Source: Flavobacteriaceae bacterium MAR_2010_72 (lineage in GTDB: Bacteria; Bacteroidota; Bacteroidia; Flavobacteriales; Flavobacteriaceae). Taken from it: 64,000 nucleotides of DNA. Below the pieces are notes generated by a model. That model did no database searches and was not told the DNA's origin. It saw only the letters and a list, made by a program, of their open reading frames with translations. Both the position numbers and the translations under genes were made by a program. Below, piece after piece: positions 1-64,000 of this stretch; the first letter of the stretch is position 1, and each line of letters starts with the position of its first letter. Location of the stretch: positions 186,001 to 250,000 of the forward strand of contig QXCW01000002.1 of NCBI GenBank assembly GCA_003550275.1. The letters are read 5' to 3'.

Positions 1-2268
1 TAACTCAAAGCCTTGATAAGCTATAGTCTGGGTGGTTGTTACGCAATTAGTGATGCTTAACCCTGATACCTTAATAGTGCAATTACCTTCGCTTGAATCA
101 TTACTTGATATATTGAGTGTGTCCAAAAAGAGCCCAATGGCGTTTGGATTGAACCTAATTGTGATGTTTTGTTGACTACTCGCTCCAATATCGAAAGGGA
201 TTGATGGAGGAGATACAAGACTGTACTGTGACCCATCTAAAAAGCTCAAATTAGAAATGGTAAGTGGTAAATCTCCTAAATTTTTAATAGTTAAAACAAC
301 ATCGGTATTTGAGTTTATGCTTGAAGAACCAAATTCATAGGTATATCCACAAGCGACATTAGACCCAACTGGAATTTGAAGTTGTATTTCTGCACTTGGG
401 ATACAGCTACTAAAATGATTTCCAAGTTCTGAAGCATAGTCTTCGGGAAAAGCTGTCCATTCTAAATTGGGATCAAAAGTATCCGAACCATTGTAATCAC
501 CATATTGTACACTACTTTTTCTAATCAGGGTTCTATTGACAGTACTGACGCTTCCACCTGTCCAGCCATTAACATCACCGGGGTCATTCCCAATTTGACC
601 TAATACGTCAATAATAGTACCAGTACTAATTTTTACCAATGTGATAGCATCATTACCGTTAAAATTAATTGTGGAGAGTGTTGTTGCAGAACCTGTATAT
701 ATTGTAGCTAGACTATTTTTGAAAACAATGGTGCTCCCGCTAGCTAGAGTACCAGAAAGTATAGTTGTTGAATTTGGAGTTGTATTTCCATTATTATAAA
801 GCTCAATTCTATAATTTGACAAATTTATGGAAGCACCCGTACCATTATAGATCTCTAAATATTTATTGTTACCAGAACCTTCAACATATTCAGAAATAAT
901 TAAATCTGAACAAGGTATAGGCTTTACCGTCAAAACTCCCGAAATATAGGTAGATCCATCCCATTCTCCACCTGCACTTCCGTCAGATAAAATGCCACCG
1001 TAAGTGTAAGATCCGCTATTTAATTTGAATCTTGTAGCATAATAATATGTGCCTACGGAAGATATTACAGAACCAATATTTACAAAATATTCATCATTTT
1101 GGTCAGAATTACAGTCCAAACAAGAAGGATTATAACCAGCAACTATCCAATTGGTCCAGGTACTAGGGTCTGTGTTTGTTGTGCTATAGCCAACCCAAGC
1201 AGAAATTCCTGAAGCCTGACCAAGCCCAGGAGTTAATCCAGCTTCATATACTTGCCCAAAAACGTCAAAAACACTACCTAAAGATATAGAGCCGACTTCT
1301 GGAAATTGTAGGTTGTAAAAATCGAGTGTTTCATCTTCAACTATCAATTGTACAGAATCGTAATTCCAAATACCTCCACTTCCACCGTAAGTAAAGGTGC
1401 ATCCGTTTAATTGAAACCTGCTAGCATAATAATATGTGCCTGGGCTTAATCCTGATCCAATTTCGGCCATATATTCATCATTGTTACCCCCTGTGTCGTT
1501 GTATGAAGCAGGTATCCAAGTCCAACCCAATCCACCGTTTGGGTTGTTATTAGTTGTATTATATCCAATCCAAGCCGATATTCCTAAACCTTGTGAATTT
1601 GGAGTGTCGGTTACTGATGGCTCATAAACTTGAGCGTAGATATTAAAATTATTCCCAACTGTTATGGTTTGTGGTGATGAATTTGGGAATTGAATATTTG
1701 CGTAGTTAACGACATCAGTGCAATAAACGAGACCATTGAAAGTAAAATCATTAATACTAAATGTACCACTACCTGCACTAGCTTCCCAGGCATAAAGCCT
1801 AAAGGTTATTGAGGTCATTATATTTTGAAAATTGACCGATGATAAGTCAATTGTAGTCCCCATTGCGGTTGGAGACCCAATATTTGAGGTAAAACCGTCC
1901 AAACTGCTTCTAAATACAAAGCTTATTGGCCCAGCGCTAGATATTTGTCCTGTATAAACAAAACTTGTAAAATCAATTCGATATCCAGAATTAGGAGTTA
2001 AAGTAAATTCAAAATAGGCAGTTAGATCGATTGAAACCGTATTCCAACTATTTGCATTATAGCGATCATTGGCATTCAAACCATTAATACCTGGCCCTCG
2101 ACCTATTCCAGAGGCGGTTAAATTTGGATCAACAATTTGACCTATCGTATAAGGGTTGTCTAAATTTGGATTGTTTCCTGTGATGGGATTAGTAAAAATA
2201 CTTTGACTATACCCTATATTCAGGATATAAATGAAGAAAAAAACAATGAGGGATTGTTTTTTATTCAT
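1..2268 (-). CDS. Secreted lamin-tail domain protein, 5' part (runs off the window)
   Basis: The reading frame starts at the ATG at 2268 and stays open to base 1 (756 codons, no stop), so the C-terminus lies outside. Residues 1-20 look like a signal peptide (KKK-like start, hydrophobic stretch, then SQS). Residues about 181-312 and 313-450 are two copies of one beta-rich module; both carry QVYE, a SAW(I/V)GY segment and a GTYYYA(S/T)RF segment. Residues about 453-621 match a lamin-tail domain (ISEYVEG, YLEIYNG, NLSNY). Residues about 627-745 resemble a choice-of-anchor D/ASPM-SPD-2-Hydin Ig fold (NLGDLPLTISN, FNP). In Bacteroidota such proteins are usually surface or secreted, often exported by the type IX system, and some carry a nuclease or sorting domain further on; that part is not visible here. 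Function unknown. Confidence 0.85.
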   Translation of the reverse strand, partial: MNKKQSLIVFFFIYILNIGYSQSIFTNPITGNNPNLDNPYTIGQIVDPNLTASGIGRGPGINGLNANDRYNANSWNTVSIDLTAYFEFTLTPNSGYRIDFTSFVYTGQISSAGPISFVFRSSLDGFTSNIGSPTAMGTTIDLSSVNFQNIMTSITFRLYAWEASAGSGTFSINDFTFNGLVYCTDVVNYANIQFPNSSPQTITVGNNFNIYAQVYEPSVTDTPNSQGLGISAWIGYNTTNNNPNGGLGWTWIPASYNDTGGNNDEYMAEIGSGLSPGTYYYASRFQLNGCTFTYGGSGGIWNYDSVQLIVEDETLDFYNLQFPEVGSISLGSVFDVFGQVYEAGLTPGLGQASGISAWVGYSTTNTDPSTWTNWIVAGYNPSCLDCNSDQNDEYFVNIGSVISSVGTYYYATRFKLNSGSYTYGGILSDGSAGGEWDGSTYISGVLTVKPIPCSDLIISEYVEGSGNNKYLEIYNGTGASINLSNYRIELYNNGNTTPNSTTILSGTLASGSTIVFKNSLATIYTGSATTLSTINFNGNDAITLVKISTGTIIDVLGQIGNDPGDVNGWTGGSVSTVNRTLIRKSSVQYGDYNGSDTFDPNLEWTAFPEDYASELGNHFSSCIPSAEIQLQIPVGSNVACGYTYEFGSSSINSNTDVVLTIKNLGDLPLTISNLSFLDGSQYSLVSPPSIPFDIGASSQQNITIRFNPNAIGLFLDTLNISSNDSSEGNCTIKVSGLSITNCVTTTQTIAYQGFEL

Positions 2269-2371
2269 ACACTAATTAATAAATTAGAAAGAAGTCCGTA
2301 AATATAAATTCCCTAACAGTCAGTAGCTTACAAAGTATCACTTATTAACAAATTGTTATTACTTTTAATCC

Positions 2372-2845
2372 ATGAATCAAAAGCAAACTTATACACTAGA
2401 CGAAGCCAAAAAAAAGCTCGAGAACTATTGTGTATATCAAGAACGTTGTCATAAAGAGGTTAGGCAAAAACTAAAACAAATGCATATGATTCCAGAAGCC
2501 ATAGATGCGGTCATTGTTCACCTATTGGAGCATAACTTTCTAAATGAAGAACGTTTTGCCAAAGCATTTGTTAGAGGTAAGTTTACAATTAAGAATTGGG
2601 GAAGGCGTCGTTTAACCTTAGAATTAAAGCAAAAAGACATTTCCAAATATAATATAAATATTGGATTGCAAGAGATTGAAGAATGTACTTACATCGACAC
2701 TTTTAATACTTTAGCCGAAAAAAAAGCAAGTTCAATTAAAGAGACCAATATTTTAAAGAAAAAGAAGAAATTAGCCGACTATTTGCTCTACAGAGGCTGG
2801 GAAGTCCATTTGGTCTACGATAAAGTTAACGAGCTCATTAAATAG
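2372..2845 (+). CDS. recX: Regulatory protein RecX
   Basis: The 157-residue product matches the RecX family, which binds RecA filaments and modulates recombination and the SOS response. Typical features are the helical repeats with YCVYQERCHKEVRQKL near residues 19-34, then LLEHNFLNEERFAKAFVRGK and the WGRRRLTLELKQK stretch, all diagnostic of RecX three-helix repeats. Length is normal for the family. A -7-like box (TACTTTTA) ends 4 nt before the ATG. The last 8 bp overlap the convergent cupin gene. Assignment is firm from sequence; direct action on RecA is family knowledge. Confidence 0.9.
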   Translation: MNQKQTYTLDEAKKKLENYCVYQERCHKEVRQKLKQMHMIPEAIDAVIVHLLEHNFLNEERFAKAFVRGKFTIKNWGRRRLTLELKQKDISKYNINIGLQEIEECTYIDTFNTLAEKKASSIKETNILKKKKKLADYLLYRGWEVHLVYDKVNELIK

Positions 2846-3704
2846 ATACTTTTTTGTGGGTTCTAATAATAGCCTGCTCATTTTTATAATCTATCCAGTT
2901 CTGCCCATTTAAGCGACGCATAAGGTTGTCAAAATGACGCATAACGAAGATATTGTAGATGGCCTTACTTAAATTTTTTGGCCGTCTAGCAATTGCTCTT
3001 AAGCTCATCGAAAACCCTGGAGTTAGGTATTTCATGTAATGCCAATAACCTTCAGGCATATAAAGTACTTCACCATGATTAAGGGTTGTGCTGAAACCTT
3101 GTGCTAGTCTTAATGCAGGCCATTTTTCAAAATCTGGATTGGAAAAGTCAATATCTTCCCTTGTGATTAACGAATGGGGGACTTTATACAAAAAGTCATT
3201 TTGCTTTTGGTCAAACAGGATAATCTTTTTTTCGCCTTCAAAATGAAAGTGAAAAATGTTAGCCAAATCAATATCATAGTGCATAAAGGTGTGGGAATCC
3301 CTTCCACCAAAAAACAACATAGGAAGACCTTTTAGAAGCTTAAGTCCAAAATCTGGATAGGTGAAATCCTTCTGAAGTTGAGGAACTTCCTTTAATATAT
3401 TCCAAAGAAAGATGCGATATTTTGTCGGTTCTTTTTTAAGTAAATCAACATAATCACTCATCTTCATTTTGGAGTGAGGTTCATTAAAACCATCTTTATA
3501 ATCAACTGGTCTATCATCGTATAGCGGTACAATTTTATCACCAGCAACGGTTTTCATATAATCTAAATTCCAATTGCTATAGGCGGGCCAATCTTCAATA
3601 TAGCGCTCGATTACCACAGGTTTTTGTGGTTTATAGTAATTTGCTATAAAGTCCTCTTTTGTGATGCTTTTAACCCGAGGAATATCGATGAGATTCAATG
3701 TCAA
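2838..3704 (-). CDS. Cupin-like / JmjC-domain protein (putative Fe(II)/2-oxoglutarate oxygenase)
   Basis: The 288-residue protein belongs to the cupin_8/JmjC-like family. It shows the opening segment with PVVIERYIEDWPA (about 29-41), the metal-binding HxD at H142-x-D144 and a distal histidine in GYWHYM (H222), i.e. a complete Fe(II) facial triad. Such proteins hydroxylate protein or small-molecule targets using 2-oxoglutarate; the substrate is not predictable here. It converges on recX with an 8-bp overlap. No signal peptide is visible, so it is probably cytoplasmic. Family assignment is good; enzymatic role is inferred from the intact triad. Confidence 0.8.
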   Translation of the reverse strand: MTLNLIDIPRVKSITKEDFIANYYKPQKPVVIERYIEDWPAYSNWNLDYMKTVAGDKIVPLYDDRPVDYKDGFNEPHSKMKMSDYVDLLKKEPTKYRIFLWNILKEVPQLQKDFTYPDFGLKLLKGLPMLFFGGRDSHTFMHYDIDLANIFHFHFEGEKKIILFDQKQNDFLYKVPHSLITREDIDFSNPDFEKWPALRLAQGFSTTLNHGEVLYMPEGYWHYMKYLTPGFSMSLRAIARRPKNLSKAIYNIFVMRHFDNLMRRLNGQNWIDYKNEQAIIRTHKKVSI

Positions 3705-3801
3705 TTGCCTAAAAATTTAAGAGCCAAAGTTATGAAAACGTTACCAAAATTAAAATAGTATATAGTGACTTATGGTCAGTTAGAATAAGCTGATTTTAAA
3801 A

Positions 3802-4896
3802 CTATTTTACCGCTTTTGCTTTTACTTTGGCCACTTCGTTCCGTTCAATCTTGTGTTCTGGACGTGACCATTTAGGTTTTTCACCCAAGGCTTGGTATTG
3901 TGAGTTTGCGGCTTCAACAGTTTGCGGCTGCATTTTTTTAATAAAAGGTTTCTGTGGATTTAATCCTAGGAGTTTAAACATTTCCATGTCCTCATTCACA
4001 TCAGGATTAGGTGTCGTAAGTAGTTTATCACCTGCAAAAATTGAATTGGCACCAGCAAAAAAGCATAAGGCTTGACCTTCACGAGACATCTCGGTACGTC
4101 CAGCGCTCAATCGTACTTGTGTTTCGGGAATTACTATTCTGGTGGTCGCCACCATGCGTACCATTTCCCATATGGATATGGGTTTTTGGTCTTCTAAAGG
4201 TGTGCCTTCAACTGCAACTAAAGCGTTGATTGGAACTGATTCAGGCTGTGGATTTAACGTTGATAGTGCTACAAGCATCCCAGCTCGGTCTTCAATGGCT
4301 TCACCCATACCAATAATTCCTCCACTACAAACGGTGACATTGGTTTTACGAACATTGTCAATAGTTTGAAGTCGGTCTTCAAAACCTCTTGTAGAAATAA
4401 CCTCTTTATAATAGTCTTCTGAAGAATCTAAATTATGATTGTAGGCATACAATCCAGCTTCGGCAAGTCGCTTGGCCTGGTTTTCGGTAATCATCCCTAA
4501 TGTGCAGCACACTTCCATGTCAAGCTTGTTAATGGTACGTACCATTTCAAGCACTTGGTCAAACTCTTCACCATCTTTCACATTACGCCAAGCAGCACCC
4601 ATACAAACTCGAGAGCTTCCTGATGATTTTGCACGTAAGGCTTGTGCTTTTACTTGCTGAACACTCATTAAATCGTTGCCTTCAACATTGGTGTGATAAC
4701 GAGCAGCTTGTGGGCAATAACCACAATCTTCGGGGCAGCCACCAGTTTTTATGGATAGTAAAGTTGAAACCTGAACCGTATTTGGGTCGTGATGCAAACG
4801 ATGAATTGAAGCCGCTTCATAGAGTAACTCCATTAACGGCTTGTTATAAATAGTTAGGATTTCCTCTTTGGTCCAGTTATGTCTTATTTCGCTCAT
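3802..4896 (-). CDS. bioB: Biotin synthase
   Basis: This 364-residue radical SAM enzyme inserts sulfur into dethiobiotin, the last step of biotin synthesis. The radical SAM cluster motif CxxxCxxC is at C54, C58 and C61. Further BioB blocks are present: SSRVCMGAAWR, CCTLGM, YNHNLDSSEDYYKEV, CSGGIIGMGE and RLSAGR (ligands of the second cluster). The C-terminal tail beyond about residue 330 is basic and poorly conserved. It lies 71 bp downstream of the ketosynthase gene on the same strand and is probably cotranscribed with it. A TATTTTTG box ends 4 nt before the ATG and could also drive a leaderless bioB transcript. Confidence 0.97.
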   Translation of the reverse strand: MSEIRHNWTKEEILTIYNKPLMELLYEAASIHRLHHDPNTVQVSTLLSIKTGGCPEDCGYCPQAARYHTNVEGNDLMSVQQVKAQALRAKSSGSSRVCMGAAWRNVKDGEEFDQVLEMVRTINKLDMEVCCTLGMITENQAKRLAEAGLYAYNHNLDSSEDYYKEVISTRGFEDRLQTIDNVRKTNVTVCSGGIIGMGEAIEDRAGMLVALSTLNPQPESVPINALVAVEGTPLEDQKPISIWEMVRMVATTRIVIPETQVRLSAGRTEMSREGQALCFFAGANSIFAGDKLLTTPNPDVNEDMEMFKLLGLNPQKPFIKKMQPQTVEAANSQYQALGEKPKWSRPEHKIERNEVAKVKAKAVK

Positions 4897-4967
4897 AATT
4901 CAAAAATAATGTAATAAATATTCAAAATTCAAATTCTAAAATTCAAATTTTAAGTTCTTTTCAACAA
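4897..4967. repeat. Short AT-rich direct repeat between ketosynthase gene and bioB
   Basis: The spacer holds two copies of AAAATTCAAATT at 4924-4935 and 4938-4949, with a partial third copy nearer bioB. It is low-complexity and has no clear hairpin. A TATTTTTG box (minus strand, 4908-4901) sits next to the bioB start. No BirA-type operator was recognised. Confidence 0.5.
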
Positions 4968-6122
4968 TTAAGGTTTAGATATTAGTATTGAAACAGCATT
5001 TCCACCAAACCCAACAGCATTAATCATTATATTAGTTATGCTTTTAGGATTGTTCTGATTTAAAAAAGGAGTCGGTATAAATTCTTGATGTTTTAGCATT
5101 AAAACAGCCAATTCTACACTCAACATTCCACTTGCTCCAAAGGTATGACCTAATTTCCATTTATTGGTAGTCAATAAAGGATGAGTATTACCGAATACTT
5201 TTTTGATGGCTTTAAGCTCCGCTAAATCACCTTTAACTGTTCCAGGGGTGTGAGTGACAATCACATCAATTTCATTTGGATTGCGTGTGCCTAGAGCCAT
5301 TTTCATAGAACGTTGAAAACATGTTGCATCAGTCGATAACGACACATTATGTTCTAAAACTTCGGTTGCATAACCAATACCCGAGATTAACGCAAGCGCA
5401 TTTATCTTTTTTCTAGGTTCTAAACAGGCCATAGCCGCACCTTCACCCAGCACCATTGTGTTTTTAGTTTTATTAAAATCCAATGCTCGACATGGATAAC
5501 CATCAGGATTTATGTGTGTTTTGTTGGCATAGATTTTTAAAGCTTGCATTTGCGCTATAGTAAATGGCGTAAGCGGTGCTTCGCTGCCACCTACTAAAAA
5601 CGTATTGCACATGCCAGCATTTATCCACGCTATACCGTTGAGCAAGGCATGCAATGCCGTTGAACAGGTTATAGAATGTGAAATTTCTGGGCCTTTGGTT
5701 TGCAGATCATGCGCCACCCAAGATGAAATATTTCCAAGTGTTGTGGTTGGTGAACTTAAGGTATTACTTTTGCCACGAGTTAAAAAATCCTCGTGATAGG
5801 TTTCAAAGAGTTGCGTTGCCCCACGAGACGACCCAATATTAATACCGAAATTGTCATTTTTTGACCAACCAGCTTGTTTTGTAGCATTCCTTGCTGTGTA
5901 AATAGCGAACAAAACAGAATCATCCAAAGATTTATAGCTGTGCTCTGAATTTCTTAAATCATCAATTTGCTTTTTGCTAGCGCGCGACAGAGGTGACATG
6001 TAAACACCATTTTTTTCTTCAATAAAATGATGATTGTTTTGGTAATTTCCCCAAGTAGTTTCTAATGAATCTCCTATTGAAGAAACTGAAGAAATAGCCG
6101 TAATTGAAATTGGTTGCTGCAA
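4968..6122 (-). CDS. Beta-ketoacyl-ACP synthase-like protein of the biotin cluster
   Basis: A thiolase-fold condensing enzyme of the KAS I/II type. With the TTG start at 6122 it has 384 residues. The Cys-His-His triad is intact: C153 (SITCSTALHALL), H291 (VTHTPGTV, matching HGTGT) and H326 (KLGHTFGASG). The frame extends upstream to an ATG at 6182, but a textbook promoter (TTG-N18-TACATTTG, 6168-6140) lies inside that extension, and similarity to KAS proteins begins right after the TTG, so I prefer the shorter form. It precedes bioB on the same strand and lies near bioA/D/F. A dedicated condensing step in pimeloyl-chain formation is a plausible inference; no bioC or bioH is in the window. It could instead serve another fatty-acid-like pathway. 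Confidence 0.8.
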   Translation of the reverse strand: MQQPISITAISSVSSIGDSLETTWGNYQNNHHFIEEKNGVYMSPLSRASKKQIDDLRNSEHSYKSLDDSVLFAIYTARNATKQAGWSKNDNFGINIGSSRGATQLFETYHEDFLTRGKSNTLSSPTTTLGNISSWVAHDLQTKGPEISHSITCSTALHALLNGIAWINAGMCNTFLVGGSEAPLTPFTIAQMQALKIYANKTHINPDGYPCRALDFNKTKNTMVLGEGAAMACLEPRKKINALALISGIGYATEVLEHNVSLSTDATCFQRSMKMALGTRNPNEIDVIVTHTPGTVKGDLAELKAIKKVFGNTHPLLTTNKWKLGHTFGASGMLSVELAVLMLKHQEFIPTPFLNQNNPKSITNIMINAVGFGGNAVSILISKP

Positions 6123-6139
6123 GATTGTAAAGCTTTTGG

Positions 6140-6168
6140 CAAATGTAAGTTTTCTTAAAATGTAACAA
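6140..6168 (-). promoter_or_regulatory. Promoter of the ketosynthase-bioB unit
   Basis: On the minus strand a TTG (6168-6166) is followed after 18 nt by TACATTTG (6147-6140), matching the Bacteroidota -33/-7 consensus TTG/TAnnTTTG. It points to the ketosynthase gene and places the transcription start downstream of the 6182 ATG. Confidence 0.7.
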
Positions 6169-6212
6169 AAGCAAGACCTCAAATACTTATCTTTAAATCA
6201 AATAAAATTATA

Positions 6213-6644
6213 ATGGAAGAAGTGAGAAAGAAAAGCTGGTTTGGCAGAAATTGGCTTTGGGTGGTGCCTATTAGTGGTTGCTTAATGGTGATTTTCCTCA
6301 TTATTTTTGGAGTTGGAGCGGCTATTTTTGGCGTTTCCAAAGTGCTCAAGAATTCTACGCCCTATAGTTACGCTTTTGAATTAGCCGAAGAGAATGAAAA
6401 TGTAAGATATAGTCTAGGAAAGCCCATTGTGACTGATGGTGTTATGAGTGGAAACATAAACATAAATAATGATCGCGGTGAAGTGAATTTTACAATACCA
6501 ATAAAAGGATCAAAAGGGAAAGGTGCAATTATAGTTATTGGCGAAAAATATGACGGCGAATGGATCTATGAAAAGTTATATGTACTCATTAAAGAAACCA
6601 ATGAAGAAATTAACTTGCTAGATAAAAGTCTAGAAGGCTTCTAA
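6213..6644 (+). CDS. Cytochrome c oxidase assembly factor Coa1 family protein
   Basis: The 143-residue protein has a short basic N-terminus, one membrane segment (about residues 14-42, rich in V/I/G/F), then an extracytoplasmic domain of about 100 residues. The domain pattern (VRYSLGKPI, MSGNININ, GEVNFTIPIKGSKGKG, GEWIYEKLYV) matches the Coa1 family, whose eukaryotic members help assemble cytochrome oxidase; the bacterial role is not established. It is inverted between the two biotin units and overlaps the 3' end of bioA by 15 bp. A TATCTTTA -7-like box lies at 6188-6195. Confidence 0.7.
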   Translation: MEEVRKKSWFGRNWLWVVPISGCLMVIFLIIFGVGAAIFGVSKVLKNSTPYSYAFELAEENENVRYSLGKPIVTDGVMSGNININNDRGEVNFTIPIKGSKGKGAIIVIGEKYDGEWIYEKLYVLIKETNEEINLLDKSLEGF

Positions 6645-7895
6645 AACTTCTTCAATGGTTTTATAGACTTTTTGCAATTGCTCATCTGTAATCACATATG
6701 GCGCTTGAATATAAATAGTATTCCCCAATGGGCGCAAAAATACACCTCGCTCCATAAAGAATTTAAACAGTTCGTCTCTTAAATTTCCGTAACGTTCCAT
6801 TTCAATATTCAAGTCTAAAGCGTAGATGATTCCTGTCTGTCTTGTAGCTTTTATTTTAGGGTGATCTTTAATTCGTTTATTAAACCTTTTATGGGATGCG
6901 GTGATGCGATTTATGTTATTTTGTATCTCTTCCGATTGCAGCAATTCAATTCCAGCTAAAGCCGCAGTACATGCTAAAGGATTTGCTGAATAGGTATGCC
7001 CATGAAAAAAGCCTTTGCTGATATCATCACTGTAAAATGCATCGTAAATAGCCTGCGAACAGGTTGTAATTCCCATAGGCGCCAAACCTGCAGTTAAGGC
7101 CTTACTCAAACACATAATATTCGGTTTGGTATGTATTTGATCTGAAGCAAAAAAGGTTCCTGTTTTTCCAAAGCCAGTCATGACTTCGTCTGCAATTGTG
7201 ATAACTCCATGTGTACTTAAAAATCGGAGAATTTCGTTAAGCGCATTGGCATCGTGCATTTTCATAGCAGCAGCACCTTGAACTAAAGGTTCATAGACAA
7301 AACCAGCAACATTCTCCGTTTTTACAATGGTTTTTAAAAGTTCTAATATATCATTATGATTGGATCCGTTGGGGGTTGGGATTCTTTTGACCTTCAAAAA
7401 AAAGTCTTCAAAAGGCCCATTATAAACTGAAAGACCAGAAACACTCATCGAACCAAAAGTGTCACCGTGAAAGCCATCTTCAAATGCTATTAAAGTGTCC
7501 TTTTTCTTCCCTTGGTTAAAATGGAATTGGAGCGCCATTTTAATTCCAACTTCAACACTTGTAGAACCATTGTCACTAAAAAAAATCTTGTTTTGGTTTT
7601 TTGGTAATATTTTGATGAGTTCTTCGGAAAGCTTTATGGCCGGCTCATGGGTAAAACCACTAAAAACCACTTGATCTAAGGTCTTCATTTGGGCAGTTAC
7701 GCAATCCGTAATATAATCATTACAATGCCCATACATACAGGTATACCAAGAGGCTATGGCATCAATATACTTATTTCCGTTTTCATCTATAAGCTCGCAG
7801 CCTTTTGCCTTGGTAATGGCAATGGTTTCTGGATGCAACTTGTGTTGCGTTAATGGGTGCCATAAGTGTTTTTTATCTCGTTCTTTAAGACTCAT
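6630..7895 (-). CDS. bioA: Adenosylmethionine-8-amino-7-oxononanoate aminotransferase
   Basis: This 421-residue class III PLP aminotransferase makes 7,8-diaminopelargonic acid in biotin synthesis. It carries the BioA opening (LWHPLTQH), the PLP-phosphate contacts SDNGSTSVE (about 107-115), the acidic IADEVMTGFG with D236, and the Schiff-base lysine K265 in LSKALTAG. Length fits the family. The start codon overlaps the bioD stop by 4 nt, so the two are translationally coupled in the bioF-bioD-bioA operon. Confidence 0.97.
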   Translation of the reverse strand: MSLKERDKKHLWHPLTQHKLHPETIAITKAKGCELIDENGNKYIDAIASWYTCMYGHCNDYITDCVTAQMKTLDQVVFSGFTHEPAIKLSEELIKILPKNQNKIFFSDNGSTSVEVGIKMALQFHFNQGKKKDTLIAFEDGFHGDTFGSMSVSGLSVYNGPFEDFFLKVKRIPTPNGSNHNDILELLKTIVKTENVAGFVYEPLVQGAAAMKMHDANALNEILRFLSTHGVITIADEVMTGFGKTGTFFASDQIHTKPNIMCLSKALTAGLAPMGITTCSQAIYDAFYSDDISKGFFHGHTYSANPLACTAALAGIELLQSEEIQNNINRITASHKRFNKRIKDHPKIKATRQTGIIYALDLNIEMERYGNLRDELFKFFMERGVFLRPLGNTIYIQAPYVITDEQLQKVYKTIEEVLEAF

Positions 7896-8503
7896 AAATT
7901 CTTCTTGAAAAGTTCAGCATATTCTAAAACCACATTTTTATCAAAATAGGGTTCTTCCTCAATGCGCCCAATGACATTCACCTTTGTCATTTTCTTTATA
8001 ATATCTTCCGTTGATTGATGTTCGTTTCCACTAAAAATAATAGAAACATCAAAGCCCTTTTCCTTTAAAAAATGTACTGTTAATAGCGTATGATTAATAC
8101 TTCCCAAATAATGTCGTGATACTACCACCACTTTATAGTTGGGTTGTATCAAGTCTAATACAGTTTGGGTGTCATTTAGGGGAACCAATAAGCCTCCAGC
8201 ACCTTCAATGACCAAGTTATTTTTGGTTTTGGGAGGATTAATTTGCTTAACATCTATTGAAAGTCCATCAATAGCGGCCGCTGCATGTGGACTCATAGGC
8301 GTTTGTAATGCATAACCATTAGGATGAAAAACGGAAGTAGTATTTGAAACTAGCTGCTTTACTTTTTTTGTGTCACAATGGTCAAGATCGCCTGCTTGGA
8401 TTGGTTTCCAGTAATCTGCCTGTAGGGCTTCAACCAAAATGGCTGAAGCAATCGTTTTACCAACATCGGTTGAAATTCCTGTAACAAAAAAGGTCTTTTT
8501 CAT
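7892..8503 (-). CDS. bioD: Dethiobiotin synthetase
   Basis: The 203-residue ATP-dependent carboxylase closes the ureido ring to make dethiobiotin. The P-loop GISTDVGKT lies at residues 9-17 (K16). The PIQAGDLD segment (near 36) and EGAGGLLVPL (near 99-108) are the substrate and Mg-ATP blocks of BioD. It overlaps bioF upstream (8500-8503) and bioA downstream (7892-7895) by 4 nt each, the pattern of a coupled operon. The length is slightly short of the usual 220 residues, but no motif is missing. Confidence 0.95.
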   Translation of the reverse strand: MKKTFFVTGISTDVGKTIASAILVEALQADYWKPIQAGDLDHCDTKKVKQLVSNTTSVFHPNGYALQTPMSPHAAAAIDGLSIDVKQINPPKTKNNLVIEGAGGLLVPLNDTQTVLDLIQPNYKVVVVSRHYLGSINHTLLTVHFLKEKGFDVSIIFSGNEHQSTEDIIKKMTKVNVIGRIEEEPYFDKNVVLEYAELFKKNL

Positions 8504-9639
8504 TCTACAAAAGTAGCCAACAACTTAAGAACTTGGGTAATTTCATCTGCTGAATTATAACTATGCAAACAAAAACGAAGGCGCTCCCTACCTTTAGGGA
8601 CGGTAGGTGATAAAATTGCCTTAACATCAAATCCCTGTTTTTGCAGCTGTTTTGAGATGCTTCCTACGTTATCATTGCCTTCTATAATACAACATTGAAT
8701 AGCAGAATCACTTTCTATAAAATGGCTTTCTAGGTTGTTAGATTTGATTTCTGATTTAAAGAGTTGAATATTGTGATGCAATTTTTGAATGTTATTAGTG
8801 ATATTCAATTCGTCATAAGCCATAATAATTGTGGCAATACTATGTGGCGGCAAAGCCGTAGTGTAAATAAAACTACGTGCAAAATTGACTAAATAATCTT
8901 TGAGATCTTCGCTACCTAATATAGCAGCACCATGACAACCCAAACCTTTCCCAAAGGTTATTAACCTTGCAAATACAGTATCTTGAAGCTGAAGTTGATC
9001 TACCATTCCTTTAGCATGGTTATCCAAAACCCCAACAGCATGGGCTTCATCCACAATCTGCAATGCGTGGTGTTTTAGGCATAGTTGCGAAAGTGCAACG
9101 AGGTCTGGACTGTCACCATCCATTGAAAATACAGATTCGGAAACAACATATACCGTTTCCCCATTTTGGACTCCATTTAATAGGTTTTCGAGATGATTTA
9201 AATCGTTGTGTTTGAACTTGAAAGCCTTTGCATTTGAAAGCCGAATACCATCTCTAATTGAGGCATGGATAAATTCATCATAAAAAATTAGATCTCCACG
9301 CTGCGGGACACACGAAAAGAAGCCAATATTGGCATTATAACCTGAATTAAAAACTAAAGCAGACTCACAGTTATACACCTTGCAAAGCTTGGTTTCAAGT
9401 TCATTATAAAGACTATGATTTCCTGTTAATAACCGTGAGCCAGTTGCCCCATTTTGAAATAGGTTATGAGCTTTTAGAAAATCGTGTGTATTATTAAAAA
9501 TGGATTCAGATTTTGAAAATCCTAAATAGTCGTTTGACGAGAAATCAATTAAATTATGAGAGTCACTTAAGTTTCGAAACAACTGTTCGTGCTCTCGATG
9601 CTCTAATTTAGATTTTAACTTTTTAGGAAGTTTGTCCAT
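8500..9639 (-). CDS. bioF: 8-amino-7-oxononanoate synthase
   Basis: The 379-residue alpha-oxoamine synthase condenses pimeloyl-ACP/CoA with L-alanine, the first step of the biotin bicycle. Seen: SSNDYLGFS (34-42), the GATGSRLLTGNH block (64-75), DEAHAVGVL (198-206), and the PLP lysine K231 in TFGKGLGCHGA. It is the first gene of bioF-bioD-bioA. A TATTTTTG box at 9651-9644 ends 4 nt before the ATG, so the transcript may be leaderless. It diverges from the M61 peptidase gene across 39 bp. Confidence 0.95.
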   Translation of the reverse strand: MDKLPKKLKSKLEHREHEQLFRNLSDSHNLIDFSSNDYLGFSKSESIFNNTHDFLKAHNLFQNGATGSRLLTGNHSLYNELETKLCKVYNCESALVFNSGYNANIGFFSCVPQRGDLIFYDEFIHASIRDGIRLSNAKAFKFKHNDLNHLENLLNGVQNGETVYVVSESVFSMDGDSPDLVALSQLCLKHHALQIVDEAHAVGVLDNHAKGMVDQLQLQDTVFARLITFGKGLGCHGAAILGSEDLKDYLVNFARSFIYTTALPPHSIATIIMAYDELNITNNIQKLHHNIQLFKSEIKSNNLESHFIESDSAIQCCIIEGNDNVGSISKQLQKQGFDVKAILSPTVPKGRERLRFCLHSYNSADEITQVLKLLATFVE

Positions 9640-9643
9640 AGAA

Positions 9644-9660
9644 CAAAAATACTATCTTAG
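9644..9660. promoter_or_regulatory. Compact divergent promoter, bioF / M61 peptidase
   Basis: Minus-strand TATTTTTG (9651-9644) faces bioF. Plus-strand TATCTTAG (9653-9660, one base off TAnnTTTG) faces the M61 gene 18 nt before its ATG. The two boxes nearly touch, so binding at one probably excludes the other. Confidence 0.5.
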
Positions 9661-9678
9661 ACCCTTAAATTTTAATTC

Positions 9679-11466
9679 ATGTATAGATTTCTTTTTGGTT
9701 TTTTGATTTTTATAATGGGAAATTTAGCGCTGGCGCAAGTCTCCTCAAACTATAACATTTCATTTGAAAACGCAGTCCATCATGAAGCCCACATCACAGC
9801 CACCTTTACAAATTTAGATTCTGATCTAGTTGAGTTTAGAATGAGCAGATCGTCACCTGGACGTTATGCGTTACATGAGTTTGTGAAAAACGTTTATAGC
9901 GTTACGGTAACTGATGGTAAAGGTAAAGTTTTACAAACCTTGAGGCCAAATCCATATGCCTGGCACGTAAAAGGTCATGATGGTACAATTATAGTGAGTT
10001 ATACCTTGTTTGCCAATCACGGTGATGGGACGTATGCACAAATTGATGAAACTCACGCACATCTTAATATTCCGGCTACATTTATGTATGTTCCTGAATT
10101 ATCCAATAATGAATTTGAAGTTACTTTTAACCTTAGAGAAGATTTAAATTGGAAAGTTGCAACCCAATTAAAACATGTAAAGGATCAAACCTATTATGCC
10201 AGAGATCTTCAATATTTCATGGATAGTCCAGTTGAAATTAGCAATTTTAGAAAAAGAAATTTTAAGGTAGATGGTCAGGACATTAATTTTGTGCTACATG
10301 ATGATAAGGCTTCTGATGAAGATTTTGATAAATACTTTGAAGACGTAAAGGCTATTGTGCTTCAACAGAAAGCAGTTTTCGGTGAACTTCCCAAGTTTGA
10401 TTATAGCGAATACACCTTTTTGGCCTGTTATATGCCAATTGTAGTTGGAGACGGAATGGAACACAGAAACTCTACTATTTTAACAACAACCAGAAGTTTA
10501 GCCCGAGGAGGAATTGAACAAAATATAGGTACTGTAGCACATGAGTTTTTTCATTGCTGGAATGTAGAGCGTATTAGACCACAAGATTTAGAGCCTTTTA
10601 ATTTTGAAGAGGCAAATATGAGTGGTTTACTATGGTTTGCCGAAGGGTTTACAAACTATTACGATGCTTTATCGATGTGTAGAGCAGGAGTGTGGAGCCA
10701 TGAAAAGTATTTAAGTGATATGAGCAGAGGATTTAATTTTGTGTGGACATCACCCGGGCGTCAATTTTTTAATCCTATTGAGATGAGTTACCAAGCACCT
10801 TTTGTGGATGCTGCAAAATCTGTCGATCAGACCAATCGAGAAAACACCTTCATTTCCTACTACAGCTACGGGGAAATGCTAGGCTTAGCTCTAGATTTAT
10901 CCTTGAGAGAACAAAATTTAAACCTTGACGATTACATGAAGCTTATGTGGACTAATTTTGGAAAAGTTGGTAATTATTATACAGTTGAAGAATTACACCA
11001 AACGCTCAATACTTATGCAGGAAAGGATTTTGGCGATGCTTTTTTTAATAATTATATTTATAAAAGTGGAATGCCAAATTTTGAAAGACTTTTCAAAAAT
11101 GTTGGTATTGATTTAAAAACGGAGAACACGATTTCATTTGGGGCCTTTGTAAGAGATCACAAATTATTAAGCAATCCAAAACTGAATTCTTCGGCATACA
11201 ATGCAGGTCTACAGATAGGTGATAAGCTTATAAAAGTTGGTGATTTTACTTTAAATAGTGTGGTAGATATTAATTTAGCTTTAAACAAATATGCTATTAA
11301 TGATGAGGTTGTTTTGGTTTACGGGCGTTATGATACCATTTATGAAACCACAATAAAAGTTCAAACAGATATTAATTATAATTTATCATTTATGAATTTA
11401 GATGATGAGCCTCAACTTAAAAAAATAAAACAAAATAAATCACTTTGGTTAAATACTAAAGAATAA
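9679..11466 (+). CDS. M61 family metallopeptidase with PDZ domain
   Basis: The 595-residue exported protein (signal peptide 1-19, ending ALAQ) matches the glycyl-aminopeptidase-type M61 family. An N-terminal beta domain is followed by the zinc motif HEFFH (H288-E289-x-x-H292) within VAHEFFHCWNVERIRP and the third ligand E322 in WFAEGFTNYY. A PDZ domain covers about 500-580 (SAYNAGLQIGDKLIKVG). Such enzymes are periplasmic aminopeptidases; substrate specificity is not determined here. The acetyltransferase gene starts 6 nt downstream, so the two are probably cotranscribed. Confidence 0.9.
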   Translation: MYRFLFGFLIFIMGNLALAQVSSNYNISFENAVHHEAHITATFTNLDSDLVEFRMSRSSPGRYALHEFVKNVYSVTVTDGKGKVLQTLRPNPYAWHVKGHDGTIIVSYTLFANHGDGTYAQIDETHAHLNIPATFMYVPELSNNEFEVTFNLREDLNWKVATQLKHVKDQTYYARDLQYFMDSPVEISNFRKRNFKVDGQDINFVLHDDKASDEDFDKYFEDVKAIVLQQKAVFGELPKFDYSEYTFLACYMPIVVGDGMEHRNSTILTTTRSLARGGIEQNIGTVAHEFFHCWNVERIRPQDLEPFNFEEANMSGLLWFAEGFTNYYDALSMCRAGVWSHEKYLSDMSRGFNFVWTSPGRQFFNPIEMSYQAPFVDAAKSVDQTNRENTFISYYSYGEMLGLALDLSLREQNLNLDDYMKLMWTNFGKVGNYYTVEELHQTLNTYAGKDFGDAFFNNYIYKSGMPNFERLFKNVGIDLKTENTISFGAFVRDHKLLSNPKLNSSAYNAGLQIGDKLIKVGDFTLNSVVDINLALNKYAINDEVVLVYGRYDTIYETTIKVQTDINYNLSFMNLDDEPQLKKIKQNKSLWLNTKE

Positions 11467-11472
11467 CTAGTA

Positions 11473-12024
11473 ATGAAAACTGTAACTTATCATAGAGTCT
11501 CCACTGATGAAGAACTTAAAGGAATTTTAAGCCTTCAGGAGCAAAACCTTAAAGATGTTTTATCTGCAGATGATAAAAGTAAAGAAGGCTTTGTGACTTT
11601 AAAACATTCTTATGATATGTTGAAGAGGATGAATGATAAATGTGCACATTGTATTGCCAAATATGATGATACCGTTGTAGGCTATGCCTTGTCTATGTTG
11701 CAAGATTTCAAAAAAGATATTCCATTATTAGTGCCGATGTTTACTGAAATAGACAATGCACTTTCAGAAAAGCACATAAACTTAAATTACTTGGCAATGG
11801 GACAAATATGTATTGATAAACAATACAGAGGGCAAGGGATTTTTAGAGGCTTGTACAATTTTATGAAAGATGAATTGTCATTAGAGTATGATGCCTTAAT
11901 TACAGAGGTTGACGTTTTGAATACGCGTTCATCCCAAGCTCACAAAGCAGTAGGTTTTGAAGTTTTAAAAAATTACTCATCCAATAATCAAAATTGGGAA
12001 TTGATTATTTGGAACTGGAAATAA
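11473..12024 (+). CDS. GNAT family N-acetyltransferase
   Basis: The 183-residue protein has the GNAT fold: a central ITKYDDTVVGYAL-like strand (about 61-73), then LAMGQICIDKQYRGQGIFRG with the acetyl-CoA loop RGQGIFRG at 119-126, and a C-terminal SSQAHKAVGFEVL segment. The acceptor cannot be predicted. It follows the M61 gene by 6 nt and ends just before a strong terminator. Confidence 0.8.
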   Translation: MKTVTYHRVSTDEELKGILSLQEQNLKDVLSADDKSKEGFVTLKHSYDMLKRMNDKCAHCIAKYDDTVVGYALSMLQDFKKDIPLLVPMFTEIDNALSEKHINLNYLAMGQICIDKQYRGQGIFRGLYNFMKDELSLEYDALITEVDVLNTRSSQAHKAVGFEVLKNYSSNNQNWELIIWNWK

Positions 12025-12054
12025 AAGAGCCAAACATTATGTTTGGCTCTTTTA
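12023..12054. terminator. Bidirectional terminator
   Basis: AAAAGAGCCAAAC and GTTTGGCTCTTTT form a 13-bp stem around a short ATTAT loop, flanked by A and T runs. It serves the GNAT gene (+) and atpC (-), which converge here. Confidence 0.85.
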
Positions 12055-12076
12055 TAATATAAATGTCATGAATAGC

Positions 12077-12370
12077 TTAATCAGCTAACACAATTACTTT
12101 ATTGTCTTTCATTTCAACGGTACCAGAATTTATCTTCACCGTTAAAACTTTTTTGTCATCTTTATGAGGGATCACCTGCGCATGCAGTTCATCAACAACC
12201 AAATTACTATTACTATGGGTTTTTATCCTAACAGTCCCAGCCTTAAGTAATGAAACAATTGCGGCGTGATTGTTAAGCATTTCAAAATCACCTAAAACTC
12301 CAGGAACAACCACAGAATCTACTTCTGAACTAAATAAGGTTGCTTCGGGTGATACAATTTCTAAATACAT
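12077..12370 (-). CDS. atpC: ATP synthase F1 subunit epsilon (short form)
   Basis: The 97-residue protein covers only the N-terminal beta-sandwich of the epsilon subunit (LEIVSPEATLFSSEVDSVVVPG, GDFEMLNNHAAIVSLLKAG). The C-terminal two-helix domain that inhibits ATP hydrolysis in E. coli-type enzymes is absent. It couples the gamma rotor stalk to the c-ring. It lies 29 bp after atpD on the same strand. The short form appears normal for Bacteroidota and is not a truncation. Confidence 0.92.
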   Translation of the reverse strand: MYLEIVSPEATLFSSEVDSVVVPGVLGDFEMLNNHAAIVSLLKAGTVRIKTHSNSNLVVDELHAQVIPHKDDKKVLTVKINSGTVEMKDNKVIVLAD

Positions 12371-12399
12371 ATATTAATAATTGATAATTATCAATTGAA

Positions 12400-13911
<1,512 letters not shown>

Positions 13912-13955
13912 TTATGTGTTTAATGTTTAGATAATCTTAAATTGGAAAAATGGCT

Positions 13956-14000
13956 AGCGCTTTAAACTCGAGCGCTTGGTTTTTTCGCGCTGCAAAGATA
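13956..14000 (-). promoter_or_regulatory. atpDC promoter and leader hairpin
   Basis: Minus-strand TATCTTTG (14000-13993) fits TAnnTTTG and lies 84 nt before the atpD ATG. In the leader, AGCGCT at 13956-13961 and 13971-13976 can form a 6-bp hairpin with a 9-nt loop. No clear -33 TTG was found. Confidence 0.55.
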
Positions 14001-14051
14001 TTAGTTTTAATTTAAAATTAAAGTCATTTTTTACCTTTTTTACAGATAAAA

Positions 14052-14078
14052 AAAACGCCTTCGATTAGAAGGCGTTTT
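14052..14078 (-). terminator. Terminator of the TonB-dependent receptor gene
   Basis: AAAACGCCTTC and GAAGGCGTTTT form an 11-bp stem with a 5-nt loop, followed on the minus strand by a T-run. It lies 22 bp past the receptor stop. Confidence 0.85.
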
Positions 14079-14099
14079 ACTACTTAAAATATTGAAATA

Positions 14100-16946
14100 T
14101 TAGTTGTTAATTGTCCAAGACACATAATATTGTGATCCTATAAATGGTCCACCAACCGCACTTTGAAACTCTTTACCTCCTAAATTGGTTCCACCAACTT
14201 TAAAAATAGATTTTAGAGAAGGTATTGAATAGTTTATTTGTGCGTCAACTACTGTTCTTGCAGGCATAATTGCGTTAGCAATACTTGCTTGCCAGAAATA
14301 CTCATCGGTCCATCTTACATTCACACCAAATCCAAAGTCTTTAAACAAACTATCGTTTCCAAAAGAAACTTTAACTTTATGTTCAGGAGAATTGAAACCT
14401 GCACTAAAATCAGGCTCTGAAGCTTGATCAAAATCGAGTTTAGCATAGGTATAATTAAAGCCTAGATCAAAATTTCCTGCAATTTTTGTAGACAACCCTA
14501 GTACTGCTCCATAAGAGCTTACATTAGCTGTAGAGTTGGTATTAACTTGAAAAACCGTATAATTTCCTGTTGGCCCACTTAATAGACCATTTGCTATATC
14601 TAGAACTCCAGATAGATCAGAAACCGAGCCATTGTTAGGCGTAATTACAAGCTTTTCTGCCAAGAAATCATTATATCTGTTATAATATAAATTCACATCA
14701 GTTGTAAATGGCCCTAATTTGCCTCTATACCCAACATCAAATGCAGTTACTTGTTCTTGTTTCACTAAAGGTGTAATACCTGTACCATTAACTGGTGTTA
14801 ACAAACCAGCATTTTGTTGTACAGCTACGTTTGGATTGGTCCCTCCTGCTACAGCGGTTTGAACGGCAATACCAAATGCGGTAACAGATTCTCTTGAGTA
14901 AGAATTAAAATAAGCATCTCTAGGCTTAAGTGCAGTTCCTGGAAGATCTCTGTCTAAATTAGCAGGCGATCCACCTACCAATATGGCTCTACCTACGTTA
15001 AACCCTATAAATAAAGCTTGAGTGTGTGGATTTCTAAATCCTGTTTGAACTGACGCTCTAAAGTTATGTTCTCTATTTGCTCCTGCAGCATAACCTACAG
15101 AAAGCCTTGGAGAATAGCTTGCATCAAAAAACTCATTTTTATCATAACGAACTGAAGCTGTTACTTTTAAACGCTCATCAGAAAATTTCTTAATACCTTG
15201 AACATATGCTCCATATTCTTCATAATCAATTGGACCATCGTAATCGGTAAAAATTGTTCCACTAGAATTTAAAGAATATTGTCTGTATGAACCACCTACT
15301 TGTAAATCCATGGCATCATTTAGCAAAGACTTGAAATTATAATTTCCTTCACCAACATGCATTTTGGTATTATCAAGGAATTTTGAACCAGTAGCAACAT
15401 TTGGGTCATTAGTGACTTTGTTAAATAAGGCTTCAAACTCAGGCGTACCTGGTTGAATGGTTACCGTTTGATCTGCAAATTGTCTTGCGCCAGCATGTGC
15501 TTGCTCATTTGTGCCTCCGCCTAAAATACCAGCGATGTAAGCACCAGTATAAGTGCCAAACCATTCTTGTGCACCTACTTTATTCATATTGATCCCAGTG
15601 AAGCGCATATCATAACTTTTACCCGCACTCTCACTCGTAGTGTAACCTCTTAAGAAAAAATTATCTCCTCTAATTTCTAATTTGTGCTGTTGCAATGTGA
15701 AGTCTTTAATTTGATATCTATTGGCGCCTTGATAAATAGTGCTTCCACGACCAACTTTAGATTTCCATTCTATTTCTATATCATCAGCAAATGGACGATA
15801 ATGCAACGAAAAATCAGCTTTTAAACTGTTTGCATCATAATCGGTTAAATCGGATTCCTTGTAACCTGTCCTAGCAACATTAACGGCTGGCACCATTGCA
15901 CTTGATCCCGGAGGAGCTTGCCCCAATTGCTCAAGGATTTGGGCAAATTGCCTAAGGTTTAAGCCTATGCTTGAAAGACTTACTTCGTCTCCATAGACGT
16001 TTAGTGCATCATGAGCAGGACCAGATCTAAATGGTAATATGGCATCAGGGCTTCCAACAGCACCTAAAACATATTGATTGGTATCGTTAGCTTGCCAATC
16101 GGTTCCATTTAGATATGAAAAGGATGCTTTCCCAGCAAATTTATCACTGAACTTATAGGCCGCTCTCATACCGAAGTCATAAAAGCTATTATCGCCACCA
16201 GCTTCTTGGGAGGTAATACCTTGTTTATAATAAAAATTAATCCCTTCATGATCGAAAGGGTTTTTACTATTCATAAATAAAATTCCATTGAAAGCGTTAG
16301 CACCATATAAAGCAGAAGAAGCTCCTGGTAATAATTCAACACTTTGAACATCCAATTCATTCAATCCTAACATGTTGCCAATCGCAAAGTTTAAAACAGG
16401 TGAAGCATTATCCATACCATCAACTAACTGAACAAATCGTGTATTTGCGTAAGTAGCAAACCCACGAGTGTTTACTGAGTTAAAAGTTAAACTCCCTTGG
16501 TGTACATCTACACCTTTGAGGTTTTCTAAACTATTATAAAAACTTGGTGCTGATGACATTTTGATGTCTTTGGCACTTAATCGCTCAATAGTCACCGGGG
16601 ATTCTCGTACACTTTCAGGTGTTCGTGAAGCCGAAATTACGATTTCATCCAACGCACTACCTTCATTTAAGGTAAAATTTAAAGTTTGAGATTTTGTTGT
16701 AACTTCTTTAGTTACGGTGCCAAAGCCAACACTACTTACTTGAATTGAAAATGGAGGGTTTTGGTTTACGTTTAAGGTATAGTTTCCGTCAAAGTCGGTT
16801 ACCGTTCCTGTAGATGTACCAATAACAATAACATTTGCGCCAGGCAAAGGTTGCCCATTATTATCTGTTACATTACCAGTTACTGTAGTTTGAGCAAAAC
16901 ATAAAGTGCCACAAAACAGTGTAAAAATTTTAAAGATTGCTTTCAT
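14100..16946 (-). CDS. TonB-dependent outer-membrane receptor
   Basis: The 948-residue protein has a signal peptide (1-18, ending CFAQ), a carboxypeptidase-regulatory-like domain (about 20-95: TGNVTDNNGQPLPGANV, GTVTDFDGNYTL), then a plug domain (about 115-230: LENLKGVDV, NTRGFATYANTRFVQLVDGM, VELLPGASSALYGANAFNGI) and a beta-barrel to the C-terminus. It should take up a large or scarce ligand with TonB-ExbBD energy. No SusD partner, regulator or degradative gene lies next to it, so the substrate is unknown. A TATATTCG box at 16982-16975 could be its promoter. Confidence 0.93.
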   Translation of the reverse strand: MKAIFKIFTLFCGTLCFAQTTVTGNVTDNNGQPLPGANVIVIGTSTGTVTDFDGNYTLNVNQNPPFSIQVSSVGFGTVTKEVTTKSQTLNFTLNEGSALDEIVISASRTPESVRESPVTIERLSAKDIKMSSAPSFYNSLENLKGVDVHQGSLTFNSVNTRGFATYANTRFVQLVDGMDNASPVLNFAIGNMLGLNELDVQSVELLPGASSALYGANAFNGILFMNSKNPFDHEGINFYYKQGITSQEAGGDNSFYDFGMRAAYKFSDKFAGKASFSYLNGTDWQANDTNQYVLGAVGSPDAILPFRSGPAHDALNVYGDEVSLSSIGLNLRQFAQILEQLGQAPPGSSAMVPAVNVARTGYKESDLTDYDANSLKADFSLHYRPFADDIEIEWKSKVGRGSTIYQGANRYQIKDFTLQQHKLEIRGDNFFLRGYTTSESAGKSYDMRFTGINMNKVGAQEWFGTYTGAYIAGILGGGTNEQAHAGARQFADQTVTIQPGTPEFEALFNKVTNDPNVATGSKFLDNTKMHVGEGNYNFKSLLNDAMDLQVGGSYRQYSLNSSGTIFTDYDGPIDYEEYGAYVQGIKKFSDERLKVTASVRYDKNEFFDASYSPRLSVGYAAGANREHNFRASVQTGFRNPHTQALFIGFNVGRAILVGGSPANLDRDLPGTALKPRDAYFNSYSRESVTAFGIAVQTAVAGGTNPNVAVQQNAGLLTPVNGTGITPLVKQEQVTAFDVGYRGKLGPFTTDVNLYYNRYNDFLAEKLVITPNNGSVSDLSGVLDIANGLLSGPTGNYTVFQVNTNSTANVSSYGAVLGLSTKIAGNFDLGFNYTYAKLDFDQASEPDFSAGFNSPEHKVKVSFGNDSLFKDFGFGVNVRWTDEYFWQASIANAIMPARTVVDAQINYSIPSLKSIFKVGGTNLGGKEFQSAVGGPFIGSQYYVSWTINN

Positions 16947-17125
16947 TTTAGGGAATTAGTTAATTTTTAGCAAACGAATATAATTAAATATCTAATTAAT
17001 TGTTAAAAATTTTTTAAAAAATTATGCACGCATAGTATATTTTAACAAAAAAACAGAAGAATATTACAAATTTCTTAAAAAAATTCGTGGAAAATTAAAA
17101 ATTATTAAGGTTTACGATTAAGAGG

Positions 17126-18976
17126 TTATTCAACCGTTACGGATTTGGCTAGATTACGAGGTTGGTCAACATTTCTTCCCAACATTACGGCTATATGATA
17201 CGACAACAGCTGTAAAGGAATAGTCGTTAGTAATGGCGATAAGGATTCAAGGGTTTCTGGTACTTCAATCACGTGATCGGCAAGTTCTCTAACGCTTTCG
17301 TCGCCTTCGGTAACAATGCCAATAATTTTACCTTTTCTTGACTTTATCTCTTGAATATTACTCACCACTTTTTCATAATGCCCTTTTTTGGTTGCAATAA
17401 CTACAATAGGCATATTTTCATCTATAAGAGCGATGGGACCATGCTTCATCTCGGCCGCCGGATAACCTTCGGCATGGATGTAGGAGATTTCCTTTAATTT
17501 AAGAGCGCCTTCCAAAGCCACAGGGAAATTATAACCTCTTCCTAGATAAAGGAAATTTTTAGTGTCCTTATAAATATTGGCAATTGTTTGGACGTAAGCG
17601 TCAGATTTTAATGCCAATTCAACTTTTTTCGGAATTAATTCCAACTCAATTAAATGTGTTCTAAAATCTGAACTTGATATGGTGCCTTTTGCTCTTGCCA
17701 ATCGAAGTGCAATGAGTGTAAGTACAGTTATTTGTGTTGTAAATGCTTTGGTTGAGGCTACACCTATTTCTGGACCAGCATGTGTATAGGCGCCCGCGTT
17801 GGTTTCACGAGCTATGGTTGAACCAACTACATTACAAACTCCAAAAACAAAAGCACCTTTTGATTTTGCTAATTTTATTGCGGCTAAAGTATCTGCAGTT
17901 TCACCCGATTGGGAAATGGCAATTACCACATCATTTTCGGTAATTACGGGGTTACGGTATCTAAATTCAGAAGCGTATTCAACTTCAACAGGGATTCTAG
18001 CTAAATCCTCGAAAATATATTCAGCTACCAAACCTGCATGCCATGAGGTACCACAGGCTACAATAATAATTCTATTGGCGTTAAGAAATTTCTTCATATT
18101 ATCTTCAACACCAGCCATTTTTATAATGGCTTCATTAGAACGTAATCGTCCTCTAAAAGTGTCCAAGATAGCACTAGGTTGTTCGTAGATTTCCTTCAGC
18201 ATAAAATGATCGTAACCGCCTTTTTCAATCTGCTCAAGATTTATTTGAAGCTCCTGCATATAGGGATCTACAAGTGAATCATCCTTAATTTTACGAACTT
18301 TTATGTCTTTACCTCGTCTTACAATGGCCATCTCTTCATCTTCGAGGTAAATGGCATTTTTTGTGTACTCAATAAACGGTGATGCGTCACTGGCTATAAA
18401 AAATTCATCGTCACCAATGCCTATTGCTAAAGGGCTACCTAGTTTGGCCACAACAATTTCATCTGGCTTGGTTTTATCGAAAACAGCAATAGCATAGGCG
18501 CCAACAACTTGATTTAAGGCAATTTGAACAGCTTTGCCCAGTTTGATGTCACCTTCATTGTTTTTGACATCTTCGATGAGGTTGACCAAAATCTCGGTAT
18601 CTGTTTCTGACTTGAAGTGATAGCCTCGTTTTAGAAGCTCCTTTTTTAGAGATTCGTAATTTTCAATAATACCATTATGTATGATGACTAAATTTCCTGA
18701 ATTGGAATAATGTGGATGTGAATTGACATCATTTGGTACACCATGTGTCGCCCAGCGGGTATGGCCGATTCCCAATGTTCCGTTAGTTGAAATCTCATCT
18801 TTAACCCTGTGTTCTAGATCGGCGACTTTTCCTTTAGTCTTGCACAATTTAATGTCGGTTCCATCAAAAAGAGCGACACCTGCACTATCATAGCCACGGT
18901 ACTCTAGTCGTTGTAATCCTTTTAAAATAATTGGATAAGCTTCTCTGTGACCAATATATCCGACAATTCCACACAT
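17126..18976 (-). CDS. glmS: Glutamine-fructose-6-phosphate aminotransferase (isomerizing)
   Basis: The 616-residue enzyme makes glucosamine-6-phosphate for peptidoglycan and lipopolysaccharide precursors. The N-terminal glutaminase domain starts with the nucleophile Cys2 (MCGIVGYIG) and has GHTRWATHG and HNGIIENY. Two SIS sugar-isomerase domains follow (about 290-430 and 465-600; VACGTSWHAG, SQSGETADT, and the C-terminal LAKSVTVE). It lies 6 bp after the DUF4270 gene. No glmS ribozyme is visible upstream, where there is no room for one. Confidence 0.98.
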   Translation of the reverse strand: MCGIVGYIGHREAYPIILKGLQRLEYRGYDSAGVALFDGTDIKLCKTKGKVADLEHRVKDEISTNGTLGIGHTRWATHGVPNDVNSHPHYSNSGNLVIIHNGIIENYESLKKELLKRGYHFKSETDTEILVNLIEDVKNNEGDIKLGKAVQIALNQVVGAYAIAVFDKTKPDEIVVAKLGSPLAIGIGDDEFFIASDASPFIEYTKNAIYLEDEEMAIVRRGKDIKVRKIKDDSLVDPYMQELQINLEQIEKGGYDHFMLKEIYEQPSAILDTFRGRLRSNEAIIKMAGVEDNMKKFLNANRIIIVACGTSWHAGLVAEYIFEDLARIPVEVEYASEFRYRNPVITENDVVIAISQSGETADTLAAIKLAKSKGAFVFGVCNVVGSTIARETNAGAYTHAGPEIGVASTKAFTTQITVLTLIALRLARAKGTISSSDFRTHLIELELIPKKVELALKSDAYVQTIANIYKDTKNFLYLGRGYNFPVALEGALKLKEISYIHAEGYPAAEMKHGPIALIDENMPIVVIATKKGHYEKVVSNIQEIKSRKGKIIGIVTEGDESVRELADHVIEVPETLESLSPLLTTIPLQLLSYHIAVMLGRNVDQPRNLAKSVTVE

Positions 18977-18982
18977 ATGAGA

Positions 18983-20599
18983 TTAGTTGTTTGGTTCAGT
19001 GTATAAGATTTCTAAATATACCTTTTTTGCTTCAACGGACGTATTATTTCCGTGAAGAACTGTACCACGAGGGGTAACAATTGAGCTTAAAGGAACTTTT
19101 GTATTTAAATTATCGTTTGTTAGGATATTATATTGAAGACTGCTAGATTCAATATTCACATTTGAACTCACGGCTAAACCTAGCTTTACATTGGTTGAAT
19201 CTCTTAAAAGAATACTATTAATATGTTCTGTGAGCCTTATTTTATACTTAATTCCTAAACCATCAGGTTCGTCGTCAACGCGTTGTAACTTTCCAAGATG
19301 ACTAATTCTAGAGTTTACAGGAACAGTTGAATTTACCAGATCAACAAAGTAATCTGTTAATGGTGTGTTGTTTTCTAGATCATACAAATAGATTCTATCT
19401 GGCTCGTTAAGCTGCTGCACGGCAGTTTGATCAACATAGAATACAAGGTTAGCTTCATTGATTAACCATTTGCCTTTTCTGTTTCTGAAGTACTCTAATT
19501 GTGGCACATCCAAACCTGAATCAGGATCTTGTATAAGTCCACTAAACAAATCTATTACAGCAACAGAACCTTGTCCGCCCTTTAGATAAAGTTTTTCATC
19601 ACCATTAACGGCGTCACCATTTGAAATGGCATTTGAAGGTTCTGAAATAAAATTAACTCGGTTACCAGTGAACGTGAATTCATAAGTTCTTGTCTCGCGT
19701 ACACCTGCCTGTGTAGGGGATTCGATCTCATAATACATGGTGATTTTTGCGTTTGTCGCAGCAAAATTGAGAAGAGACATGTTTCCTTTATTATTTACCG
19801 CTTCAGTTTTAAAGTAAATACCTCTAAAATAATCCTTGAAATTATTTAAGTTACTTAATTCTATTTCACCTTCTTTGGCAATGATTTTTTGACGCCAAAA
19901 CGTAGTGTCAAGTTTAACACGCAATGCTGGAGCCAAGCGTTCAGTAATTTCACCTGCACTATCTCTAATTTGTATTTCACCATCATTTGGGATGAAGCTT
20001 TCGAGCTCTCCATTTGTGGTGCCTTCTATCTTGATTAAGTTTCCTTCAAGTTGAGCAGGATTAATTTGATCTAAACCAGTGGATCCATTGGAGTAATAGG
20101 TTTGAGTTGAATTAATTTCGGAACTTGGATTGAAGTCCCTTAAAAAATAGTTGTTTTCGTATATAGAGAGTTTTATGGGGTCCGAACCAAATACCGAATC
20201 AAGTTCATAAATGGTCTCCCCACTATCGTTTACGCTAATAGATCGGCTAAAATAAGGGATGTGTAAAACGACTGAATCCATTTTAACATTATCACCAAAA
20301 ACACGATTAAAAATAGTAGTGCTTATTTGGCTTACCACGTTTGCAGTTGTCGTACCATACACTTGATCGTTATAAACTCCTAAAAAATTAAGCGGTAAAT
20401 TGTTGGTTTGAACCGGATCTAGTTTTTTTGTGTAAGCTGTAACATTAAACTTTTGTTTGCTCGTTTTAAAATGAGCGGCATTATCATTATTTATAATATC
20501 AGAATCTATACTTGCAAAATCTTTATCACAAGCTATAAATGAACTAATCAACAACGTTAAAATTGCAAGATTTTTAAGGGCAATCGGTTTCTTTTTCAT
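18983..20599 (-). CDS. DUF4270 family lipoprotein
   Basis: The 538-residue protein starts with a lipoprotein signal peptide; the lipidated cysteine is C24 in SSFIACDKD. The rest fits DUF4270, a beta-rich Bacteroidota surface/periplasmic family of unknown function (TKKLDPVQTNNLPLNFLGVYND near 57-78; VDSVVLHIPYFS near 108). It sits between the glycogen-synthase-like gene and glmS on the same strand with 11- and 6-bp gaps, so the three form one operon. Link to glmS suggests an envelope role, but this is only context. Confidence 0.8.
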   Translation of the reverse strand: MKKKPIALKNLAILTLLISSFIACDKDFASIDSDIINNDNAAHFKTSKQKFNVTAYTKKLDPVQTNNLPLNFLGVYNDQVYGTTTANVVSQISTTIFNRVFGDNVKMDSVVLHIPYFSRSISVNDSGETIYELDSVFGSDPIKLSIYENNYFLRDFNPSSEINSTQTYYSNGSTGLDQINPAQLEGNLIKIEGTTNGELESFIPNDGEIQIRDSAGEITERLAPALRVKLDTTFWRQKIIAKEGEIELSNLNNFKDYFRGIYFKTEAVNNKGNMSLLNFAATNAKITMYYEIESPTQAGVRETRTYEFTFTGNRVNFISEPSNAISNGDAVNGDEKLYLKGGQGSVAVIDLFSGLIQDPDSGLDVPQLEYFRNRKGKWLINEANLVFYVDQTAVQQLNEPDRIYLYDLENNTPLTDYFVDLVNSTVPVNSRISHLGKLQRVDDEPDGLGIKYKIRLTEHINSILLRDSTNVKLGLAVSSNVNIESSSLQYNILTNDNLNTKVPLSSIVTPRGTVLHGNNTSVEAKKVYLEILYTEPNN

Positions 20600-20610
20600 T
20601 AAATGTATTT

Positions 20611-21420
20611 CTAGTTTAATACTTGAGAGGTGTAAAATTCACTATACGGTTCTGCGAACTCTTCAGGTGAGAAGTATTCTAAAACGGGCTTATTAGATTC
20701 GGCCAAATACGTTTCTAGTTCTTTTGGTAAGTCTTCAGATCCTTTAATGAGCGCGTCAGAATAATCTATGGCAATCTTCATTAGATTAACATAGGAAGGT
20801 TTATCTAAATGTTTAATGGCTTCTTCCTCAATATTGTCGAACCTCACTTTCTCAATCATTTTTGTATCTAACGTTTCATCAAAGCTTTGATTGTATACAG
20901 AGGTCACAATTTTACTGTCTGTGAAAAGGGGTTCGTTTTTATAATACTCTTTAAGATAGATTGGCAATAGGGATGCGAGCCAACCATTAACATGAATAAT
21001 ATCTGGCGACCAATTTAATTTTTTTACGGTTTCTATAACACCTTTGGCAAAGAAAATGGCACGTTCGTCATTATCGCTAAACAATTTGCCGTCTTCGTCA
21101 GTTAGGGTCGCTTTACGTTTAAAATACTCTTCGTTATCGATAAAATAAACCTGAATACGTTCTTTTGGTATAGAGGCAACTTTAATAATTAGCGGCATAT
21201 CCAGATCATTTATGACCAGATTTATACCTGACAAACGTATAACTTCGTGAAGTTGGTGGCGTCTTTCATTGATATTTCCATAACGAGGCATGAATATTCT
21301 AATCTGACCTCCTTGTTTGTTTACCATTTTTGGAGCTTCAAAGGACATAGAAGAAATCTCTGTTTCTGGTAAATATGGAACAACTTCAGAGGACACATAC
21401 AATATTCTCTTATCTTTCAT
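20611..21420 (-). CDS. Glycogen/starch synthase-like N-terminal (GT5-type) domain protein, degenerate
   Basis: The 269-residue protein aligns with the N-terminal Rossmann domain of GlgA: KRILYVSSEVVPY (4-16), IRIFMPRYGNINERRHQLHEV (40-60), and a helix region near 143. The C-terminal GT-B half is absent. The KxGG ADP-glucose motif that normally follows SSEVVP is replaced by PETEISS, and the HxHDW block is H143-V-N-G-W147, so the key His and Asp are lost. It is therefore unlikely to be an active synthase on its own. It is the first gene of an operon with DUF4270 and glmS and diverges from panC. Confidence 0.75.
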   Translation of the reverse strand: MKDKRILYVSSEVVPYLPETEISSMSFEAPKMVNKQGGQIRIFMPRYGNINERRHQLHEVIRLSGINLVINDLDMPLIIKVASIPKERIQVYFIDNEEYFKRKATLTDEDGKLFSDNDERAIFFAKGVIETVKKLNWSPDIIHVNGWLASLLPIYLKEYYKNEPLFTDSKIVTSVYNQSFDETLDTKMIEKVRFDNIEEEAIKHLDKPSYVNLMKIAIDYSDALIKGSEDLPKELETYLAESNKPVLEYFSPEEFAEPYSEFYTSQVLN

Positions 21421-21458
21421 AAATCATTTCGTTTTTGGAATTAAAAATAAAAAACACG

Positions 21459-21505
21459 CAAAATTACAAAAATTTATGCAGATTGCTAGTAAAATATTAA
21501 GTTTG
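21459..21505. promoter_or_regulatory. Divergent promoters: GT5-like gene (-) and panC (+)
   Basis: Minus-strand TAATTTTG (21466-21459) lies 38 nt before the GT5-like ATG. Plus-strand TAAGTTTG (21498-21505) lies 25 nt before the panC ATG. Both match TAnnTTTG exactly; neither has an obvious TTG at ideal spacing. Confidence 0.6.
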
Positions 21506-21530
21506 CACGCTGTTAAACTTTTGTTATTAC

Positions 21531-22382
21531 ATGAACGTTTTCCATAAAAAGAGCGACTTAAATAAGGCTGTTAACACCTTTAAATCAGCTTATCAAACCC
21601 TTGGTTTAGTGCCAACGATGGGAGCGCTTCATAGTGGGCATTTGGCTCTAATTAAAAAAGCATTAAGCGAAAATAATTTAGTTGTAGTGAGCATCTTTGT
21701 CAATCCTACGCAGTTTGATAATACATCCGATTTACAAAAATATCCAAGAACATTGGAATCTGATGTTGCCATGCTGAAAACTTTACCGGAAGGTGAAATC
21801 ATGGTTTATGCGCCTAGTGTTGAAGATATCTATGGTGATAATGTAAACTCATCCAACTTTTCCTTTGATGGTTTAGAAGATAATATGGAAGGTGAATTTA
21901 GAACAGGACATTTTGACGGTGTTGGGACAGTGGTTAAACGCTTATTTGAAATTGTAAAGCCAGACAATGCCTACTTTGGAGAAAAAGACTTTCAGCAGTT
22001 AATGATTATTAAAAAGCTTGTTGAAAAGCATAATATTCCAGTAAATATTATTGGATGCCCCATACATCGCGAAACCGATGGATTAGCTATGAGTTCTAGA
22101 AATGCGAGGCTTGAGCCAGAATATAGAAAAGCAGCACCGTTTATTTATAAAACATTAAAATCTGCCAAAACAAAGTTTGGTACAAATAGTGATGTTAAGG
22201 TCATTGAATGGGTTAAGTCAAAATTTGCAAAACATCCGTTATTAAAACTAGAATACTTTACCATTGCAGATGAAGAATCGCTTCAACCTATAAATCGAAA
22301 ATCAAAATCAAAATCATATAGAGCCTTTATTGCAGTTTATGCAGGAGAAATTAGACTAATAGACAATATCGCTCTAAATTAA
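21531..22382 (+). CDS. panC: Pantothenate synthetase
   Basis: The 283-residue enzyme joins pantoate and beta-alanine using ATP to make pantothenate, the CoA precursor. The nucleotidyltransferase signature is in [17 protein letters not shown] (H34, H37). [18 protein letters not shown] and the [12 protein letters not shown] loop are also present. It heads panC-panD, whose product supplies beta-alanine. Confidence 0.97.
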
Positions 22383-22383
22383 T

Positions 22384-22391
22384 TACCTTTG
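22384..22391 (+). promoter_or_regulatory. -7 box immediately upstream of panD
   Basis: TACCTTTG overlaps the 3' end of panC and ends 4 nt before the panD ATG. A start at the A of ATG would give a leaderless panD transcript. Confidence 0.4.
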
Positions 22392-22395
22392 CCAA

Positions 22396-22746
22396 ATGCA
22401 AATTCAAGTTGTAAAATCTAAAATACATCGCGTCAAATGTACGGGAGCAGACCTAAACTATATTGGTAGTATTACTATTGATGAAGACCTTATGGATGCT
22501 GCCAATATTATTCAAGGAGAGAAAGTTCAAATTGTAAATAATGACAATGGTGAACGTTTAGAAACCTACGTGATTCCTGGACCAAGAAATAGTGGAGAAA
22601 TAACGCTTAATGGTGCCGCTGCCCGTAAAGTTTCGGTAGGTGATACATTAATTTTAATCACCTATGCCTTCATGGACATTGAAGATGCAAAAACATTTAA
22701 ACCTTCGTTGGTGTTCCCAGATGAGGCGACTAACCTTTTAAAATAA
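22396..22746 (+). CDS. panD: Aspartate 1-decarboxylase
   Basis: The 116-residue proenzyme makes beta-alanine from aspartate and self-cleaves to form a pyruvoyl group. The cleavage site is G24-S25 in [37 protein letters not shown] (catalytic Tyr/Asn region) and the usual length also fit. It follows panC by 13 nt. Confidence 0.96.
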
Positions 22747-22750
22747 ATTC

Positions 22751-23704
22751 TTGAACACATCGCTTACAAAGATTCTCAAAATAACATTGCCACTATTATT
22801 GGGAGTAGTGTTAATTTGGTATTCTTTGTCTAAGATTTCATTTCAAGAGCTTGTCCAGTATTTTAAAAATGCCGATTATACTTATATTGGTTTAGGGCTG
22901 CTATTCGGACTCTTGAGCCATTTATCCCGTGCGTATCGTTGGAAGTTTATGATCGAACCCATTGGTTATACGTTAAGGCTGCCCAATAGTATTATGGCGG
23001 TTTTCGCTACGTATTTGGTTAATTATACCATACCAAGGGCGGGAGAAGTAACACGAGCCACCATATTAACAAACTACGAAGGCGTTCCATTTGAAAAAGG
23101 CTTCGGGACTATTGTAGCCGAACGTATTGCCGATATGTTTGTAATGCTGCTCATTATCGTGATTACACTTTTTTTGGAATACGAGTTCATATTTCAATTT
23201 TTTTCTGAACGATTCGATCCTTTAAAAATTGGTTTTGCTAGTATTGTTATGTTAATATTGGGGTTGTTGTTTTTCATTTTCATTAAGCGAAGCTCGTCAA
23301 CATTTGCCGTGAAAATCAGGACTTTTGTTGAGGGTTTGATAGAAGGCGTTCTAGCTATTTTTAAAATGAAAAAAAAATGGGCATTCATTTTTCACACCTT
23401 TTTTATTTGGGGAATGTATGTGCTTATGTTTTACATTACCACCTTTGCTTTAGAAGAAACCTCCAATATTCCTTTGGCCGCCATTTTAATTGGGTTTATT
23501 TCTGCAAGTTTTAGCATTGCCGCAACCAATGGAGGTATTGGTTCGTACCCTGTCGCAGTTTATGCCGCGTTTTCAATTTTTTCAATTGCAAAAGAACCTA
23601 GTTTAGCTTTTGGGTGGATTATGTGGTCATCACAAACCTTGATGATAATTGTTTTGGGCGGATTATCCTTAATCTATTTACCAATCTATAATAGAAGGAA
23701 ATAA
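22751..23704 (+). CDS. Flippase-like domain / LPG synthase TM family membrane protein
   Basis: The 317-residue integral membrane protein has about 8 hydrophobic segments and matches the YbhN/UPF0104 (lysylphosphatidylglycerol synthase TM) family: LSRAYRWKFMIEPIGY (53-68), TIPRAGEVTRATIL (about 93-106), GTIVAERIADMFVML, and ATNGGIGSYPVAVYAAFS (about 258-275). Members are predicted lipid or glycolipid flippases; the substrate is unknown. The start is TTG at 22751, 4 nt after the panD stop; no in-frame ATG precedes the first membrane segment, so the TTG is probably real. Confidence 0.8.
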   Translation: MNTSLTKILKITLPLLLGVVLIWYSLSKISFQELVQYFKNADYTYIGLGLLFGLLSHLSRAYRWKFMIEPIGYTLRLPNSIMAVFATYLVNYTIPRAGEVTRATILTNYEGVPFEKGFGTIVAERIADMFVMLLIIVITLFLEYEFIFQFFSERFDPLKIGFASIVMLILGLLFFIFIKRSSSTFAVKIRTFVEGLIEGVLAIFKMKKKWAFIFHTFFIWGMYVLMFYITTFALEETSNIPLAAILIGFISASFSIAATNGGIGSYPVAVYAAFSIFSIAKEPSLAFGWIMWSSQTLMIIVLGGLSLIYLPIYNRRK

Positions 23705-23742
23705 TTTTTTACCTTGCCGTATCAATTTTAAATCTACCAATC

Positions 23743-24891
23743 ATGAATAAACTTATCATGTTATGTGTATTGTGTTTTTGTTTGAACACGCTACATTCCC
23801 AAGCAAAATATGAAACCATTAGCTCTAGTAAGTTAGGCGAAGATCGTCAGTTGAAGATATTACTGCCGAGAGGATATAACCCTGATGATGCCAAAAAGTA
23901 TCCGTTAATTATTGTCTTGGACGGCGATTATTTATTTGAAGCCGTAGCGGGTAATGTTGACTATTATTCGTATTGGGAAGATATGCCAGAATCTATTGTA
24001 GTAGGTATAAAGCAAGCAGAACAACGTTATGATGATTGCATGTATTCTGAACAAAACTCCCTTCCCATTGAAAAAGGGGCTGCTTTTTTTGAGTTTATAG
24101 GGATGGAACTGATACCCTACTTAAATAAAACGTTTAAAACCGAAAATTTTAGAGCTATTGTTGGTCATGGCGAAACTGCCAATTTTATCAATTATTATTT
24201 GTTTAAAGACCAACCTTTGTTTCAGGCCTATGTGAGTATTGCACCAGATTTAGCACCACAAACTGGGCAATATCTTACCGAGCGTTTAAAAGTTGTTGAG
24301 AAAAAGATCTTTTATTATATGGCGACTTCAAGTAATGATGTGCCCTCAATTAATCAAAACGCCGTTGCGTTAGACAAAAGTATCAGGTCACTAGAAAACA
24401 AAAATCTGCTCTATAATTTTGATAATTTTGAAGGTCCTTCGCATTATGCCTTACCTGCCCACGCCATTCCAAAAGCGTTAGAAAGCATCTTTTTTGTATT
24501 TCAACCTATTAGTAAAAAGGAGTACACCGAAACGATTTTAAAGCTAGAAACCTCTCCAGTTGACTACCTCCTTGAAAAGTATAAAACCATTAATGACTTA
24601 TTTGGTATTGAAAAGCAAATATTGGTTAATGATTTTAAAGCTATTCAGGCAGCGATAGAAAAGAATAAAAAATTTGAATATTACGAAGACCTCGGAAAAA
24701 TAGCCAGAAAAGAATATCCAGAAACACTTTTAGGAAGTTATTATTTAGCACGATTTTATGAAGAAACAGGTGAGCCAAAAAAAGCAATGAGGACTTACAC
24801 GTCGGCTTATATCCTTCAGGAAATAGGAGGTATTACAAAAGACCTAATGTTGGAAAAGGCTGAAGAAATTAAAGCAGATTTCGGGTTTTAA
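23743..24891 (+). CDS. Exported alpha/beta-hydrolase-fold (esterase D-like) protein lacking the nucleophile Ser
   Basis: The 382-residue protein has a signal peptide (1-20, ending LHSQ). Residues about 30-260 look like the esterase D/Fes family (KILLPRGYNPDDAKKYPLIIVLDGDYLFE, AIVGHGETANFINYYLF, a late His in SHYALP). At the nucleophile elbow, where GxSxG is expected, it reads G141-H-G-E-T145, so serine is replaced by glycine and the last glycine by threonine. It is probably not an ordinary serine hydrolase. The C-terminal 120 residues are helical with a TPR-like YYLARFYEETGEPKKAMRTY. It lies between the flippase-like gene and radA, same strand. Confidence 0.7.
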   Translation: MNKLIMLCVLCFCLNTLHSQAKYETISSSKLGEDRQLKILLPRGYNPDDAKKYPLIIVLDGDYLFEAVAGNVDYYSYWEDMPESIVVGIKQAEQRYDDCMYSEQNSLPIEKGAAFFEFIGMELIPYLNKTFKTENFRAIVGHGETANFINYYLFKDQPLFQAYVSIAPDLAPQTGQYLTERLKVVEKKIFYYMATSSNDVPSINQNAVALDKSIRSLENKNLLYNFDNFEGPSHYALPAHAIPKALESIFFVFQPISKKEYTETILKLETSPVDYLLEKYKTINDLFGIEKQILVNDFKAIQAAIEKNKKFEYYEDLGKIARKEYPETLLGSYYLARFYEETGEPKKAMRTYTSAYILQEIGGITKDLMLEKAEEIKADFGF

Positions 24892-24907
24892 GACCAAAAA
24901 ACTAACT

Positions 24908-26266
24908 ATGGCTAAAGTTAAAACAACTTTTTTTTGTCAGAATTGTGGCAGCCAATTTTCAAAATGGCAAGGTCAGTGCACTGCGTGTAAAGAATGGAAT
25001 ACCATAGTTGAAGAAGTTATCCAAACACCTGAAAAAAGTGATTGGAAGGCTCCTAACTCTAATACAAAGCGCGTTTCAAAACCCTTAAGGATTGACGAAA
25101 TTGATGTCGGAGAAGAAGTGAGGTTAAATACCCATGATGAAGAATTTAATCGCGTACTTGGTGGTGGTTTAGTTCCAGGTTCCTTGACTTTGTTAGGTGG
25201 TGAGCCAGGTATCGGTAAAAGCACCTTGTTACTTCAAATTACATTAAAACTTCCGTATAAAACACTCTATGTGTCAGGTGAAGAAAGCCAAAAGCAGATA
25301 AAAATGCGAGCAGAACGCATTAACCCAAGCCATACCAATTGCTACATTCTAACAGAAACTAAAACTCAAAATATCTTTAAACAGATTGAGGCACTAGAAC
25401 CAGATATTGTAGTTATTGATTCAATTCAAACACTTCATAGTGATTATGTTGAATCTGCTTCAGGAAGCATCTCCCAAATAAAAGAATGTGCCACAGAGCT
25501 TATTAAATTTGCAAAAGAAACGTCAACGCCTGTCGTTTTAATTGGCCATATCACCAAAGATGGTGCCATTGCTGGCCCTAAAATTTTAGAGCATATGGTC
25601 GATACGGTCTTGCAATTCGAGGGTGATCGTAATCATGTGTTCAGAATTCTGCGAGCAAATAAAAACCGTTTTGGTTCGACCAATGAATTAGGGATTTATG
25701 AAATGCAAGGCTCGGGGTTGCGTGAAGTATCTAATCCTTCAGAAATATTGATTTCTCAAAAGGATGAAGAACTGTCTGGTCATGCCATAGCGGCAACTTT
25801 AGAAGGTATGCGTCCATTAATGATCGAAGTGCAAGCCTTGGTGAGTACAGCAGTTTATGGAACTCCTCAACGTTCTGCAACAGGGTTTAACGCCAAACGA
25901 TTAAACATGCTTTTGGCTGTTTTAGAAAAACGTGCAGGTTTTAGGTTAGGTGCAAAAGATGTCTTTTTAAATATTACGGGTGGCATTACCGTAGATGACC
26001 CAGCTATAGATTTAGCGGTTGTAGCAGCTATTTTGTCCTCAAATGAAGACGAAGCTATTTCTAAAGGGTATTGTTTTGCAGCTGAAGTTGGTCTTTCAGG
26101 TGAAATTCGTCCGGTGCAACGTGTGGAGCAGCGTATTTTAGAAGCTGAAAAATTAGGGTTTTCGACCATATTTGTTTCCAAATACAACAAAATTTCATTA
26201 AAAAATACGGTTATTAAGATTCAATTGGTTTCAAAAATTGAGGATTTAATTGGGTTTATCGTCTAA
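24908..26266 (+). CDS. radA: DNA repair protein RadA
   Basis: The 452-residue RecA-related helicase helps branch migration in recombination repair. It has the C4 zinc finger (C10, C13, C24, C27), Walker A GGEPGIGKST (97-106), the diagnostic KNRFG motif (in RANKNRFGSTNE, near 250) and a C-terminal Lon-like domain (about 310-452: VFLNITGGITVDDPAIDLAV, GEIRPVQRVEQR). The product is complete. It follows the esterase-like gene by 16 bp. Confidence 0.97.
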   Translation: MAKVKTTFFCQNCGSQFSKWQGQCTACKEWNTIVEEVIQTPEKSDWKAPNSNTKRVSKPLRIDEIDVGEEVRLNTHDEEFNRVLGGGLVPGSLTLLGGEPGIGKSTLLLQITLKLPYKTLYVSGEESQKQIKMRAERINPSHTNCYILTETKTQNIFKQIEALEPDIVVIDSIQTLHSDYVESASGSISQIKECATELIKFAKETSTPVVLIGHITKDGAIAGPKILEHMVDTVLQFEGDRNHVFRILRANKNRFGSTNELGIYEMQGSGLREVSNPSEILISQKDEELSGHAIAATLEGMRPLMIEVQALVSTAVYGTPQRSATGFNAKRLNMLLAVLEKRAGFRLGAKDVFLNITGGITVDDPAIDLAVVAAILSSNEDEAISKGYCFAAEVGLSGEIRPVQRVEQRILEAEKLGFSTIFVSKYNKISLKNTVIKIQLVSKIEDLIGFIV

Positions 26267-26586
26267 CTTATTTTAAAAATTTGGTTAAAATGACTTCATT
26301 TTTAGTCGATAATCAGGGCTCTTTTCTATAAATATCTTTAATGTCAATTCTTTAATCAATTGTATTTTATCGAATATAAACAACACTTTATCGAAAAAAA
26401 TGTTAAATATTTCTTGCAAGATAGGGTGTAATGTCTTAATATTGTTCTACTAATGAGATGTATAAAACCCTAATTGGGGTTTTTACGTCTCTTCTACACA
26501 CCTCCCTCTGGTGTTTTTAATATCCATTGAACTAGATTAAATCCAGGTACATAATTAAAAAAGACCCCTAGTCTAAATTATAAATT
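26267..26586 (+). promoter_or_regulatory. 320-bp regulatory region of the secreted LamG protein gene
   Basis: No gene is seen here. TTTATCGAA occurs twice (26366-26374 and 26387-26395), 21 bp apart. A candidate promoter follows: TTG (26414-26416), 20 nt, then TAATATTG (26437-26444, one base off TAnnTTTG). Transcription would start near 26450, directly before a strong imperfect 16-bp hairpin (26455-26491, TAATT loop). A second 5-bp hairpin (26498-26514, ACACC/GGTGT) is followed by five T, like an attenuator. The leader to the ATG would be about 137 nt. Confidence 0.5.
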
Positions 26587-29500
26587 ATGAAACCTACTTT
26601 ACGCTTTGCTATTGCATTATTGTGTTTACTATTTTATGTTTCGGTCAACTCACAAACCTGTAGTGGCGCAACATTTCCTGGTGTAACCCAACCTTCAACC
26701 TGTACTTATACCTATACAAGCTCTGGATGGATTGATTCTTTAGGATTGCCATCCCTAGCTCCTACCAGTAATAGTTCTTCAGAATCAATTTGTATAATGG
26801 CTAATTATACAGGAAATATGTCATTTAATTTTAGAGGGACATTGTATGTTGGTCCTGGAGTTACTTATACAGGTTCTATAACAAGTTTTGGAAATACAGC
26901 AACGATAAAAGCGGCAGGGACTATAACCTTTACAAATACCCCTGGGTTTAATGGTAATGATACCTACATCGGACCGAATGGAACAATGACTTTACCAGGG
27001 ACTCTTAACCCAGCTGGTGATGGTACGGTTCATAATGCAGGAACATTAAATGTAGGAGGAGATTTAAATCTAGGTGGGCAAGCATTTATCACCAACTATC
27101 CTGATGCATCAGTTATTGTACAAGGAAATTCATTGATAAACGCCCCATTTAATAATTGTGGTCTTTTTGAACTTTTTGGGTCTTTAACTTCCGGAGGTAA
27201 TAGTGGTTTGAATAACTTATGTTCTACTTATATACATACGGATATGAGTCTTAATGCAGATTATATTAATGAAGGGTTGATGATTTTAGATGGGAGTATA
27301 ATTTTTGGTTCAGAGACCTTTTACAACAATGGAATATTAATAGTTAACAATATTACCTTAAACAATGATGATTTAATCGGAAATAATGATGATTCAATGC
27401 TTATTGTAAAAAACACGTCATCCGTAATTAGTAATGGTGTGATTTCTGGCCATTTATATTACGATGTAAATAATGGGGGAGGAATTGATGTCACTGATGG
27501 TACAGGCATAATCGATATTGGCATAGTTCAAAATATTTATATTCCTCCGACTAATGAAGAATTATTGGCAGATTGTGGTATCGATATTGTTATTAATCCT
27601 TTTATTGTGGAATCTAAACTAGATTTTGATGGTGTTGATGATTATTTATCTACACCAAAATTTGTTGATGGGTTGACAAATCTTACCCTTATGGCATGGG
27701 TGAAGTCAGATTTAGGAAACTCAACCAATATGACTATCGCTGGTGAAGATACTGGGTGTAAATTATGGTTACAAAATGGGAGTCAGCCTAGGTTTACTAT
27801 TAAGGCTTCAGGTATTAGTGAAAAAGTGCTAAGTTCATCAGCAATCAAACTTAATGAGTGGCACCACTTAACGGGATCATATAACAGTTCTACAGGAGTG
27901 ATGAAGTTATATGTTGATGGGGTTTTGGTTAATTCCACCAACATTGGAGTAACAGGTGCTGCAATAGCAAATACAGCTTCTAGTAATGGGAATTTTGAAA
28001 TAGGAAGGAGATCTAGTAATGTTGCTAATAGAGAATATTTTAAAGGAGATATAGATGAAGTGAGAGTTTTTAATAAAGTTTTGACTGATGATCAGATACA
28101 GCGTATGGTTTATCAGGAAATCCAAAACAATGGTGGCGTGATCAAAGGAACAGTAATAAATAAAAATGTTGTAGATATAACTACAAATGCTACCGTTTCT
28201 TGGTCCGACCTCTTGGCTTATTATACAATGACAGATATTTTTGCAACTGATAGAACTACAGATTATTCAATTAATAATCGTCCAACAAAACTTCACAATA
28301 TCACTTCGTTTCAAGAACAAACGGCACCAATGCCATATGAAACAAAAGCTGACGGTGCTTGGGCAACTGAAGGGACCTGGTTACATGGTAATGTTTGGGA
28401 TATAGAAGATGTCGCCAATAATAAAGATTGGAGTATTGTACAAATTAAAAATAATGTGACAACTTCAAATACATCAAAAACTATTGGTCTTTATATTGAT
28501 GCAAATAAAACGCTAACCGTTAATGGAGATAATCTCGTCCAAAATAGCTGGTATTTAGAATTAAATGGAACATTGGATCTAAAAAATGATTCTCAATTGG
28601 TACAAACGGTTAATAGTGATTTAGTAACCTCTGCTACTGGTAAAATTATGCGACGTCAGGAAGGTGCCGCAAGTTTTTATTGGTATAACTATTGGGGATC
28701 GCCTGTAGGTGCAATAGGAATTACACCATTGACTAATAATAATTCGGCCAGCAATAATGCCAACAATGCCAAATTTAAGGCCAATATGCTTAAAGATCAT
28801 GTGCCTGCCGCAATGCAATTTAGTAACGCTTACAATGCACTAGGAAAGTTAAGTACGAGATGGATGTATAAATTTCAAAGCGGAGTAACCTATTATGATT
28901 GGGCACATGTCAATCCTAATACGGATATTGCCCCTGGTGTAGGTTATATTCATAAAGGAACAGGGACATCCAATCCTAGTCAACAATATGTTTTTGAAGG
29001 AAAACCTAATAATGGAACAATATTAATTAACGTAACCGATAAAGGCGGCCCTGGATCGGCTCAAAACACAACCTATACAACTTCTCTTTTTGGAAACCCA
29101 TATCCATCTGCTTTAGATATACATAAATTCATCGATGATAATCAAGGCGTTATTGGTGGATCTATTCAGCTTTGGCAACAATGGAGCGGCGCAACACATA
29201 ATCTATACGAATATGATGGAGGCTATGCTGTAGTTAATAAACTTGGTGGTGTTAGAGCCTATCAATTTGTTGGGATGGAAGGTGCTACGAATGGGTCGCA
29301 GGATGGTACAAAAACACCAACCAGATATTTGCCAGTTGCTCAAGGTTTTGTAGTTGAAATTGTAGCTGACGGTGTTGTAGAATTTAATAATGACCAACGC
29401 GTATTTATAAAAGAAGCCGATGCCGATGGTTCGTATGAAAATGGCTCTACATTTTTTAGAACCAATGGTAATTCAAAAGGCAATGGAAACGAAAAAGATA

Positions 29501-30228
29501 AAGGAAATGGTAATGGGAATAGTACCAACACTTCCAATCGTATGAAAAAATTAAGAGTTGAACTTAAATCTGTTACTGGGCCAGAAACCAGACGTGAATT
29601 GTTGTTGGGCTTTAGTGATGAAACCACAGATGGCTTTGATTATGGTTATGATGCGATAAACACAGAAGTTTACAACAGTGATCTAAACCTAAACCTTGAA
29701 GGAGAAAGTTACACCATGCTTGCCTACTCGCAAATCACTGATGATAAAGTAATACCGCTTAACTTTAAATCTTCAGGGGCATATAGCTTTGAAATTAAGA
29801 TTACAGAGTATGATAATATTGACCCTAACCAAAAGATATTTTTAAGGGACAATTTAAAGAACACATATGCCAGTTTAAATAATAGTAAAGTCTATACCTT
29901 TAATTCTGAAGTAGGGGAGTTTAACAACCGATTCGAAATAGTATTTCAACCTCAACAACAGAGTTTGAGCACAGAAGAATCTGGGTATCAATTTAATTTA
30001 ATTTTCTACAATAACACAACAAAGAATCTTCATGTCAAAGGATTAGATTCTAATGTAGATAACTTGTACATTATAAATATGCAAGGTCAAAATGCTAAAG
30101 AGTTTTTTGACTTGCAACCCGAGACTTTGAGTAAAGGATTGTCGATTTCCGGATTAAGTACTGGCGTTTACATTGTTTATTTTAAATCAGGTAACGCAAC
30201 AAAAACTAAAAAAATATTAATTGATTAA
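26587..30228 (+). CDS. Large secreted protein with LamG domain and T9SS C-terminal sorting domain
   Basis: The 1213-residue protein has a signal peptide (1-22, ending VNSQ). Residues about 60-320 are Gly/Asn/Thr-rich beta-helix-like repeats (pectin-lyase-like). A concanavalin/LamG-like domain spans about 344-510 (LDFDGVDDYLSTP, WVKSD, EWHHLTGSYNSSTGVMKLYVDG, GDIDEVRVFNKVLTDDQI). A middle region of unknown fold (about 540-950) is followed by a Gly/Asn/Lys low-complexity linker (about 959-982). The C-terminal 80 residues fit a type A sorting domain (LYIINMQGQNAKEF, LSISGLSTGVYIVYFKSG, TKKILID). It is probably exported across the outer membrane by the type IX system and surface-attached or released. 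Ligand unknown; adhesion is a guess. Confidence 0.85.
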   Translation: MKPTLRFAIALLCLLFYVSVNSQTCSGATFPGVTQPSTCTYTYTSSGWIDSLGLPSLAPTSNSSSESICIMANYTGNMSFNFRGTLYVGPGVTYTGSITSFGNTATIKAAGTITFTNTPGFNGNDTYIGPNGTMTLPGTLNPAGDGTVHNAGTLNVGGDLNLGGQAFITNYPDASVIVQGNSLINAPFNNCGLFELFGSLTSGGNSGLNNLCSTYIHTDMSLNADYINEGLMILDGSIIFGSETFYNNGILIVNNITLNNDDLIGNNDDSMLIVKNTSSVISNGVISGHLYYDVNNGGGIDVTDGTGIIDIGIVQNIYIPPTNEELLADCGIDIVINPFIVESKLDFDGVDDYLSTPKFVDGLTNLTLMAWVKSDLGNSTNMTIAGEDTGCKLWLQNGSQPRFTIKASGISEKVLSSSAIKLNEWHHLTGSYNSSTGVMKLYVDGVLVNSTNIGVTGAAIANTASSNGNFEIGRRSSNVANREYFKGDIDEVRVFNKVLTDDQIQRMVYQEIQNNGGVIKGTVINKNVVDITTNATVSWSDLLAYYTMTDIFATDRTTDYSINNRPTKLHNITSFQEQTAPMPYETKADGAWATEGTWLHGNVWDIEDVANNKDWSIVQIKNNVTTSNTSKTIGLYIDANKTLTVNGDNLVQNSWYLELNGTLDLKNDSQLVQTVNSDLVTSATGKIMRRQEGAASFYWYNYWGSPVGAIGITPLTNNNSASNNANNAKFKANMLKDHVPAAMQFSNAYNALGKLSTRWMYKFQSGVTYYDWAHVNPNTDIAPGVGYIHKGTGTSNPSQQYVFEGKPNNGTILINVTDKGGPGSAQNTTYTTSLFGNPYPSALDIHKFIDDNQGVIGGSIQLWQQWSGATHNLYEYDGGYAVVNKLGGVRAYQFVGMEGATNGSQDGTKTPTRYLPVAQGFVVEIVADGVVEFNNDQRVFIKEADADGSYENGSTFFRTNGNSKGNGNEKDKGNGNGNSTNTSNRMKKLRVELKSVTGPETRRELLLGFSDETTDGFDYGYDAINTEVYNSDLNLNLEGESYTMLAYSQITDDKVIPLNFKSSGAYSFEIKITEYDNIDPNQKIFLRDNLKNTYASLNNSKVYTFNSEVGEFNNRFEIVFQPQQQSLSTEESGYQFNLIFYNNTTKNLHVKGLDSNVDNLYIINMQGQNAKEFFDLQPETLSKGLSISGLSTGVYIVYFKSGNATKTKKILID

Positions 30229-30263
30229 TTAATCGATACGTTCTTTTTATTTGAATTAGTCTG

Positions 30264-30295
30264 AAAAAGCCAAAACTCTCATTTTGGCTTTTTTT
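30264..30295 (+). terminator. Terminator after the LamG protein gene
   Basis: AAAAAGCCAAAA and TTTTGGCTTTTT form a 12-bp stem with a 6-nt loop and a T-run, 36 bp past the stop. Confidence 0.85.
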
Positions 30296-30362
30296 ATGAC
30301 TTTAGGATTCATCATTTAAGGATAAATTCTTAATTTCGCACTCTTATTTGAAAACACGAACA

Positions 30363-33300
30363 ATGAGTGCTAAATTCCCTGAATATAAAGGACTTGACTT
30401 ACCAAAAGTAGCAGAGGACATTCTTCTCTATTGGAAAGAACAGAATATCTTTGAAAAAAGTGTGACTACGCGAGAAGGAAAACAGCCTTATGTGTTTTTT
30501 GAAGGGCCACCATCTGCTAACGGTTTACCTGGTGTTCATCATGTGTTAGCAAGAGCTATAAAAGATATTTTTCCACGTTATAAAACCATGAAAGGCTTCC
30601 AAGTAAAGCGAAAAGCTGGCTGGGATACGCATGGATTACCTATTGAACTTGGTGTTGAAAAGGAATTAGGAATAACAAAGGAGGATATTGGTAAAACCAT
30701 TTCGGTTGAAGATTATAACGCAGCCTGCCGTAAAGCCGTAATGCGCTATACCGATGTTTGGAATGACCTCACTCAAAAAATGGGCTATTGGGTCGATATG
30801 GAGGATCCATACATCACCTACGAACCCAAATATATGGAGAGCGTTTGGTGGTTGTTGAAACAGATTTATAACAAGAGTTTATTGTATAAAGGCTATACTA
30901 TTCAGCCTTATTCACCAAAGGCAGGTACTGGTTTAAGTTCACATGAGCTTAACCAACCAGGGACCTATCAAGATGTGACAGATACAACAGTAGTAGCCCA
31001 ATTTAAGGCGAATAAGAATTCCTTACCAGACTTTTTAAAGGAAGAAGGCGATATTTATTTCTTGGCTTGGACCACAACACCTTGGACTTTACCAAGTAAT
31101 ACCGCATTGACCGTTGGCCCTAAAATTGATTATGTTTTGGTAGAAACCTATAATCAATACACATTTCAGCACATAAAAGTTGTTTTAGCAAAGTCCTTAG
31201 TCAATAATCAGTTTGATGGAAAGTTTAAAAAGGTTGAAACCAACCCTGAAGTATTAGAATATACCACTGGCGATAAAAAGATTCCGTTTTATATAGCAAA
31301 GGAGTTCAAAGGAAAAGATGTAGTAGGTATTACTTACGAACAATTGTTGCCTTACGCTTTACCAAACGACAACCCTGAAAACGCTTTTAGGGTCATTTCT
31401 GGAGATTTCGTTACTACTGAAGATGGTACAGGTATAGTTCATACGGCACCAACCTTTGGAGCAGATGATGCCATGGTAGCAAAACAAGCTGTACCTGAAG
31501 TTCCACCAATGTTGGTAAAGGACGAAAACGGTAATTTGGTGCCTCTTGTAGATCTGCAAGGAAAATTCAGACCAGAAATGGGCGAATTTGCAGGTAAATA
31601 TGTAAAAAACGAATACTACAATGATGGTGAAGCGCCAGAGCGTTCGGTTGATGTGGAGCTAGCAATTAAATTAAAAGAAGAAAATAAAGCCTTTAAGGTT
31701 GAAAAATACAAACATAGTTATCCAAATTGCTGGAGAACAGACAAACCAATTCTATATTATCCTTTAGACTCTTGGTTCATTAAAGTGACTGACATTAAAG
31801 ACAGAATGTTTGAACTTAATGAAACCATCAACTGGAAGCCAAAAGCAACAGGAACTGGACGTTTTGGTAACTGGTTAGCAAATGCTAATGACTGGAATTT
31901 GTCGCGCTCACGCTATTGGGGAATTCCTCTACCGATTTGGAGAACCGAAGATGGGAATGAGGAAATCTGTATTGGCTCGGTTGAAGAATTGAAGAATGAG
32001 ATGGCCAAAGCTGTTTCGGCTGGCCTACTTTCAAAAGATATTTTTGAAGACTTCGAAATAGGAAACAATTCTGAAGAGAACTATGCAAAAGTTGATTTAC
32101 ACAAAAACATTGTAGATGAGATTGTGTTAGTTTCAGCTTCAGGTAAACCCATGAAGCGTGAGGCAGATTTAATTGATGTCTGGTTCGATTCGGGTTCTAT
32201 GCCCTATGCACAGTGGCACTATCCATTTGAGAATAGAAATAAGATTGATAATAACGAGTCTTTTCCAGCAGATTTTATTGCCGAAGGTGTTGACCAAACA
32301 CGTGGTTGGTTCTATACATTGCATGCTATTGCGACCATGGTATTTGATTCTGTTGCCTATAAAAATGTGGTTTCCAACGGACTTGTTTTAGATAAAAACG
32401 GACAAAAAATGTCCAAACGCTTAGGAAACGCAACCGATCCGTTTGAAACCTTGTCAACTTATGGTGCCGATGCCACACGTTGGTACATGATTATGAATGC
32501 AAACCCTTGGGATAACTTAAAGTTTGACGTCGAAGGCATAGAAGAAGTAAAACGCAAATTTTTCGGCACACTTTACAATACCTATTCCTTCTTTACGCTA
32601 TATACCAATCTGGATAAATTTAAGTATTCTGAAGCGGATTTACCTTTAGAAAAAAGACCAGAAATTGATATATGGATACTTTCAGAATTGCATACGCTGA
32701 TCCAAAAAGTAGACGAGTATTATGCAGAATATGAGCCTACAAAAGCCGCCAGAGCTATTTCAGATTTCACTCAAGATTATTTAAGTAACTGGTATGTGCG
32801 TTTAAGCAGAAGACGTTTTTGGAAAGGAGATTATCAACAAGATAAAATTTCAGCATACCAAACCTTATATACGTGTTTGGTAACTATTGCCAAGTTAGGG
32901 GCTCCAATTGCACCGTTCTTTATGGATAGATTGTATTTAGATTTAAATGCGGTTACTAAAAAAGAAGATTTTGACAGTGTGCATCTTGCAGAGTTTCCTA
33001 AATATGATGCCTCGTTTGTAGATAAAGTGCTTGAGCGTAAAATGGAAAGCGCGCAAACAATATCCTCTTTGGTATTGTCGTTAAGAGCAAAAGAAAAGAT
33101 AAAAGTACGCCAGCCACTGCAAAAAATCATGATTCCTGTTGATAGTAAACAACAAAAAGATGAAATTTTGGCTGTTGCCGATTTGATAAAACATGAGGTT
33201 AATGTAAAACATGTTGAGGTTAAGGAAGATGCTTCAGAAATCTTGGTAAAACAGATAAAACCTAATTTTAAAGTGCTAGGCCCTAGATTTGGACAAGATA

Positions 33301-33767
33301 TGAAAGCCATTGCCCAAATCGTCAATAATTTTACCGCAGACGATATTAAAAAAATCGAACAAAATGGCGTTTTTGATGTTGAAATTAATGGAAAAAGTAT
33401 TACTTTAGAACGCTCTGATGTAGAGATTACATCGCAAGATATTGAAGGTTGGCTAGTTGCAAATGAAGGTGCTTTAACCGTGGCTTTAGATGTCACTTTA
33501 ACTGAAGATCTTAAAAAAGAGGGTATTGCAAGAGAATTGGTTAACAGAATCCAAAATTTACGAAAAGATTCGGGTTTTGAACTTACAGATAGGATTGCAG
33601 TACAGTTTCAAAAAGATGAACAAATTATTAACGCGATAAACAAAAATTTAGAGTATATTAAAACAGAAACGTTAACAGAAGATTTAGAGATTATAGAACA
33701 TTTAACTAATGGTATAGAAATCGCTTTTGACGACGTAAATACCAAATTGTTTATTCAAAAAATATAA
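30363..33767 (+). CDS. ileS: Isoleucyl-tRNA synthetase (type 2-like, GxHH motif)
   Basis: The 1134-residue enzyme charges tRNA-Ile. It has the Rossmann fold split by the CP1 editing domain (WTTTPWTLPSNTAL near 236-249), the C-terminal anticodon-binding domain and KMSKR (682-686). The HIGH motif reads G57-V-H-H60 (NGLPGVHH), i.e. HxGH with its first and third residues swapped. The long form and motif style resemble the eukaryote-like type 2 enzyme. An in-frame TTG at 30348 would add 5 residues, but a TAATTTCG box (30331-30338) places the mRNA start close to it, and IleRS similarity begins after the ATG at 30363. It heads ileS - DksA-like - lspA. Confidence 0.95.
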   Translation: MSAKFPEYKGLDLPKVAEDILLYWKEQNIFEKSVTTREGKQPYVFFEGPPSANGLPGVHHVLARAIKDIFPRYKTMKGFQVKRKAGWDTHGLPIELGVEKELGITKEDIGKTISVEDYNAACRKAVMRYTDVWNDLTQKMGYWVDMEDPYITYEPKYMESVWWLLKQIYNKSLLYKGYTIQPYSPKAGTGLSSHELNQPGTYQDVTDTTVVAQFKANKNSLPDFLKEEGDIYFLAWTTTPWTLPSNTALTVGPKIDYVLVETYNQYTFQHIKVVLAKSLVNNQFDGKFKKVETNPEVLEYTTGDKKIPFYIAKEFKGKDVVGITYEQLLPYALPNDNPENAFRVISGDFVTTEDGTGIVHTAPTFGADDAMVAKQAVPEVPPMLVKDENGNLVPLVDLQGKFRPEMGEFAGKYVKNEYYNDGEAPERSVDVELAIKLKEENKAFKVEKYKHSYPNCWRTDKPILYYPLDSWFIKVTDIKDRMFELNETINWKPKATGTGRFGNWLANANDWNLSRSRYWGIPLPIWRTEDGNEEICIGSVEELKNEMAKAVSAGLLSKDIFEDFEIGNNSEENYAKVDLHKNIVDEIVLVSASGKPMKREADLIDVWFDSGSMPYAQWHYPFENRNKIDNNESFPADFIAEGVDQTRGWFYTLHAIATMVFDSVAYKNVVSNGLVLDKNGQKMSKRLGNATDPFETLSTYGADATRWYMIMNANPWDNLKFDVEGIEEVKRKFFGTLYNTYSFFTLYTNLDKFKYSEADLPLEKRPEIDIWILSELHTLIQKVDEYYAEYEPTKAARAISDFTQDYLSNWYVRLSRRRFWKGDYQQDKISAYQTLYTCLVTIAKLGAPIAPFFMDRLYLDLNAVTKKEDFDSVHLAEFPKYDASFVDKVLERKMESAQTISSLVLSLRAKEKIKVRQPLQKIMIPVDSKQQKDEILAVADLIKHEVNVKHVEVKEDASEILVKQIKPNFKVLGPRFGQDMKAIAQIVNNFTADDIKKIEQNGVFDVEINGKSITLERSDVEITSQDIEGWLVANEGALTVALDVTLTEDLKKEGIARELVNRIQNLRKDSGFELTDRIAVQFQKDEQIINAINKNLEYIKTETLTEDLEIIEHLTNGIEIAFDDVNTKLFIQKI

Positions 33768-33772
33768 AGATT

Positions 33773-34156
33773 ATGGGAGTAGAGGCAAACATTAGATATT
33801 CTGATAAAGATTTAGCGGAATTCAAAGCAATAATACAAGAAAAAATTGAAAAGGCGTATCATGATTTAGAGCTGATTAAGAGCGCATATATGAATGACCT
33901 TAATAACGGCACAGACGATACCTCGCCTACATTTAAAGCCTTTGAAGAAGGTAGTGAGACCATGAGTAAAGAGGCTAACTCACAACTGGCTATTAGACAG
34001 GAAAAGTTTATAAGGGATTTAAAGAATGCATTGATTAGAATTGAAAACAAGACCTATGGTGTTTGTCGTGTTACAGGAAAATTAATCAATAAAGACCGTT
34101 TAAAATTAGTTCCTCATGCGACCTTAAGCATTGAGGCTAAAAATATGCAACAATAA
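33773..34156 (+). CDS. TraR/DksA family protein with degenerate zinc finger
   Basis: The 127-residue protein has an N-terminal coiled-coil (about 12-92) and the DksA/TraR C-terminal motif YGVCRVTGKLINKDRLKLVPHATLSIEAK. Only C98 remains of the four zinc cysteines, so zinc binding in the classical way is unlikely. DksA-type proteins bind the RNA polymerase secondary channel and act with ppGpp; whether this variant does so is unknown. It starts 5 bp after ileS and precedes lspA. Confidence 0.85.
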   Translation: MGVEANIRYSDKDLAEFKAIIQEKIEKAYHDLELIKSAYMNDLNNGTDDTSPTFKAFEEGSETMSKEANSQLAIRQEKFIRDLKNALIRIENKTYGVCRVTGKLINKDRLKLVPHATLSIEAKNMQQ

Positions 34157-34159
34157 ATT

Positions 34160-34218
34160 TTCCCAAGTTGAGGGAATCTACAAAATAGTAATTGAACGTC
34201 TTGCTACGGCAGGACGTT
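34160..34218 (+). promoter_or_regulatory. Two hairpins between the DksA-like gene and lspA
   Basis: A 5-bp hairpin TTCCC/GGGAA (34160-34176) is followed by a 10-bp hairpin (34195-34218) with stem AACGTCTTGC/GCAGGACGTT (one G-U pair) closed by C-TACG-G, a UNCG-type tetraloop. The trailing TTTTCATTT is a weak T-run. It may be a partial terminator or a processing/stability element between cotranscribed genes. Confidence 0.6.
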
Positions 34219-34244
34219 TTCATTTAAAAAAGTAAGTAACCAGA

Positions 34245-34904
34245 ATGTCCTTAAAAAAAGCTTCATTTATAATTATCCTCATATTACTTATTGATCAATT
34301 AAGTAAAATTTATATCAAAACTCATTTTGCTTTAGGAGATAGAACTATTGTTTTTAATTGGTTTCAAATTGCATTTGTTGAAAATGATGGTATGGCCTGG
34401 GGTACCAAATTGAGTGATTTTATACCTTTTATTTCAGAAGAAACAGCCAAGCTCTCTTTAACATTATTTAGAATTATTGCCGTTTTAGGAATTGGGTATT
34501 GGTTAGTTTCATCTATTAAAAAACAAGCTTCAAAAACCTTGATCATTGCTGTTTCATTAATTTTTGCAGGAGCTCTTGGCAATATTATTGATTCTGTATT
34601 TTATGGAGTGTTGTTTAATGATAGTTATAGTCAAGTGGCGTCATTTTTACCAGCAGATGGTGGCTATGGAAGTTTATTTCATGGCAAGGTCGTAGACATG
34701 TTACATTTTCCAATTTGGAAAGGGGTAATGCCAGAATGGATTCCGTTTTTTGGTGGCAAGTTCTTTACCTTTTTTGAACCCGTTTTTAATATCGCCGATG
34801 TGGCTATAAGCACGGGAATAGGAATATTAGTATTCTTTAATAAAAAAGCTTTTTATGTTCCGGCACAAAAACCGGAAGAGCCTACCTATGAAGCAAAATT
34901 ATAA
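34245..34904 (+). CDS. lspA: Lipoprotein signal peptidase (signal peptidase II)
   Basis: The 219-residue membrane aspartyl protease cleaves prolipoprotein signal peptides after lipidation. It has four hydrophobic segments and the catalytic aspartates D151 (GKVVDMLHF) and D185 (FNIADVAIS), plus N-terminal LIDQLSKIYI and GALGNIIDSVFYG. It is longer than the usual 160 residues because of an insert at about 122-175 before the second Asp. It overlaps the convergent folate gene by 19 bp. Confidence 0.95.
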   Translation: MSLKKASFIIILILLIDQLSKIYIKTHFALGDRTIVFNWFQIAFVENDGMAWGTKLSDFIPFISEETAKLSLTLFRIIAVLGIGYWLVSSIKKQASKTLIIAVSLIFAGALGNIIDSVFYGVLFNDSYSQVASFLPADGGYGSLFHGKVVDMLHFPIWKGVMPEWIPFFGGKFFTFFEPVFNIADVAISTGIGILVFFNKKAFYVPAQKPEEPTYEAKL

Positions 34905-35455
34905 ATTGTAGTTGGAGTCACGCAAAAATCTAATTTTACATCCCCTTCATGCGTATCCTCAATACGTTTTTCAGGGTTAAAAAAGGATAACCCTATTTTA
35001 AGGGTTTCAGGTTTACAATGTGACAAAAATTTATCATAGTAACCTTTACCATAACCAACTCGATGGCCTTGCTCATCAAAAGCCAATAGAGGCACAAAAA
35101 CAACATTTATTTGATTTGAAGCAACTTCAATGCCATCTACGGGTTGAGGAATATTAAGTTTGTTGATTTTAATCGTCGTATTATCCGTAAGAAGATAACT
35201 TTTCAAAGTATCGGTTTTTAGATCAATTTTGGGGACTACAATGTTTTTATCTTTTCCTGAAAGGATATTCAAAATATACTCGGTATTGATTTCCCTTTGC
35301 TCAATAATAGATAGAAAAATATGGTAAAAGCTGGCTTCCCATATAGAAAGTTTTAATAACTGATTAGCGATTTTTAAACTTAAGTCTTCAACATCTTTTT
35401 CTGTTAAAGCATTTCGTTTGGACTTATACAAGTTTCGCAATTCAAGCTTTGTCAT
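34886..35455 (-). CDS. 5-formyltetrahydrofolate cyclo-ligase
   Basis: The 189-residue enzyme converts 5-formyl-THF to 5,10-methenyl-THF with ATP. It shows an N-terminal LRNLYKSKRNALTEKD, the NVVFVPLLAFDEQGHRVGYGKGYYDKFL block (about 130-150) with the GYGKGYYD nucleotide motif, and a C-terminal TPTTIY. It is the last gene of the four-gene minus-strand operon, sharing a 4-nt overlap with the aspartoacylase-like gene. Role in folate recycling is firm. Confidence 0.92.
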   Translation of the reverse strand: MTKLELRNLYKSKRNALTEKDVEDLSLKIANQLLKLSIWEASFYHIFLSIIEQREINTEYILNILSGKDKNIVVPKIDLKTDTLKSYLLTDNTTIKINKLNIPQPVDGIEVASNQINVVFVPLLAFDEQGHRVGYGKGYYDKFLSHCKPETLKIGLSFFNPEKRIEDTHEGDVKLDFCVTPTTIYNFAS

Positions 35456-36423
35456 TTCAATTTAGATGTAATATGAAACAGTGCATCACCTTGATAAACT
35501 ATAGGCGATTCATTAACATTTATAATGTAGCCACCTTGTAAAGCTTTTACGGGATGATTAAATTTTCCGTAGGGATCGGTTATAGTTCCTAAAACTTCAC
35601 CTCTCGTTACTTTCGTGCCAATTTTAATCGAAGCCCTAAACATGCCTGAAAAATTAGCCCGTTGCCAACGACTTTTATTAATAAAAACAGGTTTTGTTGT
35701 TGGTTTTGTAGCTTTGAATCTAGCGTTGAGCATTCCTAAATTATTAAGAACACGTTTCACTCCATTTAAGGCAATCGTGGTTACATGCTTATCAATATGG
35801 AATGATTTTCCGCCTTCAAATAGTAGTATAGGTTTACCTAATTTATTGCAAGTACTTCTAAATGTTTTTTTAATATCTTTTGAATATAAAATAAATGGAG
35901 CTCCAAATATTGTAGCAAGGCTCTCTAATTCTGCGTTTTTTTCTGTAATTCGAATTTGTGGGGCATTAAACCGTCCTGCACCACCAGTATGAAAATCGAT
36001 GATAAAATCAACCTCTTTTACAACTTCATTAACAAGCTTATAGGCCACCCTGCTTGCCAAAGAACCTTTTTTAAGCCCAGGAAAAACCCTGTTTAAATCC
36101 CTTCCGTCAGGGAATTCTCGTTTTAAGTTGATGAACCCAAAAATATTAATGACCGGAATACAAATTATGGTACCACATTTTGGTTTATTCATTCCTGATG
36201 CAATTATTTGACGTATAATTTCCACACCGTTAACCTCATCTCCATGAATCCCAGCTGTAAGCAGTACAATTGGACCTGGTTTAATTGAGCGTTCAATAAT
36301 TACAGGTACGTCAACACTTGAGGATGTATGTAAATTGGCCACATCAAAACGGGCTTCATAACTTTCGCCTGCTTTTATGGACTTACCTAGAATAGTAATG
36401 ACTTTTTTATGGACCTGGTTCAT
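35452..36423 (-). CDS. Succinylglutamate desuccinylase/aspartoacylase family protein (M14-like Zn hydrolase)
   Basis: The 323-residue protein has the zinc-binding HxxE at H60-GD-E63 ([15 protein letters not shown]), the arginine block [10 protein letters not shown] (107-116) and the third ligand H145 in DFHTGG. The C-terminal 75 residues carry a beta-domain ([20 protein letters not shown]) seen in the AspA-like group. Members cleave N-acyl or amide bonds of small acidic molecules; the substrate here is unknown. It overlaps both neighbours by 4 nt, after the RimK ligase and before the folate gene. Confidence 0.85.
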
Positions 36424-37295
36424 TTATGGTTTTTTTCAATATAGGTAATGATGGCTCTAGCAATATTTTTTCCAGTAGCCATTTCTATCCCTTCTAGTCC
36501 AGGGGTTGAATTGACTTCTAGGAGTAGTGGTCCTCTGGCAGATTGTAGCATGTCTACACCACAAACAGGTAATTTTAATACTTTGGCGGCATTCATTGCA
36601 AGTCTAATTTCTGCTTCATTTAATTTAATAATATTGGCGCTGCCACCTCTGTGCAGATTGGATCGAAATTCGCCCTCTTTGCCTTGTCGTTTCATTGCTC
36701 CTACAACTTGGCCGTCTACCATAAGCACTCTAATATCAGCACCTTTAGCTTCTTTTATGAATTCTTGAACAATAACCCGAGCTTCCAATCCATTAAAGGC
36801 TTCCAAAACCGATTCGGCTGCATTTTTTGTTTCTGCTAAAACGACACCTAATCCTTGAGTGCCTTCAAGAAGTTTTATAATTACAGGTACGCCACCAACG
36901 TGTTCGATGACCTCTTCGACATCGCGCGAATAATTCGTGAAAACAGTTTTGGGCATACCAATCCCTGCTTTACTTAAGCGCTGTAAACTTTTTAATTTGT
37001 CCCTTGAACGCAAAATAGCATCTGATGTGGCAATGCTAAACACGTTCATCATTTCAAATTGGCGAACAACCGCACAGCCATAAAAGGTGATCGAAGCTCC
37101 AATTCTGGGTATAATGGCATCCACATAATCTAAATAGCGGTCTTTAAAGTAAATAGTGGGTTTTTCCTTTTCAATAATGATGTCGCACTTTAAGGGATCT
37201 ATGACTTCTACCTTATGGTTTCGTTTTCTGCCTTCCTCAATTAGGCGTTGGGTAGAATATAAACCTGTATTTCTTGATAATATAACTATGTTCAT
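36420..37295 (-). CDS. rimK: RimK-family ATP-grasp ligase (alpha-L-glutamate ligase-like)
   Basis: The 291-residue protein has the RimK N-terminal domain ([34 protein letters not shown]) and the ATP-grasp fold (about 105-290: [77 protein letters not shown]). RimK adds glutamates to the C-terminus of ribosomal protein S6 in E. coli; related enzymes ligate other amino acids. Between a retropepsin-like protease and an amidohydrolase, it may build a peptide or polyglutamate tag; the target is not known. Confidence 0.88.
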
Positions 37296-37717
37296 GCTTG
37301 TTTTTGATTATAGGATTGATTTTCAAGATCGACATCAACCATAAACTTTTTGCTTAAAAACTGCCGACCAATCAAAACGGGAAACCTCATATCATCCCTA
37401 GTGCTTAAAGTTAAGTTAATCCTATAGGTTTTACCAAAGAATATGACTTCAGATTTTATTTTAAACCGATTTTCTTTAAAACCATTACTGCTTTTCACAT
37501 CTGTACGGGAGTAGTTTTCAAATATAATATTTTCACTTTTAAAGTTGGGATGCCCTTTACTGCTAAATGTACATCGTAAGGTATTGTTTACTTCAGTAAT
37601 TTCAGAGCAGTGAATTGCAGAAGTATAGGCCCCTGTGTCAATTTTAACATCAACATTAAAAAGATTAAGTTTTGGAAAATCTACTTTATCAACTCTCCCA
37701 ATTATTTTTTTCGTCAT
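37292..37717 (-). CDS. Retropepsin-like protease (putative ATP-dependent zinc protease family)
   Basis: The 141-residue protein belongs to the RimB-like family historically named ATP-dependent zinc protease. The aspartyl-protease signature D27-T-G-A30 ([17 protein letters not shown]) and a second-strand [15 protein letters not shown] block are retropepsin features; no zinc motif is seen. A monomer of this size would have to dimerise to form an active site. It is the first gene of the four-gene operon, and its stop overlaps the rimK start by 4 nt. Confidence 0.85.
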
Positions 37718-37809
37718 TTCATTTCTTTAAAAGTTGCTCAAGGTAAGGATAAAGTTAAGTGAAAAAATATGTTTTTTACTTAAATTTAATATTATAAAAA
37801 TTGAATTGA

Positions 37810-37817
37810 TACCTTTG
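37810..37817 (+). promoter_or_regulatory. -7 box immediately upstream of uvrC
   Basis: TACCTTTG ends 5 nt before the uvrC ATG and fits TAnnTTTG exactly, suggesting a leaderless or near-leaderless mRNA. No well-spaced TTG was found. Confidence 0.45.
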
Positions 37818-37822
37818 AATCA

Positions 37823-39616
37823 ATGCAAAACCCTACACTAGACATACAGTTGCAAACGCTTCCACACCAACCTGGAGTCTATCAATATTTTGATGCCGAT
37901 GGTAAGCTATTGTATGTTGGTAAAGCCAAGGATTTAAAAAAACGGGTAAGTTCTTACTTTACTAAACAGCACGATTACGGTAAGACAAAAGTGTTGGTTA
38001 AGAAAATCGATACCATAAAGCATATTGTTGTTGACACCGAAACGGATGCGCTGTTACTTGAGAACAACCTCATTAAAAAGCACCAACCTCGTTACAATGT
38101 AATGCTTAAGGATGACAAATCCTATCCTTGGATTTGTATAAAAAACGAACGTTTTCCAAGAGTGTTTTCTACTCGGCGGGTTTTTAAAGATGGCTCTGAA
38201 TATTTTGGGCCTTATACCAGCATGAAAACAGTGTCAACGCTTTTGGATCTAATAAAAGGATTGTTTCAATTGCGAACCTGTAATTATGATTTATCCGACG
38301 AAAAAATTGAAGCGGGAAAATATAAGGTGTGTTTGGAATATCACTTGGGAAACTGTAAAGGACCTTGTGAAGGTCACCAAACCGAAGCAAGCTATCACAA
38401 CAATGTTAAGGCGATCAGGGAAATTCTGAAAGGAAATTTTAAAGATTCACTGTCGCAGTTCAGAACACAAATGAAGCAATTGGCAGCCGGGATGCAGTTT
38501 GAAGAAGCTCAAAAAATAAAGGAAAAAATAGATATTCTTGAAAACTACCAGTCAAAATCTACCATTGTAAATCCAAAAATCAGCAATGTTGATGTGTTTT
38601 CCATTATAAGTGATGAGAGCTACGGATATGTCAATTTTTTACAATTGTCATTTGGCTCCATCATTCGGTCGCATACATTAGAAATAAAGAAAAAGTTAGA
38701 AGAAACCGATAAGGAATTATTGGAATTGGCGATTACCGAAATTAGACAACGATTTCATTCCAAATCAAAAGAGATTTATGTGCCCTTTAAGGTGAGTTTA
38801 GGTAATGAGATTAAGGTGACAGTACCAAAGTTAGGGGATAAAAAGCGCATTTTGGAGCTTTCTGAACGTAACGCAAAATACTATCGTATGGAGCGGTTTA
38901 AGCAGGTAAAAATAATAGACCCTGATCGACACACCAATCGCATAATGGCGCAAATGAAAGCCGATTTGCGTTTAAAAACAGAGCCGCGACATATAGAGTG
39001 TTTTGATAATTCCAATATTCAAGGAACAAATCCAGTGGCAGCATGTGTAGTGTTTAGAAACGGAAAACCCAGCAAAAAAGACTATCGTCATTTTAATATT
39101 AAAACGGTTGAAGGTCCTGACGATTTCGCCTCAATGGAAGAAGTCGTCTACAGGCGGTACAAACGATTACAAGAGGAAGGCGAGCCATTACCGCAACTTA
39201 TCATTATAGATGGCGGCAAAGGTCAATTGTCTTCTGCATTAAAAAGTTTGGATGCCCTAAATTTAAGAGGAAAAATTGCCATCATCGGAATTGCCAAACG
39301 TTTAGAAGAATTATTCTATCCAGATGATCCAATTCCATTATATTTAGATAAAAAAAGTGAAACACTAAAAATCATTCAACAATTGCGTAATGAAGCACAT
39401 CGTTTTGGTATTGAACATCATCGCAATAGAAGGAGCAAAAGTGCGTTGACAACAGAATTGGAAAGTATTTCTGGTGTAGGTGAGCAAACGGTGGTTACCT
39501 TGATGAAAAAATTTAAATCAGTCAAACGTATTTCAAAGGCAAAATTTGATGACCTTGAAGCTGTTATTGGAGCGGCAAGAGCAAAAAAAATTATAGAGTA
39601 TTATCAAAATAAATGA
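37823..39616 (+). CDS. uvrC: Excinuclease ABC subunit C
   Basis: The 597-residue nuclease makes both incisions in nucleotide excision repair. It has the N-terminal GIY-YIG domain (about 14-92: QPGVYQYFDADGKLLYVGKAKDLKKR), a Cys-rich stretch (CLEYHLGNCKGPC), the UVR domain (about 205-240), the RNase H-like 5' nuclease (ECFDNSNIQGTNPVAACVVF) and C-terminal HhH motifs. The 4-nt overlap with the patatin gene indicates coupled translation. Confidence 0.97.
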   Translation: MQNPTLDIQLQTLPHQPGVYQYFDADGKLLYVGKAKDLKKRVSSYFTKQHDYGKTKVLVKKIDTIKHIVVDTETDALLLENNLIKKHQPRYNVMLKDDKSYPWICIKNERFPRVFSTRRVFKDGSEYFGPYTSMKTVSTLLDLIKGLFQLRTCNYDLSDEKIEAGKYKVCLEYHLGNCKGPCEGHQTEASYHNNVKAIREILKGNFKDSLSQFRTQMKQLAAGMQFEEAQKIKEKIDILENYQSKSTIVNPKISNVDVFSIISDESYGYVNFLQLSFGSIIRSHTLEIKKKLEETDKELLELAITEIRQRFHSKSKEIYVPFKVSLGNEIKVTVPKLGDKKRILELSERNAKYYRMERFKQVKIIDPDRHTNRIMAQMKADLRLKTEPRHIECFDNSNIQGTNPVAACVVFRNGKPSKKDYRHFNIKTVEGPDDFASMEEVVYRRYKRLQEEGEPLPQLIIIDGGKGQLSSALKSLDALNLRGKIAIIGIAKRLEELFYPDDPIPLYLDKKSETLKIIQQLRNEAHRFGIEHHRNRRSKSALTTELESISGVGEQTVVTLMKKFKSVKRISKAKFDDLEAVIGAARAKKIIEYYQNK

Positions 39617-41856
39617 AGCGACTAACCTTCATAATAATTATATGTATTTGTTTTGGATTCCAAATGCATGCCCAATTAGATCAACCTAAAGATTCTTTAA
39701 AAGTTGGTTTGGTATTGAGTGGCGGTGGCGCCAAAGGTTTTGCTCATATTGGGGTTTTAAAGGTTATAGACAGTCTTGGTATAAAAATAGATTACGTGGC
39801 CGGGACAAGTATGGGCGCCATTATTGGAGGACTTTATGCTTCGGGATATTCAGGTAAACAATTAGACTCCATTTTTAAAACCTTAAATTTTGACGATGTT
39901 ATAAGTGATAATTTACCTCGTGAAGCCAAGACGTTCTATGAGCGGGAAAATTCAGAGCGTTATGCTATTACTTTACCTTTCGATAAATTCAAGCTCAAGT
40001 TACCTTCTGCGTTATCTGGAGGACAAAATGTATACAATTTATTAACCAAGCTTACTTTGCATGTAAGTGAGATAGAGGATTTTGAAAAGTTGCCAATACC
40101 CTTTTTCTGTATTGCTACAAATATTGAAACTGGAGAAGAAGTCCTTCTTGATAAAGGTAATTTAGCCCAAGCCATTACCGCCAGTGGAGCATTTCCGTCG
40201 TTGTTTAGACCTGTAATTATAGGCAATAAAATACTCATTGATGGAGGAGTCACTAATAATTACCCTATTGATGAGCTAAAAGCCAAAGGACTCGAAAAAA
40301 TCATTGGTGTCGATGTACAGGATACTTTAGTAGGAAGGAAAGAATTAACATCGGCTCCAGAGATTTTGCTTCAAATCAATAATTATCGCACCATAAACGA
40401 TATGCGTAAGAAGGCAAAAAAAACAGATGTTTATATAAAGCCAGATATAAAAGAGTTTTCGGTAATATCGTTTGGTGAAGGCAGAAAAATTGTCGAAAGT
40501 GGAGAAAAGGCAGCGTCATCAAAACTAAAGCAATTAAAAGCTTTAGCGGTCCTATATCCTAGTCATAAAAAAAATACAATTAAAATAGAACCACAGGATA
40601 GTATTGTAATTAGTAAAATAGTTATTAAGGGAAATAAACGTTACACGAAAGCCTATGTTCTTGGTAAGTTAAAACTCAAAAATGCTTCAAAAGTTAGTTA
40701 TGACGAGTTTAGTAAAGGGGTGAATAATTTAATTGCAACCAATAATTTTGATTCATTTCAGTATGAATTTAAAAAATCTAATGATGATGACGAGGGATAT
40801 GATTTGATTGCAACGGTCACCGAAAATGAAACTACCACATTTTTGAAACTTGGATTACATTACGATGAACTATACAAAAGTGCAGCTCTTGTGAATTTTA
40901 CGAAGAAGCGGTTGCTTTTCGACAATGATTTGGCATCGTTAGACATTATTCTCGGAGATAACGTTCGATATAATTTCGATTATTTTATTGATAAAGGATT
41001 TTATTGGAGCATAGGTGTGAAATCTAGGTTTAATCAATTTCACAAAAATGTAGCGGCCAGTTTACTTTTAGAGGAAGATGATCCAGCTTTAGGAACTCTT
41101 AATAAAATTGATGTCGAATTGCAGGATCAAACCAATCAAATTTATTTGCAAACGCTTTTCAGAAAAGATTTTGCCTTGAGTTTGGGAGCAGAGCACAAAC
41201 GGTTGAGAATCAAATCTGAAACCATCATCAATCCTAATCAAAGTGATGATATAGTTTTTGAGAACACAGATTATATTAGCCTGTTTGGCACTTTAAAACT
41301 AGACACTTATAGTAACAAAGCGTTTCCCAAGCGAGGCTTTTATTTTAACGGAGACTTTCACTTATATCTTCATGCGTCAAACTTTAATAAAGGGTTTTCA
41401 CAGTTCTCGATTGCCAAAGCTGATATAGGCTATGCCTTGAGTTTTTCAGAGAAGTTTTCTGTTAACATACAATCGCAAGGCGGTTTTAAAGTTGGTGACG
41501 ACTCGACAAACTCACTAAATTTTGCTTTGGGAGGTTATGCAAATAACTTCATCAATAATTTCACATCACTTTATGGTTACGATTATGTGTCCCTTACTGG
41601 GAACAGCTTTGTAAAGGGAACCTTAAGTTTGGATTATGAAATTTTTAAGAAGCATCATATCACGGCAGTTGCTAACTATTCAAATGTTGAAGACAATATT
41701 TTTGAAACTGGCGAATGGATTACTGCTCCCGATTACAGTGGTTATGCCCTTGGTTATGCGATTGAAACCTTTTTAGGTCCAGTGCAAGCCCAGTATTCGT
41801 GGTCTCCAGAAACTAAAAAGAGCATTTGGTTTTTCAATATTGGATTTTGGTTTTAA
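39613..41856 (+). CDS. Outer-membrane patatin-like phospholipase with Omp85-type barrel
   Basis: The 747-residue protein has a signal peptide (1-20), a patatin domain (about 30-290) with oxyanion GGGAKG (37-42), nucleophile S66 in GTSMG and catalytic D210 in DGGVTNNYP, then a POTRA-like domain (about 335-405: IVIKGNKRYTKAYVLGKLKLK) and an Omp85-type beta-barrel to the C-terminal FNIGFWF. It is organised like the PlpD/type Vd autotransporters. The Ser-Asp dyad is intact, so lipase activity is likely; substrate unknown. It overlaps uvrC by 4 nt. Confidence 0.9.
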   Translation: MKRLTFIIIICICFGFQMHAQLDQPKDSLKVGLVLSGGGAKGFAHIGVLKVIDSLGIKIDYVAGTSMGAIIGGLYASGYSGKQLDSIFKTLNFDDVISDNLPREAKTFYERENSERYAITLPFDKFKLKLPSALSGGQNVYNLLTKLTLHVSEIEDFEKLPIPFFCIATNIETGEEVLLDKGNLAQAITASGAFPSLFRPVIIGNKILIDGGVTNNYPIDELKAKGLEKIIGVDVQDTLVGRKELTSAPEILLQINNYRTINDMRKKAKKTDVYIKPDIKEFSVISFGEGRKIVESGEKAASSKLKQLKALAVLYPSHKKNTIKIEPQDSIVISKIVIKGNKRYTKAYVLGKLKLKNASKVSYDEFSKGVNNLIATNNFDSFQYEFKKSNDDDEGYDLIATVTENETTTFLKLGLHYDELYKSAALVNFTKKRLLFDNDLASLDIILGDNVRYNFDYFIDKGFYWSIGVKSRFNQFHKNVAASLLLEEDDPALGTLNKIDVELQDQTNQIYLQTLFRKDFALSLGAEHKRLRIKSETIINPNQSDDIVFENTDYISLFGTLKLDTYSNKAFPKRGFYFNGDFHLYLHASNFNKGFSQFSIAKADIGYALSFSEKFSVNIQSQGGFKVGDDSTNSLNFALGGYANNFINNFTSLYGYDYVSLTGNSFVKGTLSLDYEIFKKHHITAVANYSNVEDNIFETGEWITAPDYSGYALGYAIETFLGPVQAQYSWSPETKKSIWFFNIGFWF

Positions 41857-41879
41857 AAATTTTACGATATTTGCACCGT

Positions 41880-41945
41880 ATGACAGCGATTTGGAACGAC
41901 TTACTACTTCATCTCCAATTTCTTATCAAGAGAAACCCTGAATAA
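41880..41945 (+). CDS. Possible 21-residue leader peptide upstream of hmgA
   Basis: ATG at 41880 opens a 21-codon frame ending TAA (41943-41945). It encodes MTAIWNDLLLHLQFLIKRNPE, with a hydrophobic core and acidic/basic ends. The 182-bp hmgA upstream region otherwise holds a TATCTTTA -7-like box (41960-41967). I know of no family. There is no run of Phe, Tyr or other amino acid that would suggest attenuation, so it may be chance. Confidence 0.25.
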   Translation: MTAIWNDLLLHLQFLIKRNPE

Positions 41946-42038
41946 GCACGCATATTTTGTATCTTTATATAAGTTGTCAAATTGTTGAAATTTGACTTTC
42001 TCAAGCAGTTTAAGAACCATTATTAATAATTCAATAAT

Positions 42039-43196
42039 ATGCCTTTTTATCATACATTAGGAAAAATTCCTCCTAAACGCCATACACAGTTTAGAAAACC
42101 AGATGGCACATTATATGCCGAACAATTATTTGGCACCATAGGCTTTGATGGGATGTCAACCAATTCCTATCATGAGCAACGGCCAACACAGGTCAAACAA
42201 ATCATTAAGCAATATAATGTTGCACCAAAAATTGCAAAGCCAAATAACATACAATCATACAGATTCAAAGGGTTTCAGGTAAAACCTGAAAATGATTATT
42301 TACAAAGCAGATCTACTGTTTTAATTAATTCAGATTGTGCAATTCAATTGGCGGCGCCAAAACAGTCAACAACAGATTATTTTTATAAAAACACGGATGC
42401 CGATGAACTTATTTTTGTTCATAAAGGCACAGGGAAATTGCGTACCCATCTTGGAAATCTTGATTTTAAATATGGGGACTATTTATTAGTGCCTCGTGGT
42501 ATTATTTATAAAATTGATTTTGATACCGAAGACAATAGATTATTTATAGTCGAATCCCGTCGCCCAATATATACTCCGAAGCGTTACCGAAATTGGTTTG
42601 GACAATTGTTGGAGCATTCTCCTTATTGTGAACGCGATATACGTAGACCGCAAGAATTGGAGACCTATAATGAATCTGGCGACTTTTTAATCAAGGTAAA
42701 AAAACAAGATGAAATTATTGAAATGGTATATGCGTCACATCCCTTTGATGTTGTAGGCTACGATGGGTATAATTACCCTTACGCATTTTCAATTCATGAT
42801 TTTGAACCTATTACAGGACGAATTCATCAACCACCACCAGTACATCAAACCTTCGAAACCGATGCTTTCGTTGTGTGTAGTTTTGTGCCGAGATTATACG
42901 ATTACCATCCCTTATCCATACCAGCACCTTACAATCATAGCAATATAGATAGTGATGAGGTGTTGTATTACGTCGATGGTGATTTTATGAGTAGAAATGA
43001 TGTGGCAGCTGGCCATATTTCACTTCATCCAGCAGGGATTCCTCATGGGCCACACCCTGGAGCAACCGAACGAAGTATTGGTAAAACTAAAACCGATGAA
43101 TTAGCGGTTATGGTTGATACTTTTAAGCCTTTAATGGTGACCGAAGAGGCGATGAAAATAGCTGACGAAGATTATCACACATCTTGGTTGGAGTAA
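42039..43196 (+). CDS. hmgA: Homogentisate 1,2-dioxygenase
   Basis: The 385-residue Fe(II) enzyme opens the aromatic ring of homogentisate in tyrosine/phenylalanine breakdown. The family opening (KIPPKRHTQFRKPDGTLYAEQLFGTIGFDGMSTNSYH), the cupin block (HKGTGKLRTHLGNLDFKYGDYLLVPRGIIYKI) and the metal region (PPPVHQTFETDAF; HPAGIPHGPHPG) are present. It is shorter than the human enzyme (445), typical for bacteria of this group. It precedes hppD on the same strand. A fumarylacetoacetase is not in the window. Confidence 0.93.
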   Translation: MPFYHTLGKIPPKRHTQFRKPDGTLYAEQLFGTIGFDGMSTNSYHEQRPTQVKQIIKQYNVAPKIAKPNNIQSYRFKGFQVKPENDYLQSRSTVLINSDCAIQLAAPKQSTTDYFYKNTDADELIFVHKGTGKLRTHLGNLDFKYGDYLLVPRGIIYKIDFDTEDNRLFIVESRRPIYTPKRYRNWFGQLLEHSPYCERDIRRPQELETYNESGDFLIKVKKQDEIIEMVYASHPFDVVGYDGYNYPYAFSIHDFEPITGRIHQPPPVHQTFETDAFVVCSFVPRLYDYHPLSIPAPYNHSNIDSDEVLYYVDGDFMSRNDVAAGHISLHPAGIPHGPHPGATERSIGKTKTDELAVMVDTFKPLMVTEEAMKIADEDYHTSWLE

Positions 43197-43341
43197 TAGT
43201 AAAAAATTTATAACAAAGAAAAAATTAAATAAAACTGAAGGGGAAATAGTAGAGTTTCAAAAAGGACAAGGATTTTTTTTAAATACACTTTAACAAGTCT
43301 TTTTTCTCTAGTCTCTTTTCTTAATTCTAAAATAAAACAAA

Positions 43342-44502
43342 ATGAGTAAAGAAATAACATCAGTAAACTACGGTTTAGAAAAAATATTTGAAGGTGCAGA
43401 AGATTTTCTGCCTTTGCTAGGAACCGATTATGTAGAATTTTATGTAGGAAACGCCAAGCAAGCGGCACACTTTTATAAAACAGCCTTTGGATTTCAATCG
43501 TATGCTTACAAAGGTTTGGAAACAGGATCCAGAGACGAAGTAAGCTATGTGTTAAAACAGGACAAAATTAGGTTAGTTCTCACCACACCGTTAAACAGTA
43601 AATCGCCAATTAATGACCATATTGTTAAGCATGGTGATGGCGTAAAAGTTGTAGCGCTTTGGGTAGATGATGCTAGAAGTGCTTACGAAGAAACTACCAA
43701 ACGCGGTGCAAAATCATATATGGAGCCTAAAGTTGAGAAGGATGAGCATGGCGAAATTGTTAGATCTGGAATTTATACCTATGGTGAAACGGTTCATATG
43801 TTTGTGGAGCGAAAAAACTATAAAGGTAAATTCTTGCCTAGTTTTGTGGAGTGGAAATCAGATTACAACCCAGAACCAGTAGGCTTAAAATTTATTGACC
43901 ACATGGTAGGAAATGTTGGTTGGGGCGAAATGAATACATGGGTGAAATGGTATGAAGACGTTATGGGCTTTGTTAACTTTTTATCTTTTGATGATAAGCA
44001 AATCCATACCGAATATTCAGCATTGATGAGTAAAGTCATGAGCAATGGTAACGGACGCATAAAATTCCCTATCAATGAACCTGCAGAAGGCAAAAAACGT
44101 TCTCAAATTGAAGAATACCTCGATTTTTATGAAGGGCCTGGAGTTCAACATATCGCTGTAGCTACCGATGATATTATTTCTACAGTATCTCAATTAAGGG
44201 CTAGAGGGGTTGAGTTTTTATCAACACCACCAGAAGAATATTACAAGGCAGTGCCTGGTCGATTGGAGACCTATAGCCATCAATTGCGTGAAGATATCGA
44301 GACTCTAAAAGGACTCGGCATCATGATTGACGCAGATGAAGAAGGCTATTTACTTCAAATTTTTACTAAACCAGTAGAGGATAGGCCGACACTTTTCTTT
44401 GAAATTATTCAAAGGATGGGTGCCAAAGGCTTTGGGGCAGGTAACTTTAAAGCACTTTTCGAGTCTATTGAGAGAGAACAACAAAAACGAGGGACACTTT
44501 AA
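43342..44502 (+). CDS. hppD: 4-hydroxyphenylpyruvate dioxygenase
   Basis: The 386-residue enzyme turns 4-hydroxyphenylpyruvate into homogentisate, the substrate of the neighbouring HmgA. Two vicinal-oxygen-chelate domains are seen; the iron ligands are H187 (IDHMVGN), H270 (VQHIAVATDD) and E354 (FFEIIQR). It ends before a strong terminator and follows hmgA by 145 bp of AT-rich DNA without clear features. Confidence 0.96.
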   Translation: MSKEITSVNYGLEKIFEGAEDFLPLLGTDYVEFYVGNAKQAAHFYKTAFGFQSYAYKGLETGSRDEVSYVLKQDKIRLVLTTPLNSKSPINDHIVKHGDGVKVVALWVDDARSAYEETTKRGAKSYMEPKVEKDEHGEIVRSGIYTYGETVHMFVERKNYKGKFLPSFVEWKSDYNPEPVGLKFIDHMVGNVGWGEMNTWVKWYEDVMGFVNFLSFDDKQIHTEYSALMSKVMSNGNGRIKFPINEPAEGKKRSQIEEYLDFYEGPGVQHIAVATDDIISTVSQLRARGVEFLSTPPEEYYKAVPGRLETYSHQLREDIETLKGLGIMIDADEEGYLLQIFTKPVEDRPTLFFEIIQRMGAKGFGAGNFKALFESIEREQQKRGTL

Positions 44503-44523
44503 AATAATACGATGTTTTAATAG

Positions 44524-44561
44524 AAAAGACCTGTTGGAATTTAAAACCTAACAGGTCTTTT
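44524..44561 (+). terminator. Terminator after hppD
   Basis: AAAAGACCTGTT and AACAGGTCTTTT form a 12-bp stem with a 14-nt loop and a long T-run. Confidence 0.9.
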
Positions 44562-44681
44562 TTTTCGTAAATTCTAACATAACTATAACACCTAAAGCGT
44601 AACGGGTTGCTATAAATTTTATACTTTTGGAACAGTAATTGTAATTCAAGTAATTGAACAATAAAATGTCATTTAAAAAGT

Positions 44682-44689
44682 TACATTTG
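44682..44689 (+). promoter_or_regulatory. Promoter box of the DUF3108 gene
   Basis: TACATTTG matches TAnnTTTG exactly, 14 nt before the ATG at 44704. A TTG lies 25 nt upstream, longer than the usual spacing. Confidence 0.6.
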
Positions 44690-44703
44690 CAATTATAATT
44701 AAC

Positions 44704-45570
44704 ATGAAACATCGATTAAAATATCTAATCACAAATCAAATGCCCCATAAGATGTTTAGTGTATTCTGTGAATTCAAGGATAGCTTACACTTAAAAGGGT
44801 TTATACTGCTATTTGCATTGTTTTTAACAACCAATCTGGCCTTTGCTCAACAAAAGCAAGCATTTAAAGATGGAGAATGGTTTAAGTTTGAAATGAGTTA
44901 TAGTGGCTTTTTAAAAGCTGGTAATGCAACTTTAGAGGTAAAAGAGACTTCATATAAAGGAAAACCCGTTTACCATGTCGTTGGTAAAGGTTGGACGACA
45001 GGTGCCATAAAATGGTTCTTTAAGGTTAAAGACAGGTACGAAAGTTATTTTGACAAGTATACTGGACTGCCCTATAAATCCATTAGGCAAATAGATGAAG
45101 GTGGTCACACAAAAGATATTGAGATTGAGTTTGATCATAAAGATAAAAAGGCCTATGTCAATAATAAAAAGCATAAAACACATGGGGTTTATGCCACCGA
45201 GAAGGATGTGCAGGATATGGTATCGGCATTTTATTATTTACGCAATAATTATGATACAAGCACTATAAAAGAAGGTGATGTGGTCTCCCTGAATATGTTT
45301 TTTGATGAAGAGAACTTTAAATTTCGACTTAAATTTTTAGGTCGTGAAACTATAAAAACGGAATTTGGAAAAGTAAATGCCTTGATGTTTAGACCTTATG
45401 TAATGGCTGGTCGCGTTTTCAAGGAACAAGAAAGTTTGACACTTTGGGTAAGTGCCGATGACAATAAAATTCCTTTAAAAATAAAGGCTGATTTAGCTGT
45501 GGGTTCTTTAAGGGCAGATTTAGAAGCATTTAGAGGGCTCAAGCATCCATTCCCAATTATATTTGATTAA
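44704..45570 (+). CDS. DUF3108 domain-containing exported protein
   Basis: The 288-residue protein has a long N-terminal region whose hydrophobic stretch (about 31-47) ends at FAQ, a likely signal peptide cleavage site near residue 49. The mature part is a beta-barrel-like DUF3108 domain (GEWFKFEMSYSGFLKAGNATLEVKE; GKGWTTGAIKWFFKVKDRYESYFD; YYLRNNYD). The cellular role of DUF3108 is unknown; periplasmic location is inferred. The ATG lies 14 nt after a TACATTTG box; a later start is possible. It is followed after 6 bp by the tryptophan dioxygenase family gene. Confidence 0.8.
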   Translation: MKHRLKYLITNQMPHKMFSVFCEFKDSLHLKGFILLFALFLTTNLAFAQQKQAFKDGEWFKFEMSYSGFLKAGNATLEVKETSYKGKPVYHVVGKGWTTGAIKWFFKVKDRYESYFDKYTGLPYKSIRQIDEGGHTKDIEIEFDHKDKKAYVNNKKHKTHGVYATEKDVQDMVSAFYYLRNNYDTSTIKEGDVVSLNMFFDEENFKFRLKFLGRETIKTEFGKVNALMFRPYVMAGRVFKEQESLTLWVSADDNKIPLKIKADLAVGSLRADLEAFRGLKHPFPIIFD

Positions 45571-45576
45571 TAAATT

Positions 45577-46509
45577 ATGACCGACCAAAAAGACTTTGAT
45601 CCTATAATTAAAGCCCTTCAAGAAAAGTATAATGCTATCGGCCAAGATACTGATGACCACCTTTTAGGTTTATTGTATAGTAAACCAATCACTTATTGGG
45701 ATTACATTCAGACCGATGCATTGTTGAACTTGCAGATACAACGAACAACCTTGCCAGACGAAATGGTGTTCATTGCCTATCACCAAATCAATGAGCTTAT
45801 TTTTAAAATGATTCTTTGGGAAATTCAACAGGTGGCTGAAAAAGACACTTTGGATGTTGAATTTTTCGAATCTAGAATCATGCGCATCAGTCGCTATTTT
45901 GATATGTTAACCACTTCTTTCAATATCATGAGAGAAGGTATGGAGGCGGAACAGTATATGAAGTTTAGGTACACCTTAACTCCTGCAAGTGGTTTTCAGA
46001 GTGCCCAATACCGACTTATAGAATTTGCTTCTACCGAGCTGATTAATCTCATCGATTATAGATTTAGGCATAATATTGATAGAAATACGCCATTTGAACA
46101 TGCTTTTGAGCATTTATATTGGCAAGCCGCAGGAAAAGATTATAAAACGGGCAAAAAATCCACACTTTTGATTAATTTTGAAAATCGATATAAGGACGAA
46201 TTTATACGTTTTATGCAAACGTATAACACAAAAAACCTTTGGACTCGCTTTAAGGAGTTGCCAAAAAATGATCAAAAGGATCCAGATTTGGTAAAGGCCA
46301 TGAGGCATTATGATTATACAGTTAATGTAACTTGGGTAATGGCACATTACAATGCGGCTAAACATTATATCGAAAGCGGGACAGGAGATGGAGAGGCTAC
46401 GGGTGGAAGTGATTGGAAAAAATATATGCATCCAAAATACCAGCGACGTATATTTTTCCCAGAACTTTGGTCTGAAGACGAATTGAACAATTGGGGAGAG
46501 AATATTTAA
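45577..46509 (+). CDS. kynA: Tryptophan 2,3-dioxygenase family protein
   Basis: The 310-residue protein aligns with heme-dependent tryptophan dioxygenases: TYWDYIQTDALLNLQ (39-53), FIAYHQINELIFKMILWEI with H69, FRYTLTPASGFQSAQYR (130-146) and a C-terminal AHYNAAKHYIESGTGDGEATGGSDWKKYM, where the heme-ligand His and the substrate loop lie. It would open the indole ring of Trp to N-formylkynurenine. The C-terminal GTG region is more divergent than in E-type enzymes, and no other kynurenine gene is in the window, so substrate assignment is less sure than family. Confidence 0.85.
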   Translation: MTDQKDFDPIIKALQEKYNAIGQDTDDHLLGLLYSKPITYWDYIQTDALLNLQIQRTTLPDEMVFIAYHQINELIFKMILWEIQQVAEKDTLDVEFFESRIMRISRYFDMLTTSFNIMREGMEAEQYMKFRYTLTPASGFQSAQYRLIEFASTELINLIDYRFRHNIDRNTPFEHAFEHLYWQAAGKDYKTGKKSTLLINFENRYKDEFIRFMQTYNTKNLWTRFKELPKNDQKDPDLVKAMRHYDYTVNVTWVMAHYNAAKHYIESGTGDGEATGGSDWKKYMHPKYQRRIFFPELWSEDELNNWGENI

Positions 46510-46531
46510 AATTGAAATAAGTTATAAATTA

Positions 46532-47821
46532 ATGCAATCAAAAAAATTATTAATAGCACTATTTGTATGTATTGGCCTTACATCTTGTAAGGAAAAAGGA
46601 GAAAAAGAGGATTTAGAGCCACTTCAAACCTATGTAGAACCTAAAGACGTTTATGAATTTGGTTTTAACCTTAACGATTACATCGTAAAGCGCGATACTA
46701 TCAGAAAAGGAGATAGTTTTGGCGTAATTATGGAACGTAACAATGTTGGATATCCCAAAATATTTCATATTGCTGAAAAAGCCAAAGAAAGCTTTAATAT
46801 TCGAAGCCTTCAAGTAGGTAAACCATATACCTTATTGTGTGCTAAAGACTCATTACAAACTCCAAAATGTTTCATATACCAACCCAGTATGGAGGAGTAT
46901 GTGGTGCTTAATTTTCAGGATTCCATTCATGCTTATAAAAGTCGAAAACCCATCAAATATGTAGAAAAAACGGCGACAGGTGTTATTGATAACAATATTT
47001 CAGAAACCTTGGAGCAACTTGGTTTGAGTCCAAGGTTAGCCTATAAAATGGCCGATGAAATATATGCTTGGACTATAGACTTTAGAAGACTTCAGCCAGG
47101 TGATCGTTTTAAGGTAATTTATACAGACAAATACATCGATGATACAATTTATACTGGAGTCCACAATATAAAAGCCGCTTATTTTGAACATAAAAATGAA
47201 CCTTTTTATGCGTTTCAATTTGAAACAGACTCAATCAAACATATAAGAGACTATTTTAATGAGGAAGCTAAAAATTTGCGCAGGGCTTTTTTAAAAATGC
47301 CAGTGCAATTTAGCCGTATTTCATCTAGGTATAATTTAAACAGACGGATTGCCTATTATGGCTATAAGGTTAGGCCCCATAAAGGTACTGATTTTGCTGC
47401 CCCAGTTAATACGCCAATTATGGCAACTGCAAATGGTACCGTGATTGAGTCCGCAAATAAGGGAGGAAATGGTAATTATGTGAAAATAAGGCATAATGCC
47501 ACCTATTCTACCCAGTATTTGCACATGAGTAAACGTAAATCTAAAGTTGGTGATTTTGTTAAGCAAGGTGACATCATAGGCTGGGTTGGTATGACAGGTA
47601 ACACTGGAGGCCCTCATGTATGTTATAGGTTTTGGAAAAATGGTGTTCAAGTTGACCCATTTAGGGAAAAATTGCCGGAAGCAGAACCTATTTCAGATGC
47701 CTTAAAATCTAAATATTTAAATTATATAGCTCCAATTAGATTGCAACTTGACAACATTTTATTTGAGGATCAAACTATTGAAATAGCCTCCAAAGAAGAC
47801 TTAATATCATCAGTGAAATAA
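46532..47821 (+). CDS. M23 family peptidase-like lipoprotein
   Basis: The 429-residue protein has a lipoprotein signal (C19 in GLTSCKEK), a middle domain (about 45-260) with LysM-like folds and a C-terminal LytM/M23 domain (about 275-380: RPHKGTDFAAP, GNYVKIRH, QYLHMSK, GNTGGPHVCYRFW). Zinc ligands H283 and D287 are present, and H331 is in place. The final HxH is H362-V-C364, so a cysteine replaces the usual ligand histidine. It probably acts on cell-wall peptides in the periplasm. It abuts pgi with a 1-nt stop/start overlap. Confidence 0.85.
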   Translation: MQSKKLLIALFVCIGLTSCKEKGEKEDLEPLQTYVEPKDVYEFGFNLNDYIVKRDTIRKGDSFGVIMERNNVGYPKIFHIAEKAKESFNIRSLQVGKPYTLLCAKDSLQTPKCFIYQPSMEEYVVLNFQDSIHAYKSRKPIKYVEKTATGVIDNNISETLEQLGLSPRLAYKMADEIYAWTIDFRRLQPGDRFKVIYTDKYIDDTIYTGVHNIKAAYFEHKNEPFYAFQFETDSIKHIRDYFNEEAKNLRRAFLKMPVQFSRISSRYNLNRRIAYYGYKVRPHKGTDFAAPVNTPIMATANGTVIESANKGGNGNYVKIRHNATYSTQYLHMSKRKSKVGDFVKQGDIIGWVGMTGNTGGPHVCYRFWKNGVQVDPFREKLPEAEPISDALKSKYLNYIAPIRLQLDNILFEDQTIEIASKEDLISSVK

Positions 47822-49443
47822 TGGCATTAAAATCAATCAACCCAACCAAAACAAAATCTTGGCAATTATTACAAAATCATTTTGAAGCCATTAAAGATGC
47901 CCATATAAAAGATTGGTTTACCCAAAATCCGAGGAGGGCAATCGACTTAACTCTTACTTGGGAAGATTTTTACGTCGATATTTCAAAGCACCGAATAACT
48001 AATGAAACATTAGATTTATTGGTGCAATTGGCAAATGAAGTCGATTTACAAGACGCCATCTCTAAATATTTTAAAGGTGATGTTATTAACGAAACCGAAG
48101 GTAGAGCGGTGCTACACACTGCTTTAAGAGCACCTGAATCGGCAAATGTTATTGTAGATGGAGTAAATGTAATTCCTGAAATTTATCAAGTCAATAACAA
48201 AATCGAATCCTTTACTAACCAAATTGTAAATGGAGAATTAAAGGGATTTACTGGACAACCTTTTACTGACGTAGTAAATATTGGCATCGGAGGATCCGAT
48301 CTAGGACCAGCTATGGTGGTTGAAGCCCTTTCCTTTTATAAAAATCATTTAAAAACTCACTTTGTGAGTAATGTTGATGGCGATCACGTCAATGAAGTTA
48401 TAAAGCATTTAAACCCCGAAACTACTTTATTTGTTGTCGTTTCTAAAACATTTACTACACAAGAAACGCTTTCAAATGCTAACACCATAAGAGACTGGTT
48501 TTTAAAATCAGGAAGTCAAAATGATGTTGCCAAGCATTTTGTAGCGGTTTCTACCAATATTGAAAAGGTAAAGGAATTTGGAATTGACGAAAATAATATT
48601 TTTCCTATGTGGAATTGGGTTGGAGGACGTTTTTCGCTGTGGAGTGCTGTAGGTTTAACAATTAGTTTGGCGGTTGGATATAATCATTTTGATGCACTTC
48701 TTTCTGGGGCAAATAAAATGGATGAACACTTTAAAACTGAAGCGTTCGATAAAAATATTCCTGTGATTACGGCATTATTAAGTGTTTGGTATAACAACTT
48801 TTTTAAAGCCGAAAGTGAAGCTGTAATTGCTTATTCACAATATCTCAACCAGTTTGCGACCTATTTGCAACAAGGTATTATGGAAAGTAATGGTAAAAGT
48901 GTTGATCGAAGCGGCAATGCTATTGATTACCAAACTGGCACCATTATTTGGGGCGAACCAGGGACAAACTCCCAACATGCTTTTTTTCAATTAATTCATC
49001 AGGGTACCAAATTAATTCCTGCAGAGTTTATAGGGTTTGCGAAATCCTTACATGGCAATAAAGACCATCAGGATAAATTAATGTCTAACTTTTTGGCGCA
49101 GACGGAAGCCTTAATGACAGGAAAATCAGAGAATGCCATATATGATGAAGGCGTTTCAGATAACCTAGTTCCGTTTAAAGTTTTTGAAGGCAACAAGCCC
49201 ACAACGACTATTTTAATAGATAAATTATCACCTGAAAGTTTGGGTAAATTGATTGCCCTTTACGAACATAAAATATTTGTTCAAGGTGTGATTTGGAATA
49301 TTTTTAGTTACGATCAGTTTGGAGTTGAGCTCGGTAAACAGCTCGCAAATACAATTTTACATGAAATTCTTGGCAGCACTGTTGTTAATAATCATGATGC
49401 ATCTACATCAAACCTTTTAGAACACTACAAAAAATTAACATAA
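47821..49443 (+). CDS. pgi: Glucose-6-phosphate isomerase
   Basis: The 540-residue enzyme interconverts glucose-6-P and fructose-6-P. Signatures present: NIGIGGSDLGPAM (about 156-168), the active-site FVSNVDGDH, SKTFTTQET, and GGRFSLWSAVGL, plus EPGTNSQHAFFQLIHQGTKL. It is complete. The start overlaps the M23 stop (TAATG), so the two are probably cotranscribed. Confidence 0.97.
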   Translation: MALKSINPTKTKSWQLLQNHFEAIKDAHIKDWFTQNPRRAIDLTLTWEDFYVDISKHRITNETLDLLVQLANEVDLQDAISKYFKGDVINETEGRAVLHTALRAPESANVIVDGVNVIPEIYQVNNKIESFTNQIVNGELKGFTGQPFTDVVNIGIGGSDLGPAMVVEALSFYKNHLKTHFVSNVDGDHVNEVIKHLNPETTLFVVVSKTFTTQETLSNANTIRDWFLKSGSQNDVAKHFVAVSTNIEKVKEFGIDENNIFPMWNWVGGRFSLWSAVGLTISLAVGYNHFDALLSGANKMDEHFKTEAFDKNIPVITALLSVWYNNFFKAESEAVIAYSQYLNQFATYLQQGIMESNGKSVDRSGNAIDYQTGTIIWGEPGTNSQHAFFQLIHQGTKLIPAEFIGFAKSLHGNKDHQDKLMSNFLAQTEALMTGKSENAIYDEGVSDNLVPFKVFEGNKPTTTILIDKLSPESLGKLIALYEHKIFVQGVIWNIFSYDQFGVELGKQLANTILHEILGSTVVNNHDASTSNLLEHYKKLT

Positions 49444-49563
49444 TCATTGTTAAAAAGTTTTTCAAAAGATCGAGTTTTTAATAATGTACGAAAAGACTTA
49501 AATGCCTAAATTATACTGTTAAAAATGTTAACATTAGCATAATGTAGAATGGTTTATTATGCT

Positions 49564-49571
49564 TATTTTTG
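49564..49571 (+). promoter_or_regulatory. -7 box of the second TonB-dependent receptor gene
   Basis: TATTTTTG fits TAnnTTTG, 34 nt before the ATG. The remaining pgi/receptor spacer (162 bp) holds AT-rich sequence with no other clear element. Confidence 0.55.
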
Positions 49572-49605
49572 CCAAAACTTTAAAACTAATTCTTAATCAA
49601 CAAAC

Positions 49606-52290
49606 ATGAAGAAAATTACTCAATTTTTATTTGTTTCGGTAGTAATGCTATTTACTACAATTGCGTTCTCGCAAAGCACATTAACCGGTATGGTTATGGA
49701 TTCCGATTTGAATTCACCTTTACCAGGCGCCAATGTAGTTGAGAGAGGAACCACCAACGGTACAACAACCGATTTTGATGGTAACTTTACTTTAACCACA
49801 AAGTCAACTTCAGGGTCTATAATAATCTCTTATGTAGGTTACGGATCTGTGACATTAAAATTTACTGCAGGTGCTAATTTAGGCACTATTCAATTAAGCC
49901 CAGATAATTCTCTTGAAGAAATTGTAATTATAGGGTCTGGTATTATCGATTTAGCTGAAGATAGACAAACGCCAATTGCGGTATCGACCATCAAGGCTTC
50001 TGAAATTCAAAAGAAGATTGGAACTCAAGATATTACCATGACTCTTGTCAATACACCTTCAGTATATGTGGCAGGTCAATCAGGTGGTTTTGGAGACTCA
50101 AGGATTAATGTAAGAGGATTTGGTGATGATAATACAGCTTACCTTTTAAACGGTCAACCTATTAACAGTATGGAAGATGGGTTAATGTTTTGGTCTAACT
50201 GGTCTGGAATGAATGATATCGCTAATGCGATCCAAATTCAACGTGGATTGGGTTCATCTAAACTAGCAATATCGTCAGTTGGTGGAACTGTTAACTTCGT
50301 AACTAAATCAACTGAAAAAAGAGAAGGAGGCTTTTTATACGCTGGAATTGCTAACGATAATTATTTAAAAACAACAGCTCAATATAGTTCTGGAAAAAAC
50401 GCAAAGGGTTGGGGAACTACAGTAATGCTTTCTAATTGGAGAGGAGATGGTTATAACGACGGAACTTTTGGAGAAGGTCAAAACTATTTCGTTTCAGTAG
50501 GATATACTCCAAATAGCACTCATAATTTTAATTTCTTGGTTACAGGGGCGCCACAATGGCACGATCAAAACTTCTCTAAATCAATTTCTTCATATTTAGA
50601 GTATGGCAGAAAGTACAACAATAACTGGGGAACATATCAAGGGGAGTACATGACCGAACGAAGAAATTTTTATCATAAACCAGTGGCAAATTTAAACTGG
50701 GATTTTAATATAAATGATAACACTAACTTATCAACTGTACTCTACGCTTCTTGGGGTCGTGGTGGTGGCACCGGCGACAGAGGGAGACGAGAAAGAACAG
50801 CAACAGGTAATATTGATTACGATGCCATTTATGCCAAAAACGCTTTAATAGCAGATGGTAAAGGCGTGTATTTTGGAAATGATTCTTACATAACTAGAGC
50901 TTCAATGAACCTTCATAGCTGGTATGGTCTTGTTTCCAATCTTGAGACAAAATTATCAGATAAAGTGACTTGGAATGTAGGTATGGATTTAAGAACCTAT
51001 TATGGAGAACATTTTAGAATTGTTGAAAACTTCCATGGCTTAACTTCTTGGAGAGAAGATATTCGTATGAGAGATCAAAATAACAATCACAATACCTATG
51101 GCGGTTTTGGAACTTATAAGTTTGTTGAAACAACTAGAGATCTTTCAGCTAATCCTTGGGCAGCAACTTTTGCTAGCTTCGATCAAGATGAAAAAATAGC
51201 TTATAGTAATGATGAGCGTATTTCTTATGGAGGCTTATTCACGCAATTAGAATATGCTGATGATAATTTATCTGCTTTTTTCCAAGGCGCAGTTTCTAAT
51301 CAATATCACCAACGATTTGATCATTTTCAATATGCTGATCAGTCATTAATTGATGGAACTTCTTCTCAATCAACTGGAACCCCATTACCTGCAAATATTG
51401 AACCAGGCGTAAATTCTGAAAAAGTTGAAAACTTTGGATTTAACTTAAAAGGAGGAGCTGCTTATCTTTTAAATGAAGATAATAAAGTTTATGTAAATGC
51501 AGGATATTATTCTAGACAACCTTATCATGATAATATCTATTTGAACTTTACTAATTTTGTTAATCCGTTAACAGAAAATGAAACCATACTTGGTTTAGAG
51601 GCAGGTTATTCGTTTAAAAGTCAATTTTTTACTGCAAACTTAAACCTTTACAGAACTTCGTGGAAGGATAGAGTTGTAACCTCTTCTAGAGTTGTTAATG
51701 ATGTTGTACAGTTTACTACAAACCAAGGTGTTGAGCAGATTCACAGTGGTGTTGAAGTAGATTTTGTTGCCAAACCATTTACTCAATTAAGAATCAACGG
51801 ATTTGTTTCTGTTGGTAATTGGGAATATGCAGGTAATGCTTTAACAAGAGTTCTAGATGAAGACCGAAATATTATAAGTGAAGATATTGTTGATATTGAT
51901 GGAGGTAAAGTTGGCGATGCAGCGCAATTTACCGTTGGTTTAGGTGCCGATTTTGAAATACTTCCAAGATTTTCAATTGATGCAGACTGGAGAACCTATG
52001 ATAAATTATATGCTGATGTAGGTGCTGTAAAAGAAAATCTGGAGTTGCCTGCTTACGATATTGTTGACACAGGTATTTCATACAAATGGTTATTAGGTAA
52101 CCATGATGCAACCTCATTAAACTTCAGATTAAATGTAAATAACGTATTCGATGAAGTTTATTTGTCAGATTTAAGAACTGCAATTAAAGCAGAAGCTGGT
52201 GATACAACTTATAATGGAATTAATGTTGCCAATCAAGGTTATTTTGGTTTAGGTAGAACATGGAATTTCAGTATTCGATATAGTTTTTAA
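49606..52290 (+). CDS. TonB-dependent outer-membrane receptor
   Basis: The 894-residue protein has a signal peptide (1-22, ending AFSQ), a carboxypeptidase-regulatory-like domain (LTGMVMDSDLNSPLPGANVVERG, TTTDFDGNFTL, about 24-105), the plug (about 130-250: INVRGFGDDNTAYLLNGQPINSMEDG, IQIQRGLGSSKLAISSVGGTVNFVTK) and a C-terminal beta-barrel ending NFSIRYSF. No SusD or enzyme partner lies next to it; it is flanked by pgi and gldD, so the ligand is not predictable. Confidence 0.92.
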   Translation: MKKITQFLFVSVVMLFTTIAFSQSTLTGMVMDSDLNSPLPGANVVERGTTNGTTTDFDGNFTLTTKSTSGSIIISYVGYGSVTLKFTAGANLGTIQLSPDNSLEEIVIIGSGIIDLAEDRQTPIAVSTIKASEIQKKIGTQDITMTLVNTPSVYVAGQSGGFGDSRINVRGFGDDNTAYLLNGQPINSMEDGLMFWSNWSGMNDIANAIQIQRGLGSSKLAISSVGGTVNFVTKSTEKREGGFLYAGIANDNYLKTTAQYSSGKNAKGWGTTVMLSNWRGDGYNDGTFGEGQNYFVSVGYTPNSTHNFNFLVTGAPQWHDQNFSKSISSYLEYGRKYNNNWGTYQGEYMTERRNFYHKPVANLNWDFNINDNTNLSTVLYASWGRGGGTGDRGRRERTATGNIDYDAIYAKNALIADGKGVYFGNDSYITRASMNLHSWYGLVSNLETKLSDKVTWNVGMDLRTYYGEHFRIVENFHGLTSWREDIRMRDQNNNHNTYGGFGTYKFVETTRDLSANPWAATFASFDQDEKIAYSNDERISYGGLFTQLEYADDNLSAFFQGAVSNQYHQRFDHFQYADQSLIDGTSSQSTGTPLPANIEPGVNSEKVENFGFNLKGGAAYLLNEDNKVYVNAGYYSRQPYHDNIYLNFTNFVNPLTENETILGLEAGYSFKSQFFTANLNLYRTSWKDRVVTSSRVVNDVVQFTTNQGVEQIHSGVEVDFVAKPFTQLRINGFVSVGNWEYAGNALTRVLDEDRNIISEDIVDIDGGKVGDAAQFTVGLGADFEILPRFSIDADWRTYDKLYADVGAVKENLELPAYDIVDTGISYKWLLGNHDATSLNFRLNVNNVFDEVYLSDLRTAIKAEAGDTTYNGINVANQGYFGLGRTWNFSIRYSF

Positions 52291-52308
52291 TCCCAATCTG
52301 GGAATAGT

Positions 52309-52340
52309 AAAAAGCCGCTCTAACTAGAGCGGCTTTTTTT
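52309..52340. terminator. Terminator between receptor gene and gldD
   Basis: AAAAAGCCGCTC and GAGCGGCTTTTT form a 12-bp stem around TAACTA, with a T-run to the right. It serves the receptor gene (+); a run of A on the left lets it work for gldD (-) too. Confidence 0.85.
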
Positions 52341-52357
52341 TTACATATATTATTATT

Positions 52358-52936
52358 TTATTCCTTCCATTTTAAGGTTTCCATAATATGCTTGATGTCA
52401 TTTTTTAAATAAACAGCAGCTGGATAGAGCGAGTCATAATTTGGCTTTGCATAAAAATATAAGGATCCATTCAAAAAATGATTGAGGCTATCGGTAACAT
52501 AAAATTGTGATTGTGAGGCAGCATTGCCACCAACCTCGTAAAACATTCCGAATACACGTTGTTTGTCATTTATATATTTTTGTTCGGCGATTTCATCTGC
52601 TTTTATAGTGTGTTTTTGGGTAAGGTTTTGAGCGTCTTTAATTAGAGAAATCAAATTCCCATCAACTTTTTTGTAGGTAAGATAAATGGTCCCTTTTAGT
52701 GAAGGGTAATTAACGTCAATTCCATAACTCGATGAATCTTTGGACATTTTTATACTCCTGATTGGATCAGACAATACATTTTTATCAAATGAAAATGGCA
52801 ACGGGGTATTAGTAGTTTTATACTCCGGACTAGGATAGTCTAGCCGAAGTAGGGCATTTGGCTTAGGTACTGTTTCATCGCCACAAGCCATACAAGCTAT
52901 TGTTAATACTGATAGAGCTAGTTTTTTCATAAGCAT
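52358..52936 (-). CDS. gldD: Gliding motility lipoprotein GldD
   Basis: The 192-residue protein matches GldD, an outer lipoprotein needed for gliding in flavobacteria and associated with the type IX secretion/gliding machinery. A lipoprotein signal precedes a Cys (C15 or C18 in TIACMACGD). Diagnostic blocks: PKPNALLRLDYPSPEY, IDVNYPSLKGTIYLTYKKV and the C-terminal FLNGSLYFYAKPNYDSL. The ATG at 52936 or at 52930 may be the start. It lies 27 bp after gldE on the same strand. Confidence 0.9.
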   Translation of the reverse strand: MLMKKLALSVLTIACMACGDETVPKPNALLRLDYPSPEYKTTNTPLPFSFDKNVLSDPIRSIKMSKDSSSYGIDVNYPSLKGTIYLTYKKVDGNLISLIKDAQNLTQKHTIKADEIAEQKYINDKQRVFGMFYEVGGNAASQSQFYVTDSLNHFLNGSLYFYAKPNYDSLYPAAVYLKNDIKHIMETLKWKE

Positions 52937-52963
52937 TTCCCATTCATAAAAACGGAAATATTT

Positions 52964-54277
52964 TTATTTTAAGATTGTAAATTTCACCTGCTTAATCCTT
53001 TTTTTGTCAAAAGCTTCTATGGTAAAAACGTAATTTTTGAAATTTATTTTACTGTTCCGTCTAGGGAAAACACCTGAAACTTCCAATATAAATCCAGCGA
53101 TGGTTTCGGCTTCACCTTTTGCACCTTCAAATTCGGAATCATCTTGAAGGTTTATGATTTTGTAAAAATCTTTCAATGGAATTTTTCCTTCAAACATAAA
53201 ATTGTTATCATCAATTCGGGTATAGATTAAGTCGTCATCATCAAATTCATCACTAATATCTCCTACAATTTCCTCTATAACATCTTCTAAAGAAACAATG
53301 CCTGAAGTACCACCATATTCATCAACTACCACAGCTAAATGCACTTTTTTGTCCTGAAACTCTACCATAAGGTCGTCTAGTTTCTTGTTTTCTGGAACAA
53401 AAAAGGGTTCACGCAATAAGGTCGTCCAATCAAATTGTTTACGATCAATATAAGGTAAAAGATCCTTAACATAAAGCACACCAACAACAGTGTCTATATT
53501 GTCCTTATAAACGGGAATTCTTGAATAGCCGTTTTCAATAATTTCTGGGATGATTTCACTATATTTTTGATCTGTACTTAAGGCAAATATATCTATTCGC
53601 GGACGCATCACCTGCTTTGTGTCAGTGTTTCCAAACGAAACAATTCCTTTTAGGATCTTATGTTCTTCTTTTGTAGTATCACTTTCAGAAGTGAGCTCTA
53701 GAGCTTGGGAAAGTTGGTCAACACTAATATTCGATTTTTGTCTGCCAAGTTTATTATGGATATATAAAGTGAACTGGCGCATAGGCAAACTTAAGGGTGA
53801 AAACAAAACATCTATAACACGCAAAGGGATTGCCATGAAAACTGAAAACTTAACTCGGTTTCTACTTGCGTAAATTTTAGGAATGATTTCTCCCATTAGA
53901 AGAATGAGAAAAGTGATAAGTACTACCTCTACGATAAATCTCAACCATAGTACTGCAATATTATAAAACATAAATTCGGCTAAATAAGCGAACAATATCA
54001 CAATACCAATATTGATAAAATTATTGGCGACTAAAATTGTGGCAAGTAACTTTTTTGGGCGTTCTAAAAGCTTTGAAATAATTTGAAATGCTTTTGGGTT
54101 TTCTTCTAGGCCAGAATCAATATCGGATCTGGTCAATGAAAAAAATGCAACTTCTGCTCCAGAGATTAATGCAGAGCATAAAAGAAGTAAAAACAGTAAA
54201 ATTATTCCTGAAACTAATGAAGCGTTTGCAGTTAAAAAAGACAAAATTAAACTCGCGGGTTCAGGATCCAAGATCAA
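52964..54277 (-). CDS. gldE: Gliding motility-associated protein GldE (CNNM/CorC-type transporter family)
   Basis: The 437-residue protein has four hydrophobic N-terminal segments (DUF21/CNNM, about 10-160), a CBS pair (about 215-345: MRPRIDIFALS, YSRIPVYKDNIDTVVGVLYVKDLL, HLAVVVDEYGGTSGIVSLEDVIEEIVGDI) and a CorC_HlyC C-terminal domain. It belongs to the CorC/hemolysin-like family; in flavobacteria the gene upstream of gldD is named gldE. Mg/ion transport is known for relatives; its role in gliding is not shown here. It sits between ssb and gldD. Confidence 0.88.
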   Translation of the reverse strand: MILDPEPASLILSFLTANASLVSGIILLFLLLLCSALISGAEVAFFSLTRSDIDSGLEENPKAFQIISKLLERPKKLLATILVANNFINIGIVILFAYLAEFMFYNIAVLWLRFIVEVVLITFLILLMGEIIPKIYASRNRVKFSVFMAIPLRVIDVLFSPLSLPMRQFTLYIHNKLGRQKSNISVDQLSQALELTSESDTTKEEHKILKGIVSFGNTDTKQVMRPRIDIFALSTDQKYSEIIPEIIENGYSRIPVYKDNIDTVVGVLYVKDLLPYIDRKQFDWTTLLREPFFVPENKKLDDLMVEFQDKKVHLAVVVDEYGGTSGIVSLEDVIEEIVGDISDEFDDDDLIYTRIDDNNFMFEGKIPLKDFYKIINLQDDSEFEGAKGEAETIAGFILEVSGVFPRRNSKINFKNYVFTIEAFDKKRIKQVKFTILK

Positions 54278-54292
54278 ATAATTTGGTTATAC

Positions 54293-54742
54293 TTAAAATG
54301 GCAAATCGTCATTGTCATCTTCAACAGGCTCATTTGCCATTTGTTGGTTTGAGGCCTGGCTTTTTGAAGGTTGCTGATTGTTGAAGTCATTTCCTTGAGA
54401 TTCACCCTTGGTAGTTAAAAAAGTAAAGTCCGTGCATTGTATTTCTGTCGAATAACGGTCTTGTCCACTTTCATCTTGCCATTTACGTGTTTTGATACGG
54501 CCTTCAATGTAAACGCGGTCTCCTTTTGTTAAGTATTTTTCACAAATCTCGGCAGCCTTATTTCTTACAACTATATTGTGCCATTCTGTATTGGTAACAC
54601 GTTCATTGGTTTGTTTGTTCGTGTAGGTCTCATTGGTGGCCAATGGAAAACGCCCAATACATCCGCCGCCTTCAAAATAGTGCATTTTTACTTCATCTCC
54701 TAAATGCCCAATAAGCATCACTTTATTTAAGGTTCCTGACAT
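54293..54742 (-). CDS. ssb: Single-stranded DNA-binding protein
   Basis: The protein has an OB fold (about 1-105: LNKVMLIGHLGDEV, FPLATNETYTNKQTNERVTNTEWHNIVVRNKAAEI, LTKGDRVYIEGRIKTRKW), an N/Q-rich linker and the acidic tail DDLPF that binds partner proteins. A longer frame begins with TTG at 54766, but that TTG lies inside the TAATTTTG promoter box (54771-54764), so the ATG at 54742 (149 residues) is the real start. It lies between mutY and gldE, same strand. Confidence 0.95.
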   Translation of the reverse strand: MSGTLNKVMLIGHLGDEVKMHYFEGGGCIGRFPLATNETYTNKQTNERVTNTEWHNIVVRNKAAEICEKYLTKGDRVYIEGRIKTRKWQDESGQDRYSTEIQCTDFTFLTTKGESQGNDFNNQQPSKSQASNQQMANEPVEDDNDDLPF

Positions 54743-54763
54743 AATTTGTGTGAAATTTAAATG

Positions 54764-54771
54764 CAAAATTA
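54764..54771 (-). promoter_or_regulatory. Promoter box of ssb
   Basis: Minus-strand TAATTTTG fits TAnnTTTG exactly, 21 nt before the ssb ATG at 54742. It overlaps the alternative TTG start, which excludes it. mutY, upstream on the same strand, ends 47 bp away. Confidence 0.6.
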
Positions 54772-54817
54772 ACCTTTTGCATTGACATTTTTAAAAGTAA
54801 TAAAAAAATATGAGTCT

Positions 54818-55864
54818 TTATATAGGAAACTTGAATTCGTCAATAAAATTACTGATTAAAACTGGAGTTGGAAATTTTTGTAAATCACGATATAAAACGC
54901 CTTCTTCAGGAAGAGTATTGACTTCTACAATCCAAAATTTAGTATGAAGATGCTGATGGGATAATTTGTGCACTATATCAGTCGTGTTATATAAACTAAA
55001 TTCAAAAGGAATCCCTTTTAAAATCGATATAACTTTAGGATGAGTTTTAAACTGTTCAGGATTTAATGCGCTTTTAGTTTCCACAAGTGGAAATTGATAA
55101 AGATTTCTCCAGATACCATTCCCAGTTCGTTTGTGAAACATGGTTTTTTTATCAGCAGATACAAAGACTAAAAAGTTGAAGTATTTTGTGGTGACTTTTG
55201 TCTTTTTAAGTTTTGCCGGTAAATCATCTATTTTATGGTTATGAAAAGCAAAACAGTTGCTCATTAAAGGGCAAATCGTGCAATCTGGGTTTTTTGGCTT
55301 ACACTGTCTAGCGCCAAATTCCATGATGGCCTGATTGTATTCACCAGGATGCTGTTTGTCAATAAGAGAGGTGGCCAATGTTTTAAATTCCTTTACACCT
55401 TGAGTTGAGTTTATAGGCGTATCAATTCCAAAAAAGCGTGACAAAACTCTATAAACATTACCGTCAACTACTGCGTTTGGTTGGTCATAACAAATAGAGG
55501 CAATAGCACTTGCAGTATAGTCGCCAACCCCTTTTAGCTGAAGTAAATCGTTATAAGTTTTTGGGAATTTTCCATCAAGTTCATCCGTAATAAATTTTGC
55601 AGTGGCAAGTAAGTTTCTGGCTCTTGAGTAGTAGCCCAAACCTTGCCAAAGTTTCAATACTTCGGCTTCATTTGCATTTGCTAGGTCGAAAATGGTCGGA
55701 TATTGATCAACAAATGCATTGTAATAGGGTAGACCTTGCTTAATTTGAGTTTGTTGAAGAATAATTTCAGACAACCAAACATTGTATGGGTTTTTGGTGT
55801 TTCGCCACGGAAGCTCTCTCTTATATACTGAATACCAATTAGTTAAAATTTTTCTGAAATTCAT
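54818..55864 (-). CDS. mutY: A/G-specific adenine glycosylase
   Basis: The 348-residue enzyme removes adenine opposite 8-oxoguanine. It has EIILQQTQIKQGLPYY with the catalytic Glu, the HhH motif LLQLKGVGDYTASAIASI, the catalytic Asp in VVDGNVYRVL, the 4Fe-4S ligands C-x6-C-x2-C-x5-C (about 195-215) and a C-terminal NUDIX-like domain (KTMFHKRTGNGIWRNLYQFPL). It is the upstream gene of mutY-ssb-gldE-gldD on the minus strand. Confidence 0.96.
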   Translation of the reverse strand: MNFRKILTNWYSVYKRELPWRNTKNPYNVWLSEIILQQTQIKQGLPYYNAFVDQYPTIFDLANANEAEVLKLWQGLGYYSRARNLLATAKFITDELDGKFPKTYNDLLQLKGVGDYTASAIASICYDQPNAVVDGNVYRVLSRFFGIDTPINSTQGVKEFKTLATSLIDKQHPGEYNQAIMEFGARQCKPKNPDCTICPLMSNCFAFHNHKIDDLPAKLKKTKVTTKYFNFLVFVSADKKTMFHKRTGNGIWRNLYQFPLVETKSALNPEQFKTHPKVISILKGIPFEFSLYNTTDIVHKLSHQHLHTKFWIVEVNTLPEEGVLYRDLQKFPTPVLISNFIDEFKFPI

Positions 55865-55925
55865 TCCTTATTTTTACTCGTCACAAAAATAAATCTTTAT
55901 ACCGTTAAATTTTAATGAATTAGGT

Positions 55926-55957
55926 TTGAAATATTGAAATTAAAATTCCTATATTTG
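55926..55957 (+). promoter_or_regulatory. Promoter of the HU gene
   Basis: TTG (55926-55928), 21 nt, then TATATTTG (55950-55957): a near-ideal Bacteroidota promoter, with a 39-nt leader to the HU ATG. Confidence 0.7.
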
Positions 55958-55996
55958 CATCCCTTATAATTAATAGTAACCCTAAAAATAATTACA

Positions 55997-56287
55997 ATGA
56001 CAAAAGCTGATTTAGTAGCTAAAATTTCTGATAAATTAGGAATTGAAAAAGGAGATGTTCAAGCAACGGTTGAAACTTTTATGGAAGAAGTAAAAACTTC
56101 TTTAGAAAGTGGAGATAACGTGTATTTAAGAGGATTTGGAAGTTTTATCGTTAAAACAAGAGCCGAAAAAACTGGAAGAAACATTTCAAAAAATACAACT
56201 ATAAAAATACCTGCTCACAATATACCTGCATTTAAACCTGCTAAAGTATTTGTAGAAGGAGTAAAAACTAATGTTGACGTTAACTAA
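55997..56287 (+). CDS. HU-family DNA-binding protein
   Basis: The 96-residue protein is a histone-like nucleoid protein: N-terminal helices (TKADLVAKISDKLGIEKGDVQATVETFMEEV), GDNVYLRGFGSFIVKTRAEKTGRNI and the DNA-binding arm with the usual PAHNIPAFKP. It bends and compacts DNA. Followed by the small basic gene 43 bp downstream and then by rng. Confidence 0.95.
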   Translation: MTKADLVAKISDKLGIEKGDVQATVETFMEEVKTSLESGDNVYLRGFGSFIVKTRAEKTGRNISKNTTIKIPAHNIPAFKPAKVFVEGVKTNVDVN

Positions 56288-56330
56288 CTAAAACGTTAAA
56301 AAACAAATAATTAATTTAAAAGTTTATTTT

Positions 56331-56420
56331 ATGCCAAGTGGTAAAAAACGAAAAAGACACAAGGTAGCGACGCATAAGCGTAAAAAACGAAGACGCGCTA
56401 ATCGTCACAAAAAGAAATAA
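56331..56420 (+). CDS. 29-residue Arg/Lys-rich protein (AURKAIP1/COX24, bS22-like)
   Basis: ATG at 56331 to TAA ending at 56420. The product is 29 residues, 18 of them Lys or Arg (GKKRKRHKVATHKRKKRRRAN). It resembles the AURKAIP1/COX24 C-terminal domain, which includes the mitochondrial and mycobacterial bS22-type small ribosomal proteins. It lies between HU and rng and is followed by a strong terminator, so it should be expressed. Ribosomal association is inference from the family; too short for most gene finders. Confidence 0.75.
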   Translation: MPSGKKRKRHKVATHKRKKRRRANRHKKK

Positions 56421-56458
56421 ATTGAAAAAGTAGTTTTTTAACTACTTTTTCAATTTTT
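56421..56458 (+). terminator. Terminator after the small basic gene
   Basis: ATTGAAAAAGTAGTT pairs with AACTACTTTTTCAAT (15 bp) around a short T loop, followed by T-run. It ends the HU - small basic protein unit. Confidence 0.85.
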
Positions 56459-56500
56459 AAAGTAACGTTCTTTGATATCTAATTCATAATATTTTACGTT

Positions 56501-56508
56501 TACCTTCG
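56501..56508 (+). promoter_or_regulatory. -7 box of rng
   Basis: TACCTTCG (one base off TAnnTTTG), 95 nt before the rng ATG. A TTG lies 26 nt upstream. Confidence 0.4.
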
Positions 56509-56560
56509 TAGAATTGTGGATTTAACGGATTTAACATCCTGTGTCAAAAAATAAAGTATA

Positions 56561-56590
56561 ATCCATCTATCGCGCCTAGGCGTGATGGAT
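56561..56590 (+). promoter_or_regulatory. Hairpin in the rng leader
   Basis: ATCCATC (56561-56567) pairs with GATGGAT (56584-56590). Inside it is the 10-bp palindrome CGCCTAGGCG (56573-56582). The hairpin ends 13 nt before the rng ATG and could affect its translation or decay. Confidence 0.6.
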
Positions 56591-56603
56591 ATAAATTTAC
56601 AAT

Positions 56604-58148
56604 ATGGATAAAGAATTGATTATTCGATCGAGTTCTGATGTTGTTGATTTTGCCTTATTAAAAGATGGAAAACTTATTGAATTACATAAAGATGAAGACG
56701 ATAACAACTTTGCGGTTGGCGATGTGTTTATAGCCAAAATACGTAAAGCGGTTCCGGGACTAAATGCTGCATTTGTTAATGTGGGATATGAAAAAGATGC
56801 TTTTTTGCATTATCATGATTTAGGGCCTCAATTGCCTTCGCTTTTAAAATTCGTAAAACGTGTAAGCACAGGGAAACACACAGATTTTTTACTTAAAAAT
56901 TTTCAGTTTGAAAAAGATATCGATAAAAATGGCAGCATTTCAAATGCGTTAAAAGCCAATCAATCGGTATTGGTTCAAATTGTAAAAGAACCTATTTCAA
57001 CAAAAGGACCTCGTATTAGTAGCGAGTTGTCCATTGCCGGAAGGTATATTGTTTTAGTGCCATTTTCAGATCGCATTTCAATTTCACAAAAAATTGAATC
57101 GAAAGAAGAAAAAGATCGTTTAAAACGATTGGTAAAAAGCATTACGCCTAAAGGATTTGGAGTTATAGTTCGTACCGTGGCCGAAGGCAAAAAAGTTGCC
57201 GAGCTTGACAAGGATTTACAAAATTTATTGGCAAGATGGACGGCCATGTGCAAAAAACTGTACAAAGCACATCACCCTAGTAAAGTACTTGGCGAAATGA
57301 ATAAAGCCTCTTCTATTTTAAGAGATATTTTTAATGATTCGTTTTCCAGTATTATCGTAGATGATGAGGCCTTGTATGTACAAATTAAAGATTATGTGCA
57401 TGAAATTGCACCTAACAAAGAGTCCATTGTGAAGTTTTATAAAAACGGGGTCCCTATATTTGAAAAATACGGAATTGAGCGTCAAATTAAAACATCTTTC
57501 GGACGCACGGTCTCCATGGCAAAAGGCGCTTATTTGGTTATAGAACATACCGAAGCCCTTCATGTGGTAGACGTTAACAGTGGTAACCGATCTAATAAAG
57601 AGAGGAACCAAGAGGATACGGCACTAGAGGTCAATATGATTTCTGCATCAGAGATTGCCCGACAATTGCGTTTACGCGATATGGGTGGCATCATCGTGAT
57701 CGATTTTATTGATATGAACAAAGCCGATAACCGAAGAAAACTGTACAATCATCTTCGCGATGAAATGCAAGATGATAAAGCAAAGCATAAAATATTACCT
57801 CCGAGTAAGTTTGGACTGGTGCAAATTACCAGACAACGTGTTCGCCCGGAAAGGAATATTGAAACAAAAGAAGAGAACCCTAATGGAGTTGAAGGAAGTG
57901 AAATTGAAGCACCAATTAAAGTGATTCAAAAAATAACCCAAGACCTAGAGCGACTTTTCAAAAAAGACTATAAAAAGGTGATTTTAAACACACACCCATT
58001 TATAGCGGCCTTTTTAACCAAAGGCTTTCCGTCTGTGCGTTCTAAATGGTTTTTAGAACATAAAAAATGGGTAAAAGTAATGCCCAGAGATGCTTACACT
58101 TATCTTGAATACCATTTTTATGACAAAAATGGTAAGGAAATCAAATAA
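56604..58148 (+). CDS. rng: Ribonuclease E/G family protein
   Basis: The 514-residue endoribonuclease processes rRNA and mRNA. An S1 domain lies near 35-130 (GDVFIAKIRKAVPGLNAAFVNVGYEKDAFLHYHD), followed by the RNase H-like and catalytic region with metal ligands in HVVDVNSGN and VIDFIDMNK and the RNase G segment LVQITRQRVRPE. It has no long C-terminal degradosome scaffold, like RNase G. Its leader holds a hairpin 13 nt before the ATG. Confidence 0.95.
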   Translation: MDKELIIRSSSDVVDFALLKDGKLIELHKDEDDNNFAVGDVFIAKIRKAVPGLNAAFVNVGYEKDAFLHYHDLGPQLPSLLKFVKRVSTGKHTDFLLKNFQFEKDIDKNGSISNALKANQSVLVQIVKEPISTKGPRISSELSIAGRYIVLVPFSDRISISQKIESKEEKDRLKRLVKSITPKGFGVIVRTVAEGKKVAELDKDLQNLLARWTAMCKKLYKAHHPSKVLGEMNKASSILRDIFNDSFSSIIVDDEALYVQIKDYVHEIAPNKESIVKFYKNGVPIFEKYGIERQIKTSFGRTVSMAKGAYLVIEHTEALHVVDVNSGNRSNKERNQEDTALEVNMISASEIARQLRLRDMGGIIVIDFIDMNKADNRRKLYNHLRDEMQDDKAKHKILPPSKFGLVQITRQRVRPERNIETKEENPNGVEGSEIEAPIKVIQKITQDLERLFKKDYKKVILNTHPFIAAFLTKGFPSVRSKWFLEHKKWVKVMPRDAYTYLEYHFYDKNGKEIK

Positions 58149-58152
58149 TATC

Positions 58153-58186
58153 AAAACCCCTTTTTACAACTGTAAAAAGGGGTTTT
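58153..58186. terminator. Bidirectional terminator rng / aldo-keto reductase
   Basis: AAAACCCCTTTTTACA and TGTAAAAAGGGGTTTT form a 16-bp stem around a 2-nt centre, with T-runs on both sides. Both convergent genes end within 25 bp. Confidence 0.9.
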
Positions 58187-58208
58187 TGTTTTTTATTAAG
58201 AATTGAAT

Positions 58209-59246
58209 TTAAGTCGCAGGATTAGGAATCTCTTTATGGACCATATCAATGGCTTTTAAAACCTCGTCATTTAGGGTGAGATTGATGCTATCAATATTTT
58301 CCTTAAGCTGGTCTAATCTCGTCGCACCAATAATGTTACTGGTCACAAAGGGTTGTTGGGTTACAAATGCTAATGACATTTGAGCTAAAGTCATTTGGTG
58401 ATCATCAGCGATTTTTAGATACCGCTTGGTGGCCTCGGTACATTGCGCACTACTATATCTTGAAAACCGTGGGAATAAATTTAAGCGCGCAGTGTCTTCA
58501 GCGTTTCCTTTAATATATTTACCTGATAGCACCCCAAAAGCCATAGGTGAATAGGCTAGTAAGCCAATATGTTCTCGCATTGAAATTTCAGCGAGATCCC
58601 CTTCAAAAGCTCTATTTAATAAGGAATACGCATTTTGAATAGTTATCATTCTTGGTAAACTATGGTATTTTGATTCCTCTACATAGCGCATGGTTCCCCA
58701 AGCTTTTTCGTTAGAGATACCCACTTTTCTAATTTTACCTTCACTAATAATTCCTTCAAGCGTGTGAAGGATTTCGTTAAAATTATCTTCCCACTCATCA
58801 TCGGGATTGTGTTTATAATCTCTAGTTCCAAAGGTGTTTGTGTCGCGTTCTGGCCAGTGCAGTTGATATAGGTCTATATAATCTGTTTTAAGACGTTTTA
58901 AGCTTTGTTCAACCGCATCCTTTATAGCATCAGGACTAAACCCATCAGTTCTAATGTGCGCCGTGTAATCTCCAGTTCCAGCAATTTTAGAAGCTAAAAC
59001 AACCTTATCTCTATTTCCAGTTTTTTGAAACCAGTTTCCGATAATGCGTTCGGTTTCGGCATATGTTTTTTGGTTGGCAGGAACAGGATATAGTTCGGCA
59101 GTATCAAAAAAATTAACGCCTTGATCCAGAGCATAATCCATTTGTGCAAAACCTTCTTCTTGGGTATTTTGGTTGCCCCAAGTCATGGTGCCTAAACATA
59201 TTTTACTTACTCTAATATTACTGTGAGGAAGTGTTGTGTATTTCAT
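58209..59246 (-). CDS. Aldo/keto reductase
   Basis: The 345-residue NADPH-dependent oxidoreductase has a (beta/alpha)8 fold with VSKICLGTMTWG, the active-site Asp/Tyr in FFDTAELYP, a Lys in VVLASKI, the His in LYQLHWPERD and a C-terminal SNIIGATRLDQLKENI cofactor motif. It looks like the Tas subfamily. The substrate is unknown. No gene is closely coupled to it. Confidence 0.9.
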   Translation of the reverse strand: MKYTTLPHSNIRVSKICLGTMTWGNQNTQEEGFAQMDYALDQGVNFFDTAELYPVPANQKTYAETERIIGNWFQKTGNRDKVVLASKIAGTGDYTAHIRTDGFSPDAIKDAVEQSLKRLKTDYIDLYQLHWPERDTNTFGTRDYKHNPDDEWEDNFNEILHTLEGIISEGKIRKVGISNEKAWGTMRYVEESKYHSLPRMITIQNAYSLLNRAFEGDLAEISMREHIGLLAYSPMAFGVLSGKYIKGNAEDTARLNLFPRFSRYSSAQCTEATKRYLKIADDHQMTLAQMSLAFVTQQPFVTSNIIGATRLDQLKENIDSINLTLNDEVLKAIDMVHKEIPNPAT

Positions 59247-59288
59247 TTATGAATTTCTTTTTCAGATTTTAGCAAGGGGTAAATATAA

Positions 59289-59322
59289 AAAACCTTTCAG
59301 GGTTTAAAGACTGAAAGGTTTT
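59289..59322 (-). terminator. Terminator after the OmpA-like gene
   Basis: AAAACCTTTCAG and CTGAAAGGTTTT form a 12-bp stem with a 10-nt loop; on the minus strand it is followed by a T-rich run. It lies 38 bp past the OmpA-like stop. Confidence 0.8.
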
Positions 59323-59359
59323 AAAAAAAATTATAAATTTTTAAAGACAGAAATGATAG

Positions 59360-60319
59360 TTAAATCTCATTCAATAATTTAGAGATCTCATCTAGTTTAG
59401 GCGTTAAAATCACTTCAATCCGTCTATTTTTAGCTCTGCCTTCCGCTGTTGTATTTGTGGCGATAGGTGCATATTCACCACGACCAGCGGCAGTTAAATT
59501 TTCAGGGTTAATGGATGCATTCTCCCTTAAAATATTGACAATGGCTGTGGCACGTTTAGTTGATAAATCCCAATTGCCACTTAATTGTCCGCTTCCTGCG
59601 AATGGTACATTATCGGTGTGCCCTTCAATCAATATGGCAATTTCAGGGTTATCAGCCAAAACGGTTCCTAGCTGCCTAACGGCTTCTTTACCATTGGTTC
59701 CAACGGCCCAACTTCCAGACTCAAATAACAATTTATTTTCCATAGATACATACACTTTACCGTCACGTTGTTCTACGGTTAATCCTTTACCTTCAAAGTT
59801 AGTAAGCGCTTTTGAAATAGCATCTTTTAACCTGCTCATAGCCGCATCTTTTGAAGCTATGACGTTTTCAAGTTCAGCAACACGTTGCGAACGACTTTCA
59901 AGCTCTCGCTTTAAGGTTTCCAAACGGGCGTTTTCAGCAGCCAATGCCTGCTCTTTTGCTTCTAATTGGGCTAGTAATTCTCTGTTCTTTTTAGAGTTTT
60001 CAGCAATTGCAGCTGAACTGTTTTTCTCTAAAGCATCATAAGAGGCTTTTAAGTTGTCTAAATTTGATTTGGTGGCATCATAATCACTTTGAAAACGGTC
60101 TCGTTGTGCCACAGTTTCATCATAAGATTTTTGAAGTTTAGCCAAATCATTTTGTGCTTTATTTAAAGCTGCGTTCAGTTCACTGTTATCATCAGATAAT
60201 TGACGATGTTCTTTTTTAAGATCGGCATACTTGTTTTCTAAATCGGTATAGATTTTTTTTGAAACACAAGATGTTGTTAATACAAGTGTTAGTGCTATTA
60301 ACGACAATTTTTTAAACAT
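59360..60319 (-). CDS. OmpA-family lipoprotein with coiled-coil
   Basis: The 319-residue protein has a lipoprotein signal (C18 in LTTSCVSKK), a long heptad-rich coiled coil (about 25-165) and a C-terminal OmpA peptidoglycan-binding domain (about 190-315: LIEGHTDNVPFAGSGQLSGNWDLSTKRATAIVNIL, AAGRGEYAPIATN, RRIEVILTPK). It probably links the outer membrane to peptidoglycan. It is 25 bp after xth on the same strand. Confidence 0.88.
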   Translation of the reverse strand: MFKKLSLIALTLVLTTSCVSKKIYTDLENKYADLKKEHRQLSDDNSELNAALNKAQNDLAKLQKSYDETVAQRDRFQSDYDATKSNLDNLKASYDALEKNSSAAIAENSKKNRELLAQLEAKEQALAAENARLETLKRELESRSQRVAELENVIASKDAAMSRLKDAISKALTNFEGKGLTVEQRDGKVYVSMENKLLFESGSWAVGTNGKEAVRQLGTVLADNPEIAILIEGHTDNVPFAGSGQLSGNWDLSTKRATAIVNILRENASINPENLTAAGRGEYAPIATNTTAEGRAKNRRIEVILTPKLDEISKLLNEI

Positions 60320-60344
60320 GGATTTAAGATTTTTTAAAGTTATT

Positions 60345-61109
60345 TTATTGTTCTAGTTCTAGTAATATCGGACAATGGTCACTATGTACCGCATCCGACA
60401 GTATAACGCTGCGTTTTAGCTTTTCTTGTAGTGGTTCACTTGCCAAGGCATAATCCAGTCGCCAGCCTTTATTATTGGCTCGGGCATTAGCTCTATAGCT
60501 CCACCATGTATAATGGTTTGGTTCTTTATTGAAATGTCTAAATGAATCGATGAAACCGCTGTCCATAAAGTTTCCAATCCATTCGCGCTCAACAGGTAAA
60601 AAGCCCGACACATTAGATAAGCCTTTGGGGTTATGGATGTCTATTTCTTCATGACAGATATTATAATCACCACAAATAATAAGATTTGGAATCTCTTTCT
60701 TTAGATTATCAATATAATCTTGAAACATAGCCATATACTCTAATTTATGATCTAATCTGGCATCATTGGTTCCGGAAGGTAAATACAAGCTCATCACTGA
60801 AAAGTTATCGAAGTCTGCCCTTAAATTTCGACCTTCAAAGTCCATGGAGGCAATGCCAGTGCCATATTCAACATGATTGGGTTGTATTTTACTTAAAATG
60901 GCAACACCACTATATCCCTTTTTTTGTGCACTGAACCAATAGTGATAGTTGTATCCAGCTTCTTCGAAAATTTCAAGATCCAACTGCTCTTTCATAGCTT
61001 TTATTTCTTGAAGGCAGATGACGTCTGGATTAGCACTTTTGAGCCAATCCATAAATCCTTTGTTGATGGCTGCTCTAATACCGTTGACGTTGTAGGAGAT
61101 GATTTTCAT
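60345..61109 (-). CDS. xth: Exodeoxyribonuclease III
   Basis: The 254-residue AP endonuclease/3' exonuclease repairs abasic sites. Key residues: ISYNVNGIRAA (3-13), the metal-binding Glu in CLQEIK (E36 region), YSGVAILSK, the Asp/Asn block in GDYNICHEEIDIHNPKG, and the catalytic DAVHSDHCPILLEL end. Complete, with typical length. It diverges from the large gene at 61221 across 111 bp. Confidence 0.95.
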   Translation of the reverse strand: MKIISYNVNGIRAAINKGFMDWLKSANPDVICLQEIKAMKEQLDLEIFEEAGYNYHYWFSAQKKGYSGVAILSKIQPNHVEYGTGIASMDFEGRNLRADFDNFSVMSLYLPSGTNDARLDHKLEYMAMFQDYIDNLKKEIPNLIICGDYNICHEEIDIHNPKGLSNVSGFLPVEREWIGNFMDSGFIDSFRHFNKEPNHYTWWSYRANARANNKGWRLDYALASEPLQEKLKRSVILSDAVHSDHCPILLELEQ

Positions 61110-61220
61110 GATTAAAAATTAGAATTTCAGCTAAAATAAATAATACTGTACTTTTACACTATTATTTTATCGCAGTTTTAACCACAAAATAATTTTTGTT
61201 TTTAACAGTTTTAGTACTTA

Positions 61221-64000
61221 ATGAAAATTACTATTGCTTGTCTTTGTTTTTTGATGGGTTGTTGTGTTATGGCACAAGAGCCCGGTTCAAATTATATAAC
61301 CAAGACATTAGCGGTTAGGGATACTATTAAAATTGATTCGGTAAGCATCAACCCCAGCAAGTTTACGGTAAGGTTTAAAAACGATAAAGTTCTTGACAGT
61401 ACAGCCTATAACATAGATTTTTCAAAAGCAATTTTAGTATTTAAATCACCAATTCCAGCAGATTCTGTGGTGGTTGGATATTTGAGGTATCCTGATTTTA
61501 TTACCAAGGAATACAAACAACTAGACGAAAGTATTATTGTTGAAAACACATCAAGCATCCAGCGGTTTTATAAGCTTAACCAATCCACTCAAAACAACAT
61601 TTTCACACCTTTTGATGGTTTGAACACTTCAGGAAGTATTTCAAGAGGCGTAACAATTGGGAATAACCAAAATTCTGTGTTAAATAGTGAGCTTGACCTC
61701 CAAATATCTGGAAAATTAAGTGATAAAGTCTCGTTAAGGGCTTCTATACAAGATGCCAACATTCCTTTGCAAGAAAGTGGGTATTCACAACGGCTGGATG
61801 AGTTTGACCAAGTGTTTATAGAACTTTTTAGTGAGGATTGGAACATAAGGGCAGGAGACATCGACCTACAAAATACGAACTCTTATTTTGCAAATTTCAC
61901 CAAACGTGTACAGGGACTATCGGTAAATGTGAATTTGGATAAAGAGGAATCCAAAACCAATATGTTCGCTTCGGGTGCTTTGGTTAGAGGGCAATTCACA
62001 ACGAGTCGGTTTACAGCGCAAGAGGGTAATCAAGGGCCATATAAATTGCGTGGTCCAAATAATGAATTGTTTGTACTTATTGTTTCGGGGAGTGAAACCG
62101 TTTATGTTAATGGGCTTCCTGTTGAACGTGGTGAGGATAACGACTACATTATCGATTATAATGCTGGCGAAATTATTTTCAATTCGACCTATCCCATCAC
62201 TTCCGAAATGCGAATCACTGTTGATTATCAATATAGCGAGCGTAATTTTTCTAGATTTATAGTTTACGGAGGAAGCACTTACGAAACCGAAAAATTGAAA
62301 TTAGGAGTTTCGGTGTATTCTGAAACCGATGCCAAAAATCAACCTTTACAACAAAATTTATCTACCGAACAGACCCAGATTTTGGCAAATGCTGGAGATG
62401 ATAAAAGTTTGATGGTCGCGCCTTCAGCGATTGCTGAAAGCTATTCTGAAAATAGAATTCTATATAAAAAAGAGCTAATTGATGGCGCTGAAGCTTTTGT
62501 GTTTTCTAATAATCCTGACGATGAATTGTTCAGTGTAAAATTCAGCCTAGTTGGCGATAATCAAGGGGATTATATAATTTCCAATGCTAATGCGGTTACT
62601 ACCATTTATGAATATATGTCGCCATTAAATGGAGTTCCGCAAGGTAATTATGCCCCAATTGTGCAACTTATTGCGCCGACACAATTGCAAGTTGCGGTCG
62701 TTAATGGTTTGTACAAGCCTACCCAAAAAACGGAAGTGTATTTTGAACTCGCTGGCAGCAAAAATGATCAGAATCTGTTTTCAGGTCTTGATGATTCCAA
62801 TAATGATGGATTTGCAGGAAAATTAAAGCTAGACCAGTACATTGTAAAAACCGATAGCCTATGGAATTTAAAAGCTTTTGTTGATGCCGATATGATTCAA
62901 GAAAATTTTAGGACCATTCAACGCTTGTATTATGCCGAATTTAGTCGTGACTGGAATCTTGAGACTACCATGGGTAATCAAAGTTTATTGAGTGCAGGAT
63001 TGGAATTGGCACATCCAAAAAACGGATTGGCAGCGTATAAATTTGAACATCTCAACTATTCTGAAAGTTTCAATGGCAATCGACATAATATGCTAGCTAA
63101 TCTTCAATTGGGGAAGTTTCAGGTATTTTCAAATTCAAGTTTACTAACTAGTGAAGGAAATCAAAATACTTCTCGATTTTTCAGAACCTTTAACCGAGCA
63201 ACCTATGGTTTTAATAAGCAATGGATTGGTGCTAAATTAGCCGCAGAAGATAATAAACAGCGAGATGTTATTACTGAAAATTTAAGCGAATTGAGTCAAA
63301 AGTTTACGGCTTACGAGCTGTTTTATGGGGTTGGTGATAGTACTAAAGTATTTGTTGAAGCGGGATATAAGCATCGGGTCAATGATAGTTTACGTGCCAA
63401 TGGTTTAGAACGCGTCAATAGTTCAAACACCTATTATTTAAGGTCTAGACTTATTCAGAATGCCAATACCAATCTAGGTATTTATGTTAATTATCGAAAG
63501 CTTAAACAAGAAGATGCCACTAAAGATGATGAGCGGTCACTCAACTCGCGTGTCAATTTTAACCAAAATTTGTTCAACCAGATTGTGCAGTGGAATACCA
63601 TTTTTGAAACGAATTCTGGGACATTGCCGCAACAAGACTTTACATATGTCAAGGTTGATGCTGGTCAAGGGGCATATACTTGGATTGATTACAATAGCAA
63701 TAACATTCAGGAGTTGAACGAATTTGAAATAGCTCAATTTCAAGATCAAGGTGAATACATCAGGGTGTTATTACCTAATCAGGTGTTTGTGAAAACACAT
63801 CAGAACCGATTCAGTCAAACACTTACCATTAATCCACAGCAGTGGTCCGTTTCTGAACAAAAAGACAAAAAATTCTGGTCGTACTTTTATAACCAAACCT
63901 CTTATTTAATTGACCGCAAGCAGCGAAGGGAAGGAAATACGTTTAACTTAAACCCATTCAATACCGATGAGGACAATCAATTAGCGCTTAACCAAAGCAT
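61221..64000 (+). CDS. Large outer-membrane protein of unknown family, 5' part (runs off the window)
   Basis: ATG at 61221 opens a frame with no stop up to 64000 (926 codons). A signal peptide (1-19, ending MAQ) precedes a beta-strand-rich protein. Residues about 110-250 have alternating hydrophobic strands (SISRGVTIGNNQNSVLNSELD). Around 289-345 an Ig-like segment reads VYVNGLPVERGEDNDYIIDYN. The remaining sequence looks like an outer-membrane barrel (YYAEFSRDWNLETTMGNQS). I do not recognise the family. Its Ig-like motif resembles those in large Bacteroidota outer-membrane barrels such as SprA, but homology is not claimed. Confidence 0.8.
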   Translation, partial: MKITIACLCFLMGCCVMAQEPGSNYITKTLAVRDTIKIDSVSINPSKFTVRFKNDKVLDSTAYNIDFSKAILVFKSPIPADSVVVGYLRYPDFITKEYKQLDESIIVENTSSIQRFYKLNQSTQNNIFTPFDGLNTSGSISRGVTIGNNQNSVLNSELDLQISGKLSDKVSLRASIQDANIPLQESGYSQRLDEFDQVFIELFSEDWNIRAGDIDLQNTNSYFANFTKRVQGLSVNVNLDKEESKTNMFASGALVRGQFTTSRFTAQEGNQGPYKLRGPNNELFVLIVSGSETVYVNGLPVERGEDNDYIIDYNAGEIIFNSTYPITSEMRITVDYQYSERNFSRFIVYGGSTYETEKLKLGVSVYSETDAKNQPLQQNLSTEQTQILANAGDDKSLMVAPSAIAESYSENRILYKKELIDGAEAFVFSNNPDDELFSVKFSLVGDNQGDYIISNANAVTTIYEYMSPLNGVPQGNYAPIVQLIAPTQLQVAVVNGLYKPTQKTEVYFELAGSKNDQNLFSGLDDSNNDGFAGKLKLDQYIVKTDSLWNLKAFVDADMIQENFRTIQRLYYAEFSRDWNLETTMGNQSLLSAGLELAHPKNGLAAYKFEHLNYSESFNGNRHNMLANLQLGKFQVFSNSSLLTSEGNQNTSRFFRTFNRATYGFNKQWIGAKLAAEDNKQRDVITENLSELSQKFTAYELFYGVGDSTKVFVEAGYKHRVNDSLRANGLERVNSSNTYYLRSRLIQNANTNLGIYVNYRKLKQEDATKDDERSLNSRVNFNQNLFNQIVQWNTIFETNSGTLPQQDFTYVKVDAGQGAYTWIDYNSNNIQELNEFEIAQFQDQGEYIRVLLPNQVFVKTHQNRFSQTLTINPQQWSVSEQKDKKFWSYFYNQTSYLIDRKQRREGNTFNLNPFNTDEDNQLALNQS

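Follow-up and report, generated by a model that had tools for sequence, protein, structure and literature searches.

The DNA analysed here (the window) is a stretch of 64,000 nucleotides from Flavobacteriaceae bacterium MAR_2010_72. Four ORFs, joined by short stop/start overlaps, follow each other on its reverse strand:

37292..37717, reverse strand: RimB-like retropepsin (PF05618), 141 aa, ATG start; from ORF and Pfam
37292..37295, reverse strand: ATGA stop/start overlap rimB/rimK, 4 nt; read in the sequence
36420..37295, reverse strand: RimK ATP-grasp alpha-L-glutamate ligase, 291 aa, ATG start; from ORF, NCBIfam, and PDB match
36420..36423, reverse strand: ATGA stop/start overlap rimK/AsTe, 4 nt; read in the sequence
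35452..36423, reverse strand: AsTe, AstE/AspA-fold zinc hydrolase of a RimK-linked subfamily, 323 aa, ATG start; from Pfam and predicted fold
35452..35455, reverse strand: ATGA stop/start overlap AsTe/cyclo-ligase, 4 nt; read in the sequence
34886..35455, reverse strand: 5-formyltetrahydrofolate cyclo-ligase, 189 aa, ATG start; from ORF, Pfam, and TIGR02727

All ORFs and ATGA junctions are confirmed, and thus the coupling of the retropepsin, RimK, hydrolase, and cyclo-ligase genes by 4-nt overlaps as described in the initial annotation. In public records, AsTe is named "succinylglutamate desuccinylase/aspartoacylase", while RimB is labeled either "ATP-dependent zinc protease" or "RimK/LysX family protein"; these labels obscure the link between RimK and AsTe.

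Products of the operon

The second gene encodes a RimK-type ligase, for which S6 as target is unsupported (see below). Residues 1-289 of 291 match the S6--L-glutamate ligase model NF007764 with 366 bits (cut-off 331), and the Pfam domains Rimk_N and RimK are recognized with 141 bits (cut-off 26.4) and 220 bits (cut-off 21), respectively. PDB matches are 7qyr, a "probable alpha-L-glutamate ligase" (E=1e-106), and RimK 4iwx (2.3e-93). The cyclo-ligase is assigned by 5-FTHF_cyc-lig (102 bits, cut-off 27) and TIGR02727 (124 bits, cut-off 84.9).

The retropepsin scores 55 bits on PF05618 (cut-off 27) and 57.3 of 200 bits on the RimB equivalog NF052261, which is far under the cut-off; judged by these scores, it is filed as a RimB-like PF05618 member, not as a RimB equivalog. 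Within its catalytic motif D27-T-G29, D27 and G29 are invariant in alignments of 15 and 25 sequences, as are R84 and R107, while K25 is nearly invariant. The latter three residues correspond to the polyglutamate-binding residues K46, R114, and R137 of RloA, a match by spacing, not by superposition, with distances of 2 (K to D) and 23 (R to R) in both proteins (RloA numbers from the accessible text of PMC12239564). A Foldseek search with the predicted structure (pLDDT 87) returns RloA (9g58/9g59) and 2pma as top PDB folds, followed by HIV-2 protease; the RloA chains match with E 6e-8 and TM 0.62-0.76. The protein is a predicted polyglutamate endopeptidase.

The catalytic domain AstE_AspA_cat (PF24827) is found in AsTe with 109.6 bits over a cut-off of 25. 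Plain AstE, DoeB, or aspartoacylase is ruled out as identity of AsTe, since AsTe stays under each of the corresponding NCBIfam cut-offs (AstE TIGR03242, 17 of 305.65 bits; DoeB TIGR02994, 79.8 of 402.7; aspartoacylase NF002601, 22.7 of 180). In the alignments, H60, E63, N111-R112, H145, R158, R189, and E203 are invariant. We take H60, E63, and H145 to be the zinc set, by which the zinc- and carboxylate-binding set of the AstE/AspA type would be complete. For the predicted structure (pLDDT 91.2), the nearest solved folds are N-deacylases, not peptidases, with 3cdx at Z 35.4 and DoeB 6twm at Z 34.6; carboxypeptidases and CphZ (8ein/8eip, Z 27.4; 18-19% identity over 297 residues) are also among the fold neighbours. 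AsTe is a predicted exo-acting hydrolase of alpha-glutamyl chains.

Linkage of RimK, RimB, and AsTe

In a sample of 120 family genomes, AsTe is located directly downstream of 88 of the 100 free-standing RimK genes, a count that omits a second fragment row of G078; 10 further free-standing RimK genes sit in rimK-rimB-rimK-AsTe loci. The family-genome count of 94 out of 120 includes four genomes (G032, G093, G095, and G103) in which the sole match is a weak second paralogue. Among 247 Bacteroidota genomes, a close AsTe is found in 74 of 81 with RimK versus none of 166 without it, a statistic that ignores kinship and omits 11 weak AsTe rows (E above 1e-60, 25-30% identity); seven of the 81 have no close AsTe. 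RimB-RimK-AsTe sets occur also in other phyla and in one archaeon. There, 80 named AsTe-profile loci contain RimK in 62 and RimB in 51 cases within the flanks examined, and the gene orders outside the phylum are B-K-A, K-A, K-A-B, K-B-A, and B-A-K (B, RimB; K, RimK; A, AsTe). With this recurrence in several orders and the RimK-AsTe adjacency in the family, the gene set is more than chance. Lack of conservation in relatives had been named at the outset as the finding that would speak against the cluster; it is conserved in the family, the phylum, and other phyla.

The three genes are not inseparable. In 36 of 44 family genomes of the K-A type, AsTe is kept, while RimB has no match at E <= 0.001, a result of one query sequence in the family sample that diverged copies may have escaped. 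As 44 family loci contain both, AsTe does not strictly replace RimB. In one genus, whose sole RimK is a fused RimBK, AsTe is still present in 13 of 14 genomes (four loci read). For the fused genes (defined as open frames of at least 456 aa; Pfam confirmed the one tested, L038, and G295 (L050) was counted as free-standing, its long frame having no PF05618 match), AsTe is directly downstream in none of 16 family cases, although G002 has one on the opposite strand at a distance of about 1 kb, and a close AsTe is missing from seven of the nine family genomes that have only the hybrid; thus, AsTe is not always needed.

Folate and S6 as candidate acceptors

The initial annotation took the folate gene as a functional clue. 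According to this reading, the cyclo-ligase would mark the pathway, RimK would add glutamates to folates, and AsTe would remove them. It is in line with the overlap of the cyclo-ligase gene with AsTe, with the distance of at most 300 nt between the two in 64 of 85 family genomes having both, with one AsTe elsewhere (L042) that overlaps a PTPS gene, and with the glutamylation of tetrahydromethanopterin by RimK relatives (MptN model on the present RimK, 153.7 of 350 bits); moreover, E. coli folates carry alpha-linked glutamates. However, the adjacency was found only in the family of the window: none of the 18 AsTe loci of other Bacteroidota families has a cyclo-ligase alongside, nor does any of 86 loci on plasmids or in other phyla. 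Cyclo-ligase and AsTe remain together at the uvrC locus also in genomes where rimB-rimK is not there, as simple synteny predicts. The folate link is rejected as local synteny, folate editing being a most improbable function, and the cyclo-ligase is in the operon here but outside the conserved module.

Classic S6 tagging, i.e., glutamylation of the S6 C-terminus by RimK as in E. coli and Pseudomonas, with trimming by RimB and AsTe, would agree with the RimK score above the equivalog cut-off and with the tagging and trimming of Pseudomonas RpsF (reported in the accessible parts of PMC7343187 and PMC11957791). Against it stand the S6 tails of the family: among 70 of these, a terminal Glu or Asp never occurs and Lys/Arg are abundant, alike in 52 RimK-bearing and 18 RimK-less genomes; S6 of the organism itself ends KQKA. 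Furthermore, Methanolobus possesses the full module without an S6 match, and genomes whose RpsF has no terminal Glu are noted in the accessible part of PMC11957791. Judged by these tails, the acceptor in the organism is probably not S6, and S6 tagging as the function of the module appears improbable. A search for Glu-Glu-Glu-stop gave six matches versus four in a reversed control, a number no higher than chance would give; what is notable is solely the kind of proteins that matched.

A proposed glutamate write-and-erase module

The write-and-erase system proposed in the initial annotation is supported for glutamate, given the conserved cluster and the published RimK and RimB pair (PMC11957791 and PMC7343187, accessible parts), but not for folate or S6. 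The preferred reading, to which we assign a probability of about one half, is a module of three enzymes for alpha-glutamate in which RimK writes, the RimB-like protein cuts internally, and AsTe removes the rest. RimK would attach L-glutamate by alpha linkage to an acceptor or to free glutamate, and the retropepsin would cut long chains internally; both steps are established for relatives, and the binding residues of the latter are kept here. The remaining glutamates would be removed by AsTe from the C-terminal end, singly or in small numbers, which would reset the acceptor or return free glutamate. This reading draws on gene content, operon, conservation, predicted folds, and active-site residues, from which we infer the activity of AsTe, the chain end at which it cuts, and the nature of the acceptor. 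As described in PMC7343187 (accessible part), RimB stops at 4-5 glutamates, and a second "reset" protease was postulated in 2020; since such a remainder is left and AsTe is the usual partner of RimK that would remove it, AsTe is a candidate for this protease.

Several known systems are related to the module. RimABK of Pseudomonas fluorescens also combines RimK and a RimB retropepsin in one operon for writing and erasing alpha-glutamate, but its third gene is RimA, a phosphodiesterase, in place of AsTe (PMC11957791 and PMC7343187, accessible parts); in addition, the RimB-like protein here reaches 57 of the 200 bits of the RimB family cut-off and the S6 tail has no terminal Glu. RloABC of P. aeruginosa, for which a hypo-osmotic phenotype is described, comprises a related polyglutamate-cleaving retropepsin and an ATP-grasp protein; however, RloA is secreted, RloB is an inactive transglutaminase membrane protein, and the operon as described in the accessible part of PMC12239564 is without AsTe. 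Fused RimBK proteins, most of which are from Flavobacteriales and Rhodobacterales (PMC11957791, accessible part), share the RimB and RimK domains but form one gene, which in none of the 16 family cases has AsTe directly after it. In the cyanophycin cycle, a polymer of amino acids is built by an ATP-grasp synthetase and shortened by a protease, and the finishing enzyme, the cyanophycin dipeptide hydrolase CphZ, is annotated as succinylglutamate desuccinylase/aspartoacylase (PMC10206079 and PMC12661447, accessible parts); polymer and protease are different, and the fold resemblance of AsTe to CphZ is analogy rather than membership. DoeB/EutE, AstE, and aspartoacylase have fold and zinc site in common with AsTe, albeit with NCBIfam cut-offs it does not reach.

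In the accessible text of PMC11957791, PMC12239564, PMC7343187, and PMC10206079, a link between RimK and the hydrolase was not found by text search. A literature search for RimK paired with "succinylglutamate desuccinylase" gave no papers, nor was a link of bacterial RimK with an AsTe-type hydrolase found among the literature matches listed. The amidoligase comparative genomics of Iyer 2009, outside that scope, reportedly treats RimK-like gene neighbourhoods. Writing and erasing of glutamate by RimK and RimB is already known; the apparently new part is AsTe as the usual third partner, which may be published.

A different use of the same enzymes would be the addition of glutamate by RimK to an N-acylated or other small acceptor, followed by deacylation of the product by AsTe. 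Mammals have the corresponding N-acetylaspartylglutamate enzymes in RIMKLA/RIMKLB and aspartoacylase (ASPA), to which this pair would be the bacterial counterpart; the title of a cited reference concerns N-acetylaspartylglutamate and beta-citrylglutamate synthases. The N-deacylases nearest in fold and DoeB as best NCBIfam match of AsTe, though far under its cut-off, are consistent with such a route, while the match to no acylase equivalog, the S6-ligase score of RimK, and the frequent presence in the same operon of RimB-like proteins, which bind and cut polyglutamate (PMC12239564, accessible part), render it doubtful. It is quite improbable that AsTe simply shares the operon while serving a separate function, its retention being due to chance and vertical descent. 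RimK and AsTe distances are correlated (Mantel r 0.50), which shared descent alone would also yield, and in the Bacteroidota phylum sample an adjoining AsTe is missing for 14 of the 68 free-standing RimK genes; yet the genes stay together across phyla despite several orders, and a close AsTe is absent from all 166 RimK-less genomes of the Bacteroidota sample.

A further possibility, put forward tentatively, is that RimK, RimB, and AsTe primarily constitute a poly-alpha-glutamate cycle analogous to that of cyanophycin, in which an osmotically compact polyanion would store glutamate and free it when required, linked to the control of turgor and divalent cations (MgtE, CorA, MscS). S6 tagging would then be derived, and protein acceptors in Bacteroidota, if any, would be other Glu-ended ribosomal proteins, e.g., bS16, bL17, or uS2. 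Outside Bacteroidota, MgtE, MscS, or CorA is beside the module in 9 of 19 windows versus 1 of 22 controls drawn from the same 30 genomes, not one per module window (p = 0.0025, not independent, since the three were chosen after their recurrence was noticed and the module windows partly coincide with the loci in which it was noticed). Where G+C content is high, some genes were dropped by a filter against overlapping ORFs; both counts are unchanged when the filter is left off. Six windows retrieved around a PF05618 site other than the seed locus were counted separately; three of them (L269, L271, and L274) have an ion or channel gene, L269 and L271 being K-A-B loci themselves. In Bacteroidota, ion or channel genes are near only two of 40 loci (one with the ORF filter), and none was found in the 64-kb window; both observations speak against the osmotic reading, as do the unchanged hypo-osmotic growth of a P. 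aeruginosa rimB deletion (PMC12239564, accessible part) and the low free polymer in wild-type Pseudomonas (PMC11957791, accessible part).

Summarizing, a widely conserved set of three genes probably adds and removes glutamate chains; two of the enzymes are known, and AsTe, which is little studied, could be the eraser. It offers a concrete candidate for the "reset" protease that the 2020 study of ribosome glutamylation called for (PMC7343187, accessible part). If the usual job of RimK is not S6, "ribosomal protein S6 modification" would be a misnomer for a module that is widespread, extends to an archaeon lacking an S6 match, and has neighbours that would point to salt and turgor control.

Operon organization and published background

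The four genes named in the initial annotation lie at the positions proposed there, all with ATG starts, and are joined by 4-nt ATGA overlaps at the three junctions. Model searches assigned them as follows.

37292-37717, minus strand, RimB-like protein (PF05618)
36420-37295, minus strand, RimK
35452-36423, minus strand, AsTe (AstE/AspA catalytic domain)
34886-35455, minus strand, 5-formyltetrahydrofolate cyclo-ligase

RimK scores above the cut-off of the S6-glutamate-ligase equivalog (366 versus 331 bits) and far under that of the cyanophycin synthetase model (60 versus 850 bits). The RimB-like protein is far under the RimB equivalog cut-off (57 versus 200 bits), and AsTe is far under those for AstE (17 versus 306 bits), aspartoacylase (23 versus 180 bits), and DoeB (80 versus 403 bits).

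RimK of Pseudomonas fluorescens adds glutamates to RpsF (S6) and in vitro yields free poly-α-glutamate of up to 28-36 units, while RimB takes glutamates off and stimulates RimK (PMC11957791). RimB stops short with 4-5 glutamates in place, and a further, unidentified "reset" protease has been postulated (PMC7343187). Since this work is published, the suggestion that the cluster writes and erases a peptide or polyglutamate tag is right in kind but is not new for RimK and RimB, that is, for two thirds of it (PMC11957791, PMC7343187). AsTe as core third gene or candidate reset enzyme was not reported in the literature searched, with one key paper lying outside the search.

AsTe as partner of RimK

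AsTe is the usual partner of RimK. Among 120 genomes of the Flavobacteriaceae, RimK is found in 99 (E <= 1e-30), AsTe in 94 (E <= 1e-20; 90 of them close), and RimB in 62 (E <= 0.001). The 116 RimK places comprise 100 free-standing genes and 16 RimB-RimK fusions, the latter called by frame length. AsTe lies directly downstream of 88 of the free-standing genes, 44 with and 44 without RimB directly upstream, and of none of the 16 fusions; 36 of the 44 genomes with RimK-AsTe alone have no RimB match. Ten further free-standing genes occupy the outer RimK position in rimK-rimB-rimK-AsTe loci, and two lack AsTe (G022, G102). In a sample of 247 Bacteroidota genomes, close AsTe occurs in 74 of 81 RimK-bearing versus 0 of 166 RimK-less genomes, kinship being ignored, and 54 of 68 free-standing RimK are linked to AsTe; counted by genus, RimK is present in 39/122 and AsTe, weak paralogues included, in 36/122.

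Several individual loci deserve mention. Two RimK genes flank RimB in genomes G077 (locus L048), G053, G038, G073, G100, G062, G075, G086, G026, and G072, the outer RimK showing 50-57% identity to the query. At L047 (G022) the cyclo-ligase directly follows RimB-RimK in an operon without AsTe. In G035 (C8:75580-75962) the RimB match is in two pieces, one with several internal stops, and RimB may be decaying there, RimK and AsTe matches being full-length. Outside the window, the organism encodes a second AstE/AspA-fold protein (L049, G000:C2:145755-146624; 27-30% identity, N-terminal extension); its gene adjoins a sodium:sulfate/citrate-type symporter gene, and no RimK was found within the 10 kb read.

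One genus of the family, represented by 14 genomes in the phylum sample, yielded a fused RimBK as its sole RimK, and AsTe is still present in 13 of the 14 (51-57% identity to the window's AsTe). In the four such loci read, AsTe and the cyclo-ligase form an adjacent pair beside uvrC and a patatin-like gene, with lspA and ileS kept on the other side in two; no rimB or rimK was found at the AsTe place. The simplest reading is that rimB-rimK was lost from there. This is one lineage and therefore one event, and there is counter-evidence, as close AsTe is present in just 2 of 9 family genomes with fused RimBK only (G002, G055).

The module and its neighbours in other phyla

An AsTe profile (alignment A3) was searched in one genome per species. 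The best 80 loci, among at least 571 relatives, come from Gamma-, Alpha-, and Zetaproteobacteria, Campylobacterota, Bdellovibrionota, Nitrospirota, Nitrospinota, Acidobacteria, Desulfobacterota, and others, as well as from the archaeon Methanolobus; taxa follow record titles, some group names being supplied in this analysis. The flanks of these 80 contain RimK in 62, RimB in 51, and both in 49, several of the 18 without RimK being short or contig-end loci. With 6 plasmid loci, chosen from 30 among 576 records, 86 loci are obtained, in which the order varies (B-K-A, K-A, K-A-B, K-B-A, B-A-K; B, RimB; K, RimK; A, AsTe). Togetherness despite reshuffled order is good evidence for a shared task. 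The K, A, and B distances are correlated (Mantel r 0.50-0.56, 0/2000 permutations, 54 loci), which shared descent would also give. The cluster proves to be real and conserved.

The top recurrent neighbour families (314 ORFs, 86 loci; one representative per family named by Pfam) are MgtE (14 loci), MscS (14), and CorA (11), at least one being present at 33/86 loci. In wider windows, at least one of them is present in 9/19 module versus 1/22 control windows, module and control windows sharing one set of 30 genomes (Fisher p 0.0025; the test is tied to the discovery data); two more K-A-B windows, initially set aside, each carry an ion/turgor gene. In Photobacterium sp. GJ3 (L309, plasmid record 3031-8035), RimK, AsTe, CorA, MscS, and MgtE are encoded head to tail on one strand. 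Methanolobus bombayensis (L162, L263) encodes RimB, RimK, and AsTe consecutively, and an MscS-type gene lies ~3.5 kb off. K05844 is here taken to be rimK. Published salt data agree with the ion/turgor association: K05844 is commoner in brackish than in marine relatives, and the same holds for a mechanosensitive channel and for a system of magnesium uptake (PMC10219603); in Photobacterium damselae, expression at 1% versus 3% NaCl is 52-fold higher for rimK and 5-fold higher for an mgtE (PMC10308900). Three observations count against it: no MgtE, MscS, or CorA was found within the window, such genes are present near just 2/40 Bacteroidota loci, and a Pseudomonas aeruginosa rimB deletion had no hypo-osmotic phenotype (PMC12239564).

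Acceptor and proposed chemistry

Neither target suggested initially is supported. The cyclo-ligase and AsTe were both detected in 85 family genomes; they lie at most 300 nt apart in 64 of these and at most 2.2 kb apart in three more. The cyclo-ligase is beside AsTe at 0/18 loci of other Bacteroidota families and at 0/86 loci of other phyla and plasmids. The adjacency was found only within the family and is read as local synteny, so that the folate link is not borne out. As for S6, which in this organism ends in RNKQKA, a terminal Glu or Asp is seen in none of 70 tails (52 RimK-bearing, 18 RimK-less genomes), read from 70 of the 112 family genomes in which S6 was matched, and no S6 match was found in Methanolobus, which carries B-K-A. 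Glu-Glu-Glu-stop occurs at six places in the organism's own genome, five being ends of open frames of at least 142 aa: bS16, bL17, uS2 (L310, L314, L315; three or four terminal Glu, unlike S6), an FtsH-type protease, and a DUF5606/DUF6852 protein. That three of the five are ribosomal is a post hoc pointer to candidate RimK acceptors.

A precedent is cyanophycin: the polymer is made by a synthetase, dipeptides are released by cyanophycinase, and these are hydrolysed by enzymes annotated as succinylglutamate desuccinylase/aspartoacylase family or M14 (PMC10206079, PMC12661447). Both systems combine a ligase, a protease, and an AstE-fold finisher, albeit with another polymer and another protease.

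In RloA, polyglutamate is held by the basic residues K46, R114, and R137 (PMC12239564). The RimB-like protein is predicted to adopt the RloA fold, and its D27 (D-T-G motif), K25, R84, and R107 are counterparts of RloA residues, matched by spacing. In AsTe, H60, E63, H145, N111, R112, E203, R158, and R189 are invariant (26 and 22 sequences); a zinc set, an Asn-Arg carboxylate clamp, and a Glu base are presumed from the carboxypeptidase/aspartoacylase fold. The AsTe model (pLDDT 91.2) has DoeB-type enzymes as its nearest structural matches (Z 34.6-35.4), followed by CphZ over nearly the full length (Z 27.4) and carboxypeptidases (Z ~17-20). The AstE-type fold cuts an amide adjoining a free carboxylate, and the C-terminal glutamate of a chain would suit it. 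AsTe would cleave this glutamate off the chain, and is proposed as a core member of the module and a candidate for the reset enzyme.
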